DNA of 64,000 bases from Streptomyces sp. NBC_01233 (GTDB lineage Bacteria > Actinomycetota > Actinomycetes > Streptomycetales > Streptomycetaceae). Below the pieces are notes generated by a model, which searched no databases, was not told the DNA's origin, and was given only the letters and a program-made list of their open reading frames with translations. Positions 1 through 64,000 of this stretch are shown one piece after another (the stretch's first letter is position 1; each line of letters opens with the position of its first letter). The DNA is taken from positions 6,676,501 to 6,740,500 of the forward strand of contig NZ_CP108514.1 of NCBI RefSeq assembly GCF_035989305.1. Direction: 5' to 3'. Made by a program: the position numbers and the translations under genes.

Positions 1-175
1 GCGGATGTCCAAGAACCTCGACTTCGGCTGCGTGTGGATCAACACCCACATCCCGCTGGTCGCCGAGATGCCGCACGGCGGCTTCAAGAAGTCCGGCTAC
101 GGCAAGGACCTCTCCGCCTACGGCTTCGAGGACTACACGCGCATCAAGCACGTGATGACCTCGCTCGGCGGCTGA
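1..175 (+). CDS. Aldehyde dehydrogenase, C-terminal fragment (window edge)
   Basis: Only the last 57 codons are inside the window; the gene starts upstream. The segment carries the typical aldehyde dehydrogenase C-terminus: CVWINTHIPLVAEMPHGGFK, then SGYGKD and a final YTRIKHV stretch. It aligns closely by eye with the end of the gamma-aminobutyraldehyde dehydrogenase at 10951-12468, so it is probably a paralogue of that NAD-dependent enzyme of polyamine/GABA catabolism. A polyamine-binding protein follows, as it does after the second copy. The catalytic Cys and Glu are outside the window, so substrate choice rests on resemblance and context. Confidence 0.85.
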   Translation, partial: RMSKNLDFGCVWINTHIPLVAEMPHGGFKKSGYGKDLSAYGFEDYTRIKHVMTSLGG

Positions 176-211
176 CCGGTCGCATCGATCACAGCACAGC
201 ACAGCGTTGAC

Positions 212-248
212 GGGGCGGGCAGTAGACAACATGTCTATTGCCCGCCCT
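212..248 (+). terminator. 17-bp hairpin between the dehydrogenase and the binding protein
   Basis: Positions 212-228 and 232-248 form an almost perfect inverted repeat with a 3-nt loop (ACA); the two non-Watson-Crick positions are G-U pairs in RNA. It lies 37 bp after the dehydrogenase stop. No U tract follows, as is common for GC-rich actinobacterial terminators. It could instead be an operator or a 5' UTR element. It also covers the ATG at 231, which makes the ATG at 273 the better start for the next gene. Confidence 0.6.
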
Positions 249-272
249 TCCGCGTTCCCCGAGGCTGAGCCC

Positions 273-1451
273 ATGCCTGAACTCGCCTTCTCCCGCCGTG
301 CGGCGCTGTGCGGCCTCGGTGCCGCGGGCCTGTCGGCCGCCCTCGCCGGCTGCGGCGTGCCCGCCGCCCACGTTCCCGAGGAACGGCGTACGGGCCCGGA
401 CCGGTCCGAGCGGGACCGGAGCGTCGCCTTCTCCAACTGGCCGCTCTACATCGACACCGACGAGGAGGACGAGGAGCGCCGGCCGACGCTGGAGGCCTTC
501 TCGGAGCGGACCGGCATCGAGGTCCGGTACACCGAGGAGATCAACGACAACGACGAGTTCTTCGGCAAGGTCAGCCCGGCCCTGATGAACCGCCAGGAGA
601 CCGGTCACGACCTGGTCGTGGTCAGCGACTGGATGGCCGCCCGCTTCGTCCACCTGGGCTGGGCCCAGAAGCTGGACCGCTCGGTGCAGCCCAACGTGGC
701 CAGGCACCTCGACCCGCAACTGCGTTCCCCCGCCTTCGACGAGGGCCGGCTTCGCACGGTCCCCTGGCAGTCGGGGATCACCGGCATCGCCTACAACCGC
801 AAGGCCCTGGGCCGGGAGATCAAGTCGGTCAGGGACCTGTGGCACCCGGACCTGGCGGGCCGGGTCACCCTCTTCTCCGGCCTCGACGAGTCCTTCTCCC
901 TGCTGATGCAGGGCAACGGCGTGGACGTCACCCGCTGGACCGAGTCCGACTTCCACCGGATGTGCGACCAGGTCGAGAGCATGGTGAAGAAGAAGCACAT
1001 CCGCCGCTTCACCGGCAACGACTACACCTCCGATCTGAGCAAGGGCGATGTCCTCGCCTGCCAGGCCTACTCCGGTGACGCCATCCAACTGCAGGCCGAC
1101 AACCCGGACATCGAGTTCGTGGTCCCCGAGGAGGGGGCCGAACTCTGGGCGGAGAGCCTGCTCGTCCCCAACCTGGCCCGCCACAAGGCCAATGCCGAGG
1201 CCCTCATCGACTACTACTACGACCCGGCGGTGGCCGCGTCGCTGGCGGCCTCCGTCAACTACGTCTGCCCGGTCCCGGCCGCCCGGGAGGTCCTGGCCGG
1301 CTCCGACGACAAGGAGACCGCCGAACTGGCCGAGAACCCGCTGATCTTCCCGGACGACGAGATGCGCAAGCGGCTCGTGGTGGCCCGGGACATCTCCTCG
1401 GCCGAGCGCCGCTCCCTCGCCAAGCGCTGGAACGCGATCGTCGGACTTTGA
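273..1451 (+). CDS. Spermidine/putrescine-binding lipoprotein (PotD family), orphan copy
   Basis: About 392 residues; extracytoplasmic solute-binding protein of the PotD/PotF family that would deliver polyamines to an ABC transporter. From the ATG at 273 the N-terminus has twin arginines (SRRAALC), a hydrophobic stretch and a lipobox ending LAGC, so it is probably a Tat-exported lipoprotein. Shared landmarks with the copy at 12516 include SNW near the mature N-terminus, RYTEEINDN-EFFGK, the DW-AAR motif and RRFTGNDYTSDLSKGD. In-frame alternatives are ATG 231, which sits in the loop of a strong hairpin, and TTG 207. No permease or ATPase gene follows, so it may share the PotABC transporter encoded at 13.8-16.7 kb. 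Confidence 0.85.
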   Translation: MPELAFSRRAALCGLGAAGLSAALAGCGVPAAHVPEERRTGPDRSERDRSVAFSNWPLYIDTDEEDEERRPTLEAFSERTGIEVRYTEEINDNDEFFGKVSPALMNRQETGHDLVVVSDWMAARFVHLGWAQKLDRSVQPNVARHLDPQLRSPAFDEGRLRTVPWQSGITGIAYNRKALGREIKSVRDLWHPDLAGRVTLFSGLDESFSLLMQGNGVDVTRWTESDFHRMCDQVESMVKKKHIRRFTGNDYTSDLSKGDVLACQAYSGDAIQLQADNPDIEFVVPEEGAELWAESLLVPNLARHKANAEALIDYYYDPAVAASLAASVNYVCPVPAAREVLAGSDDKETAELAENPLIFPDDEMRKRLVVARDISSAERRSLAKRWNAIVGL

Positions 1452-1471
1452 TCACGGTCCGGCCACGGAAT

Positions 1472-1505
1472 TGAACACGTTCATCAATGCGGCTGAACGT
1501 GTTCA
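1472..1505 (+). promoter_or_regulatory. Tandem TGAAC-N2-GTTCA operator and possible leaderless promoter
   Basis: TGAACACGTTCA (1472-1483) and TGAACGTGTTCA (1494-1505) are each TGAAC-N2-GTTCA palindromes and are also inverted copies of one another. Their start-to-start distance is 22 bp, about two helical turns. A possible -10 (TAGGCT, 1516-1521) lies 17 bp after CTGAAC (1493-1498) and would place the transcript start close to the ATG at 1529. The arms could also pair as a hairpin ending the upstream gene. The regulator is unknown; the half-site spacing differs from the usual LexA box (GAAC-N4-GTTC). Confidence 0.55.
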
Positions 1506-1528
1506 GAAATGTCCGTAGGCTTACTCCC

Positions 1529-1993
1529 ATGAGCGAGAGAAGCGCCCTTCAGCGGCGGATCCGTGCCTGGTTGACCCTGTTCCTCATCTGCCTGGTACTC
1601 AGCGGCCTCACCGCCTTCCCCCTGGTCACCGAACTCCACTGGGCCAACTCCCTCGTGGACAACGACTGGTTGCGGCGGGTGGGCGACGGGCTGGACCAGG
1701 CCGATGCCGCCTACCCCTTCCTCCTCTACGGAACCGACTGGCTCGCCTTCGCCCACCTCGTCATCGCCGTCTTCTTCTACGGCGTCCACCGCGACCCGGT
1801 CCGCAACATCTGGATCGTCGAAGCCGGCATGATCGCCTGCGCCGGAGTGATACCCCTGGCCCTGATCTGCGGCCCGATCCGGGGCATCCCCCTCTGGTGG
1901 AGCGTCATCGACATGGCGTTCGGCGTCTTCGGGGTCATCCCCCTGCTGGTGCTCCGCCGCATGATCAAGCGCCTTGAGGCGATGCCCGCTTAG
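1529..1993 (+). CDS. Small integral membrane protein of unknown function
   Basis: 154 residues from the ATG at 1529. Four hydrophobic segments are visible: LTLFLICLVLSGLTAFPLV, a segment around FAHLVIAVFFYGV, EAGMIACAGVIPLALICG and FGVFGVIPLLVL. A short basic tail (RRMIKRLEAM) follows. I do not recognise a family. An in-frame ATG at 1487 exists but lies inside the operator repeat, and no clear ribosome binding site precedes 1529, so leaderless translation is plausible. The 3' end overlaps the convergent serine hydrolase gene by 29 bp. The tandem palindrome just upstream suggests tight transcriptional control. Confidence 0.7.
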   Translation: MSERSALQRRIRAWLTLFLICLVLSGLTAFPLVTELHWANSLVDNDWLRRVGDGLDQADAAYPFLLYGTDWLAFAHLVIAVFFYGVHRDPVRNIWIVEAGMIACAGVIPLALICGPIRGIPLWWSVIDMAFGVFGVIPLLVLRRMIKRLEAMPA

Positions 1994-3185
1994 CGAAGGC
2001 CGCTATGACGATGCCGAGTGCCACCTTGTTCATGTCCTGGCCCTTGGCGTCGGTGGCGTTCACCGAGTACACGAGCGTGCGGGACAGGTCGCGGGTGCCG
2101 CCGATCGCGGTGTTGCAGCCGTGGCGGCCGCCCGTCTTGCCCCAGGCCACCGTGCCGTCGGGCAGGACGATCTTGGACATCCCCGCCGTCAGCGCGGCGT
2201 CCTTCCCGCTCACGAAGTCCTTCACCGCCGGCACCGTGAACATCTCCTCCAGCTGGGCCCTCGGCACGATCCGTCCGGCGAACAGGGCTATGGTGAACCG
2301 CTCCAGGTCCGCCGTGGTCGAGATGATGTCCCCCGCCGCCCACCGGTCCGAGGAATTCCACTCGGTCACGTCCCGCAGCTCCCGGGAGCCGTCCGCCCCC
2401 ACCGTCGCCTGGTAGCCCCGATTGTGCGGCCCATGGATCTTCGTCTGCGTCCGCGCCGGGAACGAGGTCTGACGCAGACCCAGCGGCTTCAGGATCCGCC
2501 GGGCGACCGCCTCCTCGTACGAAGTGCCCGTCACCCTCTCGATGAGCACGCCCAGCACCGTGTAGTTGATGTTCAGGTAGTGCTGGGACGTGCCCGGGGT
2601 GAACTCGGACTTCTTCGCAAAGGCGTTGGCCACCTGATCGTGCGGGTCGGTGACATCGAAGCGGTGCTCCCACTGCTCCTCGAAGCCGTTCCCCGGTCCG
2701 TCGGCGGCCGGTATGCCGCTGGTGTGGTTCAGCAACTGCCGGACGGTGACCGTCCCGTACCCCTCGGGGACCGTGCCGGGCAGATACTGCCGCACCGGCC
2801 TGTTCAGATCCAGCCGGCCCTCGGCCGCCAGCTGGAGCACCACCGCCGAGGTGAACGTCTTGGTCACCGACCCCGCCCGGAACCGGCCCTGCTCCAGCGC
2901 CGCGCGCCCCGTACGGACATCGGCGACACCGGAACTCCCCTGCCAGGCACCGCTCTTGCCGCCCACCCGGACCAGCGCGGCGGTCGCATCCCCGTGCTCC
3001 GGGCCGAGACCGGCGATCGCCTTCTCCAGCGCCGCAGCGTCGGGCGGCGTCGAAATCACCGGCGCGACCCTCGCGGAGGAGAGCGGAGCAGGATTCGGGG
3101 CCGGCGCGGCGTGGGCGACGGCCGGGCCGGACGCGATCCCCAGGACCAGAGCGGCGGCGATCAGCGTGCGCGTACGTGCGTTCAT
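1965..3185 (-). CDS. Secreted serine hydrolase, class C beta-lactamase / D-Ala-D-Ala carboxypeptidase family
   Basis: 406 residues with a Sec-type signal peptide (basic start, hydrophobic core, VAHA cleavage region) followed by a Pro/Ala linker. The penicillin-binding fold motifs are present: SxxK in GSVTKTF, a Tyr-x-Asn equivalent in HYLNINYTVLG, and a KTGGRHG element near the C-terminus in the position of the KTG/HxG motif. Family members are DD-carboxypeptidases, esterases or D-amino-acid peptidases; no substrate can be assigned. The start has a GGGGGAG ribosome binding site. It is an isolated gene between a convergent membrane protein and the upstream two-component operon. Confidence 0.88.
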   Translation of the reverse strand: MNARTRTLIAAALVLGIASGPAVAHAAPAPNPAPLSSARVAPVISTPPDAAALEKAIAGLGPEHGDATAALVRVGGKSGAWQGSSGVADVRTGRAALEQGRFRAGSVTKTFTSAVVLQLAAEGRLDLNRPVRQYLPGTVPEGYGTVTVRQLLNHTSGIPAADGPGNGFEEQWEHRFDVTDPHDQVANAFAKKSEFTPGTSQHYLNINYTVLGVLIERVTGTSYEEAVARRILKPLGLRQTSFPARTQTKIHGPHNRGYQATVGADGSRELRDVTEWNSSDRWAAGDIISTTADLERFTIALFAGRIVPRAQLEEMFTVPAVKDFVSGKDAALTAGMSKIVLPDGTVAWGKTGGRHGCNTAIGGTRDLSRTLVYSVNATDAKGQDMNKVALGIVIAAFAKRASPQGA

Positions 3186-3204
3186 GGTGGTGTGCTCCCC
3201 CTGT

Positions 3205-3236
3205 GAGGCATCGGGGCCGTCTGCCCCGATGACCTC
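3205..3236 (-). terminator. Hairpin between the response regulator and the serine hydrolase
   Basis: CATCGGGGC (3209-3217) and GCCCCGATG (3223-3231) form a perfect 9-bp stem with a 5-nt loop, extended by GAGG/CCTC with one bulged base. It lies on the minus strand after the response regulator stop (3335) and 20 bp before the hydrolase start (3185). It may end the two-component operon or act in the hydrolase leader. Confidence 0.45.
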
Positions 3237-3334
3237 AATGCTCCAGGTCAGAGGGGTAGTCGCGGATCACCATCAAGAGGGGTCTTCACCGGTACGACAA
3301 CTACCCGGCGCGGGGGAGGCGACACGCCGTCCCC

Positions 3335-4003
3335 TCACTCCCCAGAGGGAGTACCCGCCGCGATCAGGCCCGTCTCGTACGCGCAGATCACCGCCTGGAT
3401 CCGGTCCCGCAGCCCCAGCTTCGCCAGCACGTTCCCCACGTGCGACTTCACCGTGTGCTCGCTCACCACCAGCGACACCGCGATCTCCGCGTTCGACAGG
3501 CCCCGCCCCAGGTGCAGCAGCGTCTCCCGTTCCCGCGCCGTCAGTACCTCCAGCCGGTCCGCCGGAAGGGAGGGCCGTACCGCCGCCGCCGTGTACTCCT
3601 CGATCAGCCGCCGCGCCACCGAAGGCGCCAGTAGGGACTCGCCCGCCGCCACCACCCGTACCGCGTGCACCAGATCGTCCCGCCGCACGTCCTTCAGCAG
3701 GAACCCGCTCGCCCCCGCGTGCAGCGCCTCGTACACGTACTCGTCCGAATCGAAGGTCGTCAGCATCACCGTCCGGCACGCGCTCCGCGCCGAGATCGCC
3801 CGGCACGCCTCGATCCCGTCCAGCACCGGCATCCGGATGTCCAGCAGCGCCACGTCCGGAGCGAGCCGGGCCACCGCCTCCACCGCCGCCGCGCCGTCCC
3901 CCACCTCCGCCACGACCTCGATGTCCTCCTGGACGTCCAGGATCATCGCGAACCCGCTGCGCACCAGCTCCTGGTCGTCGGCCACCACCACACGGATCGT
4001 CAA
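3335..4003 (-). CDS. NarL/LuxR-family response regulator
   Basis: 222 residues. The N-terminal receiver has the acidic pair DD near residue 10, the phospho-acceptor Asp in the ALLDIRMP segment, and Thr/Lys switch residues (MLTTF, FLLKD). The C-terminal LuxR-type helix-turn-helix reads LTARERETLLHLGRGLSNAEIAVSL and VSEHTVKSHVGNVLAKLGL. I chose the TTG at 4003 because GGAGG lies 7 nt upstream and the protein then begins directly with TIRVVVADD. It overlaps the kinase stop by 4 bp, indicating translational coupling. It is the likely transcriptional output for the kinase at 4000-5166. Confidence 0.93.
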   Translation of the reverse strand: MTIRVVVADDQELVRSGFAMILDVQEDIEVVAEVGDGAAAVEAVARLAPDVALLDIRMPVLDGIEACRAISARSACRTVMLTTFDSDEYVYEALHAGASGFLLKDVRRDDLVHAVRVVAAGESLLAPSVARRLIEEYTAAAVRPSLPADRLEVLTARERETLLHLGRGLSNAEIAVSLVVSEHTVKSHVGNVLAKLGLRDRIQAVICAYETGLIAAGTPSGE

Positions 4004-5166
4004 CGTCCCACCTCCGCACGGGACGTTACTAGGTCCACTGCCACGCGGAACCCCCGGCCGCCCGGTCCCGGACCCGTCCGCGCGGTTCCCCCGTGCGCGG
4101 CCGCACGTTCCCGGATGCCGACCAGGCCGTGTCCGCCCCCCGCGCCGCCCAGCGGGCCCCGCCCGTCGTCCGTGATCGTGATCGCCAATGCCTCGGGCGC
4201 GTAGTCCAGGCACACCGTCACCCGCCGAGCCGCGGCGTGCTTCACGACGTTCGTCAGGGCTTCCTGCACCACCCGGTAGACCGTCGTGTCGACCGCAGCG
4301 GGCAGCGGGCGGTTCACGCCCGTCTCTTCGTACGTCACTTCGGGCCCGCCGAGCCGTATCCGGTCCAGCAGCACGGGCAGCGCAGCCACCCCCGGCTGCG
4401 GCTCGCGCGGGGCCGGGCCGTCCTCCCGGAGCACCCCGAGCATCGCGCGCAGCTGCACCATGGCGTCCCGGCCGGTCTCCGAGATGGCCTCGAAGGCGGC
4501 CTCGGCCCGTTCCGGAGCACGCCGTACCGCCACCGGACCGGCCTCCGCCTGCACGATCATGATGCTGACCGCATGGGAGAGGATGTCGTGCATCTCCCTC
4601 GCGATCCTGGCCCGTTCACGCGCCACGGCCTGCTCGGCCTCGATCCGGTTGGCCCGTTCCAGCTGAGCCGCGCGGTCCTCGACGGCCGCGGTGTAGGCCT
4701 GCCGGGTGAACTGGAGCCGGCCGAGGGCGTATGCGGCGCCCGCGCAGAACAGGGTGAAGGACAGCTCTCTGGCCGAACCGGTCTCCAGCTCCACCGATGC
4801 GGCGACGGCCACCACCGTGATCACCGCGACCGCCGCCCGCACGCGCGCCGGACACAGCAGGGCGACCGTGTAGGCGGCGATCAGCCCGGCGTACGGCAGC
4901 GGCTGACCCGGTCCGTCGAGCGTCACCTTGTACACACCGCCCACGAGCAGGATCACCACCAGTACGGCGACCGGACGGCGCCGCCGCCACACCAGCGGTA
5001 CCACCGCAGCCGTGGTCATCGCGTACGACGCCCAGGTCACCGGCGGCAGCCCGGCCTCCCGCGGCAGCACGAACGGCATCGTGACGGCCAGCTGCACCAG
5101 CAGCGTCAGACCCAGGTCCACGGCCCAGGGGTTGGCGCGCCGCAACCGGCCGGTCAGCTCGCGCAT
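4000..5166 (-). CDS. Sensor histidine kinase, HisKA_3 type
   Basis: 388 residues. The N-terminal half is membrane-embedded, with several hydrophobic segments and no large extracytoplasmic domain. A coiled coil (AQLERANRIEAEQAVARERA) leads to the dimerisation/phosphoacceptor motif REMHDILSHAVSIM, whose His is the phosphorylation site. The ATPase domain follows: N-box QEALTNVVKHA, DDGRG and GLVGIRERAAAHGG. The ATG at 5166 overlaps the upstream GDPD stop by one base (TGATG), and its own stop overlaps the response regulator start. The stimulus is unknown; the intramembrane sensor resembles cell-envelope-sensing kinases of Gram-positives. Confidence 0.93.
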   Translation of the reverse strand: MRELTGRLRRANPWAVDLGLTLLVQLAVTMPFVLPREAGLPPVTWASYAMTTAAVVPLVWRRRRPVAVLVVILLVGGVYKVTLDGPGQPLPYAGLIAAYTVALLCPARVRAAVAVITVVAVAASVELETGSARELSFTLFCAGAAYALGRLQFTRQAYTAAVEDRAAQLERANRIEAEQAVARERARIAREMHDILSHAVSIMIVQAEAGPVAVRRAPERAEAAFEAISETGRDAMVQLRAMLGVLREDGPAPREPQPGVAALPVLLDRIRLGGPEVTYEETGVNRPLPAAVDTTVYRVVQEALTNVVKHAAARRVTVCLDYAPEALAITITDDGRGPLGGAGGGHGLVGIRERAAAHGGTARTGPGPGGRGFRVAVDLVTSRAEVGR

Positions 5167-5855
5167 CACCGTCCGGACTCGGCCCGTACCCGCGCCAGAA
5201 CGTCCATCCGGTTCGTGGTGACCGCGTCGACCCCCGCCTTGACGAGCGACTTCATCGTCCGCCTGGTGTCCGCGGTCCAGGCCGAGACCAGCAGGCCGTC
5301 CCGGTGGAGCGCGTCCGTCAGCTCCCGGCTCACCAGCCCGAAACGGTAGTTGAGCCAGCGCGGGGCCACGGCGTCGATCAGCACCCGCCGCGGCGGCGAC
5401 AGCGTGGTCCAGGTCAGCGCGATCTCCGCGCCCGGATCGGCCGCGCGGACCGCCAGCATCGAGTTCGGGCCTGCGCAGTAGTACGTCCGCTCGCGGGCCC
5501 CGCACTCGCGGACGAGGCCCACCACGGTGCGTACCGACTCGGGTGTGGCGCCCGGGAGGTCGAGCATCAGCCGCCCGGCCCCGGCGGCCATCAGGGCGTC
5601 GCGCAGGGTGGGAACGCCGTCCTGCGTCAGCTCCTTGAGCTGCGGGGCAGTGACGTCGTCGAGGCGGACGTCATGGCCCCACAGCCGTTGGAGCGTCTCG
5701 TCGTGGAGCAGGACCGGCACCCCGTCGCGGGTCAGCCGTACGTCGATCTCGACCGCGTCCGCCCCGCGGGCGAAGGCGGAGCGGATCGAGGGCAGGGTGT
5801 TCTCACGGACACGGTAGGGATCGCCGCGGTGGCCGACGGCAGTCAGGGTAGGCAT
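5166..5855 (-). CDS. Glycerophosphodiester phosphodiesterase
   Basis: 229 residues, a near-complete GDPD TIM barrel. The family signature is present at the N-terminus: GHRGDP, then ENTLPSIRSAFARGADAVEID and DGVPVLLHDETL, supplying the catalytic His pair and the metal-binding Glu/Asp residues. Family enzymes hydrolyse glycerophosphodiesters to glycerol-3-phosphate and an alcohol. No signal peptide is seen, so it is probably cytoplasmic. It is the first gene of a coupled operon with a kinase and regulator, which hints at a link between membrane-lipid turnover and that signalling pair (inference). Confidence 0.92.
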   Translation of the reverse strand: MPTLTAVGHRGDPYRVRENTLPSIRSAFARGADAVEIDVRLTRDGVPVLLHDETLQRLWGHDVRLDDVTAPQLKELTQDGVPTLRDALMAAGAGRLMLDLPGATPESVRTVVGLVRECGARERTYYCAGPNSMLAVRAADPGAEIALTWTTLSPPRRVLIDAVAPRWLNYRFGLVSRELTDALHRDGLLVSAWTADTRRTMKSLVKAGVDAVTTNRMDVLARVRAESGR

Positions 5856-5891
5856 GGCCCCATTCTCCGTGCCGCGGACGTCAATTGGACG

Positions 5892-6917
5892 TCAGCGCGC
5901 CAGCCATTCGGCGGTGTACGCGTCGATCTCCGCTGTGATCTTCGCCTTGCCGGCCGGGTCCAGGAAGGAGGCCTCGACGGCGTTCTTGGCGAGCTGCGCG
6001 AGCCCCCGCTCGTCGAGGTCGAGGAGGCGCGCGGCCACCGCGTACTCGTTGTTGAGGTCGGAGCCGAACATCGGCGGGTCGTCGCTGTTGATGGTGACGA
6101 GCACGCCCGCCGCGACCATCTCCTTGACGGGGTGCCGGTCGAGGTCGGTGACCGCGCGGGTGGCGATGTTGGAGGTCGGGCAGACCTCCAGCGCGATGCG
6201 GTGCTCGGCGAGGTACGCGAGGAGCTCTGGGTCCTGCGTGGAGCTGGTGCCGTGGCCGATGCGCTCGGCGCCCAGGTCGCGGATGGCGTCCCAGACGGTC
6301 TCCGGGCCGGTGGTCTCGCCGGCGTGCGGCACGCTGTGCAGGCCGGCGGCGCGGGCCGCGTCGAAGTACGGCTTGAACTGCGGGCGCGGGACGCCGATCT
6401 CGGGCCCGCCCAGACCGAAGGAGACCAGGCCCTCGGGACGCAGTTCGACGGCGAGCCGGGCGGTCTCGGCGGCGGCTTCGAGGCCGGCCTCGCCGGGGAT
6501 GTCGAAGCACCAGCGCAGGATGACGCCGAGTTCGGCCTCGGCGGCCTTGCGGGCGTCCTCGATGGCCTCCATGAAGGCCCGCTCGTCGATGCCGCGGCGG
6601 GTGGAGGAGTACGGGGTGATGGTCAGCTCGGCGTACCGGATGTTCTGCCGGGCCATGTCGCGGGCGACTTCGAAGGTGAGGGTGCGCACGTCGTCCGGGG
6701 TGCGGACGAGGTCGACGACCGACAGGTAGACCTCGATGAAGTGGGCGAAGTCGGTGAAGGTGAAGTAGTCGGCGAGGGCCTCGGGGTCGGTGGGGACCTT
6801 GGAGTCGGGGTGCCGGGAGGCGAGCTCGGCCACGATGCGCGGGGATGCCGAGCCGACGTGGTGGACGTGGAGTTCGGCTTTGGGCAGCCCCGCGATGAAA
6901 GGGTGCAGGTCGGTCAT
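5892..6917 (-). CDS. Adenosine deaminase family protein
   Basis: 341 residues. Deaminates adenosine/deoxyadenosine to inosine in purine salvage. The metal site begins with KAELHVHHVGS, a variant of the usual LHxHL(D/E)G, and continues with SVPHAGE (catalytic Glu), IGHGTSS and the metal/proton-shuttle NSDDPPMFG. The HHVGS variant departs from classical adenosine deaminases, so the preferred substrate could be a modified adenosine or adenine. It is followed by the GDPD operon on the same strand after only 36 bp, so some co-transcription is possible. Confidence 0.88.
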   Translation of the reverse strand: MTDLHPFIAGLPKAELHVHHVGSASPRIVAELASRHPDSKVPTDPEALADYFTFTDFAHFIEVYLSVVDLVRTPDDVRTLTFEVARDMARQNIRYAELTITPYSSTRRGIDERAFMEAIEDARKAAEAELGVILRWCFDIPGEAGLEAAAETARLAVELRPEGLVSFGLGGPEIGVPRPQFKPYFDAARAAGLHSVPHAGETTGPETVWDAIRDLGAERIGHGTSSTQDPELLAYLAEHRIALEVCPTSNIATRAVTDLDRHPVKEMVAAGVLVTINSDDPPMFGSDLNNEYAVAARLLDLDERGLAQLAKNAVEASFLDPAGKAKITAEIDAYTAEWLAR

Positions 6918-7027
6918 GGGGTTGCCTCCGGGAGGACGCGGGTGCGGGCAGGTCGGGATTCATCGTAGGCAGGCCCGTGACTGTCGGTGGCAGCGCTTAG
7001 CATGGCTGTACGAGAGGGGGGCACCGC

Positions 7028-7723
7028 ATGACTGACAGCAGTCCCGAGCCGCGAGACCCGTGGGCACCGCCGGAGCGACCCGCGGTGGAGCTGGGCAAGT
7101 CGCAGGGCGCGCCCGACGCGCACGGCACGCCAGGCGTGTCGGGTCCGCCGTCCGTGCACGACCAGCCGACGCTCGCGGGGATGCCGGGAGACCAGCTGCC
7201 CCCGACCGCCCCGACACCGACGCCCGCCCAGGCCGCGCCACCGGCCGGACCCGCGTCCGCGGCGTACGGATATCCGGTCCAGCCCGGCTACGGGTACCCC
7301 GGCGATACGGGCTACCCCGGCCCCCCCGGGTACCAGGGATTCCCGGGCCCGCAGGGGTACCCGGGCCACGGCTCGTACGCGCCGTACGCCCCGTACGGGC
7401 CTCAGCCGAGCAACGGCTTCGGCATCACCGCGCTCGTCCTCGGCATCATCTCGGTCGTCGGCTGCTTCCTGAGCTTCATAGGCGTGGCGCTCGGGATCGG
7501 GGCGGTCGTCTTCGGCGCCCTGGGCAAGGGCAAGGCGAACCGCGGCGAGGCCGACAACGGCGGGGTGGCGCTCGCGGGCATCATCCTGGGCGTCATCGGC
7601 ATCGTGCTGGGCGGGCTGATGCTCGCGGCCGTGTTCGCCAGTTTCATGGACCTGGGGCCGCTCGAAGAGTCTCCGTCGTACGACAGCCCCTACGACAACT
7701 CCCAGGTCCACGAGAAGGTCTGA
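7028..7723 (+). CDS. DUF4190 membrane protein with Gly/Tyr/Pro-rich N-terminus
   Basis: 231 residues. The first 125 residues are disordered and rich in Pro/Gly/Tyr, including GYP repeats. Two hydrophobic helices follow (IISVVGCFLSFIGVALGIGAVVFGAL and IILGVIGIVLGGLMLAAVFASF) joined by a basic loop, the usual DUF4190 arrangement. The C-terminal tail is acidic and Tyr/Ser-rich. The function of such Streptomyces proteins is not established. A GAGAGGGGG ribosome binding site precedes the ATG. The gene converges on the TROVE gene with a 19-bp gap. Confidence 0.85.
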   Translation: MTDSSPEPRDPWAPPERPAVELGKSQGAPDAHGTPGVSGPPSVHDQPTLAGMPGDQLPPTAPTPTPAQAAPPAGPASAAYGYPVQPGYGYPGDTGYPGPPGYQGFPGPQGYPGHGSYAPYAPYGPQPSNGFGITALVLGIISVVGCFLSFIGVALGIGAVVFGALGKGKANRGEADNGGVALAGIILGVIGIVLGGLMLAAVFASFMDLGPLEESPSYDSPYDNSQVHEKV

Positions 7724-7742
7724 CCCAGGTCACCGGACCGCC

Positions 7743-9332
7743 TCAAGAGGCCCAGGGCCAGTCCGCGTTCCGGCCGTCCTCGATCAGGGACACCATCCGG
7801 AAGGCCCCGTCGGTGAGCCCTCCGAAGGTGTGCCGGTTCCCGCCGCCGGAGGGCGCGTGCCCGACCCGGTAGCCCGCCAGGTTCCACGTGTAGACGGGTA
7901 CCGCGGACGGCACCTCCACCGTCGGATCGCCGCTGTAGCCGAAGGAGCCGGCCTGCTCGTCGGTGACGATCAGCACCCGGTCGTGGTCCCGGTAGTGCTG
8001 CTTCACGGCCTGGGCCGTACAGGTTCCGCCGAGGTCCTCGAAGCGCTCCAGCAGCTTCAGCACGGACTCGCCCCGCGCATACGGGACCGCCTTGCTGGTC
8101 GAGCCGAACTGCACGAGGTCGGCCTGCTCCGCCCGCAGCGCCACCGCCGACCCGAACACGGCCGCCGCATCCGCCCGGTTGAGCTTCGAGCGGTCCGACA
8201 GCGGGGACCACATCGACCCGGACCGGTCGACGAGCACCAGCGTCCGGCCCGGCAGTGCCGGTACGTTGGCGAGCGAGTGGCCGAGCGCCTGCTCCAGGGG
8301 GTACGCCCAGCGCAGCGAGGGGGCGTGCTGATAGGCGGCCAGGTAGCGGAAGGGGAACTGGCGGGACCGGGCGACGACCTCCGGGTCGGAGATCCTCGCC
8401 GAGACCTGCGCGGCCACCGCGTCCGAGACCCCGGCCTGGTCGAAGTTGCGCAGGTTGCGCAGCAGCGCCATCGCACCCATGGACGGGATGACCGCCTCCC
8501 AGGCGGCCGCGTCCATCGGGCCCTGCAGCCAGCCGGCCAGTGCCTCCCAGGTCATGCCCGCCGCCGCGAGGCGCTCCGCGCCGTCGGGGGCGAGGACCAC
8601 TCCACGCCGCTCGGAGACCGGCAGCTCCATCAGCGCCCGGTGGGCGGCGAGGGTGCGGTTGCCGGCCGGGACCTGCGCGTCGTCCGGGTTGTGGCGGCGG
8701 TCGAGGGCGTAGCGGAACAGCTCGCCCTGCCAGGGCTTGGCCGGGTCGGGGGACGCGTGCACGAGGTTGAGGACGTCACCGAAGCGGAAGGCCTTGGAGT
8801 CCGTGTCGTACTTCAGCAGCGAAGTGCCCGAGTAGAGCCGCCGTACGGCGTCGGCGATGCCGCGCTTGACGGGCTTGGGCACGGTGCGCCCGTACGTCGC
8901 CGTCCAGTAGCCCAGCAGCTCACCGGGCTCGTCCGCGCGCCGCAGTACGCGATCCACGACCTGCCGGTTCGAAGGCCCGTCGGTGGCGCCCGCGTCGAGC
9001 CGGGCCTTGACGTACTCGGCGGCGCCGACGAGCGAGGCGGTGCGCATGTTCGCGTCCCCGCGGAGCCAGCCCAGCAGGCCGGCCGTCCACGCGGGATCCT
9101 CGACGGCGAGGGTGCGCACGAGCGCGGCGAAGCGGTCGTCGCGGGCCTCGCCGCTCTCGTACGCGGTGCGCTGCGTCACGAAGTTGGCGACGGCGAGCAG
9201 GAACAGCTCGGAGCGCGGATCGCGCAGGTGGCCGGGGCCGCCCTGAGCGGTGCGGGCGCGGCCGGTCGAGCGAACCGGCGAAGTGGGCGCGGCGGGCGCC
9301 GACTTGGACGCGCGCAGGTTGAAGCGAGCCAT
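7743..9332 (-). CDS. TROVE-domain RNA-binding protein (Ro60/Rsr orthologue)
   Basis: 529 residues. The TROVE alpha-helical repeat domain occupies about residues 30-360; a von Willebrand A domain follows and opens with an intact MIDAS motif, DRSGS (residues 369-373). Ro60 proteins form a ring that holds misfolded or damaged RNA in its cavity and binds Y RNA on its outer face; bacterial Rsr pairs with exoribonucleases in RNA quality control. Here the gene is immediately downstream of a cluster of Y-RNA-like genes on the same strand, the nearest ending 38 nt before the ATG. That position strongly supports the assignment. A GGGGGG ribosome binding site precedes the start. Confidence 0.93.
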   Translation of the reverse strand: MARFNLRASKSAPAAPTSPVRSTGRARTAQGGPGHLRDPRSELFLLAVANFVTQRTAYESGEARDDRFAALVRTLAVEDPAWTAGLLGWLRGDANMRTASLVGAAEYVKARLDAGATDGPSNRQVVDRVLRRADEPGELLGYWTATYGRTVPKPVKRGIADAVRRLYSGTSLLKYDTDSKAFRFGDVLNLVHASPDPAKPWQGELFRYALDRRHNPDDAQVPAGNRTLAAHRALMELPVSERRGVVLAPDGAERLAAAGMTWEALAGWLQGPMDAAAWEAVIPSMGAMALLRNLRNFDQAGVSDAVAAQVSARISDPEVVARSRQFPFRYLAAYQHAPSLRWAYPLEQALGHSLANVPALPGRTLVLVDRSGSMWSPLSDRSKLNRADAAAVFGSAVALRAEQADLVQFGSTSKAVPYARGESVLKLLERFEDLGGTCTAQAVKQHYRDHDRVLIVTDEQAGSFGYSGDPTVEVPSAVPVYTWNLAGYRVGHAPSGGGNRHTFGGLTDGAFRMVSLIEDGRNADWPWAS

Positions 9333-9370
9333 GAGAATCCCCCCGAATTCGATGGAAGCGGGGAGGCGTT

Positions 9371-9542
9371 GCGTGAGGGATGCCCGAGATCGGGAATCGG
9401 CGGCGGACTTTTATGCCCGGCGAGCTGCCTGACTGCTCCACCAGCCCGTTCCCTTGCGGGTGACGAGCCGGGTGGGATTCGAACCCACGACCTCCGGGTC
9501 CCCAGAAGTAGCCGTCGCCTGCGCACCGGGCATCCCCCACGC
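9371..9542 (-). ncRNA. Y-RNA-like ncRNA with circularly permuted tRNA-fMet-like module (copy nearest ro60)
   Basis: On the minus strand, 9542-9527 and 9386-9371 form a continuous 16-bp closing helix whose single irregular pair is G-U only in the minus-strand RNA. Inside, in this order, are an anticodon-stem 3' strand CCCGG (9498-9494), variable loop AGGTC, T-arm with loop TTCGAAT (9483-9477), a 9-bp acceptor-like helix (9471-9463 with 9449-9441) closed by CCC-GCAA-GGG, a D-arm (GAGC/GCTC, GG in the loop, 9438-9422) and the anticodon-stem 5' strand CCGGG (9420-9416). This is a tRNA fold opened at the anticodon loop and closed at the acceptor end. The helix below it should be the Ro-binding stem. 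Bacterial Y RNAs are known to mimic tRNA. Confidence 0.85.
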
Positions 9543-9545
9543 GGG

Positions 9546-9618
9546 CCTCCCGAGATCAAGGTGGCGGCGGCCTGGGTTTCTTTGCAAAAGAAGGAGCCGC
9601 TGCCTGCGCACCGGGAGG
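9546..9618 (-). ncRNA. Mini Y-RNA-like hairpin lacking the tRNA module
   Basis: A 73-nt hairpin: CCTCCCG (9618-9612) pairs with CGGGAGG (9552-9546). Its 5' strand repeats the 22-nt motif of its neighbours (GTGCGCAGGC...CTTC, 9611-9590) and its 3' strand shares GCCGCCG and GATCTCGGG with the copy at 9371-9542. In place of a tRNA-like domain it has a small hairpin, TTCTTT-TGC-AAAGAA (9592-9578). It looks like the Ro-binding stem alone. It could be an independent RNA, part of one long transcript, or a processed spacer. Confidence 0.6.
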
Positions 9619-9762
9619 TGCGTGACGTAGGTGTCCAGAGAACAAGGCCGGCGAAACCACAAGGTGCTCTGCCAGCTGAGCTACACCGGCCCGAAGCCGG
9701 TGACGGGACTCGAACCCGCGACCGCCCGATTATGAGTCGAAGTAGGTCTCGCCTTCGCACCT
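9616..9762 (-). ncRNA. Y-RNA-like ncRNA with circularly permuted tRNA-like module (copy nearest nudix)
   Basis: AGGTGCG (9762-9756) pairs with CGCACCT (9622-9616) as the closing stem. Between them lie, in permuted order, a Met-like anticodon-loop remnant CTCATAA (9736-9730), T-arm GCGGG-TTCGAGT-CCCGT (9719-9703), a 7-bp acceptor helix CACCGGC/GCCGGTG (9702-9696, 9690-9684) closed by TTCGG, the TA linker, and a D-arm GCTC-AGCTGGCA-GAGC (9681-9666). Its anticodon stem is weaker than in the other copy. The shared 22-nt motif GTGCG-A-AGGC...CTACTTC is at 9760-9739. It begins 15 bp after the Nudix stop. A conventional tRNA search may flag only its T- or D-arm. Confidence 0.78.
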
Positions 9763-9776
9763 GGACGAGGAACACG

Positions 9777-10208
9777 TTAGGCGGCGGGGCCGGGATCCAC
9801 CACGCAATTACTGAGCAGTGTGGGCACCATGACCGACTTGCCGTCCGTACCGCGCGAGAGCGGGACCCAGATGAGCCCGACCATCCGGGGGCAGTCGCAC
9901 TCCAGGTCCGCGTCGACGCCCAGGACCGGCTCGCCGGGCGCCACGTCCACGCGGAAGCAGGAGGTCCAGCCCGAGGGGTAGGGCGTGTCGTACGCGTACC
10001 GCACGCCCAGGGCGTGCAGGCCGGTCTCCTCGGCCACCTCCCGCCGGACCGCCTCCTCGGGCTCCTCGCCCTCCTCCAGACCGCCGCCGGGCAGGGTCCA
10101 GTACTCCGGCCCGTCGTGCCGGGCCGTGGCCCCCCTGCCGCGCTCGCGGACCATCAGCACGCAGCCGTCGCGGACGATGATCGCGGCGACCCGGCGCCGC
10201 TCCGTCAC
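9777..10208 (-). CDS. Nudix hydrolase
   Basis: 143 residues. The Nudix box is complete: GGGLEEGEEPEEAVRREVAE followed directly by ETGL, with the REVAEETGL core binding the divalent metal. Nudix enzymes cleave nucleoside diphosphates linked to another moiety, such as ADP-ribose, NAD(H), Ap4A, oxidised nucleotides or RNA caps. The GTG start overlaps the stop of the NADAR gene (GTGA), so the two are translationally coupled. A coupled NADAR partner favours an ADP-ribose or NAD-related substrate (inference). The Y-RNA cluster begins 15 bp after the stop. Confidence 0.88.
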   Translation of the reverse strand: MTERRRVAAIIVRDGCVLMVRERGRGATARHDGPEYWTLPGGGLEEGEEPEEAVRREVAEETGLHALGVRYAYDTPYPSGWTSCFRVDVAPGEPVLGVDADLECDCPRMVGLIWVPLSRGTDGKSVMVPTLLSNCVVDPGPAA

Positions 10209-10759
10209 GCGCCGTCCTCGCGCAGCCGCTGCCGGGCCTCCATCAGGGCGAACCCCAGCAGGTTCAGCCCGCGCCAGCGGGCCGGGTCCAGGGCGCGCTC
10301 GTCGTCGGCCGCGAGCCCGATGCCCCAGATCCGGTCCATCGGGCTCGCCTCCACCAGCACCCGGTTCCCGGTGCCCAGCAGGTACGAGCGCAGCGCCGGA
10401 TCGGAGCCGAACTTGTGCAGGCTGCCCTCCACGACCAGGGCGAAGCGCTCCCGCTTCCATATCGCGTCGTCGAAGCCGCGCACGAGCCGCCCGGCCTTCT
10501 TCGCGGCCGCCGGACTCTTCGCCTCCAGCGCGGCCCGCTCACCCTCGGCGTCCCCGAACAGCCTGGCCTTGCCGGCCATCATCCAGTGCTCGGCCGTGGC
10601 ATATCGGACGTCACCGACAGTGAAAGCCGAGGGCCACCACTGGCTCAGGCAGCTCGGTCCGAGCCTCCCGTCCGGCAGCGGCCGGTGCCCCCAGAACGGC
10701 AGGTACTTCACCCGTTCACCGCGGCTGACCTGCTTGATCAGGTCCTCGATCATCTCCAT
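10205..10759 (-). CDS. NADAR (YbiA/DUF1768) family protein
   Basis: About 184 residues. Family landmarks are LSQWWPSAF near residue 36, AEHWMMAGKARLFGD, LVEASPMDRIWGIGL, and the C-terminal WRGLNLLGFALMEARQRL. NADAR proteins act on ADP-ribosylated or N-glycosidic compounds derived from NAD or flavin precursors; some remove ADP-ribose from nucleobases. I use the ATG at 10759, where homology begins soon after; in-frame starts further upstream cannot be excluded and no strong ribosome binding site is visible. It is first in a minus-strand series with Nudix, Y RNAs and Ro60. Confidence 0.87.
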   Translation of the reverse strand: MEMIEDLIKQVSRGERVKYLPFWGHRPLPDGRLGPSCLSQWWPSAFTVGDVRYATAEHWMMAGKARLFGDAEGERAALEAKSPAAAKKAGRLVRGFDDAIWKRERFALVVEGSLHKFGSDPALRSYLLGTGNRVLVEASPMDRIWGIGLAADDERALDPARWRGLNLLGFALMEARQRLREDGA

Positions 10760-10830
10760 GCACGCGAGTCTGGCAGTCGCCACTGACACTTCGTACGGGA
10801 TTTCCGGTGTGCCTCGACACATGGTCGACC

Positions 10831-10866
10831 GATTCCGTCGCGTAATCAAAAGGAAACAACGGAATC
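10831..10866. promoter_or_regulatory. Inverted repeat GATTCCGT-N20-ACGGAATC
   Basis: Perfect 8-bp arms at 10831-10838 and 10859-10866 flank an A-rich spacer in the divergent region between the NADAR gene and the polyamine operon. The spacing suits an operator bound by a dimer, or a hairpin. It may control either or both divergent genes. Confidence 0.4.
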
Positions 10867-10907
10867 ACTTGGCCGAGGGCACCACCTCTGTCAGGATCGG
10901 CACTCAA

Positions 10908-10933
10908 TTCGAGCTGTAGCTCGAACTGTAGCT
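10908..10933 (+). promoter_or_regulatory. Palindromic operator TTCGAGCT-GT-AGCTCGAA plus direct repeat
   Basis: A perfect 8-bp inverted repeat with a 2-bp centre (10908-10925) overlaps a CTGTAGCT direct repeat (10914-10921 and 10926-10933). It ends about 17 bp before the start of the aminobutyraldehyde dehydrogenase gene, so a bound protein should block transcription or translation initiation of the polyamine operon. The regulator is not identifiable from sequence. Confidence 0.5.
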
Positions 10934-10950
10934 ACGGAGAGCGTGAGAGC

Positions 10951-12468
10951 GTGATGGGCAACCGCTTCCAGGTCAAGGACCGCTTCGCAGACGGCGCGCA
11001 GTACATCGACGGGCAGCTCAGGCCCGGTACCTCCGGGCAGTCACACACGGTGGTCGATCCGGCGACCGGCGACGAGGTCCTCACCTACGAACTGGCGAGT
11101 ACCGCGGACGTCGACGAGGCGGTCGCCGCCGCCGGGCGTGCCTTCCCGGGATGGTCCGGCGCCACCCCCGGCGAGCGTTCGGACGCCCTGCACCGGCTGG
11201 CCGCCGTGCTGGCCGAGCAGGCGGAGGACTTCGCGTACGCCGAGTCCCTGCAGTGCGGCAAGCCGATCAAGCTGTCCACGGAGTTCGACGTGCCGGGGAC
11301 CATCGACAACACCGCCTTCTTCGCGGGAGCCGCCCGCCACCTCCAGGGGCAGGCCGCCGGCGAGTACTCCGGCGACCACACCTCCTACGTGCGCCGCGAG
11401 GCCATCGGGGTCGTCGGCTCCATCGCGCCCTGGAACTATCCGCTCCAGATGGCCGCCTGGAAGATCCTCCCGGCGATCGCCGCGGGCAACACGATCGTCC
11501 TCAAGCCCGCCGAGCTCACCCCGCTGACCTCCCTGATGTTCGCGCAGGCGGCCAAGGAGGCGGGCCTGCCCGACGGTGTGATCAACATCGTCACCGGCGC
11601 CGGCCGCGTGGCCGGTGAGCACCTGGTCGGCCACCCCGACGTGGTGATGACCTCCTTCACCGGCTCCACCGCCGTCGGCAAGCGCGTCGCGGAGATCGCC
11701 ACCGCCACCGTCAAGCGCCTCCACCTGGAGCTCGGCGGCAAGGCCCCCTTCCTCGTCTTCGACGACGCCGACCTGGGGGCCGCCGCGCACGGCGCCGTCG
11801 CCGCCTCCCTCATCAACACCGGCCAGGACTGCACCGCCGCCACCCGCGCCTACGTCCAGCGCCCCCTCCACGACGCCTTCGTCGCCAGGGTGGCCGAGCT
11901 GATGGAGACCGTGCGCCTCGGCGACCCCTTCGCGCCCACCACCGACCTCGGCCCGCTGGTCTCGCACGCCCAGCGCGACCGGGTCGCCGGTTTCGTCGAG
12001 CGGGCCCGTGCCTACGCCACCGTCGTCACCGGCGGCGAGATCCCGGCGGGCGAGCTGGCCGACGGCGCGTACTACCGGCCCACCCTCATCGCCGGCGCCG
12101 CCCAGGACAGCGAGGTGGTCCAGTCCGAGATCTTCGGTCCGGTCCTCGTGGTCCTGCCCTTCGACACCGACGAAGAGGGCATCGCGCTGGCCAACGACAC
12201 CCCGTACGGACTCGCGGCCTCGGCCTGGAGCCGCGACCTCTACCGGGCGAACCGCGCCACCCGTGAGATCCAGGCGGGCTGCGTCTGGGTCAACGACCAC
12301 ATCCCGATCATCAGCGAGATGCCCCACGGGGGCTACAAGGCCAGCGGCTTCGGAAAGGACATGTCCGCCTACTCCTTCGAGGAGTACACGCAGGTCAAGC
12401 ACGTGATGTTCGACAACACGGCGGTGGCCGCGAAGGACTGGCACCGCACTATCTTCGGGGACCGATAA
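10951..12468 (+). CDS. Gamma-aminobutyraldehyde dehydrogenase
   Basis: 505 residues; NAD-dependent oxidation of 4-aminobutyraldehyde to GABA in putrescine breakdown. Rossmann and active-site motifs are intact: APWNYPLQM, LKPAELTPLTS, FTGSTAVGK, the catalytic Glu in LELGGKAP, the nucleophilic Cys in NTGQDCTAATR, and EIFGPVL. GTG 10951 and the in-frame ATG 10954 are adjacent, and a GGAGAG run lies upstream. It begins a plus-strand series with PotD, A, B, C and an FAD amine oxidase, which fits polyamine degradation. The end of a close paralogue lies at 1-175. Succinate semialdehyde or betaine aldehyde would be alternative substrates. Confidence 0.9.
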   Translation: MMGNRFQVKDRFADGAQYIDGQLRPGTSGQSHTVVDPATGDEVLTYELASTADVDEAVAAAGRAFPGWSGATPGERSDALHRLAAVLAEQAEDFAYAESLQCGKPIKLSTEFDVPGTIDNTAFFAGAARHLQGQAAGEYSGDHTSYVRREAIGVVGSIAPWNYPLQMAAWKILPAIAAGNTIVLKPAELTPLTSLMFAQAAKEAGLPDGVINIVTGAGRVAGEHLVGHPDVVMTSFTGSTAVGKRVAEIATATVKRLHLELGGKAPFLVFDDADLGAAAHGAVAASLINTGQDCTAATRAYVQRPLHDAFVARVAELMETVRLGDPFAPTTDLGPLVSHAQRDRVAGFVERARAYATVVTGGEIPAGELADGAYYRPTLIAGAAQDSEVVQSEIFGPVLVVLPFDTDEEGIALANDTPYGLAASAWSRDLYRANRATREIQAGCVWVNDHIPIISEMPHGGYKASGFGKDMSAYSFEEYTQVKHVMFDNTAVAAKDWHRTIFGDR

Positions 12469-12515
12469 GAGACCACCGCCCGACCAGCGGTACACCTCCC
12501 GAAAGGGCACAGCGC

Positions 12516-13766
12516 ATGGAGCAGTTCGAGCCCGACCGCCTCTCGGCGGTGCAACTCGCCGCGATGCGGCGCAGCCTCACCAGTGGGCGCGGCGCCCTCA
12601 CCCGCCGTTCGCTGCTGCGCGCCTCCGGAGTAGGAGCGCTCACCCTCGGCGGCCTGGCCGCCCTCGCCGGGTGCGGCATCCCGCCCGCCAAGCGCGAGGG
12701 CGACACGGCGGTGGCCTCCGACGACCACTCGGCCGGGGAGAAGGAGATCCAGTTCTCCAACTGGACCGAGTACATGGACACCAGCGAGGACGAGAAGAGC
12801 CGTCCGACCCTGGAGGAGTTCACCAAGCGGACCGGGATCAAGGTCAAGTACACCGAGGACATCAACGACAACGTCGAGTTCTTCGGCAAGATCAGGCCGC
12901 AGCTCGCGGCAGGCCAGGACACCGGCCGCGACCTGATCGTCGTCACCGACTGGCTCGCCGCCCGCATCATCCGGCTCGGGTGGGCGCAGCGGCTGGACCC
13001 CTCGCACCTCCCGCACGCCTACGCCAACCTGATCCCGCAGTTCCGCACCCCGGACTGGGACCCGGGACGGGCGTACAGCTACCCGTGGACCGGCATCGAC
13101 ACCGTCATCGCCTACAACGAGAAGGCGACGGGCGGCAAGAAGGTCGACTCGGTCACCCAGATGCTCGACGACCCCACCCTCAAGGGCCGCGTCGGCTTCC
13201 TCACCGAGATGCGCGACAGCGTCGGCATGACCCTGCTCGACCAGGGCAAGGACCCGGCCGCCTTCACCACGGCGGACTTCGACGGGGCGATAGGCCGGCT
13301 CCAGAAGGGCGTGGACACCAACCAGATCCGCCGCTTCACCGGCAACGACTACACGGCGGACCTCGACAAGGGCGACCTCGCCGCCTGTCTCGCCTGGGCC
13401 GGCGACATCATCCAGCTGCAGGCCGGCAACCCGGACATCAAGTACGCCATCCCCGCACCGGGATACATCACCTCCAGCGACAACCTCCTGGTCCCCGCCA
13501 AGGCCCGGCACAAGGCCAACGCGGAGAAGCTCATCGACTTCTACTACGAGCCCCCGATCGCCGCCCAGCTGGCCGCCTTCATCAGCTACGTGTGCCCGGT
13601 CGAGGGCGTCAAGGACGAGCTGGCCAAGATCGATCCCGAACTCGCGGACAACCCCCTGATCGTCCCGGACAAGGCGATGGCCGCCAAGGCCCACGCCTTC
13701 CGCTCCCTCTCCAGCGAGGAAGAGACCGCGTACGAAGAGAAGTTCGCCAAGCTCATCGGCGCGTAG
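12516..13766 (+). CDS. potD: Spermidine/putrescine ABC transporter substrate-binding lipoprotein
   Basis: 416 residues. A long N-terminus precedes a twin-arginine lipoprotein signal (LTRRSLLRASGVG...LAGC). The mature part is a PotD/PotF-type periplasmic binding fold with SNWTEYMD, KYTEDINDN-EFFGKI and RRFTGNDYTADLDKGD, matching the orphan copy at 273-1451 along its length. It would bind spermidine or putrescine outside the membrane and deliver it to PotBC. It lies between the dehydrogenase (47 bp upstream) and potA. A GAAAGG ribosome binding site precedes the ATG. Confidence 0.93.
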   Translation: MEQFEPDRLSAVQLAAMRRSLTSGRGALTRRSLLRASGVGALTLGGLAALAGCGIPPAKREGDTAVASDDHSAGEKEIQFSNWTEYMDTSEDEKSRPTLEEFTKRTGIKVKYTEDINDNVEFFGKIRPQLAAGQDTGRDLIVVTDWLAARIIRLGWAQRLDPSHLPHAYANLIPQFRTPDWDPGRAYSYPWTGIDTVIAYNEKATGGKKVDSVTQMLDDPTLKGRVGFLTEMRDSVGMTLLDQGKDPAAFTTADFDGAIGRLQKGVDTNQIRRFTGNDYTADLDKGDLAACLAWAGDIIQLQAGNPDIKYAIPAPGYITSSDNLLVPAKARHKANAEKLIDFYYEPPIAAQLAAFISYVCPVEGVKDELAKIDPELADNPLIVPDKAMAAKAHAFRSLSSEEETAYEEKFAKLIGA

Positions 13767-13830
13767 CCGTACGCGCCCGCCGCGAACCCCTCCCTTGCCC
13801 GCTCCGCCCACCCACCCCCGGGACCCCTTC

Positions 13831-14979
13831 ATGACTGACAAGACCGCGGGCGGCGACGTCCGCCTCTCCGGGATCAGCAAGCACTACGGCACCTTCACCG
13901 CCGTGCACCCGCTGGATCTCACCATCCCCCAGGGCTCCTTCTTCGCCCTGCTCGGCGCCTCGGGATGCGGGAAGACCACCACCCTGCGCATGATCGCCGG
14001 CCTGGAGGAGCCCTCCACCGGCACGGTCCACCTCGGCGACCGGGAGGTCACCGACCTGCCGCCGTACAAGCGCCCGGTCAACACGGTCTTCCAGAGCTAC
14101 GCGCTGTTCCCGCACCTGAACATCTACGAGAACATCGCCTTCGGGCTGCGCCGCCGCGGCATCAAGTCGGTCAAGAAGCAGGTCGACGAGATGCTGGAGC
14201 TCGTCCAGCTCGGTCAGTTCGCCCAGCGCAAGCCGCACCAGCTCTCCGGCGGCCAGCAGCAGCGCGTCGCCGTCGCCCGAGCCCTGATCAACCACCCGCA
14301 GGTGCTGCTCCTCGACGAGCCGCTCGGCGCCCTCGACCTCAAGCTGCGCCGCCAGATGCAGCTGGAGCTCAAGCGGATCCAGACCGAGGTCGGCATCACC
14401 TTCGTGCACGTTACGCACGACCAGGAGGAGGCCATGACCATGGCCGACACGGTCGCCGTGATGAACGGCGGCCGCGTCGAGCAGCTGGGCGCCCCCGCCG
14501 AGCTGTACGAGAACCCGGGCACCACCTTCGTCGCCAACTTCCTCGGCACCTCGAACCTCATCGAGGCGAACGTGGAGTCCGCCGGGTCCGATGTCGTCGT
14601 CTCGGCCTCCGGCACCACCCTCCGGCTGCCCGCCGCCCGATGTTCGACCACGCCCCGCGCCGGCGGAAAGCTGCTGGTCGGCGTGCGCCCGGAGAAGATC
14701 TCCCTGGTCCACGCCGACGAGGAGCACACCATCGCGGCCGGCCGCAACAAGGTCCCGGGCCGCATAGCGAACTCCTCCTTCATCGGCGTCTCCACCCAGT
14801 ACGTGATCGACAGCCAGGTCTGCCCCGAGCTGGAGGTGTACGCCCAGAACATCGAGCGGGACGCCCGCCTGGTCCCGGGCGCCGAGGTGATCCTGCACTG
14901 GAACCCGGAGCACAGCTTCGGCCTCGACGCCGCCCAGGACATCGACGCGGGCATCGAGACCGTCGAGGAGATCGCGTGA
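13831..14979 (+). CDS. potA: Spermidine/putrescine ABC transporter ATP-binding protein
   Basis: 382 residues from the ATG at 13831. The ATPase domain has Walker [10 protein letters not shown], a Q-loop in FQSYALFPH, signature [10 protein letters not shown], Walker [11 protein letters not shown] and the switch His in [11 protein letters not shown]-terminal TOBE domain spans roughly residues 250-380 (GVRPEKISL). It powers uptake through PotBC. Its stop overlaps the GTG of potB. No strong ribosome binding site is visible, so translation may depend on read-through from potD. Confidence 0.94.
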
Positions 14980-15914
14980 CCAGCGCCGCCACGGACACAG
15001 CGCCGCCCCAGGCGCCCGCCTCCGCCGAACCCCCGGTGCACAAGCCGTCCGTGCGCAAGCGGCTGATCCCGTACTGGCTGCTGCTCCCGGGCATCCTGTG
15101 GCTGCTGGTCTTCTTCGTGCTGCCGATGATCTACCAGGCCTCCACCTCGGTGCAGACCGGCTCCCTCGAAGAGGGCTTCCAGGTCACCTGGCACTTCCGG
15201 ACGTACTGGGACGCGCTCACCGAGTACTACCCGCAGTTCCTGCGCTCCCTGCTGTACGCCGGCACCGCGACGGCGCTGTGCCTGCTGCTCGGGTATCCGC
15301 TGGCCTATCTGATCGCCTTCAAGGCGGGCCGCTGGCGCAACCTGCTGCTGGTCCTGGTCATCGCCCCCTTCTTCACCAGCTTCCTGATCCGCACGCTGGC
15401 CTGGAAGACGATCCTGGCCGACGGCGGCCCCGTGGTCGCCGTCCTCAACAGCATCGGCTTCCTCGACGTCACCAGCTGGCTCGGCATGACCGAGGGGGAC
15501 CGGGTGCTGGCCACGCCGCTCGCGGTCGTCTGCGGTCTGACGTACAACTTCCTCCCCTTCATGATCCTGCCGCTGTACTCCTCGCTGGAGCGCATCGACA
15601 CCCGCCTCCACGAGGCGGCCGGGGACCTCTACGCCCACCCCGCCACGGTCTTCCGGAAGGTGACCTTCCCGCTCTCCATGCCGGGCGTGGTCTCCGGGAC
15701 CCTGCTCACCTTCATCCCGGCGAGCGGCGACTACGTCAACGCCGAACTGCTCGGCTCCACGGACACCCGGATGATCGGCAACGTCATCCAGTCGCAGTAC
15801 CTGCGGATCCTCGACTACCCGACGGCGGCCGCGCTGTCGTTCATCCTCATGGCCATCGTGCTGATCATGGTCACCATCTACATCCGCCGAGCGGGGACGG
15901 AGGACCTGGTCTGA
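14976..15914 (+). CDS. potB: Spermidine/putrescine ABC transporter permease PotB
   Basis: 312 residues, six predicted membrane spans after a Pro/Ala-rich N-terminus of about 35 residues. The EAA coupling loop reads [27 protein letters not shown]. The GTG start overlaps the potA stop (GTGA), and the stop overlaps the potC ATG (TGATG), so the three genes are translationally coupled. It forms the transmembrane pore together with PotC. Confidence 0.93.
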
Positions 15915-16720
15915 TGCGCACTCCCCTCACCTGGCTCCGGCGCAATCTGGTCGTCATCGCGGGCCTCGGCACGCTCGCGTACATGATCCTGCCGAACGTC
16001 GTCGTCACCGTCTTCTCCTTCAACAACCCCACCGGGCGGTTCAACTACGCCTGGCAGGAGTTCTCGCTCGACGCGTGGAAGGACCCCTGCGGGGTCGCCG
16101 ACATGTGCGGCTCGCTCTCGCTGTCGCTCCAGATCGCGCTGTGGTCCACCCTCGCCGCGACCGCCCTGGGCACCGCCATAGCCTTCGCGATGGTCCGCTA
16201 CCGCTTCCGGGGACGCAGCGCGGTCAACTCGCTGATCTTCCTGCCCATGGCCATGCCGGAGATCGTGATGGCGGCCTCGCTGCTCGCGCTCTTCCTGAAC
16301 ATGGGCATCCAGCTGGGCTTCTGGACGATTCTGATCGCCCACATCATGTTCTGCCTCAGCTTCGTCGTCGCCGCCGTCAAGGCGCGTGTCCTGTCCATGG
16401 ACCCGCGCCTGGAGGAGGCCGCCCGGGACCTCTACGCGGGCCCGGTGCAAACCTTCGTACGGGTCACCCTGCCGATCGCGGCCCCCGGCATCGCGGCGGG
16501 CGCGCTGCTCTCCTTCGCGCTCTCGTTCGACGACTTCATCATCACCAACTTCAACTCGGGCAACACCGTCACCTTCCCCATGTTCGTGTGGGGATCGGCC
16601 CAGCGCGGTACGCCTGTGCAGATCAACGTCATCGGCACGGCGATGTTCGTCATCGCGGTGCTGGTGGTCCTCGTCGGCCAGATGGTCGGCAACCGCCGCA
16701 AGAAGGCACAACCGAAGTAG
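15914..16720 (+). CDS. potC: Spermidine/putrescine ABC transporter permease PotC
   Basis: 268 residues with about six membrane spans. The EAA loop is [27 protein letters not shown], followed by the PotC-like segment [13 protein letters not shown]. It starts one base inside potB. It is the second half of the polyamine channel. An amine oxidase gene follows after 23 bp, linking import with degradation. Confidence 0.93.
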
Positions 16721-16743
16721 AGCCCTGTAGGGAGTTGGAAGCC

Positions 16744-18162
16744 ATGGCCCCAGTCGCCATGCGTAGTGTTGCGAAATCCCTTTCCGAAGCGAAGCCGGTC
16801 TCGTACTGGCTGGACGACCCCGGCAAGCCGGCGCCGCAGCCGGCGCTGACCTCGGACGAGCGCTGCGACCTGCTGGTCGTCGGCGGCGGCTACAGCGGGC
16901 TGTGGACCGCGCTGCTCGCCAAGGAGCGCGACCCCGGGCGGGACGTCGTACTCATCGAGAGCAAGGAGGCGGGCTGGGCCGCCTCCGGGCGCAACGGCGG
17001 TTTCTGCGCCGCCTCCCTCACCCACGGGCTCGCCAACGGGCTGGCCCGCTGGCCGGACGAGCTCGCCCGGCTGGAGGAACTCGGCGCCCGCAACCTCGAC
17101 GCCATCGAGGAGGCCGTCGCCCGCTACGGCATCGACTGCGACTTCGAGCGGAGCGGCGAGATCGACGTCGCCACCGAGCCCCACCAGGTGGAGGAGCTGC
17201 GCGAACTCCACGAGGAGGCGCAGCGCCTCGGCCTGGCCGGCGGCTCCGAATGGCTGGACGCCGACGCACTGCGTGCCGAGGTCGACTCGCCGACCTTCCT
17301 CGCGGGCCTCTGGGACCGCGACGGCGTCGCCATGCTCAATCCGGCGAAGCTGGCCTGGGGCCTCAAGCAGGCGTGCCTCGGCCTCGGGGTGCGGATCTAC
17401 GAGAACACCCGCGGCCTGAAGATGTCCGCGGTCGGCACCGGAATGGCCGTCCAGACCCCCTACGGCACGATCCTCGCCCGCCGGGTCGCCCTGGGCACCA
17501 ACATCTTCCCCTCGCTGGTCAGGCGGATCCGACCCTTCACGGTTCCGGTCTACGACTACGCGCTGATGAGCGAGCCGCTGGACGAGGCCCAGCTCGCCGC
17601 GATCGGCTGGAAGAACCGGCAGGGGCTCGGCGACAGCGCCAACCAGTTCCACTACTTCCGGATCACCAAGGACCACCGGATCCTGTGGGGCGGATACGAC
17701 GCGATCTACCCCTACCGGGGGAAGCTCGACTCCGAGTACGACCACCGCCCCGAGACGTACCTCAAGCTCGCGGAGCACTTCTTCACCGCCTTCCCGCAGT
17801 TGGAGGGGTTGAAGTTCAGCCACGCCTGGGGCGGCGCCATCGACACCTGCTCGCGCTTCTCCGCCTTCTTCGGCACGGCGCACTCCGGGAAGGTGGCCTA
17901 CGCGGCCGGCTACACCGGGCTCGGGGTGGGTGCCACCCGGTTCGGCGCCGACGTGATGCTGGACCTGCTCGACGGCCTCGACACCGAGCGCACCCGGCTG
18001 GAGATGGTGAAGTCCAAGCCGATGCCGTTCCCGCCCGAGCCCTTCGCCTGGACCGGGATCACCCTCACGAAGTGGTCGCTGGCCCGCGCCGACCGCCGCG
18101 GCGGGCACCGCAACCTGTGGCTCCGCACGCTCGACCGGTTCGGCCTCGGCTTCGACAGCTGA
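16744..18162 (+). CDS. FAD-dependent amine oxidoreductase (gamma-glutamylputrescine oxidase-like)
   Basis: 472 residues, DAO fold. The dinucleotide-binding motif VVGGGYSGLWTALLAK begins near residue 43, followed by the FAD-contacting ESKEAGWAASGRNGGF typical of the PuuB/OrdL group, and a C-terminal FAD motif around AAGYTGLGVGATRFGADVM. It probably oxidises a (glutamyl)polyamine to the aldehyde used by the dehydrogenase at 10951. It lies downstream of potC with a GGGAG/GGAAG ribosome binding site. Other N-alkyl amino acid oxidases share this fold, so the substrate is inferred from the operon. Confidence 0.85.
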   Translation: MAPVAMRSVAKSLSEAKPVSYWLDDPGKPAPQPALTSDERCDLLVVGGGYSGLWTALLAKERDPGRDVVLIESKEAGWAASGRNGGFCAASLTHGLANGLARWPDELARLEELGARNLDAIEEAVARYGIDCDFERSGEIDVATEPHQVEELRELHEEAQRLGLAGGSEWLDADALRAEVDSPTFLAGLWDRDGVAMLNPAKLAWGLKQACLGLGVRIYENTRGLKMSAVGTGMAVQTPYGTILARRVALGTNIFPSLVRRIRPFTVPVYDYALMSEPLDEAQLAAIGWKNRQGLGDSANQFHYFRITKDHRILWGGYDAIYPYRGKLDSEYDHRPETYLKLAEHFFTAFPQLEGLKFSHAWGGAIDTCSRFSAFFGTAHSGKVAYAAGYTGLGVGATRFGADVMLDLLDGLDTERTRLEMVKSKPMPFPPEPFAWTGITLTKWSLARADRRGGHRNLWLRTLDRFGLGFDS

Positions 18163-18308
18163 CGCACGCGCCCCGGCGCGAACCGCCGGTCACCGTGTGA
18201 CCCGATTCGCTGCCATGGAGTAACGCAACCCGCGTCATAGTCGCGCCCGGCCCCGCTCTCTCCCGGTGAGAACCCTTCACCGCGCACGAGACGAACGGAG
18301 GCCGGGCG

Positions 18309-18773
18309 ATGACGTTCCCGGGGGCCAAGACGGCAGTGGAATGGCTGGTATCGGTGGCGCCGGACCCCGATGCCTGCCGGTGGGAGTGGGAGCGCAGCCC
18401 CCTCGGGGTCGTCCTGCTGCCCGCCGGCCGGCTGTGGGACGTGCTCACCCTGCCCGGGGACCTGGGGCAGGCCACCCTCGACGTACTGCGGCTCATCACC
18501 GACCGGCCCGGCCCGGTGCTCGCCGACTTCGGCGACTCCCGGCTGGGCTTCTTCGTGCCCGCCGGCACCGCGTCCCGCTGGCTCGGCACGGGTGTACGGG
18601 GTGCCGGGCGCGGGACCTGGATCGTCGTCCCGTATCCCGGCCGGGCCACCGGCGGGGTGCGCTGGGCGGTGCTCCCGGACGGGGAGGGGACCCTCACCGA
18701 CCCGGTCTTGCTGGAGCTCGCGATGCACGAGGCAGCCGCGAGCGCGCTCGCAGGGGAGGGCCGGACATCTTGA
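18309..18773 (+). CDS. Conserved hypothetical protein, possible primase/polymerase-like fold
   Basis: 154 residues, no signal peptide or membrane segment. The sequence shows alternating strands, with LGVVLLPAGRLWDVLTLPG, GPVLADFGDSRLGFFVPAGTA and GRGTWIVVPYPG. The arrangement resembles short Streptomyces proteins related to the primase-polymerase N-terminal domain, but I see no convincing catalytic residues, so no function is assigned. A GGAGG site precedes the ATG. Its 3' end contains the -35 element of the chitinase promoter. Confidence 0.7.
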   Translation: MTFPGAKTAVEWLVSVAPDPDACRWEWERSPLGVVLLPAGRLWDVLTLPGDLGQATLDVLRLITDRPGPVLADFGDSRLGFFVPAGTASRWLGTGVRGAGRGTWIVVPYPGRATGGVRWAVLPDGEGTLTDPVLLELAMHEAAASALAGEGRTS

Positions 18774-18798
18774 CAAGGGCATTGGTCTGGACCATCTT
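18770..18798 (+). promoter_or_regulatory. Chitinase promoter with DasR-like site
   Basis: TTGACA (18770-18775) is followed after 17 bp by a weak -10 (CATCTT, 18793-18798). The spacer holds TGGTCTGGACCA (18783-18794), a near palindrome that matches the GlcNAc-responsive DasR element (TGGTCTAGACCA core) and the repeats known from Streptomyces chitinase promoters. The -35 overlaps the stop codon of the upstream gene. A repressor bound here would sit between -35 and -10. Confidence 0.7.
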
Positions 18799-18843
18799 GG
18801 GCGCCGCTGACCCCCTCCATCCCCCCATGCCCCGGAGGCAGTT

Positions 18844-20646
18844 GTGCGCAGAACCTGGTCCATCCTTACGGCCTTCGCCCTGGCGGCGGCCGGATTCCTC
18901 GTCGCCGGACCGCCCGCCGCCGCGGCCGACGCCGACCTCGTGCGCAACGGCGGCTTCGAGGCCGGTCTCGACGGCTGGAGCTGCTCGGCGGGCAGCGGAG
19001 CCGTCGTCACCACACCCGTACACAGCGGAAGTTCCGCGCTCAAGGCCACCCCGGCCGGTCAGGACAACGCCCGCTGCTCCCAGAGCGTCACCGTCAAGCC
19101 CGACTCCACGTACACGCTGGCCGCCTGGGTGCAGGGCGCGTACGTCTACCTCGGCGCGAGCGGCACCGGCACCACCGACGAGTCGGCCTGGACGCAGACC
19201 CCCGGCACGTGGAAGCAGCTCACGACCACCTTCCGCACCGGCCCGTCGACGACCTCGGTGACGGTCTACACCCACGGCTGGTACGGCCAGCCCGCCCACC
19301 TCACCGACGACCTCACCCTGGTCGGTCCCGACCCCGGCGGCCCCGGCCAGCCCCAGACCCCGGCCGCCCCCACCGGCCTGACGGCCTCCGCCACCTCGTC
19401 GAGCTCGGTCTCCCTGAACTGGTCGGCGGTGTCCGGAGCCACCTCGTACACCGTCCACCGGGACGGCGCCGCGGCGTTCTCCGTCACCTCCGCATCCGCG
19501 GCCGTGACGGGCCTCGCCGCGTCCACCACGTACACCTTCCGGGTCAGCGCGGTGAACGCGGCGGGCGAGTCCCCGCAGAGCGCCCCCGCCTCCGCGACCA
19601 CGACCGCCGGCGGTGGCGGCGGGGGAGGCCTGCCCGCGCACGCGCTGGTCGGCTACCTGCACGCGAGCTTCGCCAACGGCTCCGGCTACGTCCGGATGGC
19701 CGACGTGCCCGCCTCCTGGGACGTCGTCAACCTCGCCTTCGGCGAACCGACTTCGGTGACCTCCGGCGACATCCGCTTCCGGCTCTGCCCGGTCGCCGAA
19801 TGCCCGAACGTGGAGTCGGAGGCGGAGTTCAAGTCCGCGATCAGGGCCAAGCAGGCCGCCGGCAAGAAGGTCCTCATCTCCATCGGCGGCCAGAACGGCC
19901 AGGTGCAGCTGGCGACCACCGCCGCCCGGGACACCTTCGTCTCCTCCGTCAGCAAGATCATCGACGAGTACGGCCTCAACGGCCTGGACATCGACTTCGA
20001 GGGCCACTCCCTCTCCCTCGCCACCGGGGACACCGACTTCCGGGCCCCCACCACGCCGGTGATCGTGAACCTGATCTCGGCCGTCAGGACCCTGAAGGCC
20101 AAGTACGGCCCGGACTTCGTCCTGACCATGGCCCCGGAGACCTTCTTCGTCCAGCTGGGCTACCAGTACTACGGCTCCGGCCCCTGGGGCGGCCAGGACC
20201 CGCGCGCCGGCGCGTACCTCCCGGTCATCCACGCCCTGCGCGACGACCTCACCCTGCTCCACGTCCAGGACTACAACTCGGGCTCGATCATGGGCCTCGA
20301 CAACCAGTACCACTCCATGGGCGGCGCGGACTTCCACATCGCCATGACCGACATGCTGCTCACCGGCTTCCCGGTCGCTGGCAACACCGCCCGCGTCTTC
20401 CCGGCCCTGCGCCCGGAACAGGTCGCGATCGGCCTCCCGGCCACCACCAACGCGGGCAACGGCCACACCTCGCCCGCGGAGGTGAACAAGGCCCTGAACT
20501 GCCTGACGAAGAAGACCGACTGCGGGAGCTACCAGACCCACGGCACCTGGCCCGGCCTGCGCGGCCTGATGACCTGGTCGATCAACTGGGACCGCTTCGG
20601 CGGCTGGGAGTTCAGCCGGAACTTCGACGGATACTTCGGCGGCTGA
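18844..20646 (+). CDS. Secreted chitinase, GH18, with carbohydrate-binding and fibronectin III domains
   Basis: 600 residues. Order: Sec signal peptide (about 1-29, ending AAAADA), a carbohydrate-binding beta-sandwich (about 30-165, LVRNGGFEAGLDGWSC), a fibronectin type III domain (about 175-255), a Gly linker, and a GH18 barrel from about 265. The catalytic signature is GLDIDFEGH, with the final Glu as proton donor and an SIGG motif upstream. It hydrolyses chitin to oligomers outside the cell. The GTG start has GGAGG 5 nt upstream. A DasR-like promoter element lies upstream. The stop overlaps the convergent PAP2 gene by 35 bp. Confidence 0.95.
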   Translation: MRRTWSILTAFALAAAGFLVAGPPAAAADADLVRNGGFEAGLDGWSCSAGSGAVVTTPVHSGSSALKATPAGQDNARCSQSVTVKPDSTYTLAAWVQGAYVYLGASGTGTTDESAWTQTPGTWKQLTTTFRTGPSTTSVTVYTHGWYGQPAHLTDDLTLVGPDPGGPGQPQTPAAPTGLTASATSSSSVSLNWSAVSGATSYTVHRDGAAAFSVTSASAAVTGLAASTTYTFRVSAVNAAGESPQSAPASATTTAGGGGGGGLPAHALVGYLHASFANGSGYVRMADVPASWDVVNLAFGEPTSVTSGDIRFRLCPVAECPNVESEAEFKSAIRAKQAAGKKVLISIGGQNGQVQLATTAARDTFVSSVSKIIDEYGLNGLDIDFEGHSLSLATGDTDFRAPTTPVIVNLISAVRTLKAKYGPDFVLTMAPETFFVQLGYQYYGSGPWGGQDPRAGAYLPVIHALRDDLTLLHVQDYNSGSIMGLDNQYHSMGGADFHIAMTDMLLTGFPVAGNTARVFPALRPEQVAIGLPATTNAGNGHTSPAEVNKALNCLTKKTDCGSYQTHGTWPGLRGLMTWSINWDRFGGWEFSRNFDGYFGG

Positions 20647-21391
20647 CCCAGCCCACCCCGAACAGCAGGGGCGTGCACATCAGCAGGCTGGCCAGGACGT
20701 CCAGGGGCCAGTGCCACCCCCGCAGGACCAGCCCGACGGCCGTCGCCCCCGTGAGCACGAGGGCGGCGGCCGTCGGCCAGGGGCGGCGGGTGTACGGGCG
20801 CACGAGCAGGGCCGCGCCGAGGTACGCGACGGCCGCGGTGGCCGTGTGGCCCGAGGGGAAGTAGCCGGCGGCCCACGGTTCCAGGGGGCCGGGCCGGGCG
20901 GTCCACTCCTTGAACGGGATGACCAGGGCCGGTACCAGGGCCATGGCCAGCCCCGCGGCCCCGGCGGCGAGACGCCGGCCGCGCCACGCGGCGCAGGCCA
21001 TGGCGAGCGCGAGGACGGGCACGGCGACCGGGATGTTCCCGAGGTCCGACAGACGTTCGGTGACGGAGTCCGGGACCGTGCGCACCAGGGCGCGGCTCAG
21101 CGCGTGATCCGGCGCCAGCAGCGGGCCGGAGACCAGCACCTGCCAGGTGATCAGGGAGAAGACCAGGCCGCAGACGACGGCGATCAGGAGAGGAGTGGCC
21201 GGCCGTCCCGGAACAGGGGGGATGGTTCCGGGACGGCCGCCCGGATCGGGTTGCCGCACGCCCCGGGGGGTTTGGGGCGAACGGCTGTCCGATCGGTGAG
21301 GAGTGTGCGCGAACGCATGTCCAATACGGCGCTGGGGAAGCCCGGTACTGGTGTCGCCCTCGGTTTCCCGTGAGCGGGGTGTCTCACTCAT
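20612..21391 (-). CDS. PAP2-superfamily membrane phosphatase
   Basis: About 259 residues from the ATG at 21391. A disordered basic N-terminus precedes several membrane spans. The three acid-phosphatase motifs are present: KEWTARPGP, the catalytic PSGH in YFPSGHTATAAVAYLG, and RGWHWPLDV containing the nucleophilic His and Asp. Such enzymes dephosphorylate phosphatidic acid, isoprenyl pyrophosphates or similar lipids at the outer face. An in-frame start at 21460 is possible. It converges with the chitinase gene. Confidence 0.88.
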   Translation of the reverse strand: MSETPRSRETEGDTSTGLPQRRIGHAFAHTPHRSDSRSPQTPRGVRQPDPGGRPGTIPPVPGRPATPLLIAVVCGLVFSLITWQVLVSGPLLAPDHALSRALVRTVPDSVTERLSDLGNIPVAVPVLALAMACAAWRGRRLAAGAAGLAMALVPALVIPFKEWTARPGPLEPWAAGYFPSGHTATAAVAYLGAALLVRPYTRRPWPTAAALVLTGATAVGLVLRGWHWPLDVLASLLMCTPLLFGVGWVSRRSIRRSSG

Positions 21392-21533
21392 CTGCAGAAA
21401 CCGTACGGCAGCAGAAGGGGGACCGACAGCAGGATCGCGCTCCCGCCATCGGCCCCCCACAGCTTCTTCACAGCGCCCGCCCGTTACCGCCGGTATGGAG
21501 GGGGTGCTGCGATCGGACGTTCTAGGCGTCCGC

Positions 21534-22880
21534 TCAGACGTCCGTGCCGATGGCGGCGAACGCGGCCTCGATGAGGTCCATGCCCTCGTTCAGCAGGTCC
21601 TCGCCGATGACGAGCGGCGGGAGGAAGCGGAGCACGTTGCCGTAGGTGCCGCAGGTGAGGACGAGCAGGCCCTCCGCGTGGCAGGCCTTGGCGAGCGCGC
21701 CGGCCGCCTCCGGGAACGGGGTCTTGGACACCGGGTCCTTGACCAGCTCGATCGCGATCATGGCGCCGCGGCCGCGGATGTCGCCGATGATCTCGTACTT
21801 CTCCTGCATGGCCGTCAGGCGGGCCTTCATGAGGGACTCGATCTTCTTCGCCTTGGCGTTGAGGTCGAGCTCCTTCATGGTCTCGATGGAGCCGAGCGCA
21901 CCGGCGCACGCCACCGGGTTGCCGCCGTAGGTGCCGCCCAGGCCGCCCGCGTGGGCGGAGTCCATGATCTCGGCGCGGCCGGTCACGGCGGCGAGCGGCA
22001 GACCGCCCGCGATGCCCTTGGCGGTGGTGATCAGGTCCGGGACGATGCCCTCGTCCTCGCACGCGAACCACTGGCCGGTGCGGCAGAAGCCGGACTGGAT
22101 CTCGTCGGCGACGAAGACGATGCCGTTCTCGTTGGCGAACTTCACGATCGCGGGCAGGAAGCCCTTGGCCGGCTCGATGAAGCCGCCCTCGCCGAGCACC
22201 GGCTCGATGATGATCGCGGCGACGTTCTCGGCGCCGATCTGCTTGGTGATCTGGTCGATCGCCTGGGCGGCGGCCTCGGGGCCGCAGTTCTCGGCGCCGG
22301 TGGGCCAGCGGTAGCCGTAGGCGACCGGGACGCGGTAGACCTCGGGGGCGAACGGACCGAAGCCCTGCTTGTACGGCATGTTCTTCGCCGTCAGCGCCAT
22401 CGTCAGGTTGGTGCGGCCGTGGTAGCCGTGGTCGAAGACGACGACGGCCTGGCGCTTGGTGTACGAGCGGGCGATCTTGACGGCGTTCTCGACGGCCTCG
22501 GCGCCGGAGTTGAACAGGGCCGACTTCTTCGCGTGGTCACCGGGGGTCAGCTCGGCGAGCGCCTCGCAGACCTCGACGTAGCCCTCGTACGGGGTGACCA
22601 TGAAACAGGTGTGGGTGAAGTCGGCGAGCTGCGCGGAGGCGCGGCGCACGACGGCCTCGGCGGAGGCGCCGACCGAGGTCACGGCGATGCCGGAGCCGAA
22701 GTCGATCAGGCGGTTGCCGTCGACGTCCTCGATGATGCCGCCGCCCGCACGGGCCGTGAAGACGGGCAGGACGGAGCCCACGCCACCGGCCACCGTCTGG
22801 AGGCGGCGTGCCTGCAGCTCCTGCGACTTGGGGCCGGGGATCGCGGTGACGATCTTGCGCTCCTGCGGGACAGCGGTCAT
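21534..22880 (-). CDS. gabT: 4-aminobutyrate aminotransferase
   Basis: 448 residues, class III PLP aminotransferase. Landmarks are the phosphate-binding NSGAEAVENAVKIAR, YHGRTNLTMALT, VADEIQSGFCRTG with the PLP-ring Asp, and the Schiff-base Lys in ITTAKGIAGGLPL. It transfers the GABA amino group to 2-oxoglutarate and gives succinate semialdehyde. The ATG at 22880 is preceded by AGGAG. A PucR regulator and a semialdehyde dehydrogenase lie 6-10 kb away on the plus strand, separated by the caspase operon and a membrane NTPase. Confidence 0.94.
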   Translation of the reverse strand: MTAVPQERKIVTAIPGPKSQELQARRLQTVAGGVGSVLPVFTARAGGGIIEDVDGNRLIDFGSGIAVTSVGASAEAVVRRASAQLADFTHTCFMVTPYEGYVEVCEALAELTPGDHAKKSALFNSGAEAVENAVKIARSYTKRQAVVVFDHGYHGRTNLTMALTAKNMPYKQGFGPFAPEVYRVPVAYGYRWPTGAENCGPEAAAQAIDQITKQIGAENVAAIIIEPVLGEGGFIEPAKGFLPAIVKFANENGIVFVADEIQSGFCRTGQWFACEDEGIVPDLITTAKGIAGGLPLAAVTGRAEIMDSAHAGGLGGTYGGNPVACAGALGSIETMKELDLNAKAKKIESLMKARLTAMQEKYEIIGDIRGRGAMIAIELVKDPVSKTPFPEAAGALAKACHAEGLLVLTCGTYGNVLRFLPPLVIGEDLLNEGMDLIEAAFAAIGTDV

Positions 22881-22914
22881 AGGGGGCTCCTGGGGGTGTT
22901 TTCGGACGCACTTG

Positions 22915-22995
22915 TGTCTTTGTCCGCAGGCTAGGCCCGGGGGCGGGGGTACTGCATGCTCCGTTCGGTAGTGATCTCGGCGTGTCCTTGTCCGC
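22915..22995 (-). promoter_or_regulatory. Direct repeats GCGGACAARGACAC upstream of gabT
   Basis: On the minus strand GCGGACAAGGACAC (22995-22982) and GCGGACAAAGACAC (22928-22915) recur 67 bp apart, within 120 bp upstream of the gabT start. The shared GGACAA core also appears three times before the dehydrogenase at 31303, and a PucR regulator gene lies between the two. They are candidate regulator sites; the link is an inference. Confidence 0.4.
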
Positions 22996-23014
22996 GACGG
23001 CCATAGGAGGTCCG

Positions 23015-24526
23015 TCATTCATCCCCCTGGGCGCTTGCCTCCACAACGCTCTCCAGGCCGCGGACCAAGGCCAGCGGCTCCCGATCGCGACTGTCGGTCG
23101 TGAGGCGCAGCCGGTGCCCGCCGGGGGTGTCGCGGCTCCACTGCCGAAGGGCTTCTGCGAGAAGGCCCTCGCGGAGCCCCGCGAGCGGAATTTCGAACGC
23201 GTGGGGGTTGCGTACGGTCACCTGGGCGACGATCCCGGCCTCCACCAGCCACCGGGCGAGGCTCCAGCGGGCGTCCGCGTCCTCCAGGGTCACGATGAGA
23301 ACCGGGTCCGTGAGCACGCCCCCACGGGGGATCGGAAGGAGGAGATCCGGCTCCAGAGCGGCCATCCCGAGCCCAGCCCGGCCGCCGCGCAGGAGGCTGA
23401 TCTCTCCCCTGCTCATACGGAACTCGATCACCTCCGTGTCAGGGCGCCGGTTGCGACTTGGCGCACGAGCGGGCCTGGAGGGATCCTCCGCCGTGTAGGC
23501 GGTGAGGGCTCCCGCCCGTGCCGTGGCGATGTAGGGGGAGAAGGCCTCCAGCGCAGTGCGCCGGGCGCCGCCGCGGCCCGCCGGCAGCCGGCTCAGCAGG
23601 GAGCCCAGCAGGTCGATGCCCGCGGAGGCGACCGGCGGCCGCCGCTCCGCCCCGAGTTGGGCGAGGGCGTCCCGATAGGTGCCGCGGGACTCGGTCCGCC
23701 GGGCCAGCCAGGCCCCGATGGCCAGCCGGTCCGCGCTCGTCCCGGCGGCGGTCGACACCTGGTCCTGCCAGCTGACGACCCCCTCGACGTCCTCCTGGCG
23801 GCAGCGCAGATATCCCACCGCGAGGTCGAACAGCGCCGACGCCTCCTCCCGCGGTGCGCCGGGCCATGCCGCGGCCACCGTTTCGGCGTACGCCATACGG
23901 CCGAGCCGCAGGGCCTCCAGCAAGGTGAAGCCCGAATCGGCGGTCGGCCGGACCTCGACCTGAGGTGCGCCGTACGCGTGGCCCGCGGGCGCAAGGGTCA
24001 TCGACATCCCGCGGAGGGCGAGTGTGGAGACCGGGCTGCGACGACCACCCCCGACGTGGATCGCGAGCGGCCCCGCAGCCACGTGCTCGGCCACCGAGAG
24101 CACCAGGCGGCCGGCCGCGGCGTCGTCGACCCGCACCGCGTCGTGCGGATCGAGAAGACTCCAGTCACCGCCATCCGCCGTCCGGCTCCACACCTGCACC
24201 CAGCCGGAGGAGCTGCGGGGTCGGCCGACGGGCAAACGCCCTGCCTCTGGTCGCCCCGCGGGGCTCTTGCGCACATCGAGGAGGACCTCGCCGGAGTCGC
24301 CCGGAGTGACCACCGCGGGCTGCATGCGCAGATACGGAGACCAGGCCCTCACCAGGCAGCGTTCGCCCCGGGGGAGTACGACGTCGGCCGGGCGGCCCGC
24401 ACGCAGCGCGACCCGCGCCAGCAGGTTCGCCCCGCGGTCGACCACGTCGGCCACGCCGATCACGGTGCCGGGCCCGGCCTTCGGTATCGCTGCCGCGCGG
24501 AGCGGAACGGATACGCGCACGCTCAC
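23015..24526 (-). CDS. Unknown protein, third gene of the caspase operon
   Basis: 503 residues, no signal peptide or membrane span. The first 200 residues look beta-rich (several VxV strands and WVQVWSR), followed by a helical region of about 150 residues (RLGRMAYAETVAAAW...EEASALFDLAVGYLRCRQ) that resembles a repeat-like helical array. The C-terminal 100 residues are mixed (LIVTLEDADARWSLARWLVEAGIV). I recognise no catalytic motif. The GTG start overlaps the caspase stop (GTGA), so it should be co-translated with the peptidase; it may be a substrate, regulator or adaptor. This is inference from the operon only. Confidence 0.8.
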   Translation of the reverse strand: MSVRVSVPLRAAAIPKAGPGTVIGVADVVDRGANLLARVALRAGRPADVVLPRGERCLVRAWSPYLRMQPAVVTPGDSGEVLLDVRKSPAGRPEAGRLPVGRPRSSSGWVQVWSRTADGGDWSLLDPHDAVRVDDAAAGRLVLSVAEHVAAGPLAIHVGGGRRSPVSTLALRGMSMTLAPAGHAYGAPQVEVRPTADSGFTLLEALRLGRMAYAETVAAAWPGAPREEASALFDLAVGYLRCRQEDVEGVVSWQDQVSTAAGTSADRLAIGAWLARRTESRGTYRDALAQLGAERRPPVASAGIDLLGSLLSRLPAGRGGARRTALEAFSPYIATARAGALTAYTAEDPSRPARAPSRNRRPDTEVIEFRMSRGEISLLRGGRAGLGMAALEPDLLLPIPRGGVLTDPVLIVTLEDADARWSLARWLVEAGIVAQVTVRNPHAFEIPLAGLREGLLAEALRQWSRDTPGGHRLRLTTDSRDREPLALVRGLESVVEASAQGDE

Positions 24527-25671
24527 AGGTTCCGTACCTCCACGCTGTGAGCGTGGCAGGGCGGCTGGAGCCAGGACTCCCGCCGAGTGGATTCGAACCG
24601 GCCGTTGGCGAAGGTCACGCCGACCTCGCCAAGGCCTGGCGGTCCGTTGTCCTGCCACGGCTCGGCCTTGGCCGTGCGGTCGGCGACCAGCCGGCCGCTG
24701 CCGTCGTGGAACGACCACTCGGCTGCGGCGAGCGAGTCCGCGGAATCGGTGTCGAAGTGGAAGGGCACCTGCGGCAGCCCGTCGAAGCGGAACAGCTCGC
24801 CGCCGAGCATGGTCCCGGAGACCTCGCAGGCCTGGTCCGGCCGGCCCTCGACGGCCAGGCCGGGCCACTCCATCAAGTACTGGACCGCGGTGCCGATGGT
24901 GCGCGTGGTGACCGCCCAGTCCTGCGTGCCACGGCTGTCGGGCGACCGCAGGGCGCGCAGGACGGCTTTGGTGAAGAGCGTGCTGTCGTACTGCGCCCCG
25001 TAGGCGCTCTGGCCGGCGCCGGTGGAGCGCACGATCACGGTGTCACGTCGGACGGGCCTCTTGCCGGGCTGTTTCAGGGGAGGCGCCTCGATCCTGTCCA
25101 GGTCATCGACGGCGTCGGAGGCGGAACGGCACGCGTCGACGAAGAAGCACTGGATCTGGGCCCGGTTGGCTTCCAGCCCCATGCGCATCCGGTCGAAGTT
25201 GAAAGCGGTGGCGAAGTAGTCCTCGGGGTCCGCACCGGTGTCCTGCAGCAGCAGGATCTGGTCGCCCCGCCCCTGTTGCAGGCCATGGCCGATGAAGAAG
25301 AACAGTGCGACGTTGCCGGGGTCGCTGTCGCACCTCTCGTCCCAGCGCTTGAAGGCCGTTTTCACGTCCGCCAGCCTGGCGGGGTCGACGGCGCCGAACT
25401 CCTCGTCGTCCCGGCCGTCATCGCCCGCGGACAGGAGCAGTTCGAGGCTGCCCAGGGGCAGGTCCGACCGGCCCTTCAGATCCAGGAGCTCCCGGCAGGC
25501 ACGCCGCGCCGATTCCGGAGGCGAGGTGAGCTGTCCCAGCTCCCTGGAGAAGGCGTCCCGCCTGCAGTGCTGCCCCGTCGGACTGCCGGGGAAGTAGTCG
25601 TACCGGCCCACGCCGATCACGAGGGCGTGCAGAGCGGGGCCCGGCTCGTCACGTTCCCAGAGCGTGGTCAC
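24523..25671 (-). CDS. Caspase-like (C14) cysteine peptidase
   Basis: 382 residues. The p20-like fold starts with HALVIGVGRYDYFPG; the catalytic His is in FFFIGHGLQ (His129) and the catalytic Cys in CFFVDACRSAS (Cys181), the spacing expected for caspase/metacaspase homologues. The last 120 residues form a separate beta-rich domain (PFHFDTDSADSLAAAEWSFHD). Prokaryotic caspase homologues act in regulated proteolysis and, in several systems, in abortive immunity. The GTG start overlaps the stop of the alpha/beta hydrolase gene. No transmembrane segment or sensor domain is present. Confidence 0.88.
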   Translation of the reverse strand: MTTLWERDEPGPALHALVIGVGRYDYFPGSPTGQHCRRDAFSRELGQLTSPPESARRACRELLDLKGRSDLPLGSLELLLSAGDDGRDDEEFGAVDPARLADVKTAFKRWDERCDSDPGNVALFFFIGHGLQQGRGDQILLLQDTGADPEDYFATAFNFDRMRMGLEANRAQIQCFFVDACRSASDAVDDLDRIEAPPLKQPGKRPVRRDTVIVRSTGAGQSAYGAQYDSTLFTKAVLRALRSPDSRGTQDWAVTTRTIGTAVQYLMEWPGLAVEGRPDQACEVSGTMLGGELFRFDGLPQVPFHFDTDSADSLAAAEWSFHDGSGRLVADRTAKAEPWQDNGPPGLGEVGVTFANGRFESTRRESWLQPPCHAHSVEVRNL

Positions 25672-26906
25672 ACCGGGCTCCCCGACACCCGGGCGGCGAG
25701 GCGGGTGTGGAAGGCCGACGACCTCAGGTAGCCGCTGTGGGCCCACCAGGCGCCGCTGCTGAAGACGAAGTCCTCCGCCCCCTCGAAGACGGGGGCGGCG
25801 AGGAAGCCCACTGGATCGCCCGGGTCCACCGTGTTGATCCACCGCCGTACGTTGGCCAGGGCGGGCACCTTGGGGCAGCCGGCGTGCGGCAGGCCGGGGT
25901 CGCTGGCGAGGAACAGCTTCTGCTCCTCGAACATCCCCACCTGGGTCCCCGCGGTCACCAGCAGGTCCACCTCCAGGTCGGGGCGGAACGTCGACAGGAT
26001 GTCGTGGACGATGTTTCCCCCCATGCTGTGCGCCACCACGACGAGCGGTTCACCGAGCTCCGACGCCGCCTTCGCGGCCTCGTCGAGCGCCCCGGTGACG
26101 GTGGTGACGATGGCCCCCGGCTGCTGCGGGGTGCCCCGGCCGGCGAGGTACGCCATGACGTCACCCAGGAGGGAGGACGTTGTGGGGGTCGCCCACCGGC
26201 GGGCCGCGGACGCCATGCCCCCGGCGACGACGGTCGCCGCCGCCCTGTTGATCCTCCGCAGCGGGCGGCGCAGGGCGCTGCGGGTGGACGACACCTGGCC
26301 GAACCGCTCCCAGGTGCCCGCGGCGCCCGCGCCGTCCGCGACGGCGCCGGGTGTCCACTGAGCCAGGACGTCGACGAACGCATCGATGAGGGCCTCGTCG
26401 TCCTCGACGTCCTTCGCCCACGAGAACCGGGAGAGGCCGAGGAGGCGTCCGTCCGGCGCGAGTTCGTCGCAGTAGCCGGTGGCCCGCGCGCAGAAGTCGA
26501 CGACGGCCGCGACGTCGTCGCCCTCGGCCGCCGACACCGCCGCACTGAGGAGCCCGACGGCGTGGGCCAGCGAAGTGGCCGCCGCGGTGATCAGGACCCG
26601 GTCGGGCGCGGCGGGCGTCCCCGTCACGACGGCAAGGCCCGTGACGGCATGTCGGACGGCGTCCTCTTCGCCCCCGGCACCGGGCCCGCCCAGGACCTCC
26701 GGTCCGGCCCGCCGCAGCGAAGCCCCGTTCCAGGCGAGGGGAGGTACGTCCCCGCCCCACCACGGACCGAGGACCGTGCTGCGCTCGGCGTCGCACCCCG
26801 TCGCCGGAAGCAGGTGCCGGCGGAACAGCGCCTCCAGCACAACGGAACGCTGCTCGAAAGCTTCCCTGTCCCTGTTCCCGATGCCATGCACGTGCACCAG
26901 CGACAT
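25668..26906 (-). CDS. Alpha/beta hydrolase (lipase/esterase-like), first gene of the caspase operon
   Basis: 412 residues. It begins with a strand and oxyanion-type loop VHVHGIGN; the nucleophile elbow is VVAHSMGGNIV (Ser294). Asp361 or Asp364 (NTVDPGDP) and His390 (WWAHSGYL) are candidate triad members. The protein resembles lipases and PGAP1-like esterases; a long helical insertion separates the first strand from the elbow. I chose the ATG at 26906, which has GAGGGGG upstream; GTG 26912 is in frame. It leads a tightly overlapping three-gene operon with a caspase homologue, so a proteolytically regulated lipase or phospholipase effector is conceivable (inference). Confidence 0.82.
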   Translation of the reverse strand: MSLVHVHGIGNRDREAFEQRSVVLEALFRRHLLPATGCDAERSTVLGPWWGGDVPPLAWNGASLRRAGPEVLGGPGAGGEEDAVRHAVTGLAVVTGTPAAPDRVLITAAATSLAHAVGLLSAAVSAAEGDDVAAVVDFCARATGYCDELAPDGRLLGLSRFSWAKDVEDDEALIDAFVDVLAQWTPGAVADGAGAAGTWERFGQVSSTRSALRRPLRRINRAAATVVAGGMASAARRWATPTTSSLLGDVMAYLAGRGTPQQPGAIVTTVTGALDEAAKAASELGEPLVVVAHSMGGNIVHDILSTFRPDLEVDLLVTAGTQVGMFEEQKLFLASDPGLPHAGCPKVPALANVRRWINTVDPGDPVGFLAAPVFEGAEDFVFSSGAWWAHSGYLRSSAFHTRLAARVSGSPV

Positions 26907-27049
26907 CGCCACCCCCTCGTGCTTGCTGCGGTCTCAATTGTGCGTCATGACCACTGAGGCGAACACGACTTGGGTACACCCGCCGGGCGCCGGCGACCAC
27001 TACATTGAGCGACGCAGCAGCGCAGGCACGGTCAGGGGGCAGGGGTTTC

Positions 27050-29173
27050 ATGGACACCGACGGCACGCACGAGACGCGCCCGGGCCACACCGGGCACATC
27101 CCGAGACCAGCAGCCCCGCCGCCCCCGGGCCTCCCGCCGAAGCCGTCCCACGCGCCGTCGGCCGGGCCGGCGCTGGGGGACTGGCTGCGCTTCCCGCGCT
27201 CCTCGGACGGGCCGGGCGTGTGGACGTACGGACATGTGCCGCGGGCCGCCGAGGAGCCCGAGGAGACACCCACCCGCCAGCTGATCAGCGGGGCCCTGAT
27301 CTCCCTGCTGGCGGGACTGCTGCTGTGGTCGCTACTGGTGAACAACTACCTCGGCGGCTTCTGGCTCTGGCCGCTCTACATGTTCACGCCCGACTCCTGG
27401 GCACGTACCAATGCCGCCGTCGTCGCCGCGTACGTCTGGTACGGCATCGTCATCGGAGCCCTGGTCTTCGGGTTCGGGCGCCTCGGCCGCTGGCCCGAAC
27501 TGGGCCGCCGGGTGCTCCGCAGCCGCGCCGTGAGGCCCCTGCACTCCGCCGGACCGGCAGGCCCCGTGGCAGGCGGTCCGGACGATCCCGCACGGTGGCC
27601 CCAGTTGCGGGCCGTGGGGATGGGGGAGGCTGCCGATCGGCTCGAGGGGGAGGCCGGGGGCGGGAAGATGAACGACGTGGACTACGCGCGCATCCGGCGG
27701 GCCTGGGACTCCGTACGCGCCGACCCCTCCCGGATGAGGGCCTTCGACGACGCCGTGCGCGACAAGGGTGCCGGGGCCTGCGTGCACCCGTCCGGTGCGC
27801 GGGACCTGCCCGTGCGGGCCGCCCGGCACGATCTGCTGGCCCGGCAGGTGCTGCTCGGCACCGTCGAGGACGGCGTGCGCAACCCGTACGCCCGCCGCGG
27901 TACCGGATTCGCCCTCGACCCCGACGTGCTCGGCACCTCGCTCCTCGCCGTCGGACCCTCCGGCAGCGGCAAGACCCGGCGCCTGGTGCGGCCCGTCGTC
28001 GAGTCCCTCGCGCTCCAGGCGCTCGCCGGCCAGGCCGCCGTCGTCGCCGTCGGCGCGGCCGGGGCCCAGCTCGGGCCGGACGACGCCTACGACGTCGTGG
28101 TCCGCATCGGCGACCCCGCCTCCGTCTACGACCTCGACCTCTACGGCGGCGCCACCGACCCCGACGAGGCCGCCACCCTGCTCGCCGAGGCCTTCGTCGG
28201 GGACGTCGCCGGGGTCGACGTGCGCCGGGCCGCGACCGCCCTCGCCCAGCTCCTCGGCCCGTTCCGGGCGGCGTACGACCGCTTCCCGGCCGTGCCCGAG
28301 CTGCGCGAACTGCTCGACCAGGTGCCCGCCGCCTTCGAGGCGCTGCGCCGCGACCTCGGGCCGGTCGGCGGGGGACAGCAGGCGATGCTGCGCGAGCTCG
28401 ACGCCCGGACCCGCCAGCACGGGGCCCACGGCGACCCCGGACCGGCCCTCGCCGACCGGGTGGCCTTGCTGGACCGGCCCGCCTTCGCCGGATTCTTCGA
28501 CACCACCGGGCAGGGGCGGCCGTTCTCGCTGCGCGCCCTGGAACATCCGCTGCGTGTCCGCATCGACCTGCCCGAACGGGGGCACGCCGACGCCTCCCGG
28601 ATCCTGGCCCGGCTGCTGCTCGCCCAGTTCAACGCCTCGGTGGCCGCCCGCGCCGACCGCTCCCTCTTCGCCTTCCTCGCTCTCGACGACGCCTCGCGGA
28701 CCCTGACCACGGAGACGGTGCGGGGTGTCCAGCGGCTGCGCTCGGCGCACGCCGGCGTCCTGCTCACGCTGCGCACGCTGGACGACGTACCCGAGGCGCT
28801 GCGGACGCCGCTGCTCGGAGCGGTCGGCTGTCGCATGGCCTTCTCCGGAGTCACCACCTGGGACGGCAAGCGCTTCGCCGAGGCCTGGGGCACCGAGTGG
28901 GTGGAGACCCGCGACGTCACCCACCGCACCGTCTTCGCCGACCAGCCGCTGACCCGGGCGATGCACGCTTTCCGCAAGCTCGTCACCGGCAAGGCGGTCA
29001 CCACCGACGCGGTGACCGTGCGGCAGGTGGAGCGGGAGCGGTGGTCCGCCTCGGACCTGGCGCACACCGTGCCGCCCGGGCACGCGGTGCTGTCGCTGAC
29101 CTCGGTCCGCGGGGAACGGGCGGCTCCGCTGCTGGTCCGACTGGCTGAGGGCGGGTCCGGTCCGACGGCCTGA
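27050..29173 (+). CDS. Membrane-anchored P-loop ATP/GTP-binding protein
   Basis: 707 residues. A Pro-rich N-terminus (about 1-65) precedes two membrane helices (LISGALISLLAGLLLWSLLV and a segment near AAYVWYGIVIGALVFGFG), then a cytoplasmic NTPase with Walker A VGPSGSGKT near residue 308. A later hydrophobic strand (SLFAFLALDD) may supply Walker B. The arrangement (N-terminal helices, large C-terminal motor) recalls VirD4/TraG or FtsK-like coupling proteins, but no secretion or conjugation partner is nearby. AGGGG precedes the ATG at 27050. It diverges from the caspase operon. Confidence 0.75.
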   Translation: MDTDGTHETRPGHTGHIPRPAAPPPPGLPPKPSHAPSAGPALGDWLRFPRSSDGPGVWTYGHVPRAAEEPEETPTRQLISGALISLLAGLLLWSLLVNNYLGGFWLWPLYMFTPDSWARTNAAVVAAYVWYGIVIGALVFGFGRLGRWPELGRRVLRSRAVRPLHSAGPAGPVAGGPDDPARWPQLRAVGMGEAADRLEGEAGGGKMNDVDYARIRRAWDSVRADPSRMRAFDDAVRDKGAGACVHPSGARDLPVRAARHDLLARQVLLGTVEDGVRNPYARRGTGFALDPDVLGTSLLAVGPSGSGKTRRLVRPVVESLALQALAGQAAVVAVGAAGAQLGPDDAYDVVVRIGDPASVYDLDLYGGATDPDEAATLLAEAFVGDVAGVDVRRAATALAQLLGPFRAAYDRFPAVPELRELLDQVPAAFEALRRDLGPVGGGQQAMLRELDARTRQHGAHGDPGPALADRVALLDRPAFAGFFDTTGQGRPFSLRALEHPLRVRIDLPERGHADASRILARLLLAQFNASVAARADRSLFAFLALDDASRTLTTETVRGVQRLRSAHAGVLLTLRTLDDVPEALRTPLLGAVGCRMAFSGVTTWDGKRFAEAWGTEWVETRDVTHRTVFADQPLTRAMHAFRKLVTGKAVTTDAVTVRQVERERWSASDLAHTVPPGHAVLSLTSVRGERAAPLLVRLAEGGSGPTA

Positions 29174-29351
29174 CCCAAGCCCCTACCCGTACGGGGTGGC
29201 AGAATCAAGGGGAGTCGTTCATACGTTAAGGCGAAAAGTGCCCGCGGCTGCTCTGCTCCTCTTCTTCGGGCGCGCACCCGCGCCCGAAGGCGTGCCCGTA
29301 GACCTCCGTAGCCCCTCCGTCGCCCCCTCCCGCGAAGGCCCCTGGTAACCG

Positions 29352-30932
29352 ATGCCGCTCACCCTCGCCTCACTCGTCCAGCACTCGGCGCTCAAGCTCG
29401 GCGTCCGGGCGGGAGAGGGCCGCCTGGACACCCCCGTGCGCTGGGCCCACGTCAGCGAGCTCGCCGACCCCGTCCCGTACATGGAGGGCGGCGAGCTGCT
29501 CCTGATCACCGCGATGAAGCTCGACGCGGAGGATCCGGAGGAGATGCGCCGCTACGTACGCCGGCTCGCCGCGGCCGGGGTCGTCGGCATCGGGTTCGCG
29601 ATCGGCGTGAACTACGAGGCGATCCCCGAGGCGCTCGTCGAGGCCGCCCGCACCGAGGACATGCCGCTGCTGGAGGTGCCGCGCCGGACCCCCTTCCTGG
29701 CGATCAGCAAGGCCGTCTCCGCGGCCCTCGCGGCCGACCAGTACCGGGCCGTGACCGCCGGTTTCGAGGCGCAGCGGGAGCTGACACGTGCCGCGCTCTC
29801 CGCCGACGGGCCCGCCGACCTGCTGGCGAAGCTGGCGGCGCACGTGCACGGCTGGGCCGCGCTGTACGACACCTCGGGCGCGGTCGTCGCGGCCGCCCCC
29901 GACTGGGCCGCGCGGCGAGCCGCCCGGCTGACCCCCGACGTGGAGCGGCTGCGGGAGCGGCCGGCGCCCGCCAGCGCCGTGGTCGGCGGCTCGGAGGACC
30001 GCGTCGAACTCCAGTCCCTGGGCACGGGCCGACGGGCGCGGGGCGCGCTCGCCGTCGGCACCGGGGCCCCGCTGGGCACGGCCGAGCGGTACGCCGTCCA
30101 CTCCGCGGTCGCACTGCTGACCCTCACCACCGAGCGGTCGCGCTCGCTGCACGACGCCGAGTCCCGGCTGGGGGCGGCGGTGCTGCGGATGCTGCTGGCG
30201 GGCGAGGCGGAGCACGCCCGGTCGGTGGCCGGCGACCTGTACGGGTCCCTGCTGGAGGCGCCGTTCCGGCTCATCGTGGCCGAGCCGGCGCTGCCGGGCA
30301 CCGCGCAGCCCGAGGGCCTGGCGCTGCTCGCCGACGCGGTGGAGTCGGCGGCCGCCCGCACCGGGGAGGCGCTGCTGGTGGTCCCGGAGCCGGGGCGGCT
30401 GGTGGTGCTGGCCTCCGACGCGGGCCCGGTCGTACAGGCGTGCGTGGACCACGCGGAGGCGCTGGAGTCGAGGCGCGGCCGGGACGCGGCCGGGCCCGAG
30501 CCGGACGAACTGGTGGTCGGCCTGTCCGCCCCGGCCGGTCCGGAAGGCGTGGCGGCGGCCCTCAAGCAGGCCGACCAGGCGCTCGCCGTGGCCCGCCGGC
30601 GCGGGCGGCCGATGGTCGAGCACGAGGACATGGCGGCGGGCTCGGTCCTGCCGCTGCTGGCCGACGACGCGGTACGGGCCTTCGCGGACGGCACGCTGCG
30701 GGCGCTGCGCGAGCACGACGCGACCGGGCGCGGCGACCTGGTGGCCTCGCTGCAGGCGTGGCTCTCGCGGCACGGGCAGTGGGACGCGGCCGCCGCCGAC
30801 CTCGGCGTGCACCGGCACACCCTGCGCTACCGGATGAAGCGGGTCGAGGAGATCCTCGGACGCTCTCTGGAGGACCCGGACGTCCGCATGGAACTGTGGC
30901 TCGCCCTCAAGGCCACCTCGGCCCCGTCGTAG
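29352..30932 (+). CDS. PucR-family transcriptional regulator
   Basis: 526 residues. The N-terminal PucR domain starts with LTLASLVQHSALKLGVRAG and ELADPVPYMEGGELLLITAM; a central degenerate GGDEF-like/CdaR region follows; the C-terminal helix-turn-helix is WDAAAADLGVHRHTLRYRMKRVEEILG. Such regulators activate catabolic genes in response to nitrogen-containing substrates; in Gram-positives GABA utilisation is sometimes under PucR control. It lies beside an SSADH-like gene and close to gabT, so control of GABA catabolism is the likely role. Confidence 0.9.
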   Translation: MPLTLASLVQHSALKLGVRAGEGRLDTPVRWAHVSELADPVPYMEGGELLLITAMKLDAEDPEEMRRYVRRLAAAGVVGIGFAIGVNYEAIPEALVEAARTEDMPLLEVPRRTPFLAISKAVSAALAADQYRAVTAGFEAQRELTRAALSADGPADLLAKLAAHVHGWAALYDTSGAVVAAAPDWAARRAARLTPDVERLRERPAPASAVVGGSEDRVELQSLGTGRRARGALAVGTGAPLGTAERYAVHSAVALLTLTTERSRSLHDAESRLGAAVLRMLLAGEAEHARSVAGDLYGSLLEAPFRLIVAEPALPGTAQPEGLALLADAVESAAARTGEALLVVPEPGRLVVLASDAGPVVQACVDHAEALESRRGRDAAGPEPDELVVGLSAPAGPEGVAAALKQADQALAVARRRGRPMVEHEDMAAGSVLPLLADDAVRAFADGTLRALREHDATGRGDLVASLQAWLSRHGQWDAAAADLGVHRHTLRYRMKRVEEILGRSLEDPDVRMELWLALKATSAPS

Positions 30933-30990
30933 CCGACCGCCCGTTCCGGCCGTTCCGTCGCCCTGCCCCAGCCGGGCCCCGCCCGGACCC

Positions 30991-31137
30991 GCGCCTCAAG
31001 CGCCGGCGGGGCTGAAGGACCCGGGGCTCCGCCCCGAACCCCGCGCCTCAAGCGCCGGCGAGGCTGGATCGGCCCGGCGGCGGGGCTGGAAGACCGGGGC
31101 TGCGCCCCAGCGCCCGCGCCTCACACGCCGGCGGGGC
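30991..31137 (+). repeat. Streptomyces intergenic repeat, three units
   Basis: Three related units of the form GCGCCTCAAGCGCCGGCGGG begin near 30991, 31043 and 31115, separated by GGGGCTCCGCCCCG-like hairpins. The same element recurs at 43.6 kb. It fills most of the 370-bp gap before the dehydrogenase gene. It is a dispersed, hairpin-forming repeat typical of streptomycete intergenic regions. Confidence 0.75.
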
Positions 31138-31180
31138 GGACGGGCCGCGCGCCGACGGGGCCCGGTTTCGGCCCGGCGAC

Positions 31181-31270
31181 AGTGACAAAGCGGCGAAGGC
31201 CGGCGACCCGCCGCTCCATCAGGGACAAACGCCGAAACGCCGACGGAGTCCTACGGTGGAGGGGACAAGC
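31181..31270 (+). promoter_or_regulatory. Three GACAA motifs at exact 40-bp spacing
   Basis: AGTGACAAAG (31181), AGGGACAAAC (31221) and GGGGACAAGC (31261) share RGKGACAARS and are spaced by exactly 40 bp, placing them on a similar helical face. They precede the dehydrogenase start at 31303. Related GGACAA sequences occur upstream of gabT. Candidate sites for the adjacent PucR regulator. Confidence 0.45.
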
Positions 31271-31302
31271 CCACCGCACACATCCGAAGGGCCGGGATTC
31301 GC

Positions 31303-32748
31303 ATGACTTCCACCCACGCCTTCTGGCTCGCCGGCCGCCAGGCCACCGGCGAGGACAGCTTCGACGTCCACTCCCCGTGGGACGGCAGGCTGGTCGCCGC
31401 CGTCAGCGTGCCCACCGACGAGCAGGTCGAAGAAGCCGTGGCCGCGGCGTACGCGGTGACGGCGGAGTTCTCCGCGACGCCCGCCCACGTACGGGCCGCC
31501 GCGCTGGACCACGTGTCCAAGCGGCTCGCCGAGCGCACCGAGGAGATCGCCCAGCTGATCTCCGCCGAGAACGGCAAGCCCGTCAAGTGGGCCCGCGGTG
31601 AGGTCGGCCGTGCGGTGTCCGTGTTCCGCTTCGCCGCCGAAGAGGCCCGCCGCTTCAACGGCGGAGAGGCCCAGCGCCTCGACACCGACGCCGGTGGCGT
31701 CGGCCGTCTCGCGCTGACCCGCCGCTTCGTCAAGGGCCCGGTCCTCGGCATCGCGCCGTTCAACTTCCCGCTGAACCTGTGCGCCCACAAGGTGGCCCCG
31801 GCCATCGCCGTCGGCGCGCCGATCATCCTCAAGCCCGCCCCGGCCACGCCCCTCTCCGGGCTGATCCTCGGTGAGCTGCTCGCCGAGACCGACCTCCCGG
31901 CCGGTTCCTGGTCGGTCCTGCCGGTCGCGAACGACAAGATGCCCGCCCTGGTCAAGGACGAGCGTCTGCCCGTCATCTCCTTCACCGGCTCCGACACCGT
32001 CGGCTACGCCATCCAGCAGTCCGTGCCCCACAAGCACTGCACGCTGGAGCTCGGCGGCAACGCCGCGGCCGTGGTCCTGGACGACTGGTCCTCCGACGCC
32101 GACCTCGACTGGGCCGCGACCCGCATCGCGACCTTCTCGAACTACCAGGCCGGCCAGTCCTGCATCTCCGTGCAGCGCGTGATCGCCGACGCCTCCGTCT
32201 ACGACCGCCTCGTCGAAAAGGTCGTCGCGAAGGTCCAGGCGCAGGTCACCGGCGACCCCTCCGACTCCGCCACCGACGTCGGCCCCCTCGTCTCCGAGGC
32301 CGCCGCCCAGCGTGTCGAGTCCTGGGTCGATGAGGCCGTGTCCGCCGGCGCGAAGCTGCTCACCGGCGGCAAGCGCGAGGGTGCCTCGTACGAGCCGACG
32401 GTCGTCGCGAACGTGCCCGAGGGCGTCAAGCTGGCCACCGAGGAGGTCTTCGGCCCGGTCCTGACCCTGCAGCGGGTCGAGAACACCGACGAGGCCTTCG
32501 CCGCGGTGAACGACTCGAAGTTCGGTCTGCAGACCGGCGTCTTCACCCGGAACATCCAGACCGCGTTCCGCGCGCACCGCGAGCTCGAGGTCGGCGGCGT
32601 GGTCATCGGCGACGCGCCGTCCTACCGCGCCGACCAGATGCCGTACGGCGGCGTCAAGCAGTCCGGTGTGGGCCGCGAGGGTGTCCGCTACGCGATGGAC
32701 GACTACACGTACGAGCGAGTCCTGGTCCTGACCGGCCTCGACATCTGA
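31303..32748 (+). CDS. NAD(P)-dependent aldehyde dehydrogenase, probable succinate-semialdehyde dehydrogenase
   Basis: 481 residues. Motifs: GIAPFNFPLNL, KPAPATPLSG, the catalytic Glu in LELGGNAAAVV, the nucleophilic Cys in QAGQSCISVQR, and EEVFGPVL. It sits immediately after the PucR regulator and in the same neighbourhood as gabT, so conversion of succinate semialdehyde to succinate fits. The FNFPLNL and QAGQSCIS sequences also resemble lactaldehyde and glyceraldehyde dehydrogenases, so the substrate is not certain. The ribosome binding site is weak. A perfect terminator follows. Confidence 0.85.
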   Translation: MTSTHAFWLAGRQATGEDSFDVHSPWDGRLVAAVSVPTDEQVEEAVAAAYAVTAEFSATPAHVRAAALDHVSKRLAERTEEIAQLISAENGKPVKWARGEVGRAVSVFRFAAEEARRFNGGEAQRLDTDAGGVGRLALTRRFVKGPVLGIAPFNFPLNLCAHKVAPAIAVGAPIILKPAPATPLSGLILGELLAETDLPAGSWSVLPVANDKMPALVKDERLPVISFTGSDTVGYAIQQSVPHKHCTLELGGNAAAVVLDDWSSDADLDWAATRIATFSNYQAGQSCISVQRVIADASVYDRLVEKVVAKVQAQVTGDPSDSATDVGPLVSEAAAQRVESWVDEAVSAGAKLLTGGKREGASYEPTVVANVPEGVKLATEEVFGPVLTLQRVENTDEAFAAVNDSKFGLQTGVFTRNIQTAFRAHRELEVGGVVIGDAPSYRADQMPYGGVKQSGVGREGVRYAMDDYTYERVLVLTGLDI

Positions 32749-32768
32749 TCTCGTACGGCCAAAAAGCC

Positions 32769-32813
32769 GACGGCCGGAGCCTACTGTGCGGGGGCTCCGG
32801 CCGTCCCCCTTTT
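32769..32813 (+). terminator. Rho-independent terminator after the aldehyde dehydrogenase
   Basis: GACGGCCGGAGCC (32769-32781) pairs perfectly with GGCTCCGGCCGTC (32793-32805) around an 11-nt loop and is followed by CCCCTTTT. Confidence 0.9.
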
Positions 32814-32903
32814 CCATCCCGCCCACATTGGGTACGACTCACAGGTAGCACCGGCTGGTAATCCGGTGAACCCCCCGACTCCGGCGGCGAGGTGAGTCCC
32901 CTC

Positions 32904-34862
32904 ATGTCCGCAACACAGCCCGTACAGCCCAGCGGCACACAGCCCAAGGTGACCGAGCGCGAGGCGCGTCAGGTCGCGGAAGCGGCCCGGGAACAGGACT
33001 GGCGCAAACCCAGTTTCGCCAAGGAACTCTTCCTCGGACGGTTCAGGCTCGACCTGATCCACCCCCACCCGCTCCCCGCCGACGAGGACGTCCGGCGCGG
33101 CGAGGCCTTCCTGGCCCGGCTGCGGGCCTTCTGCGAGACCGAGATCGACGGCGCACGCATCGAGCGCGAGGCGAGGATCCCCGACGAGACCGTGCGCGGG
33201 CTCAAGGAGCTCGGCGCGCTCGGCATGAAGATCGACCCCAAGTACGGGGGACTCGGCCTCACCCAGGTCTACTACAACAAGGCGCTCGCCCTCGTCGGCT
33301 CGGTCAGCCCGGCCATCGGCGCCCTGCTCTCCGCCCACCAGTCGATCGGCGTACCGCAGCCGCTGAAGATGTTCGGCACGCAGGAGCAGAAGGACGCCTA
33401 CCTGCCGCGCTGCGCCACCACCGCCATCAGCGCCTTCCTGCTCACCGAGCCGGACGTCGGCTCCGACCCGGCGCGGCTGGCCACCACGGCGGTCCCGGAC
33501 GGGGAGGACGCGTACGTCCTCGACGGCGTGAAGCTGTGGACCACCAACGGCGTCGTCGCGGACCTCCTCGTGGTCATGGCCCGCGTCCCGAAGTCGGAGA
33601 ACCACCGCGGCGGGATCACCGCCTTCGTCGTGGAGGCCGACTCGCCGGGCATCACCGTCGAGCACCGCAACGCCTTCATGGGCCTGCGCGGCCTGGAGAA
33701 CGGCCTGACCCGCTTCCACCGCGTCCGGGTCCCCGCGGCCCAGCGCATCGGCGCCGAGGGCGCCGGGCTCAAGATCGCCCTCACCACGCTCAACACCGGA
33801 CGGCTGTCGCTGCCCGCCATGTGCGTCGGCGCAGGGAAGTGGTGCCTGAAGATCGCCCGCGAATGGTCCGGCGTGCGCGAGCAGTGGGGCCGGCCCGTCG
33901 CGAAGCACGAGGCGGTCGGCGCCAAGATCTCCTTCATCGCCGCCACCACCTTCGCCCTCGAAGCGGTCGTGGACCTCGCCTCCCAGATGGCCGACGAGGA
34001 CCGCAACGACATCCGCATCGAGGCCGCCCTCGCCAAGCTCTACGGCTCCGAGATGGCCTGCCGGATGGCCGACGAGCTGGTCCAGATCCGCGGCGGGCGC
34101 GGCTTCGAGACCGCCGATTCGCTGGCCGCCCGCGGCGAGCGTGCCGTTCCCGCCGAGCAGATGCTCCGCGACCTGCGCATCAACCGGATCTTCGAGGGCT
34201 CGACGGAGATCATGCACCTGCTGATCGCCCGCGAGGCCGTGGACGCCCACCTCTCGGTGGCCGGCGACCTCATCGACCCCGACAAGGCACTCGGCGACAA
34301 GGCGAAGGCGGGCGCCCGCGCCGCCGGGTTCTACGCCCGTTGGCTGCCCAAGCTGGTCACCGGCCCCGGCCAGGTCCCCGGCACCTACCGGGCCTTCCAC
34401 CCGAGCGGCCACCCCGACCTCGCCACCCACCTGCGCTACGTGGAACGCAGCGCCCGCAAACTCGCCCGGTCCACCTTCTACGCCATGTCCCGCTGGCAGG
34501 GCCGCATGGAGACCAAGCAGGGCTTCCTCGGCCGGATCGTCGACATCGGCGCCGAGCTCTTCGCCATGAGCGCGGCCTGCGTCCGGGCCGAGCACCTGCG
34601 CGCCTCGGGCGAGCACGGCCGCGAGGCGTACCAGCTGGCCGACGCCTTCTGCGAGCAGTCCCGGCTGCGCGTCGAGGAACTCTTCGGCCGGCTCTGGGCC
34701 AACACCGACGACCTCGACCGCAAGGTCGTCGCGGGGGTGCTGTCCGGCACCTACGCCTGGCTGGAGGAGGGCGTCCTCGACCCCTCCGGAGACGGCCCCT
34801 GGATCGCGGACGCCGCCCCCGGACCCTCCACTCAGAAAAACGTGCACCGCCCCATCCGCTGA
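32904..34862 (+). CDS. Acyl-CoA dehydrogenase, long form
   Basis: 652 residues, longer than the usual 380-400. The catalytic core has FLLTEPDVGSDPARL (FAD contact), a KLWTTNG segment, and RIFEGSTEIMHLLIAREAVDAH with the catalytic Glu. A helical C-terminal extension of about 170 residues follows, comparable to the extra domain in very-long-chain enzymes. It catalyses the first, FAD-dependent step of fatty acid beta-oxidation, perhaps on long chains. I used ATG 32904, where GAGGTGAG is well placed; GTG 32892 is in frame. Confidence 0.92.
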   Translation: MSATQPVQPSGTQPKVTEREARQVAEAAREQDWRKPSFAKELFLGRFRLDLIHPHPLPADEDVRRGEAFLARLRAFCETEIDGARIEREARIPDETVRGLKELGALGMKIDPKYGGLGLTQVYYNKALALVGSVSPAIGALLSAHQSIGVPQPLKMFGTQEQKDAYLPRCATTAISAFLLTEPDVGSDPARLATTAVPDGEDAYVLDGVKLWTTNGVVADLLVVMARVPKSENHRGGITAFVVEADSPGITVEHRNAFMGLRGLENGLTRFHRVRVPAAQRIGAEGAGLKIALTTLNTGRLSLPAMCVGAGKWCLKIAREWSGVREQWGRPVAKHEAVGAKISFIAATTFALEAVVDLASQMADEDRNDIRIEAALAKLYGSEMACRMADELVQIRGGRGFETADSLAARGERAVPAEQMLRDLRINRIFEGSTEIMHLLIAREAVDAHLSVAGDLIDPDKALGDKAKAGARAAGFYARWLPKLVTGPGQVPGTYRAFHPSGHPDLATHLRYVERSARKLARSTFYAMSRWQGRMETKQGFLGRIVDIGAELFAMSAACVRAEHLRASGEHGREAYQLADAFCEQSRLRVEELFGRLWANTDDLDRKVVAGVLSGTYAWLEEGVLDPSGDGPWIADAAPGPSTQKNVHRPIR

Positions 34863-34892
34863 CCTGCGATCATCGCCAGACGTCGGACAGAC

Positions 34893-34928
34893 GTACGAGG
34901 ATGAGTACGAGTACTGGTACGCGTACGA
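34893..34928 (+). repeat. Six tandem hexamers (GTACNN) in a 5' leader
   Basis: GTACGA-GGATGA-GTACGA-GTACTG-GTACGC-GTACGA; five of six units begin with GTAC. It ends 21 bp before the ATG of the next gene. It could be a regulatory element or a slippage-prone tract. Confidence 0.6.
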
Positions 34929-34949
34929 GCACAGCGCGAGGCGGACGAG

Positions 34950-36275
34950 ATGCCGACGGCCGAGGAAGACCGCGCCAGCCGACGGCTGGCCTGGTGCGTG
35001 GCGCACCTGCTGCGCCACGCACCGGACCACGTCGTCACCGACCTGATCGGCAGGCTCGACGAGCCCGCCCTCAAGTACCTGTGCCGGGACGAATGGCTGG
35101 CGGCCTCGACCGTCACGCTGCTGCTGCGCCACGGAGGCGCAGCCGACCGGACCTACATAGCCCGCAACCCCCGCGTCGTGGGCCGGCCGCTGCCCGGCCT
35201 GCCCGGGCCCGCCCGGTACGCCCGCCGCCGGACCCCGCCGGAACTCCTGCCGGTGCTCCGCGCGGAACTCGGCCGGGACCCCGGCGAGGAGCCGCTCACC
35301 ACGCCCGAGCTGATCGGCCTGCTGCGCCGGCACGGCCGGCGCGGGCCCCGGGTCCCGCTGAACGTCCTGGCGCTCCGCCACCGGCCGGACCCGGAGCTGC
35401 TGCTCGCCGAGCACCTCCGCCGACCGCTGCCCGTCGGCTCCGTCGAGGCCCTGCTGCTCGTCGAGGACCTGCCCCTGGACACCGTCCGCGGGCTGCTCGC
35501 CACCGGGGCTGCGGCGGACGAGCGCTCCTGGCACCGGCCCGCCGTCCGCGCCGTGCGGATGGGCCGGGTCACGCACGAGGAACTCGTCGCCCACGTCGCC
35601 CCCGCACGCCACACCCTGCTCCTCGGCCACCTCCCCGCCCTCCGCTCCCTGCGCTGGACCCTGCCCGAACAGGCCGGCATGCAGACGGCCGTGATGCGGG
35701 CCCTGCGCCCGCTGGGGGACGACCCGCGCCTGTGGGCGGAGCTGCTCCGGCACGCCCCCGGCCACCCGGGCACGCTGCCCGAGCTGGTGGCCGCCGTGGC
35801 CGACGGAACCCTGCCCGAGCCGGCCGGCGCGCGGGACCCGGGCCCCGAACTCACCCGGGCGGTGCGCCACCTGGCCCCGGCGGCCGTCGAGCCCTCCGGG
35901 GACGTGGAGCGCGAGCTGGCGCTGGCGAGCCTCGCCGTGCCGATGGAGAGCGTCGGGGAGGACATCCGCTGGGTGCGCGCCTGCCTCGACCGCGGCCTGC
36001 TCACCGGCATCGACGTGATCCGGCACAAGCTGCCGGCCTGCTGGGCCCTCGACCAGGACCACTGGCTCGGCGACGTGGACCATCCCGACCGGCACGACCA
36101 CCCGGAGGCCGTCCTCGCCGCCCACGCCGAGGCGGACCGGCTGTTCGCCGCGGCCCTCGGCGAGGACCCGGACGCCTGGTGGCGCGTGGCCCGCACCCTC
36201 CCGGACTTCGCCGGAACCCTCCCGCACCTGCTGCTCCGGGTCACTGAAGGGGGCTCCGTGTCGGGCCGCTCCTGA
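34950..36275 (+). CDS. Hypothetical helical protein
   Basis: 441 residues, no signal peptide, no membrane span. It is rich in Leu, Arg and Ala and appears almost wholly helical, with repeated motifs such as LLLRHGGAADRTYIARNP and LLLVEDLPLDTVRGLLATGA that suggest a solenoid (HEAT- or ankyrin-like). No catalytic motif is recognised. It follows the acyl-CoA dehydrogenase and is 20 bp before dxr, so it may be co-transcribed with dxr. Six tandem hexamers lie in its leader. Confidence 0.75.
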   Translation: MPTAEEDRASRRLAWCVAHLLRHAPDHVVTDLIGRLDEPALKYLCRDEWLAASTVTLLLRHGGAADRTYIARNPRVVGRPLPGLPGPARYARRRTPPELLPVLRAELGRDPGEEPLTTPELIGLLRRHGRRGPRVPLNVLALRHRPDPELLLAEHLRRPLPVGSVEALLLVEDLPLDTVRGLLATGAAADERSWHRPAVRAVRMGRVTHEELVAHVAPARHTLLLGHLPALRSLRWTLPEQAGMQTAVMRALRPLGDDPRLWAELLRHAPGHPGTLPELVAAVADGTLPEPAGARDPGPELTRAVRHLAPAAVEPSGDVERELALASLAVPMESVGEDIRWVRACLDRGLLTGIDVIRHKLPACWALDQDHWLGDVDHPDRHDHPEAVLAAHAEADRLFAAALGEDPDAWWRVARTLPDFAGTLPHLLLRVTEGGSVSGRS

Positions 36276-36295
36276 CTTCCGGCAACAATGGGGGC

Positions 36296-37549
36296 ATGAG
36301 CGACCGCCCAGCCCCCCTCGCCGATCCGCACCTCCTCTTCGACCCCGCGGCCGGCCTCCGGGACATCGTCATCCTCGGGTCGACCGGGTCCATCGGCACC
36401 CAGGCCATCGACCTCACCCTGCGCAACCCGGACCGGTTCCGGGTCACCGCGCTGTCCGCCGCCGGCGGACGGGTCGGACTGCTGGCCGAGCAGGCCCGGC
36501 TGCTGCGGGTCCAGAAGGTGGCCGTCGCCCGCGAGGACGTCGTACCGGCCCTGAAAGAGGCGCTGAGCGCCCAGTACGGCCCGTCCGAGCCGCTGCCCGA
36601 GATCCTGGCCGGTCCGGACGCCGCGACCGAGCTCGCCGCCTCCGAGTGCCACACCGTCCTCAACGGCATCACCGGTTCCATCGGCCTCGCGCCGACCCTC
36701 GCCGCGCTGCGCGCCGGCCGCACCCTGGCCCTGGCCAACAAGGAGTCGCTGATCGTCGGCGGCCCGCTGGTCAAGGCCCTCGCGAAGCCCGGCCAGATCA
36801 TCCCGGTGGACTCCGAGCACGCGGCGCTCTTCCAGGCGCTCGCCGCCGGCACCCGGGCCGACGTCCGCAAGCTCGTGGTCACCGCCTCCGGCGGGCCCTT
36901 CCGCGGCCGCACCCGTGCCGAGCTGGCGAACGTCACCGTCAAGGACGCCCTCGCGCACCCCACCTGGGCCATGGGCCCGGTGATCACGGTCAACAGCGCC
37001 ACCCTGGTCAACAAGGGGCTGGAGGTCATCGAGGCGCACCTGCTCTACGACATCCCCTTCGACCGCATCGAGGTCGTGGTCCATCCGCAGTCCTACGTGC
37101 ACTCGATGGTGGAGTTCACGGACGGCTCCACGCTCGCCCAGGCCACCCCGCCGGACATGCGGGGCCCCATCGCGATCGGCCTCGGCTGGCCGCAGCGGAT
37201 CCCTGACGCGGCCCCCGCCTTCGACTGGACCAAGGCCTCCACCTGGGAGTTCTTCCCCCTGGACACCGAGGCCTTCCCCGCCGTGGGCCTGGCCCGGCAC
37301 GTGGGCACCCTCGGCGGCACCGCCCCGGCCGTGTTCAACGCGGCCAACGAGGAGTGCGTGGAGGCGTTCCTGTCCGGTCGGCTGCCGTTCACAGCAATCA
37401 TGGATACCGTCTCTGCCGTGGTCGATGAGCACGGGACACCGGAGTCGGGAACTTCCCTGACCGTCCAGGACGTCCTTGAAGCGGAGGCCTGGGCGAGGGC
37501 CCGGGCGCGGGAGATGGCGGCTCGGGCCGCCGTGGAGGCGCGCGCATGA
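36296..37549 (+). CDS. dxr: 1-deoxy-D-xylulose-5-phosphate reductoisomerase
   Basis: 417 residues; NADPH-dependent rearrangement of DXP to MEP, the first committed step of the non-mevalonate isoprenoid pathway. Motifs: NADPH-binding [26 protein letters not shown], the metal-binding [10 protein letters not shown], substrate loop TASGGPFRG, and [16 protein letters not shown]. It ends with an ATGA overlap into the site-2 protease gene; ispG follows 1.5 kb downstream, so two enzymes of the pathway cluster here. Confidence 0.97.
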
Positions 37550-38847
37550 CGCTACTGATGACGGTGCTCGGGGTCGTGGTCTTCGCGGTCGGCCTGCTGG
37601 TCTCCATCGCCTGGCACGAGCTGGGGCACCTGTCCACGGCCAAGCTCTTCGGCATTCGCGTGCCGCAGTACATGGTGGGCTTCGGCCCGACCATCTGGTC
37701 GCGGAGGAAGGGCGAGACCGAGTACGGGATCAAGGCCATCCCCATGGGCGGCTACATCCGCATGATCGGGATGTTCCCGCCCGGTGAGGACGGCAAGGTC
37801 ACCGCCCGCTCCACCTCGCCGTTCCGGTCGATGATCGAGGACGCGCGCTCCGCCGCGTACGAGGAGCTCCAGCCCGGGGACGAGAGCCGGCTCTTCTACA
37901 CGCGCAAGCCGTGGAAGCGCGTGATCGTGATGTTCGCCGGCCCCTTCATGAACCTGGTCCTGGCCGTGGCGATCTTCCTCACCACGCTGATGGCCTTCGG
38001 GCTGAACACCCAGACCACCTCGGTCGCCACCGTCTCCGACTGCGTCATCCAGCAGAGCGAGAAGCGCGACAAGTGCGCCCCGGGGGACCCGGCCGCCCCC
38101 GCCAAGGCGGCGGGCCTGAAGGCGGGCGACAAGATCGTCGCCTTCAACGGCCGCCCGGTCCGCGACTGGTCCGCCCTGCAGAAGGACATCCGCGCCACCG
38201 TCGGCCCCGCCACGATCACGGTGGAGCGGGCCGGGGAGCGCGCCGACCTCACGGCGAACCTGATCGAGAACAAGGTCGCCAAGACCGACGGCAACGGCCG
38301 GTACGTCAAGGACCAGTACGTCACCGCGGGCTTCCTCGGCTTCGCCCCCGCCTCCGGCTACGTCCCGCAGTCCTTCGGCCAGTCCGTCGACCGCATGGGC
38401 GAGATGATGGAGGCCGGCGTGCAGTCGCTGGTCCAGCTGCCGTCCAAGGTCCCGGACCTGTGGAACGCGGCCTTCAACGGGGCCGAGCGCAAGCAGGACA
38501 GCCCGATGGGCGTCGTGGGCGCTGCGCGGGTCAGCGGTGAGATCTTCACCCTCGACATCCCCGCCCAGCACCAGCTGGTGTTCTTCCTCAACCTGCTGGC
38601 CGGCTTCAACCTCTCGCTGTTCCTCTTCAACATGCTGCCGCTGCTCCCGCTCGACGGCGGACACATCGCCGGCGCCCTGTGGGAGTCGGTCCGGCGGGGC
38701 GTGGCGCGGGTCTTCCGGCGTCCCGACCCCGGCCCCTTCGACGTGGCGAAGCTGATGCCCGTCGCGTACGTGGTCGCGGGTCTGTTCATCTGCTTCACCC
38801 TGCTGGTGATGGTCGCGGACGTGGTGAACCCCATCAAGATCACCTAG
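37546..38847 (+). CDS. Site-2 intramembrane metalloprotease (RseP/RIP family)
   Basis: 433 residues. The zinc motif HELGH is at residues 24-28 in the first membrane helix, a PDZ domain lies in the middle (about residues 150-260), and the third zinc ligand is in [12 protein letters not shown] near the C-terminus. Family members cut anti-sigma factors or signal-peptide remnants within the membrane. It overlaps dxr by 4 bp, the conserved actinobacterial dxr-rip-ispG order. The loop between the first helices is long and charged. Confidence 0.94.
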
Positions 38848-38875
38848 CCCCCGCGGAGCCTTACCCCTGATCAAC

Positions 38876-38906
38876 GGGAGCCGGGCACAGATCGTGCCCG
38901 GCTCCC
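38876..38906 (+). terminator. Hairpin terminator between the site-2 protease and ispG
   Basis: GGGAGCCGGGCAC (38876-38888) and GTGCCCGGCTCCC (38894-38906) form a perfect 13-bp stem with loop AGATC. There is no long U tract. It suggests ispG has its own promoter. Confidence 0.8.
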
Positions 38907-39023
38907 TGCGTTCGGGTGGCGCACCCCCTCGGATGCACGGGGCGCGCCGTGGTTGGCGTAATCTCGAAGGCTGGAGCCCGCCGAATTCGGGACCTTGATC
39001 CACACCTTGGGGTTGCACAGCAG

Positions 39024-40181
<1,158 letters not shown>

Positions 40182-40197
40182 GCACCCCCGAGGTGCC

Positions 40198-40243
40198 GCC
40201 CCGGCCCCGTTCCCGCAGTTCGCGGGCGGGGCCGGGGCTTTTT
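40198..40243 (+). terminator. Rho-independent terminator of ispG
   Basis: GCCCCGGCCCCG (40198-40209) pairs with CGGGGCCGGGGC (40227-40238), with an inner CCCGC/GCGGG stem, followed by five T residues (40239-40243). Confidence 0.95.
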
Positions 40244-40323
40244 CGTGACCTGCGACGCGGCATCGCCAGGCATCGCCGGGTACAGTGCGGAGATCAGCAG
40301 ACTTGCATGGTGAGGCCCCAGCG

Positions 40324-41166
40324 TTGACGCAGACCACCACCCGGGTCCTTGAGCCCAGTGATCTCGACGCCGCGCTCGACATCCTCGGACGCGAGCCGGT
40401 CGAGAACGCCTTCGTCACTTCCCGGGTCCAGGTCGCCGGACTCGACCCCTGGCGCCTGGGCGGCGAGATGTGGGGCTGGTACGCCGACGGCGAGCTCCGG
40501 TCGCTCTGCTACGCGGGCGCCAACCTCGTCCCCGTCTGCGCCGAGCCCGACGCCGTGCGCGCCTTCGCCGACCGCGCCCGCCGCACCGGCCGCCGCTGCT
40601 CCTCCATCGTCGGCCCCGCCGAGGCCACCCGGCTGCTGTGGCAGCTCCTGGAGCCCAGCTGGGGGCCGGCCCGCGAGGTCCGCTCCCACCAGCCGCTCAT
40701 GGTCATCGAGCGCCCGTCCACCACGGTCGAGGCGGACCCGCAGGTCCGCCGGATCCGCAAGGACGAGATGGACCTGATCATGCCCGCCTGCGTGGCCATG
40801 TTCACCGAGGAGGTCGGCATCTCGCCGATGGCCGGGGACGGCGGGCTGCTCTACCAGGCCCGCGTCGCCGAGCTCGTCGCCGGCGGCCGCTCCTTCGCGC
40901 ACGTCGAGGACGGCAAGGTCGTCTTCAAGGCGGAGATCGGCGCCGCCACCGCGCGCGCCTGCCAGATCCAGGGCGTGTGGGTGGCCCCCGAGTTCCGCGG
41001 CCGCGGGCATTCGGAGACCGGAATGGCCGCGGTCGTCGCCTACGCGCTGCGCGACGTCGCCCCCGTCGTCAGCCTCTACGTGAACGACTTCAACACCGCC
41101 GCACGGGCGGCCTACCGGCGGGTGGGCTTCCGCGAGGTCGGCGCGTTCATGAGCGTGCTGTTCTGA
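40324..41166 (+). CDS. GNAT-family N-acetyltransferase (two-domain)
   Basis: About 280 residues. The C-terminal half carries the GNAT acetyl-CoA motif (QIQGVWVAPEFRGRGHSETGMAAVV) and a motif B-like YVNDFNTAARAAYRRVGF. The N-terminal half is a divergent DUF4081-like domain. The TTG at 40324 has GTGAGG 8 nt upstream; a longer start at 40285 is less likely. The acceptor is unknown. The gene follows ispG, an arrangement I recall from other streptomycetes. Confidence 0.85.
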   Translation: MTQTTTRVLEPSDLDAALDILGREPVENAFVTSRVQVAGLDPWRLGGEMWGWYADGELRSLCYAGANLVPVCAEPDAVRAFADRARRTGRRCSSIVGPAEATRLLWQLLEPSWGPAREVRSHQPLMVIERPSTTVEADPQVRRIRKDEMDLIMPACVAMFTEEVGISPMAGDGGLLYQARVAELVAGGRSFAHVEDGKVVFKAEIGAATARACQIQGVWVAPEFRGRGHSETGMAAVVAYALRDVAPVVSLYVNDFNTAARAAYRRVGFREVGAFMSVLF

Positions 41167-41279
41167 AAGCGTGCCGTTCCGAAGGCGGCAGCGGGCCCGG
41201 CCGTCCTGATCGAAAAGGTGGGGGGCGGACCCCGCCGGTGGCATTCCGGCACGCCCCTACCGCGAAGTAAGGTCGCCGC

Positions 41280-41822
41280 ATGCTGCCTTCCGGACTCCGC
41301 ATCGGCCCCCTCGACCTCGCCGCCCGCGTGGACGAGGCCCTGCGCGTGCAGGCCGTCGCCTTCGGCCTCAGCGAGGAGGAGGTCGGCATCCGGCGCTACA
41401 TCGTCCAGCGCCACATGACCTGCCGCGGCGCCCGCGCCCTCGGGGCGTTCGCCGAGGACGGGGCCCTCACCGGGTTCGTGTACGGGATGCCGAACGACCG
41501 CACCCACTGGTGGTCCACGATCGTCGAGCCCTATCTGCGGGCCGGCGGGCACGAGGGCTGGCTCGACGACTCCTTCGTGATCACCGAACTGCACGTCCAC
41601 CCCGGCTTCCAGGGCCACGGAGTGGGCCGCGAGCTGATCACCCGGATCACCGACGCCGCCGCCGAGCCCCGCTCGATCCTCTCCGCCGTCGACACCGAGA
41701 GCCCCGCCCGCGGGCTCTACCGGGCCCTCGGCTACATCGACCTCGCCCGCCAGGTCCACTTCCCGAGCGCGAGCCTCCCGTACGCCGTCATGGGCGCCAC
41801 ACTGCCGCTGAGCAGGCACTGA
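41280..41822 (+). CDS. GNAT-family N-acetyltransferase
   Basis: 180 residues, single GNAT domain. Acetyl-CoA-binding motif A is ITELHVHPGFQGHGVGRELITRI; the C-terminal ARGLYRALGYIDLARQVHF is the motif B region. The acceptor substrate is unknown. It ends 5 bp before a perfect 28-bp palindrome and 42 bp before proS. Confidence 0.88.
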   Translation: MLPSGLRIGPLDLAARVDEALRVQAVAFGLSEEEVGIRRYIVQRHMTCRGARALGAFAEDGALTGFVYGMPNDRTHWWSTIVEPYLRAGGHEGWLDDSFVITELHVHPGFQGHGVGRELITRITDAAAEPRSILSAVDTESPARGLYRALGYIDLARQVHFPSASLPYAVMGATLPLSRH

Positions 41823-41827
41823 ATTGA

Positions 41828-41855
41828 TTACCGGGGCCCGCGCGGGCCCCGGTAA
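41828..41855 (+). terminator. Perfect 28-bp palindrome upstream of proS
   Basis: TTACCGGGGCCCGC followed directly by its exact reverse complement, GCGGGCCCCGGTAA. As RNA it would form a GC-rich hairpin with a minimal loop. It begins 5 bp after the acetyltransferase stop and ends 9 bp before the proS ATG, so it could end the upstream transcript, gate proS translation or be an operator. It occupies the position where the proS ribosome binding site should be. Confidence 0.6.
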
Positions 41856-41864
41856 CCTCCCGGC

Positions 41865-43562
41865 ATGTCTACGCAACACGTGCAGCGCATGTCCCGCCTC
41901 ATGGCCAAGACCCTCCGCGAGGACCCGGCCGACGCCGAAACCCTCAGCCACCGGCTCCTGGTCCGCGCCGGCTACGTCCGGCGCAGTTCGGCCGGGGTGT
42001 GGACGTGGCTGCCGCTCGGCAAGCGGGTCCTCGACAACGTCTCGCGCATCGTCCGCGAGGAGATGGACGCCATCGGCGCCCAGGAGGTGCTCCTCCCGGC
42101 CCTGCTGCCCAAGGAGCCGTACGAGGTCAGCGGCCGCTGGTCGGAGTACGGCGACCTGCTCTTCCGGCTCAAGGACCGCAAGGGCGCGGACTACCTGCTC
42201 GGCCCGACGCACGAGGAGATCTTCACCCTGCTCGTGAAGGACCAGTGCACCTCGTACAAGGACCTGCCGGTCATGCTGTACCAGATCCAGACCAAGTACC
42301 GAGACGAGGCGCGGCCCCGGTCCGGCGTGCTGCGCGGGCGCGAGTTCCAGATGAAGGACTCGTACTCGTTCGACGTGTCCGACGAGGGACTGGAGGAGTC
42401 CTACCGGCTCCACCGCGAGGCGTACGTCCGCATCTTCGAGCGGCTCGGCCTCGACCACCGGATCGTCTCGGCGGTGTCGGGTGCGATGGGCGGCTCGGCG
42501 TCGGAGGAGTTCCTGGCTCCGGCCGGGGCCGGCGAGGACACCTTCGTGGACTGCCCCTCCTGCGACTACGCGGCGAACACGGAGGCCGTGACCTTCGCCC
42601 TGACCCCCGTGTCCGCCGAGCACCCGGCGCTGGAGGAGGTGGACACGCCGGACACCCCGACCATCGAGACCCTCGCGGCGCACCTGGGCGTCCCCGCCTC
42701 CGCGACGCTGAAGAACCTGCTGGTGAAGGTGGACGGCGAGATCGTCGCCGTGGGCGTGCCGGGGGACCGCGAGGTGGACCTCGGCAAGCTGGGAGAGCAC
42801 CTGGCCCCGGCGGTGGTCGAACTGGTCACGGCCGAGGACTTCACGGACCGGCCCGACCTCGTACGCGGCTACGTGGGCCCGCAGGGCCTCGACAAGGTCC
42901 GCTACCTGGCCGACCCGCGGGTCGCGCCCGGCACGGCCTGGGTGACCGGGGCCAACCGGGCGGACACGCACGCCCGGAACGTGGTCTGCGGCCGCGACTT
43001 CGAAGTGGACCAGTACCTCGACGTGGTGGTCGTGGAACCCGGCGACCCCTGCCCGAACTGCGGCGCCGGACTGCGACTGGACCGGGCCATCGAGATCGGC
43101 CACATCTTCCAGCTGGGCCGCAAGTACGCGGACGCCTTCGGCCTCGACGTCCTCGGCAAGGAGGGCAAGCCGGTCCGCGTCACCATGGGCTCCTACGGCA
43201 TCGGTGTCTCGCGGGCGGTGGCGGCGCTGGCCGAGCAGACGGCGGACGAGCGGGGGCTGTGCTGGCCGGCGGCGGTGGCCCCGGCCGATGTCCACGTGGT
43301 GGCGGCGGGCAAGGCCGTGCCGCTGGCCCTGGCGGAGGAGGCGGCGACGGCCCTGGCGGGCTCCGGCCTCCGGGTCCTGCTGGACGACCGGCCCGGGCTG
43401 TCCCCGGGGGTGAAGCTGACGGACGCGGAGCTGATCGGCGTGCCGTGGATCCTCGTGGCGGGCCGGCGCTCCGCGGAGTCGGTGGTCGAACTCCAGGACC
43501 GCGCCTCCGGCACCCGCGAGGAACTCCCCCTGACCGAAGCCCTCGCCCGCCTGACGCCCTGA
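41865..43562 (+). CDS. proS: Prolyl-tRNA synthetase
   Basis: 565 residues, bacterial-type ProRS. Class II motifs: motif 1 around [20 protein letters not shown], motif 2 in [23 protein letters not shown], and motif 3 region [17 protein letters not shown]. The YbaK-type editing domain is inserted at about residues 230-390 ([15 protein letters not shown]). It charges tRNA-Pro. The anticodon-binding domain is at the C-terminus ([12 protein letters not shown]). No ribosome binding site is obvious because a palindrome fills the leader. Confidence 0.97.
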
Positions 43563-43597
43563 CCGGCCGAACTCCCGGGGCTCGGCCCCGCACCCCG

Positions 43598-43785
43598 CTC
43601 CTCAAGCGCCGGCGAGGCTGAAAGACCGGGGCTGCTCCCCGCACCCCGCGTCTCAAGCGCTGGAGGGGCTGGATTTTGGCCGAGGCCGGGCAATTTCAGC
43701 CCGTCCGGCGTTTGAGGACCGGGTCCGGGCAGCGCCCGGGGACACCTCCCAGCGATAGCCGGGGGAGAAACGGAGAAAGGGCGGG
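43598..43785 (+). repeat. Streptomyces intergenic repeat cluster between proS and the band-7 gene
   Basis: CTCAAGCGCC-GGCGAGGCTG (near 43601) and TCTCAAGCGC-TGGAGGGGCTG (near 43651) match the elements at 31 kb. The second pairs with an inverted relative, CAGCCCGTCCGGCGTTTGAG (about 43698-43717), to form a long stem. A GGACACCTCCCAGC...GCCGGGGGAG element follows (about 43739-43768). The cluster separates convergent genes and may terminate both. Confidence 0.7.
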
Positions 43786-43810
43786 GTGGGGAGAAGGCTC
43801 CGCGCAGCGG

Positions 43811-44761
43811 CTAGCCGCGCGGCCCGTCCGGCTCGTGCTCCGGCGGTAGCGCGTCCAGGAGCTGGCCGTCCGCCGGGCCGCCGAGGGCGTCCGGAGCCGG
43901 GGCTTCGTCGAGCGCATCGGCGACCTCGGCCGGCCCGGGGCCTTCGGAAGCCGGGCCGGCCGGGGCCGGTTCATGGGGCGCGGCCGCCGCCGCCGCAGGC
44001 GAAGGGGCCGCGCGTTCCAGGAAGCGCAGCAGCTCCACCGGAAACGGCAGGACCAGCGTCGAGTTCTTCTCGGCGGCGACGGCCACGACCGTCTGCAGCA
44101 GCCGCAGTTGCAGCGCGGCCGGCTGCTCCGACATCACCTCCGCCGCCTGGGCGAGCTTGTGCGAGGCCTGGAGTTCCGCGTCGGCGTTGATCACGCGGGC
44201 CCGCCGCTCACGGTCCGCCTCCGCCTGCCGGGCCATCGACCGCTTCATCGTCTCCGGCAGGGAGACGTCCTTGATCTCGACCCGGTCGATCTGCACGCCC
44301 CAACCCACCGCCGGGCTGTCGATCATCAGCTCCAGGCCCTGGTTCAACATCTCCCGGTTGGACAGCAGATCGTCCAGGTCCGACTTTCCGATGATCGACC
44401 TGAGCGAGGTCTGCGCCATCTGCGAGACCGCGAACCGGTAGTCCTCCACCGCCACGATCGCGTTCGCCGGGTCGACGACCTTGAAGTACACGACCGCGTC
44501 CACCCGCACGGTGACGTTGTCCCGGGTGATGCCCTCCTGCGCGGGCACCGGCAGCGTCACGATCTGCATGTTCACCTTGTGGAGCCGGTCGATCACCGGA
44601 ACGACCATCGCGAAGCCGGGCGGCCGTATCTCCTCGCGCAGCCTGCCGAAGCGGAACACCAGGCCCCGCTCGTACTGCTTCACCACCCGGGCCGCGGCGC
44701 CCACGTAGACCATGACGCCCACACCCGCGGCGATCGCCGCTGTCAGCAGTTCTTCGACCAT
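43811..44761 (-). CDS. SPFH/band-7 (slipin-like) membrane protein
   Basis: 316 residues. One N-terminal membrane helix is followed by the stomatin/slipin core: EYERGLVFRFGR-type sequence (QYERGLVFRFGRL), PGFAMVVPVIDRLHKVNMQ, and IVAVEDYRFAVSQMAQTSLRSIIG. A charged helical region (RQAEADRERRARVINADAE) supports oligomerisation. The last 80 residues are Pro/Ala-rich and acidic. Such proteins scaffold membrane microdomains. It is the last gene of a minus-strand group that starts at 46732. Confidence 0.9.
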   Translation of the reverse strand: MVEELLTAAIAAGVGVMVYVGAAARVVKQYERGLVFRFGRLREEIRPPGFAMVVPVIDRLHKVNMQIVTLPVPAQEGITRDNVTVRVDAVVYFKVVDPANAIVAVEDYRFAVSQMAQTSLRSIIGKSDLDDLLSNREMLNQGLELMIDSPAVGWGVQIDRVEIKDVSLPETMKRSMARQAEADRERRARVINADAELQASHKLAQAAEVMSEQPAALQLRLLQTVVAVAAEKNSTLVLPFPVELLRFLERAAPSPAAAAAAPHEPAPAGPASEGPGPAEVADALDEAPAPDALGGPADGQLLDALPPEHEPDGPRG

Positions 44762-44803
44762 GACGGCCCCCTGCCGGACGCATCTTCCTACCTACGGTAT
44801 GCC

Positions 44804-45706
44804 CTACAGCCAGGCCGCGAACTCCAGCAGCAGCTCCGCGTCCCGGAGCCGTCCGGCGGCCAGGGCCCGGTTCCCGGACTCCACCGCCCGGAACAGGGTC
44901 CAGCCCCGCAGCCGGTCCCGGTCCACCTCCAGGGCGTCGGCCAGCTTGTTCACCCGGCGCCGCGCGCCCGCCGCCCCCGCCGAGGAGGCCACCTGGTCCT
45001 CCAGCCGGTCCCGGACCAGCCGCGCCAGGTCGTAGGCCCGCTCGCCGACCAGCGGGTCGGGTCCCACCGTCAGCCACGGCGCCCGCTCGCCCGCGAGGAC
45101 CTTGCCCTGCCGGAAGTTGCCGTGCAGCAGCAGCTCCTCCGGCGGGGCCGCGAGCAGTTCCTCGCGCATCGCCAGGGCCGTGTCGGCCAGGGCCCGGACC
45201 TCCGCGGGGGCCGCCCGCAGCGCCGCCGACTGCTGCCCGGTGCGCTCCGCCACCGTCTCCCAGACGTGCCCGGCCGGCGGGGCCACCCACAGCCTGCGCA
45301 GGGTGCCGCTGGCCTCCAGCAGCGCCTTCGCCTCCGGCAGCGACCGCAGCGACACCTCCGGGTGCAGCCGCTCCAGCAGCAGCGCCCCGTCGTCCTCGTG
45401 ATGCCGGGTGTCGAGGATCCGTACGGCTCCGAAACCGCCCCAGTGCGCCAGCGCGGCCAGTTCCCGGTCGGGCCGGGCGTGCGGGGGCGCCAGCTTCAGC
45501 GCGGCCGGGGTCCCGTCCGCGTACGTGACGAGGACCACCAGGCTGCTGCGCCCGCCCGGGGCCTGCACGCGCTGCGCGCGTACCCCGCGCCGGGACAGCG
45601 CGGCCTCGGTGAGTCGGGGCAACTGCTCCAGCCAGTCCTCGTCCTGCGCCGTTTCCGGCATCTCGCCGAGCGCCCGTACAAGCCGCTGCGGCGGTTCGAA
45701 AGCCAT
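44804..45706 (-). CDS. Aminoglycoside-phosphotransferase-fold protein, probable pseudokinase
   Basis: 300 residues, APH/streptomycin-6-kinase-like fold. The ATP-binding Lys (AALKLA, Lys71) is kept, but the catalytic loop, normally HGDxxxxN, reads HGNFRQGK (195-202): the catalytic Asp is Asn and the metal-binding Asn is Lys. The next motif, normally (I/V)DPxP, reads VGPDPLVGERAYDLA, so its Asp is also displaced. Active phosphotransfer therefore looks unlikely. The fold is otherwise complete and the frame intact, suggesting a retained non-catalytic role. It lies 17 bp after the ferritin-like gene. Confidence 0.8.
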   Translation of the reverse strand: MAFEPPQRLVRALGEMPETAQDEDWLEQLPRLTEAALSRRGVRAQRVQAPGGRSSLVVLVTYADGTPAALKLAPPHARPDRELAALAHWGGFGAVRILDTRHHEDDGALLLERLHPEVSLRSLPEAKALLEASGTLRRLWVAPPAGHVWETVAERTGQQSAALRAAPAEVRALADTALAMREELLAAPPEELLLHGNFRQGKVLAGERAPWLTVGPDPLVGERAYDLARLVRDRLEDQVASSAGAAGARRRVNKLADALEVDRDRLRGWTLFRAVESGNRALAAGRLRDAELLLEFAAWL

Positions 45707-45722
45707 GCGTGCGTGGTCCCTT

Positions 45723-46190
45723 TCAGCTGTGCTGGGCCCGTTGCGCCTCGTCAGCGCGTTCCGCGAGCCCAGGGAAGGCTACGCCGACACCGCGCCAGCG
45801 TGCCGCGCGCACGGCCGCGGCGCTCAGCGCGTCGGCCGCCTCGCGGCGCAGCGGACCCTCCGCCGCACGCACCAGATCGGAGTACGCGCCCGCCACCCGG
45901 TCCTCGACCACCGCGGCCAGCCGCTCGGCCTCGGCCTGGGTGCGGACCTCGAACGGCAGGGCGTACGCCGCCTCCGCGGGCCGGGGCGCACCGCCTAGTT
46001 CCCGTACGGTCCGGGCGAGCGCGTCACGGCGCGCGAGGTGGGCGCCGTACGCCTCGCGGGCCTCGGTCGCGCGGGCGCCGGTGCTGCGGGCGCCGATCAC
46101 TCCGTAGCCGTAGGCGGCCGCGTGCTCGGCGGCGAGTGCGGCCTGGGCGGCCTCCAGGGCCCGGCCGGCGGCGGGGGGTTCGGGCTTCAC
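45723..46190 (-). CDS. Ferritin-like DUF4439 protein
   Basis: 155 residues, a four-helix bundle with AAQAALAAEHAAAYGYGVIGA, AYGAHLARRDAL and a later helix around VVEDRVAGAYSDLVRAA. The Glu/His residues of the DUF4439 family are present at AAEHAAAY and AHLARRD, but iron binding is unproven. The ATG overlaps the stop of the lipoprotein gene (ATGA), a pairing common in actinobacteria; the two proteins probably act together. Confidence 0.82.
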   Translation of the reverse strand: MKPEPPAAGRALEAAQAALAAEHAAAYGYGVIGARSTGARATEAREAYGAHLARRDALARTVRELGGAPRPAEAAYALPFEVRTQAEAERLAAVVEDRVAGAYSDLVRAAEGPLRREAADALSAAAVRAARWRGVGVAFPGLAERADEAQRAQHS

Positions 46191-46732
46191 GACGTGGCTC
46201 CGGGGGTCGAGGTCAGCAGGTACGCGTGGACGGCGCCGCAGGCGGCCACCGAGGCCAGCATCCGGGCGAGCTCCCCCGGGGCCCCGGCCAGGTCCATGGT
46301 CCGGGCCTCCGACAGGCTCCGCTCGGCGTCCGCGAGGGCGGTCAGGGCGTCGGCGGGCTTCGGGGGCACCGGCTCGCCGCTCGCCGCCCCGGGCGCGGCG
46401 GCCCCCGTACCGCCCGAGCGGGACGCGGAGGGCGAGGGCGAGCCCGCAGGGGTCGGGGCCAGGGCCGCGGAGTGCGCGGCGACGGCGGCGCGCAGCGGCG
46501 CCAGCCGCGCGGCCAGGGCCGGATGGGCGGCTGCGGTGGCGTCGTAACGTTCCAGCAGGCGCGCACTGTCACGAACGGCCGTCTCCCGCATCCGCCGTTC
46601 GAGTGGAATCCCGGTTTCGCCGCCGGCCGGGTGGTCGTCGGAGCACCCCGTCAGCAGCGCGGCTCCGGCCGCGCCGGCGGCTCCGGCGAGCAGGCTCCGG
46701 CGCGAGGGTCTCGAAGGCAGAGTCCAGGGCAC
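46187..46732 (-). CDS. Tat-exported lipoprotein of unknown function
   Basis: About 181 residues from the GTG at 46732, which has GAGG upstream. The signal has twin arginines (SRRSLLAG), a hydrophobic Ala/Gly core and a lipobox ending LLTGC. The mature part is helical with a Pro/Ser-rich linker in the middle. It is coupled to the DUF4439 gene. A long in-frame extension upstream would run through the divergent rimP region and is not credible. Confidence 0.78.
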   Translation of the reverse strand: MPWTLPSRPSRRSLLAGAAGAAGAALLTGCSDDHPAGGETGIPLERRMRETAVRDSARLLERYDATAAAHPALAARLAPLRAAVAAHSAALAPTPAGSPSPSASRSGGTGAAAPGAASGEPVPPKPADALTALADAERSLSEARTMDLAGAPGELARMLASVAACGAVHAYLLTSTPGATS

Positions 46733-46888
46733 GGCGACGTCCTCGGTGGTGATGGCAGGGAAGGGTGTGATCACGGTACCCGGGGCCCCGTCCACAGGGC
46801 GGACGGCAACACCCTCCGACACCGGATACCCTTTGACCTGACACACGACGGAAATCACAACAGCACACGCGGCCGAGGAGTCACCCGG

Positions 46889-47401
46889 ATGAGCACCACC
46901 CAGAGCGACAGGCTGCGCGGACTGCTGGAGCCGCTCGTCGCCGCCAAGGGCCTGGACCTCGAAGAGATCGAGATGTCGCGGGCGGGCAAGCGCCGGATGC
47001 TGCGGATCATCGTGGACTCCGACGAGGGCGTGGAGCTGGACGCGTGTGCGGAGCTGAGTCGCGAGGTCTCCGACAAGCTCGACGAAACCGATGTGATGGG
47101 TGAGGACGAGTACGTCCTCGAAGTGAGCTCGCCGGGCGCCGACCGCCCGCTGACTGAGCACCGTCACTACGTACGGGCCATCGGCCGTCTCGTGAAGTTC
47201 CAGCTGTCCGCCGAGGGTGACAAGGCTGCCGGGGAACTGGTCGCCCGCATCCTCGACGTCGACGACGAGGGCATGGACCTCGAAGTACCGGGCGTGAAGG
47301 GCCGCAAGGCGACCGCCCGCCGCATTGCTTTCACCGACATCGCCAAGGCGCGTGTCGAGATCGAGTTCAACCGCAAGGACAAGAAGGAAGAGGAGGCGTA
47401 G
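46889..47401 (+). CDS. rimP: Ribosome maturation factor RimP
   Basis: 170 residues; needed for 30S subunit maturation. The N-terminal domain has [25 protein letters not shown] and the characteristic [14 protein letters not shown]; the C-terminal Sm-like barrel ends with a Lys/Glu-rich tail. A GAGGAG site precedes the ATG. It heads the rimP-nusA-ylxR-infB cluster and diverges from the lipoprotein gene. Confidence 0.95.
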
Positions 47402-47403
47402 CC

Positions 47404-48414
47404 GTGGACATCGACATGAGTGCCCTGCGGGGTCTGGTCCGGGAGAAGGAGATCTCCTTCGACCTGCTCGTCGAGGCGATCGAGTCGGCCCTCCTCATCG
47501 CGTACCACCGGACCGAGGGGAGCTTCCGCCGCGCACGCGTCGTGCTGGACCGCGCCAACGGTCACGTGGTCGTGTGGGCGACGGAAGACCCGAGGGATCT
47601 CGAAGAGGGCCAGGAGCCCAAGGAGTTCGACGACACCCCGTCGGACTTCGGCCGGATCGCCGCGACGACTGCCAAGCAGGTGATCCTGCAGCGTCTGCGC
47701 GACGCCGAGGACGACCTGACCTTCGGCGAGTTCGCCGGCCGTGAGGGCGACGTCATCACCGGCGTGGTCCAGCAGGGCAAGGACCCGAAGAACGTCCTCG
47801 TCGACATCGGCAAGCTGGAGGCCATCCTGCCGGTGCAGGAGCAGGTCCCCGGTGAGGAGTACACGCACGGTCTGCGCCTGAAGGCGTACGTCGTGCGGGT
47901 GGCGAAGGGTGTCCGCGGCCCGTCCGTGACCCTCTCCCGCACCCACCCCAACCTGGTGAAGAAGCTCTTCTCGCTGGAGGTCCCGGAGATCGCCGACGGC
48001 AGCGTCGAGATCTCGGCGATCGCACGTGAGGCCGGTCACCGCACCAAGATCGCCGTGCGGTCCACCCGCTCGGGCCTGAACCCCAAGGGCGCCTGCATCG
48101 GCCCGATGGGCAGCCGGGTGCGCAACGTGATGGCCGAGCTGCACGGCGAGAAGATCGACATCGTCGACTGGTCGGACGACCCGGCGGAGATGGTCGCGAA
48201 CGCGCTGTCGCCCGCCCGGGTGAGCAAGGTCGAGGTCGTCGACTGGGACTCCCGTTCCGCCCGGGTGACCGTGCCCGACTACCAGCTGTCGCTGGCCATC
48301 GGCAAGGAGGGCCAGAACGCCCGCCTTGCCGCGCGGCTCACCGGCTGGCGCATCGACATCCGTCCCGACACCGAGGCGTCCCCGGACGCGGACCGGGACC
48401 GGGGCGGGGAATAA
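47404..48414 (+). CDS. nusA: Transcription termination/antitermination factor NusA
   Basis: 336 residues, the short actinobacterial form without C-terminal acidic repeats. Order: RNA-polymerase-binding N-domain (1-125), S1 domain ([11 protein letters not shown]), then two KH domains with [14 protein letters not shown] and the [13 protein letters not shown] signature. It modulates pausing and termination. The GTG start is 2 bp after the rimP stop. Confidence 0.96.
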
Positions 48415-48453
48415 ACCGGTACCGGCCGGGGCTACCCGGACGGTAGACAAGGC

Positions 48454-48501
48454 GTACGGCTGCCGCCGGGCCGTGCCGTACGGCCGCTGCAGAGGCAGCG
48501 G
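48454..48501 (+). promoter_or_regulatory. Two consecutive hairpins between nusA and ylxR
   Basis: GTACGGC (48454-48460) pairs with GCCGTAC (48475-48481), and CCGCTGC (48484-48490) pairs with GCAGCGG (48495-48501) around loop AGAG. They lie in a 168-bp gap inside the cluster, where attenuation or RNA processing by NusA-dependent control would be plausible. No U tract follows directly. Confidence 0.5.
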
Positions 48502-48582
48502 ATCAAGACAACACAACAGCCGTTCGATCTTTCGCCCGCCACTTGTCGGGGGAGAGGTCGGTGCGGGGAGGTAGACTTAGGC

Positions 48583-48870
48583 GTGTCTGGCCGGACGCAA
48601 GCCCGCGCATGCCCCGAACGCACCTGTGTGGGGTGTCGGGAGCGAGCGGCCAAGAGCGATCTGCTGCGGATCGTGGCGATCGAGGACGAATGCGTCCCCG
48701 ATCCTCGCGGTACGCTGCCCGGCCGGGGTGCCTACGTGCACCCTGCCGTGGTCTGCCTCGACCAGGCGGTCCGCCGCCGAGCGTTCCCCCGGGCCCTTCG
48801 GTCCGCCGGAGCACTCGACACAACGGAACTGCGCAAAGTCTTGGTCATTGAGGCCGGGGCCACACCGTAA
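48583..48870 (+). CDS. YlxR-family RNA-binding protein (DUF448)
   Basis: 95 residues. The family signature RTCVGCRERAAKSDLLRI and GRGAYVHP is present. YlxR proteins bind nucleic acid and have been linked to ribosome or RNase P function. The GTG at 48583 is preceded by GGGGAGGT. A TAGACT hexamer (48572-48577) just upstream could be a -10 for a leaderless transcript. It lies between nusA and infB as in most Gram-positives. Confidence 0.9.
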   Translation: MSGRTQARACPERTCVGCRERAAKSDLLRIVAIEDECVPDPRGTLPGRGAYVHPAVVCLDQAVRRRAFPRALRSAGALDTTELRKVLVIEAGATP

Positions 48871-49018
48871 GACGTAGAACGGCACGGATACCCCGTGCGG
48901 TCAGGTACCTCGCGAGTTGGAAGTAGGTCGAGATTGCGATGAGCACTCGATGAGTACGCGATGAGTACGCCCATGAAGTAGCAACGGTCCGGCGTAACCC
49001 GGACCTAAAAGGAGCGAA

Positions 49019-52144
<3,126 letters not shown>

Positions 52145-52181
52145 GCACGAGGCGGTTCGCACCGTGTCGTAACTCGTAACA

Positions 52182-52220
52182 CCGGGGCCGGTCGGCGGAA
52201 TATCCGTCGATCGGCCCCGG
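52182..52220 (+). terminator. Hairpin after infB
   Basis: CCGGGGCCG (52182-52190) pairs with CGGCCCCGG (52212-52220), with an inner TCGGCGG/CCGTCGA stem and loop AATAT. It probably ends or attenuates the infB transcript before the downstream small genes. Confidence 0.75.
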
Positions 52221-52329
52221 CCGTTGCGTGTACGGTTCTGGTGACCCGGCCGCGCGAGCGCCGGGTGTTCCTTCCGGGCGACGGCCCGGCAGGCCACCGA
52301 ACCCGCACCGGCGGGATATCCGGAACTGC

Positions 52330-52623
52330 ATGTACGTGGGGACTCTGTCCTTCGACCTGCTCCTCGGCGACGTCCACTCGCTGAAGGAGAAACGCTCCGT
52401 CGTCCGGCCCATCGTCGCCGAGCTCCAACGAAAGTTCCCCGTGAGCGCGGCTGAAGTGGGCGACCAGGACCTGCACCGCAGGGCCCGTATAGGGGTCGCT
52501 CTGGTGAGCGGGGACGCGGGGTTCCTCTCGGATGTACTGGACCGCTGCGAGCGGCTGGTCGCGGCGCGTCCGGAAGTGGAGCTGCTGTCCGTACGACGGC
52601 GCTTCCACGGTGATGAAGACTGA
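52330..52623 (+). CDS. DUF503 (YlxP-like) protein
   Basis: 97 residues. The family signature MYVGTLSFDLLLGDVHSLKEKR is at the very N-terminus, and VGDQDLHRRARIGVALVSGD follows. YlxP-like proteins are conserved between infB and rbfA and are presumed to help ribosome assembly, without a defined activity. The ATG at 52330 gives exactly the family start. Confidence 0.9.
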   Translation: MYVGTLSFDLLLGDVHSLKEKRSVVRPIVAELQRKFPVSAAEVGDQDLHRRARIGVALVSGDAGFLSDVLDRCERLVAARPEVELLSVRRRFHGDED

Positions 52624-52651
52624 TAGCAAGACATAAGAAGGAGACGGACCA

Positions 52652-53104
52652 GTGGCCGACAATGCGCGGGCGAAGAAGCTGGCGGACCTCATCCGGGAGG
52701 TGGTGGCGGAGAAGCTGCAGCGTGGTGTCAAGGACCCCCGCCTCGGTACGCACGTGACCATCACGGACACCCGGGTCACCGGCGACCTGCGGGAGGCCAC
52801 GGTCTTCTACACGGTCTACGGGGACGATGAGGACCGTGCCAGCGCGGCAGCGGGCCTGGAGAGCGCGAAGGGCGTCCTGCGCTCCGCGGTCGGCCGGGCG
52901 GCGGGCACCAAGTTCACGCCCACCCTGACCTTCGTCGCGGACGCCCTCCCGGAGAACGCGAAGACCATCGAGGACCTCCTCGAAAAGGCGCGTACCTCCG
53001 ACGCCCAGGTGCGCGAGGTGTCCTCCGGCGCCCAGTACGCCGGTGATGCCGACCCGTACAAGAAGCCGGGCGAGGACGACGACGAGGACGCAGCCGCGGA
53101 ATGA
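52652..53104 (+). CDS. rbfA: Ribosome-binding factor A
   Basis: 150 residues. KH-fold protein needed for late 30S maturation. It opens with [22 protein letters not shown], then [29 protein letters not shown]. The C-terminal 35 residues are acidic. The GTG start follows GAAGGAG, 28 bp after the DUF503 stop. The stop overlaps the truB ATG (ATGA). Confidence 0.95.
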   Translation: [150 protein letters not shown]

Positions 53105-54036
53105 GCACCAACGCAGGGAAGACGCCTGGGGGCACCTCCCGGCCGGAGGCTGGGGGAGGCCTTGTCATCGTCGACAAGCCGTCCGGCTTCACTTCGCACG
53201 ACGTGGTCGCCAAGATGCGCGGGATCGCCAAGACCCGCCGCGTCGGCCACGCCGGCACGCTCGACCCGATGGCGACGGGCGTGCTGGTCCTGGGCGTCGA
53301 GAAGGCCACCAAGCTCCTCGGCCACCTCGCGCTCACGGAGAAGGAGTACCTCGGCACGATCCGACTGGGCCAGAACACCCTGACGGACGACGCCGAAGGC
53401 GAGATCACCTCCTCCACGGACGCCACCGGGGTCACCCGGGACGCCGTGGACGCGGGAGTCGCCAAGCTGTCCGGCGAGATCATGCAGGTCCCGTCCAAGG
53501 TCAGCGCCATCAAGATCAAGGGCGTGCGCTCCTACAAGCGCGCACGGGACGGCGAGGACTTCGAGATCCCGGCCCGGCCGGTGACCGTCTCCTCCTTCCA
53601 GGTGTACGACATGCGGGAGGCGGAGGCCGAGGACGGCACCAAGGTCGTCGACCTCGTCGTCTCCGTCGTCTGCTCCAGCGGTACGTACATCCGCGCCCTC
53701 GCCCGCGACCTGGGCGCCGACCTCGGCGTCGGCGGGCACCTGACCGCGCTGCGGCGCACCCGGGTGGGCCCGTACAAGCTCGACCGGGCGCGGACCCTGG
53801 ACCAGCTCCAGGAGGAGCTGACCGTCATGCCCATCGGCGAGGCGGCCGCCGCGGCCTTCCCGCGCTGGGACCTGGACGCCCGGCGGGCCTCGCTGCTCGC
53901 CAACGGCGTGCGGATCGACATGCCGGAGGAGTACGAGGCCGGGCGCACGGTCGCGGTCTTCGGGCCGCAGGGGCAGCTCCTCGGGCTCGTCGAGAGCAAG
54001 AACGGGAAGGCGAAGTCCCTCGCGGTCTTCGTCTGA
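53101..54036 (+). CDS. truB: tRNA pseudouridine(55) synthase TruB
   Basis: 311 residues. Makes pseudouridine-55 in the T-loop of tRNAs. The catalytic Asp is in HAGTLDPMATG; KPSGFTSHDVV, KEYLGTIRLGQ and RSYKRARDGE are further family motifs, and a PUA-like C-terminus follows. The N-terminus has an extra TPGGTSRPEAGGG segment between the start and the conserved LVIVDKP; this segment is encoded by a copy of a small dispersed repeat (53127-53159). It overlaps rbfA by 4 bp. Confidence 0.96.
   Translation: MSTNAGKTPGGTSRPEAGGGLVIVDKPSGFTSHDVVAKMRGIAKTRRVGHAGTLDPMATGVLVLGVEKATKLLGHLALTEKEYLGTIRLGQNTLTDDAEGEITSSTDATGVTRDAVDAGVAKLSGEIMQVPSKVSAIKIKGVRSYKRARDGEDFEIPARPVTVSSFQVYDMREAEAEDGTKVVDLVVSVVCSSGTYIRALARDLGADLGVGGHLTALRRTRVGPYKLDRARTLDQLQEELTVMPIGEAAAAAFPRWDLDARRASLLANGVRIDMPEEYEAGRTVAVFGPQGQLLGLVESKNGKAKSLAVFV
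53127..53159 (+). repeat. Small hairpin repeat inside the 5' end of truB
   Basis: TGGGGGCACCTCCC, then a short spacer, then GGAGGCTGGGGGAGG. CCTCCC can pair with GGGAGG. The element resembles the one near 43739-43768 and common streptomycete intergenic repeats. Here it is in frame within coding sequence. Confidence 0.6.
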
Positions 54037-54043
54037 TCGTTGA

Positions 54044-54087
54044 CGTGGAGCGGTGAGCGCACATGGACTGCTGCTCACCGCTCCACG
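54044..54087 (+). terminator. Terminator of truB
   Basis: CGTGGAGCGGTGAGC (54044-54058) and GCTCACCGCTCCACG (54073-54087) are perfect 15-bp arms around a 14-nt loop, 8 bp after the truB stop. Confidence 0.9.
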
Positions 54088-54261
54088 ACCCCCCTCGGGT
54101 AGGTCTCTATCCACCCGGACGCCCGTATTCACCCGTCCGAGCAGGCGCTCGGAGTGAAGGGAGGGAGCGTAAGGGGGCGCGTTCGCCACGCGTGCTTTCC
54201 GTGCTGATCTTCACCTGCCTACCGTCGTGAACACGGGGAGTTGCGGGGGAGTGGTGCGGCC

Positions 54262-57200
54262 ATGGCGGAGCTCGTCAAGATCTGCGATCCCACCGGGCGG
54301 GTGCGCGGCAGCGGATTCGTCGCCGACGACCGCGGCACGGTGGTCACCAGCCACGAGGCCGTCGACGGACTGACCCGGGTGCTCCTGAACGGCCCCGGGC
54401 GGACCTGGCTGGCGGAAGCGGCGGACGTGACCGCGCTGCCGGGGCTGGCGCTGGCGCTCGTACGGAGCGACGGACTCGGCATGCGGCCGCTGCCGGTCGC
54501 GATGCGCGAGGCGATCGATCCGGGGACCTACGTACGGCTGCCCGCGCGGGGCTGGCGCCAGGCGCGGGTACTGGGGGGCGCGCAGGTCACGTACCCGGCG
54601 GTGGAGCTGGCGATCGGCACGGACGGCCGGGACGCCCTGCTGCTGGGCGGGGAGGCCTGCGGGGGCCCGGTCCTCGATGCCCGGACCGGAGCGGTGCTCG
54701 CGGTCCTGGGCACCGCTCTGCAGGCGGAACACCGCTCGGCGCCCTTCGCGGTGGCCCTGCGCACCGCCGCCGCTGCCGACCCGGGCGGCCCCCTGGCCGC
54801 CCTGCTGGAGCGCAACGCCGCCACCGTGCCGGGCCACGGCCCCGACCTGAACCTCGCCGGGGCACTGGAACTCACCGTGACCACGCTGGGCACGGCCTTC
54901 CCCACTGACGCCTCCGAGCCGGTGGAACGGCCGGGTACCACTGCCGAACTGGCGGCCTTCACGGACGGCGACCGCCCGGTCCTGGGCCTGGTCGGAGAAC
55001 CCGGCACGGGCCGCACCACCACACTCGCGGCCCTGGCCGTACGCCGAGCCCACGGCCCCCGCCCCGCCCCCACCCTCTGGCTCCGCGGCGCGGACCTGCA
55101 CGCCGACGACACCTCCCTGTCCGACGCGGTGACGCGCGCGCTGACGAAGGCGGCCCGGATCGTAGAGGCACCCGGCCCGCGCACCGCTCCCGACCGGGAC
55201 GGGTGTGTGCCGGGGCGCTCCCCGCAGGGCGTCGAACGCCATGCGGCCCGGCCCTCCGACCCCCCCGCCACGTTCGGCGCCCGAGGAGACGCCCCGGCGC
55301 GCGCCCGGCCCCGGCGGACCCACCCTGCCGGGGGTGAGCCCCGACCGAGCCGTCCCGGGCCGGTGGCGCAGTCAACCCGTGTCCGGCCCCGGCGGACCCA
55401 CCCTGCCGGGGGTGAGCCCCGACCGAGCCGTCCCGGGCCGGTGGCGCAGTCAACCCGTGTCCGGCCCCGGCGGACCCACCCTGCCGGGGGTGAGCCCCGA
55501 CCGAGCCGTCCCGGGCCGGTGGCGCAGTCAACCCGTGTCCGGCCCCGGCGGACCCACCCTGCCGGGGGTGAGCCCCGACCGAGCCGTCCCGGGCCGGTGG
55601 CGCAGTCAACCCGTGTCCGGCCCCGGCGGACCCACCCCGCCGGGGGTGAGCCCCGACCGAGCCGTCCCGGGCCAGTGGCGCAGTCAACCCGTGTCCGGCC
55701 CCGGCGGACCCACCCCGCCGGGGGTGAGCCCCGACCGAGCCGTCCCGGGCCAGTGGCGCAGCCAACCCGTGTCCGGCCCCGGCGGACCCACCCCGCCGGG
55801 GGTGAGCCCCGACCGAGCCGTCCCGGGCCAGTGGCGCAGCCAACCCGCGTCCGGCTCCACCCGAACCGCCCCGCCGGGGACGAGCCTCGATGCCCCGCGC
55901 CAGCGGGAGCCCCGGCACCCGTCCGCCCCCGCCGGGGAAACCGCTGCCCCGGCCGGAGCCCCCGGCATCGCGGAGCATCTCGCGCACGTGGTCGCCCGCG
56001 CCGGCCGGCCCCTGCTCGTGGTGCTCGACGCCCCCGAGGAGATGCCGCGGGAGCTCGCCCACCGGCTGGGGCCCTGGACCGAGGCCACCGCAGGGTGGCT
56101 GCGCGGGACCGGGGCCCGGCTGGTCGTCGCCGCCCGGCCCGAGTACTGGGAGCGGGCCGGCGCCCTCTACCCGCCCGGGGCACTGCACACCCCGGCCCGC
56201 CCGGCGGCTGCCGCCCGCGCTCCCGCTCGGCGACCTCACCGCCGCGGAGGCCGAGACCGTCCGGGCCCGTCTCGGCATCCCCGCCGACGCCGTCCGCGCG
56301 GCCGACGCCCGCCACCCGCTCACCCTGAGCCTGCTGGCCGGGATCCGCGCGGCCGAGGTGACCGTCGGCCGCCCCGGCCGTGACGAGGTCTTCGCCGCAC
56401 ACCTGGACCTGCTGTGCCTGCGCACCGCCGTCCGCGTCGCCGCGGCCTGCGCCGACGCCGGCGGAGCCGGCGTGCACGGCCCCGGGGTCCGGCGGCTCGC
56501 GGCGCGCGTGGCCGGCAGCGTGCACGAGGCCGCGCGCCGCTGCCTGGGGCCCGGACAGGGGCAGCTGGACCGGGCCTCCTTCGAGGAGCTTTTCCCCTGG
56601 CGCACCGGCTGGGCCTCCGCCGTGCTCACCGAGGGTCTGCTGGTGCCCGCCGGGACCGGCTACTGCTTCGCCCACGAGGAGCTGTCCGACTGGATCCAGG
56701 CCGTCCACCTCGACGTCCCGACGACCCTCGCCTTCCTCGTACACGGCCCCGCCGGGCCGGGGCTGCCCGTGCCCCGGCACCGGATCGGCCCCGTTCTGGA
56801 GGCCTTGCGCAGGCTGCCCGCGGAGCACCTGCGCGGCCAGCTCACCGCCTTGGTCCACCGCCTCGACCACTTCGCCGAGGAGCCGGCGCAGGCCGGCCCG
56901 GACCGCGCCTGGTGGGCCGCCCGGCTGCTGCGCGAGAGCCTGCTCCGGGCTCCCGACGCGTACCCCCACCTGCCCGTCCTGCACGCCCTCGCCGAGCACG
57001 TGGCCCGCGCGGGCCCGGGGGAGTTCGGCGGCTGGTTCTGGAACCGGCTCCGGCTGCCCGAGCCCGACCGCCTCGACCTGCTGCGCCGCCTGCTGCCCGC
57101 CGACCCCGCCGAGGCGGTCCCCGGCGACCGCTATCTCGATGCCGCGGCCCGCCGCCTGGTCCGGGACCCGCAGCGCGCGCAGCCGCTGCTCTGTGCCTGG

Positions 57201-58334
57201 TTCGCCGACGGCCGCCGACTGCGCGGCCGCCCCGGGGCCACCGTCGCCACTGCCGCACAGGCCCTGCTGCACACCCACCGCCGGCTCGCCGTGGACGACC
57301 TCGCCGAGGCGCTCGTCACCGCCGCGCACCCCCGCGCCGACGAACTGCTGGCCGTACTCGCCGAGGAGGAGCCGTCCGCGATGTGCCGGGCCGTGGACCG
57401 CTGGGCGCACGACGAACGGCCCGGGCGGCGGGTCGCGGCCGCCGCCTACGGGCTCGCCACCGCCCCGCACGTGCGCACCCCCGCCGACCGCGAGCTGCTG
57501 CGCCACGCCGCCCAGGCGCTGCTCGCCCGGCCCGCGGACGCGACCCTGCACGGCAGCGCCCTGGCCGTGCTGCTGCGCGACCCGCAGGTGCGCGGCCGCT
57601 ACCTGCCCGAGGCCCTCGCCTGCTTCCGCGCCCCCGAGCCCGGCTCCCGGCTGCCCGCGGCGGCGCTGGTCGCGGCCCTGCCCGTACTGCCCGACCCCGA
57701 CGCCGTGTTCGCCGCCCTGCGGGCCCGGGCCGACGGGGAGGTGGTGCGCGCCCTGGCCGCGCTGACCACCCCGGGGCTGGCCCGCCGCGCGGGTGACCTC
57801 GTACGGGAGCACCTCGCGCGCAAGCCCGGGGACGCACCGCACGCGGCCGTCTTCGTGGAACGGCGGCTCGAACAGGGCCCGGCCGCCGCCCCCGTGCTGC
57901 GCCCGCTGGTCCTGGACCTGCTGCGCAACGCCCCGGCGGGGGTCAGGGCGGAGCTGGCCGCCGTACTGGCCGCGCCGGGCGGGGAGTGCTCGTACCCGCT
58001 GCGCGGCGAGCTGGCCGGCGTACTGCTGCGCGAGGTGGCCGATCCGCAGGTCCTCGGCGCGTTCCTCGGGGGCCTGGCGGCCGGGACCTCCGGGCGCCCG
58101 GAGGCCCGTACGCGGGAACTGCTGCGTCGCACCGGGCGGCAGTTGCTGAGGGCTCCCGGCGGGCCGGCGGTCTTCGAGCGGCGGACGGTGGAGCTGGCCC
58201 GGGCCGAACCGGCCTTCGGGGCGCTCGTCGCCCGCTGGCTGGCGGAGGCGCGCGCGGAGGCCGCGGCCCTGCTGGGGCCGAGCGCGCGGCGGACGGTGGA
58301 GACACTCGGCAGGACGGCGCCGGACGTGACGTGA
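54262..58334 (+). pseudogene. Trypsin-like peptidase / STAND-type NTPase gene with two frame changes
   Basis: Three reading frames join into one protein. Frame A from the ATG at 54262 encodes a trypsin-like domain (VRGSGFVADDRGTVVTSHEA, GGEACGGPVLDARTGAVLAV) and then a P-loop (LVGEPGTGRTTTLAALA). Coding sense moves one base on somewhere in 55175-55965, where seven 78-bp repeats lie, and continues with HLAHVVARAGRPLLVVLDAP and LVVAARPEYWE. It moves again near 56205, continuing with LPLGDLTAAEAETVRARLG and a helical C-terminus to 58334. Open stretches are 54262-56328 and 55890-58334. A C7 run at 55260-55266 is one possible slip site. It may be a real pseudogene, phase-variable, or contain sequencing errors. 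Confidence 0.7.
55306..55851 (+). repeat. Seven tandem 78-bp repeats
   Basis: The unit starts CGGCCCCGGCGGACCCACC and recurs at 55306, 55384, 55462, 55540, 55618, 55696 and 55774 with very few differences (copies 1-4 read CCCTGCCGGG, copies 5-7 CCCCGCCGGG). The length is 26 codons, so copy-number change keeps frame. The unit is open in several frames on both strands, which hides the true frame. It lies in the linker between the P-loop and the rest of the NTPase. Confidence 0.95.
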
Positions 58335-58463
58335 AGCGATATCCCGCGGCAGTGGTCCGACCCAGACACCGATGCGGGGCAGCGGCCACCGGCATGGCAG
58401 TCTTAGACCTGCAATCGGCAATCAGTTCAAGGACCAACCGGGTTCGGGCGAGGAGCGGTCACA

Positions 58464-59420
58464 GTGCAGCGCTGGCGTGGCTTGGAGGACATCCCCCAGG
58501 ACTGGGGACGCAGCGTCGTCACCATCGGCTCCTACGACGGCGTGCACCGGGGACATCAGCTGATCATCGGACGGGCCGTGTCCAGGGCGCGCGCGCTCGA
58601 CGTCCCGTCCGTCGTGGTCACCTTCGACCCGCACCCGAGCGAGGTCGTCCGCCCCGGCAGCCACCCGCCGATCCTGGCCCCCTACGACCGGCGTGCCGAG
58701 CTGATGGCCGGGCTGGGTGTGGACGCGCTGCTGATCCTGCCGTTCACGGCGGAGTTCTCGCAGCTGTCCCCGGCCGACTTCATCGTGAAGGTGCTCGTCG
58801 ACAAGCTGCACGCGCGGGCCGTCATCGAGGGCCCGAACTTCCGCTTCGGCCACCGGGCCGCCGGGAACGTCGACTTCCTGCGCGAGCTGGGCTCCACGTA
58901 CGACTACGAGGTCGAGGTCGTGGACCTGGTCGAGCGGGGCGAGGCGGGCGGTGGAGTGCCGTTCTCCTCGACGCTGGCGCGCCGGCTCGTCGCCGAGGGC
59001 GACATGGACGGCGCGGCCGAGGTCCTGGGACGCCCGCACCGGGTCGAGGGCGTGGTGGTGCGCGGTGCGCAGCGCGGGCGCGAACTCGGCTACCCGACGG
59101 CGAACGTCGAGACGGCGCCGCACACAGCGATCCCGGCGGACGGGGTCTACGCGGGCTGGCTGACGGCGGACGGCGAGCGGATGCCGGCGGCGATCTCGGT
59201 GGGGACGAACGTGCAGTTCGACGCCACCGAGCGGACCGTGGAGGCGTACGCGATCGACCGGGTCGGGCTGGACCTGTACGGGAAGCACGTGGCCGTCGAC
59301 TTCCTCGCGTACGTGCGGGGGATGGCGAGGTTCGAGTCGCTGGACGGGCTGCTGGAGGCGATCGCGGACGATGTGAAGCGGGCGCGGGTGCTCACGGACA
59401 CGTACGACCTGCATCGCTGA
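58464..59420 (+). CDS. ribF: Bifunctional riboflavin kinase / FAD synthetase
   Basis: 318 residues. The N-terminal FAD synthetase (nucleotidyltransferase) has GSYDGVHRGHQLIIG and TFDPHPSEVV; the C-terminal riboflavin kinase has GRELGYPTANVE and GVYAGWL. It makes FMN and then FAD. GTG 58464 is preceded by GGAG. It follows the protease/NTPase gene after 129 bp, in which I see no clear promoter or riboswitch. Confidence 0.96.
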   Translation: MQRWRGLEDIPQDWGRSVVTIGSYDGVHRGHQLIIGRAVSRARALDVPSVVVTFDPHPSEVVRPGSHPPILAPYDRRAELMAGLGVDALLILPFTAEFSQLSPADFIVKVLVDKLHARAVIEGPNFRFGHRAAGNVDFLRELGSTYDYEVEVVDLVERGEAGGGVPFSSTLARRLVAEGDMDGAAEVLGRPHRVEGVVVRGAQRGRELGYPTANVETAPHTAIPADGVYAGWLTADGERMPAAISVGTNVQFDATERTVEAYAIDRVGLDLYGKHVAVDFLAYVRGMARFESLDGLLEAIADDVKRARVLTDTYDLHR

Positions 59421-59434
59421 CGGACGAACGGGCG

Positions 59435-59496
59435 AGGGCCCGTACCGCGCCGGAACCGGATCCTCCTCGATCCGGTCCGGGCGCGGTACGGGCCCT
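59435..59496. terminator. Strong bidirectional terminator between ribF and the type VII cluster
   Basis: AGGGCCCGTACCGCGCC (59435-59451) pairs perfectly with 59480-59496, with an inner ACCGGATC/GATCCGGT stem and loop CTCCTC. T and A residues flank both ends, suiting the convergent genes. Confidence 0.92.
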
Positions 59497-59510
59497 TCCT
59501 GTTGTGCCGG

Positions 59511-61961
59511 TCAGCCGAGGCGCGGGTCGCGCGGGGGCTGCTGGGGCTGCGGCTGCTGTTGCGGGGCCGGGGGCTGCTGCCAGGGCTGGCCGGGCTGCGG
59601 GTAGGGCTGGCCGTAGGGCTGCGGCTGCTGCGGCGCCTGAGGTGGCTGCTGGTACGGGGGCTGGCCCTGGGGCTGGCCGTACGGCTGCGGCTGTTGGGGC
59701 TGCGGCTGTTGGGGGTGGGGCTGGTGGGACTGCTGGGGCTGTTGCGGCGCTCCCCAGTGGCCCTGCGGGGCCTGCTGCTGGGCCCGCAGGAAGTCTTCCG
59801 CCACGAGCGCGGAGAGGTTGAAGTACGCCTCGCGCGTCTTGGGCCGCATCATGTCGAGATCGACCTCGGCGCCGGCCGCGAGGTGTTCGTCGAACGGCAC
59901 CACGACGACACCGCGGCAGCGGGTCTCGAAGTGCTGCACGATGTCCTCGATCTTGATCATCTTGCTCGTCTCGCGGACCCCCGAGATGACGGTGAGGGAG
60001 CGGGAGACGAGGTCGGCGTACCCGTGCGCGGAGAGCCAGTCGAGGGTGGTGCTGGCGCTGCTGGCGCCGTCCACGGACGGGGTCGAGATGATGATCAGCT
60101 GATCGGCCAGATCCAGGACTCCGCGCATGGCGGAGTAGAGGAGGCCGGTGCCCGAGTCGGTGAGGATGATCGGGTACTGGCGGCCCAGCGTCTCTATGAC
60201 GCGGCGGTAGTCCTCGTCGTTGAAGGTCGTGGAGACGGCCGGGTCCACGTCGTTGGCGATGATCTCCAGACCGGAGGGCGCCTGCGAGGTGAACCGGCGG
60301 ATGTCCATGTACGAGTTCAGGTACGGGATCGCCTGGACCAGGTCGCGGATGGTGGCACCGGTCTCGCGGCGCACGCGGCGGCCGAGGGTACCGGCGTCGG
60401 GGTTCGCGTCGATGGCCAGGATCTTGTCCTGGCGCTCAGTGGCGAGGGTGGCGCCGAGCGCGGTGGTGGTCGTGGTCTTGCCGACGCCGCCCTTGAGGCT
60501 GATGACGGCGATGCGGTAGCAGGACATGACCGGGGTGCGGATCAGCTCCAGCTTGCGCTGGCGCTCCGCCTCGGCCGCCTTGCCGCCGAAGCGGAAGCGG
60601 CCGCCGACGCCGTTGTTGTTGTTCTTGGGCTTCTGCTTGTTGCGCAGCAGGCGGTCGGAGGACAGCTCGACCGCGGCGGTGTAGCCGAGCGGCGCCCCGC
60701 CGCCGGTCGGGCCGGCGGAGTAGCGCGGGTCGTGCGGCTGGGGCTGCGGCGGCTGTTGCTGCTGCCCCGGTCCCACGGGCCACTGCCCGGCGGAGCGGGG
60801 GTCGTACGACTGCGGCTGCGGCTGCTGAAGCTGCTGCTGTGGGGCGGGTGCCGGCGGCGGGAACGGATAGGCATCCTGCGTCGCGAACGCGGGCGGCAGC
60901 GAAGGCAGTTCACCACCGGGTCCCCCGAACGGGGTCTCCCCGCCGGCCTGCGCCTGCGCCTGCTCGGCGGGAGGCAGCACGGACACCCCGTCGGCGGGGG
61001 TGTCCTGCGGACCGGCCCAGCCGCCGGAGGAAGCCTGCACTGCGGGGACCGCGTCGGCGACGGGCTCGTCGGCGACCGGAGCCGGGGGCTCGACCCGGGC
61101 CGGCTCCAGGGCGGGAGCGGTGAACGGCGCCGGGGCGTCGAGCGCGGGCCGAGCGTCCTCGACCGGGGCCGGGTAAGCCGGGAGGGCGTCCGCCGGAGCC
61201 GGAGCCTCGATCGCTGCCGGGCCCGGGGCGTAAGGCGCGTAGGACGGAGCCGGTTCGTCGGGAGCGCCGAACGGCGCGACGGGGGCCGGGGCGTCGGGAG
61301 CGGGCAGCCCGTTCTCCACCGGCGCCGAGTACGAGGGCGCCGGGGCCGGATACGCCGGGGCGGCGTCGGCCGGAGCCGCAACAGGCGCCTCGAGCGAGGC
61401 CGCGGCCGGGTAGGCAGCGGGGAGGGCGTCCGCCGGAACCGGAGCCTCGACAGGGGCCGGGTCCAGGGCAGGAGCCGTGTACGGCGGAAACGGAGCAGGC
61501 GCCTCGACCGGGGCCGGGGCCGGATACGCGGGGATGTCGTAGGCCCGAGCTGGAGCCGGAGCCGGAGCATCGAGCGGCGCCGGCGCCGGGTTCGGCGGGG
61601 CGACGTCGGCCGGAGCCGGAGCGGGTGCCTCGAGCGGCGTCGGGGCCGGGAGCGGCGACTCGGCCGGTGTGGGCGCCGGGAACGGGACGGGCAGGCCCGC
61701 GCCGTCGGACGGGGTCCGCTGGGCCGGCGGAGCCATCCGCATCGTCGAGGGCGGCTCCACGTCCGTCGGGCGGTGCGGTTCGAAGCCGCTGCCCCCGGGG
61801 AGCCCCGGAACCTGCGCGGCCGGGGCCGCGCCCTGCGTGTACCAGGCCGGCGGGGTGTAGTCGATGGTGAACTCGCCCGTCAGCTCGGGCTCCGCGTCGG
61901 ACTGATCGTCCGTCGGGACGTCCCACGTCCCGCCGCGCCTCTCGTTCCGATCGCCGCTCAC
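59511..61961 (-). CDS. EspI-like ParA/MinD-family ATPase of the type VII secretion locus
   Basis: About 816 residues. The N-terminal 420 residues are disordered and dominated by Pro/Ala repeats ([14 protein letters not shown]), then a Gln/Pro stretch. The ATPase starts near residue 490 with a deviant Walker A ([10 protein letters not shown]), followed by [16 protein letters not shown] and [10 protein letters not shown] Gln/Pro tail ends the protein. The layout (Pro-rich N-terminus plus MinD-like ATPase) matches mycobacterial EspI, thought to tune ESX secretion to ATP levels. The GTG start at 61961 has AGGAGG. It is co-directional with the eccE-like gene. Confidence 0.82.
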
Positions 61962-62068
61962 TGGTCCTCCTGGTCTGTTGAACACCGGTCCGGCGTCCAC
62001 CTCGCCGCGCCCGGACCCAGCCTAATCGCGCCCCGACATCACTGTCCGCCCCCCTCAGGGGCCCGTGG

Positions 62069-62767
62069 TCAGTCGATGCGCCGGGCTCCGCCCAGCAGGC
62101 CCGTCTCGGCTTCCGTCCCCTGGGTCATCACGAACTGCCGGTCCCGTGGCGTGCACCACAGCGTCACTCCGTCACCCAGCGTCGGCAGGGAAGCCACCGC
62201 CTGCCGGGGCAGCTGCATCAGGCGGCCGATCTGCTCCGCCTCGTCCGGGGACACCCGCTGCACGCCCACCAGCGACGCCTGCTGCAGCAACCGCGGCGCC
62301 GTCGGGCTCAGATACGGCAGCAGGGTCAGCACCGACTGCCACGGCCCGGCCACCACGCGCCCGCGCGGCGGCCGCATCCCGCAGTCGCGGACCACCAGCA
62401 CCGGGCTGCCCGCCGAGGCACCCTGCGGCGGGACCCGGCCCACCTCGTGCAGGGTCACGCACTGCTGCCCGCCGCCCGCCGCCTGGGCCAGACCGGACCA
62501 CACCTGGCCGCGCCCGGTCTCCACGGCCACCCGCGCACCCGTGGCCGCCGCGCGCAGCGCCAGCACCTGCGCCGTCCACAGACCGCCGATCAGCGTCACC
62601 TCGTACGGGGTGGGCCGGTTGATGCCGAGCACCGCAGGCCTCCCCTCGGCGTCCACGCCGATGACGACCCCGTCGTCCCCGACGGGCAGCGCCAGCGCGT
62701 CCAGGTCCGCCGCGGGCACCACGTGCCGTTCCCGTCGCGGGCCGACCAGCCCGAAACCGCCCCTCAT
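62069..62767 (-). CDS. Type VII secretion-associated protein of unknown function
   Basis: 232 residues, no membrane segment. It reads as a mixed alpha/beta protein (VVIGVDAEGRPAVLGINRPTPYEVTLIGG, SPVLVVRDCGMRPPRGRVVAG). The ATG overlaps the stop of the eccE-like gene (ATGA), so the two should be co-translated. I recognise no catalytic motif. It probably helps the secretion apparatus because of this coupling. Confidence 0.75.
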   Translation of the reverse strand: MRGGFGLVGPRRERHVVPAADLDALALPVGDDGVVIGVDAEGRPAVLGINRPTPYEVTLIGGLWTAQVLALRAAATGARVAVETGRGQVWSGLAQAAGGGQQCVTLHEVGRVPPQGASAGSPVLVVRDCGMRPPRGRVVAGPWQSVLTLLPYLSPTAPRLLQQASLVGVQRVSPDEAEQIGRLMQLPRQAVASLPTLGDGVTLWCTPRDRQFVMTQGTEAETGLLGGARRID

Positions 62768-63984
62768 CGCGCCCCTCCCAGCGGCAGCGAAGCCAGCAGC
62801 CCCGGCACCTGTTCACGGTCGAGCCGGACCAGCCCGGCCTTCACGCCCCGCGCCGTCCTCTCCAACTCCCGGCGGGCCGCAACGAGTTCCTCATCGCTGC
62901 GCCCGGTCACCCGTACGTGTCCGGTCAGGGTCACGCCCTGTCGCTCCGCCGGGGCCATCGTCAGGCTGAAGTTCGTGGCGAGCGCGGGCAGCGAGGTCAG
63001 CAGCGCCACGAACTGCGGCAGCGCCGCCGCTCCCGCGCCGCCCAGCTGCGGCCAGCGGCCTATCCAGTACGTCGTGTGCCGCCGGTCGTCGCAGCGCCAG
63101 GTCCGCGGGGTCTCCTCCGTGCGCCGCCCGGTACTGGCCGACCGCCCGGCCTGGGTGATCGCCATCGGGTTCGCGCACGAGGACGTGGCCAGCGCCGCCG
63201 TCAGCTCCTGCTCGGTCAGCACGGTGGCCGTGAACCCGGCCCCGGCCAGCCGGCTCGCCAACTGGTCGGCCGCGCGCACCACGCACCGCTGCGCCCCCGA
63301 CAGCCCGCCGCCGCGCGCGGTGACGGCCTCGGGGCACAGCTCCGGGTCGAGCTTGAGGGCGATCCAGGTCAGCCGCACCGCCGGAGTCCCGGTCCGGGCC
63401 TGCAGCGGCGCGTAGTTGCGGGTGGCCATCGACTGGGCCGGCAGGTGCGGGGCCGGCGCCGGCTGGGTGTGCTGCACCAACTGCGCGGACTCCAGCCGGA
63501 TGCCGTCCACTTCGAGGATGTCCCGTACGAGGCCGAGCGGCAGCGGCCGAGCCGCCCGGTCGGGCCGCAGCGCGGTGGCGTCCGTGTCGACCTGGACGAC
63601 CGCGGTCAGGAAGGTCCCGTCGCCGATCATCCCGACCGGACGCCGCTCCCGGGCGCTGAACGTGAGCGTGCGCAGCGCCGGATCGGCCTCGACCAGCGGG
63701 GCCAGCCCGGGCTCGGTGCCCGCGGGCACGACGAGGGACGCGGCACGGCCGCGCCGCGCCCGCAGGGCGAGCGCGCTGCCGATCCATTCCGGCAGGGAGC
63801 GCTGGTGGCGGCGTACGACCGCGAGCACCACCAGCACGAGCGCCAGTACGCCGACGGGCACCAGCAGGAGCGGTTCGACCACCCAGGCCACCAGCAGCGC
63901 GGCCGCGGCGACTTGGAGCAGTACGAGCTGTTGCAGTCGGAACGGTCCGAAGCGGCCGGGGCTCGACTTCGGATGCGGCGTCAC
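62764..63984 (-). CDS. EccE-like type VII secretion membrane protein
   Basis: 406 residues from the GTG at 63984; an earlier start beyond the window cannot be excluded because the frame remains open to the edge. Two adjacent N-terminal membrane helices (LLQVAAAALLVAWVVEPLLLVPVGVLALVLVVLAVV) are followed by a large soluble part of about 340 residues, the layout of EccE. Streptomyces type VII loci encode EccE next to EccB, EccC and EccD, presumably beyond the window. EccE sits at the periphery of the ESX membrane complex. Confidence 0.75.
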   Translation of the reverse strand: MTPHPKSSPGRFGPFRLQQLVLLQVAAAALLVAWVVEPLLLVPVGVLALVLVVLAVVRRHQRSLPEWIGSALALRARRGRAASLVVPAGTEPGLAPLVEADPALRTLTFSARERRPVGMIGDGTFLTAVVQVDTDATALRPDRAARPLPLGLVRDILEVDGIRLESAQLVQHTQPAPAPHLPAQSMATRNYAPLQARTGTPAVRLTWIALKLDPELCPEAVTARGGGLSGAQRCVVRAADQLASRLAGAGFTATVLTEQELTAALATSSCANPMAITQAGRSASTGRRTEETPRTWRCDDRRHTTYWIGRWPQLGGAGAAALPQFVALLTSLPALATNFSLTMAPAERQGVTLTGHVRVTGRSDEELVAARRELERTARGVKAGLVRLDREQVPGLLASLPLGGAR

Positions 63985-64000
63985 CCCGCCACGGGCGGGT

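Follow-up and report, generated by a model that had tools for sequence, protein, structure and literature searches.

Y1, the first of three tandem Y-RNA-like genes in the 64-kb stretch of DNA analysed here (the window), is a whole tRNA with a Ro-type stem inserted between positions 28 and 29 of its anticodon stem. The three genes, in the order Y1, Y2 and Y3, directly precede a TROVE/Ro60 gene on the minus strand, and in each the stem opens with GGTGCG and closes with CTCNGG. The TROVE/Ro60 (Rsr) protein of 529 amino acids is encoded at 7743..9332 (-), on the same strand as the RNAs and downstream of them; its start codon is at 9332, and Y3 ends 38 nt ahead of it. The protein matched the Pfam families TROVE (E 1.9e-13) and VWA_2 (E 1.3e-4, under the curated cut-off), and its closest solved chain was PDB 9kop, a TROVE-domain protein (E 2.6e-27). 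The TROVE match on the same strand, with the RNAs upstream, bears out the adjoining Ro60 gene proposed in a first-pass annotation of this DNA. Its reading of the RNAs as Y RNAs gained support from permuted tRNA-like elements found upstream of TROVE in 69/90 Streptomyces stretches and 63/80 actinomycete loci. We consider that Y1, Y2 and Y3 are very probably the Y RNAs of the adjoining Ro60 protein.

The flanks of the locus were also inspected. Genes with NUDIX and NADAR domains lie directly upstream of the Y RNAs (9777-10849, -), and a NADAR-like coding end was seen by eye ahead of Y1 in L004, L006, L007 and L008 too; in other genera the tested flanks carried families other than NUDIX/NADAR. 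Conserved repair or toxin neighbours were considered and rejected, none being present among the 20 ORFs examined at 10 loci; RtcB is encoded elsewhere in the genome. Elsewhere in the window, 21288-21393 (-) matched the Streptomyces sRNA family Scr5676 of Rfam with 68.5 bits, above the gathering score.

Y1 (9633-9766, -) was delineated from its match to Rfam YrlA, from covariation and from our own covariance model, against which it scored 147.6 bits, being itself among the 49 sequences behind the model. In tRNA numbering, its inner end runs in the order 29-43, 44-48, T-arm, 66-72, linker, 1-7, U8-A9, D-arm, A26 and C27-C28. Positions 29-31 (CGA, 9737..9739, -) have as partner 39-41, inside 9725-9729, and the 7-nt anticodon loop CUCAUAA (positions 32-38, 9730..9736, -) contains the anticodon CAU (9732-9734, -). 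The variable loop CGGTC and the T-arm with the T-loop TTCGAGT occupy 9703..9724 (-). The acceptor stem of 7 bp, its 3' strand first, lies at 9684..9702 (-) with the linker TTCGG at 9691-9695, and is followed by U8-A9, a D-arm with GG in the D-loop, and A26 (9665..9683, -). The end of the D-arm strand is formed by positions 27-28 (CC, 9663..9664, -), whose partner, as indicated by covariation, is 42-43 (GG). Since 27-28, the partners of 42-43, sit at the opposite end of the domain, the break in the tRNA falls between 28 and 29. The tRNA has its four arms (21 pairs in total) and their loops, and we are nearly certain of this anatomy of the permuted tRNA-like elements.

The permuted order described in the first-pass annotation, with the T-arm followed by the acceptor 3' strand, a closing loop, the acceptor 5' strand and the D-arm, is present in both minus-strand copies, Y1 and Y3, as are the canonical T-loops (TTCGAGT in Y1, TTCGAAT in Y3), the GG of the D-loops and the closing loops. 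The annotation had further stated that the fold is opened only at the anticodon loop; this holds for Y3 but not for Y1, in which the break is at 28/29 and leaves the loop CUCAUAA whole. Against the Rfam YrlA consensus, the anticodon hairpin of Y1 appears as a 15-nt insertion. The covariance search with a bacterial Y RNA model, which had been suggested as a check, gave a divided answer: the E-values for YrlA (RF02553) were significant in both copies (Y1, 40.9 bits, E 1.4e-7; Y3, 37.8 bits, E 1.1e-6), but the scores were below the gathering score of 69 bits. That score was not reached in ten named loci either, the best match there having 48.6 bits, and six more stretches, our own locus among them, gave no RF02553 gathering match.

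Covariation and un-permuted forms of Y1

Y1 of Streptomyces (n = 45) were located by the T-loop and a stem motif, and the parse with the best pairing in the D and acceptor stems was kept. In this best-scoring parse all 45 had 7/7 acceptor, 5/5 T and 4/4 D pairs, and the anticodon arm was present in 44/45, being deleted in L005. The Y1-type alignment (n = 49) comprised these 45 sequences together with L075 and L080-L082, in which this fold sits in a different stem context. Paired cells made up 96.9% of this alignment, and 19/36 pairs had changed on both sides. Slid structures paired 32-46% of cells, and 0/500 shuffles reached any of five measures, relatedness among the sequences remaining in the shuffle tests on Y1-type elements. 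In the basal stem, 100% of cells were paired in the outer helix and 88.5% in the inner helix. Compensatory changes across the acceptor and Y (closing) stems, whose absence the first-pass annotation had set beforehand as grounds for refutation, were found: besides the shuffle result, 6/7 acceptor pairs showed changes on both sides.

The anticodon stem varies in the same manner. Pair 30-40 shows an exchange of C-G and G-C (40 and 8 sequences), pair 31-39 occurs as A-U, G-C and U-A, and no pair of 29-31/39-41 is broken in the 48 sequences with letters there. For the pairs beyond the break, 43-27 is G-C, C-G or A-U and 42-28 is G-C or A-U, again unbroken throughout; each double change at 27-28 occurs in one or two sequences. 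Unguided RNAalifold recovered the Y stem, the acceptor, T and D stems and the anticodon hairpin. For the Streptomyces set it closed this hairpin by two U-G pairs and not by 27-28/42-43.

The closing pairs were examined further at named actinomycete TROVE loci, where 64/99 elements had been chosen for the 29-31/39-41 helix and U33, blind to 27-28. Both pairs of 27-28/42-43 were formed in 59 of these, one pair in 4 and none in 1. Among the 59 doubly paired elements, 56 had five different Watson-Crick combinations and 3 included G-U. When the letters of 27-28 were reshuffled 2000 times, the mean was 21.8 and the maximum 33 of 64. A hairpin closed instead by the two nucleotides before 29 was rejected, since it formed in 41/64 elements with G-U and in 4/64 with Watson-Crick pairs only, compared to 59 and 56 for 27-28/42-43. 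In addition, 17 of the top 30 matches to our own model differed from the alignment, and all 17, although picked by the model, had the 29-31/39-41 helix and a like loop. At the level of sequence, covariation thus supports the predicted acceptor and anticodon stems, the pairs 27-28/42-43 included.

ARAGORN called no tRNA gene on the 64-kb window. When the segments of 107 elements (48 from the Streptomyces set and 59 from the named actinomycete loci, L005 with its deleted arm being left out) were placed in tRNA order, 107/107 were called as tRNA whether or not a 3' tail was appended, the 48/48 Streptomyces elements among them. None was called in genomic order (0/107), after shuffling (0/2140) or in wrong rotations (0/642), and 75/107 chimeras of halves from different elements passed. 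The 59 elements outside the alignment had been pre-selected for U33 and five pairs in the anticodon stem, which partly predetermines their calls; 44 Streptomyces Y1 were taken without pre-selection on anticodon pairs or U33. The elements constitute a bacterial family of whole permuted tRNAs, invisible to ARAGORN in genomic order.

Y3, Y2 and the distribution of the elements

As judged from its match to Rfam YrlA and from anticodon-stem covariation, Y3 (9371..9542, -) resembles YrlA and is a permuted tRNA with its opening in the anticodon loop. It runs from the T-arm through the acceptor 3' strand, the GCAA cap, the acceptor 5' strand, U8-G9 and the D-arm to CCGGG. The T-arm is GTGGG-TTCGAAT-CCCAC, the acceptor strands are paired 7/7 under the GCAA-containing cap, and the D-arm is of the GAGC/GCTC type with GG in its loop. 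The anticodon stem CCGGG (27-31)/CCCGG (39-43) and the 5-nt variable loop AGGTC are intact, in agreement with the earlier description, and the Y stem stands in place of the anticodon loop. Among the 63 Streptomyces Y3, the D-arm was GCTCA in 40, GAGCA in 3 (the window among them), Leu-like GCGGA in 17 and parsed otherwise in 3. In the 43/63 class-I relatives, that is, outside the 17 Leu-type and the 3 parsed otherwise, 202/215 anticodon-stem pairs were formed, against a mean of 149 and a maximum of 166 in 2000 shuffles. Most of the Leu-like Y3 have a long variable arm. The acceptor stem of Y3 (n = 63) is less regular than that of Y1, with 7/7 pairs in 44, 6 in 14 and 2-4 in 5. In the Y3 at L032:681-834 and L083:343-496, an extra G+C-rich stretch, perhaps a hairpin, is inserted into the 3' Y-stem strand.

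Y2 (9546..9618, -), which was absent from the first-pass annotation, is located between Y1 and Y3. By its sequence, it is a short Y-RNA-like stem (CCTCCCGGTGCG...CTCGGGAGG) without a tRNA part. A stem of the Y2 type (TCCCGGTGCG ... CTCGGGA) was found in 66/90 Streptomyces stretches. In Planobispora and relatives (L193, L194, L196 and L208), a weak T-arm was discerned by eye in the RNA at the Y2 position, accompanied by a TAGCCCA-type D-arm in L193 and L208. Y2 may therefore derive from a tRNA copy that has decayed.

A TROVE match was obtained in 90/150 Streptomyces genomes, some of the matches being weak or partial. Among the 90 upstream stretches, in which some genomes are represented twice and weak partial TROVE matches are mostly excluded, motif searches found Y1 in 45, another permuted element in 67, all three RNA types in 34 and neither Y1 nor Y3 in 21. 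In L068-L074, L076, L078 and L079 of Streptomyces, the TROVE genes are 65-73% identical to that of the window and the T-loop motif was not found upstream; these genes are Ro60 paralogues, possibly with other Y RNAs or none.

Upstream of 80 named actinomycete TROVE loci, a scan with cut-offs of a score of at least 22 and at least 5 T, 3 D and 5 acceptor pairs revealed 99 permuted elements in 63 loci; 17/80 loci were without an element at these cut-offs, some of them (e.g. L250) owing to the cut-offs alone. Of the 99 elements, 59 had U33 and a full anticodon stem, 24 were opened and 16 were unclear, and at least one full-form element was present in 48/80 loci. The full form occurs, among other genera, in Planobispora, Planomonospora, Nonomuraea, Microbispora, Actinomadura, Lentzea, Saccharothrix, Nocardia, Rhodococcus, Nocardiopsis, Catellatospora and Streptomyces, and the number and spacing of elements differ between genera. 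With our own Y1 model at E <= 1e-8, 9 of 346 genomes across the phylum matched, all of them Streptomyces and one (G133) via a tandem-tRNA junction only, a figure that says little on the spread outside the class because the sample holds few relatives and the model leans to Streptomyces.

Anticodon loop, origin and possible roles

The 107 elements share a fixed loop frame. Position 33 is U and position 38 is A in 107/107; U33 was a criterion for the 59 actinomycete elements and A38 was not, and A38 was present in 62/64 elements prior to selection on 27-28. Positions 36-37 are UA in 69, CA in 12, GG in 11, AA in 7 and others in 8, and in the real tRNAs of the genome CA in 17, UA in 16, GG in 13, AA in 12 and others in 2; positions 36-37 of the elements follow the real-tRNA pattern. 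Changes were counted on a tree of the 49 sequences that was built from the rest of Y1 plus 400 nt downstream, with the anticodon-arm columns excluded. Positions 34 and 35, with 17 and 16 changes, were the top two of 131 columns (column mean 3.0), and 33 and 38 had 0 changes, 32 had 2, 36 had 3 and 37 had 5. The frame is thus mostly C32, always U33, mostly a purine at 37, and A38. With U33 and A38 fixed while 34-35 change fastest, the shape of the anticodon loop is kept and its identity is not, a pattern that separates tRNA shape from decoding.

Twenty different anticodons occur among the 107 elements. The own-genome tRNA stretches examined, with 43 anticodons, include 19 of these but not AGG (hypergeometric P 9e-4, types treated as independent). 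An anticodon that always matches the tRNA body was rejected: with the tRNAs of the own genome as reference, isotypes agreed in 13/59 elements (shuffled mean 4.9). In Streptomyces no link between body and anticodon was found, 11/48 agreeing compared to 9.2 in shuffles (p 0.24). A Glu-like D-arm goes with a 4-nt variable loop in nine elements, as in the Glu tRNA sequences of the window's genome; the anticodon is that of Glu in six of the nine (CUC in 5, UUC in 1) and GCA (2) or UCC (1) in the others. The Glu-like body with a Glu anticodon fits recruitment from a real tRNA.

The sequence TAACGT (9774..9779, -), a -10-like box, lies 13 nt upstream of the 5' end of Y1. A TANNNT box was present upstream of the Y1 stem in 45/45 Streptomyces Y1, at 13 nt in 43 and at 12 or 15 nt in two, a distance that would place the transcription start close to the first nucleotide of the stem. 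The minimum-energy fold of the window Y1 is a rod (-57.3 kcal/mol, versus -46.5 kcal/mol for the cloverleaf form), and the means over the 49 sequences were -57.3 and -42.6 kcal/mol, respectively; as calibration, the three hairpins were present in the minimum-energy fold of 35/61 real tRNA sequences of the same genome. The acceptor strands are joined by linkers of 0-11 nt (107 elements), 0-4 nt long in 43/107 and GAAA or TTCG in some; in 7/45 Streptomyces Y1 the linker starts with ACCA. Since the strands are joined by such short loops, a free, chargeable acceptor end is unlikely.

In the same genome as the window, two tRNA-Asn genes 5 nt apart (L124, G000:C1:3131500-3132050) matched positions 28-105 of the Y1 model with 54.6 bits, and matches to these model positions recur in many Streptomyces genomes. 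The joint of tandem tRNA genes is already in permuted order, so that such junctions make permuted folds by themselves. We infer that capture of a tandem-tRNA joint between the strands of a Y stem would be a simple route of origin. Passages of PMC3978253 discuss a similar tandem-joint route for permuted tRNA genes.

The best explanation of these findings, to which we assign a probability of about 0.5-0.6, is that a Ro-bound RNA shows a tRNA surface to a tRNA-binding partner. By analogy with YrlA and Y RNA biology, the long outer stem, with its GGUGCG start and CUCNGG end, would bind Ro60. The inner end would present the tRNA to the partner, and the RNA might in this way tether Ro60 to a tRNA-binding enzyme or keep that enzyme in place. 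As the loop frame is kept and 34-35 change fast, the partner most likely reads the tRNA shape, the elbow and the anticodon-loop architecture, and not the codon. Points that weigh against this explanation are the rod as minimum-energy fold, the U-G closure drawn by RNAalifold, YrlA scores under the gathering score, the chimeras that pass ARAGORN, the Streptomyces stretches in which Y1 was not found, the lost arm of L005 and the opened or unclear elements of other loci. A series of Y RNAs with whole tRNAs allows a direct question, namely which partner needs the anticodon arm and whether that partner reads the anticodon.

The main alternative, though rather unlikely, is that the tRNA replica acts as a decoy or sponge, drawing off anticodon-loop enzymes (RNA-cleaving toxins, anticodon nucleases or modification enzymes) while Ro60 holds or delivers the bait. 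Tentatively, actinomycete Ro60 particles could carry counterfeit tRNAs rebuilt several times from different sources, namely class I, Glu-like and Gln-like (4-nt variable loop) tRNAs, the opened Y3 type also from Leu-like ones; 34-35 would be rewritten fast, in an arms race, and the frame for modification enzymes and the U-turn would stay fixed. Such a role would suit the intact anticodon loop in 107 elements, the 20 anticodons with 19 among those of own-genome tRNAs, and the position of 34-35 as the two fastest columns in a fixed frame, and Hughes et al. are cited in its support. However, the fast change at 34-35 may be mere lack of constraint, Y3-type RNAs lack the anticodon loop, and no toxin or nuclease family was present among the 20 flanking ORFs at 10 loci, of which 17 had mixed, unrelated Pfam families and 3 had none.

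The remaining alternatives are weaker still. The three RNAs could form a structured 5' UTR that puts the TROVE gene under the control of Ro60 or of tRNA levels; the shared strand, the 38 nt between Y3 and the start codon and the promoter-like box ahead of Y1 agree with such a cis-acting leader, which is compatible with the tether, but the number and spacing of elements vary between genera and free-standing RNAs fit this better, so that we consider a leader improbable. It is even harder to credit that this is a permuted tRNA gene whose product matures into a working tRNA, perhaps in two pieces in the manner of the two-piece tmRNA that arises from a permuted gene. The un-permuted strings are called as complete tRNAs and ACCA starts the linker in 7/45 Streptomyces Y1, but linkers of 0-4 nt in 43/107 elements, GAAA and TTCG loops among them, leave little room for a mature 3' end; moreover, the anticodons change many times within one genus, and ordinary tRNAs for 19/20 of them exist in the genome. 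That the elements are functionless debris of tandem tRNA genes, as the match of the own tRNA-Asn pair to model positions 28-105 might indicate, we regard as next to impossible; it is already disfavoured by the covariation, and the promoter-like box and the fixed loop frame also speak against it.

Comparison with known systems

YrlA shares with the present RNAs a gene beside Ro60, a long basal stem and the order of T-arm, acceptor hairpin and D-arm. Passages of PMC8394870 describe YrlA as a tRNA mimic with D, T and acceptor arms and report modification of Salmonella YrlA by DusA and TruB, and the YrlA structure PDB 6CU1 is described in part of PMC11472068 as circularly permuted relative to tRNA. 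As the permutation of YrlA is already published, the headline of the first-pass annotation is known for the family. Y3 follows the YrlA plan, down to the short helix in place of the anticodon stem. Y1 differs from YrlA in that an anticodon arm is added and the cut is at 28/29, not in the anticodon loop; with its 7-nt anticodon loop not opened, it is described as a YrlA variant and not as an ordinary YrlA. Some Streptomyces Y3 (17/63) also differ from YrlA in that a Leu-like tRNA is copied. In the literature searched, no description was found of an anticodon arm with a cut at 28/29, of the diversity of anticodons or of the exchanged tRNA bodies, which does not prove that none exists.

Permuted tRNA genes of algae and archaea likewise have the 3' part ahead of the 5' part, with an intervening stretch between. 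According to passages of PMC3978253, these genes have a bulge-helix-bulge motif and yield mature tRNAs. In contrast, the acceptor strands of the Y1-type elements are joined by short loops, and a Ro-type stem is located at the break. A tRNA mimic inside a non-coding RNA is also a feature of tmRNA, including the two-piece permuted tmRNA. In tmRNA, the free acceptor end is kept and an anticodon arm is not known. Y1 shows the reverse, with the acceptor ends joined and the anticodon arm present.
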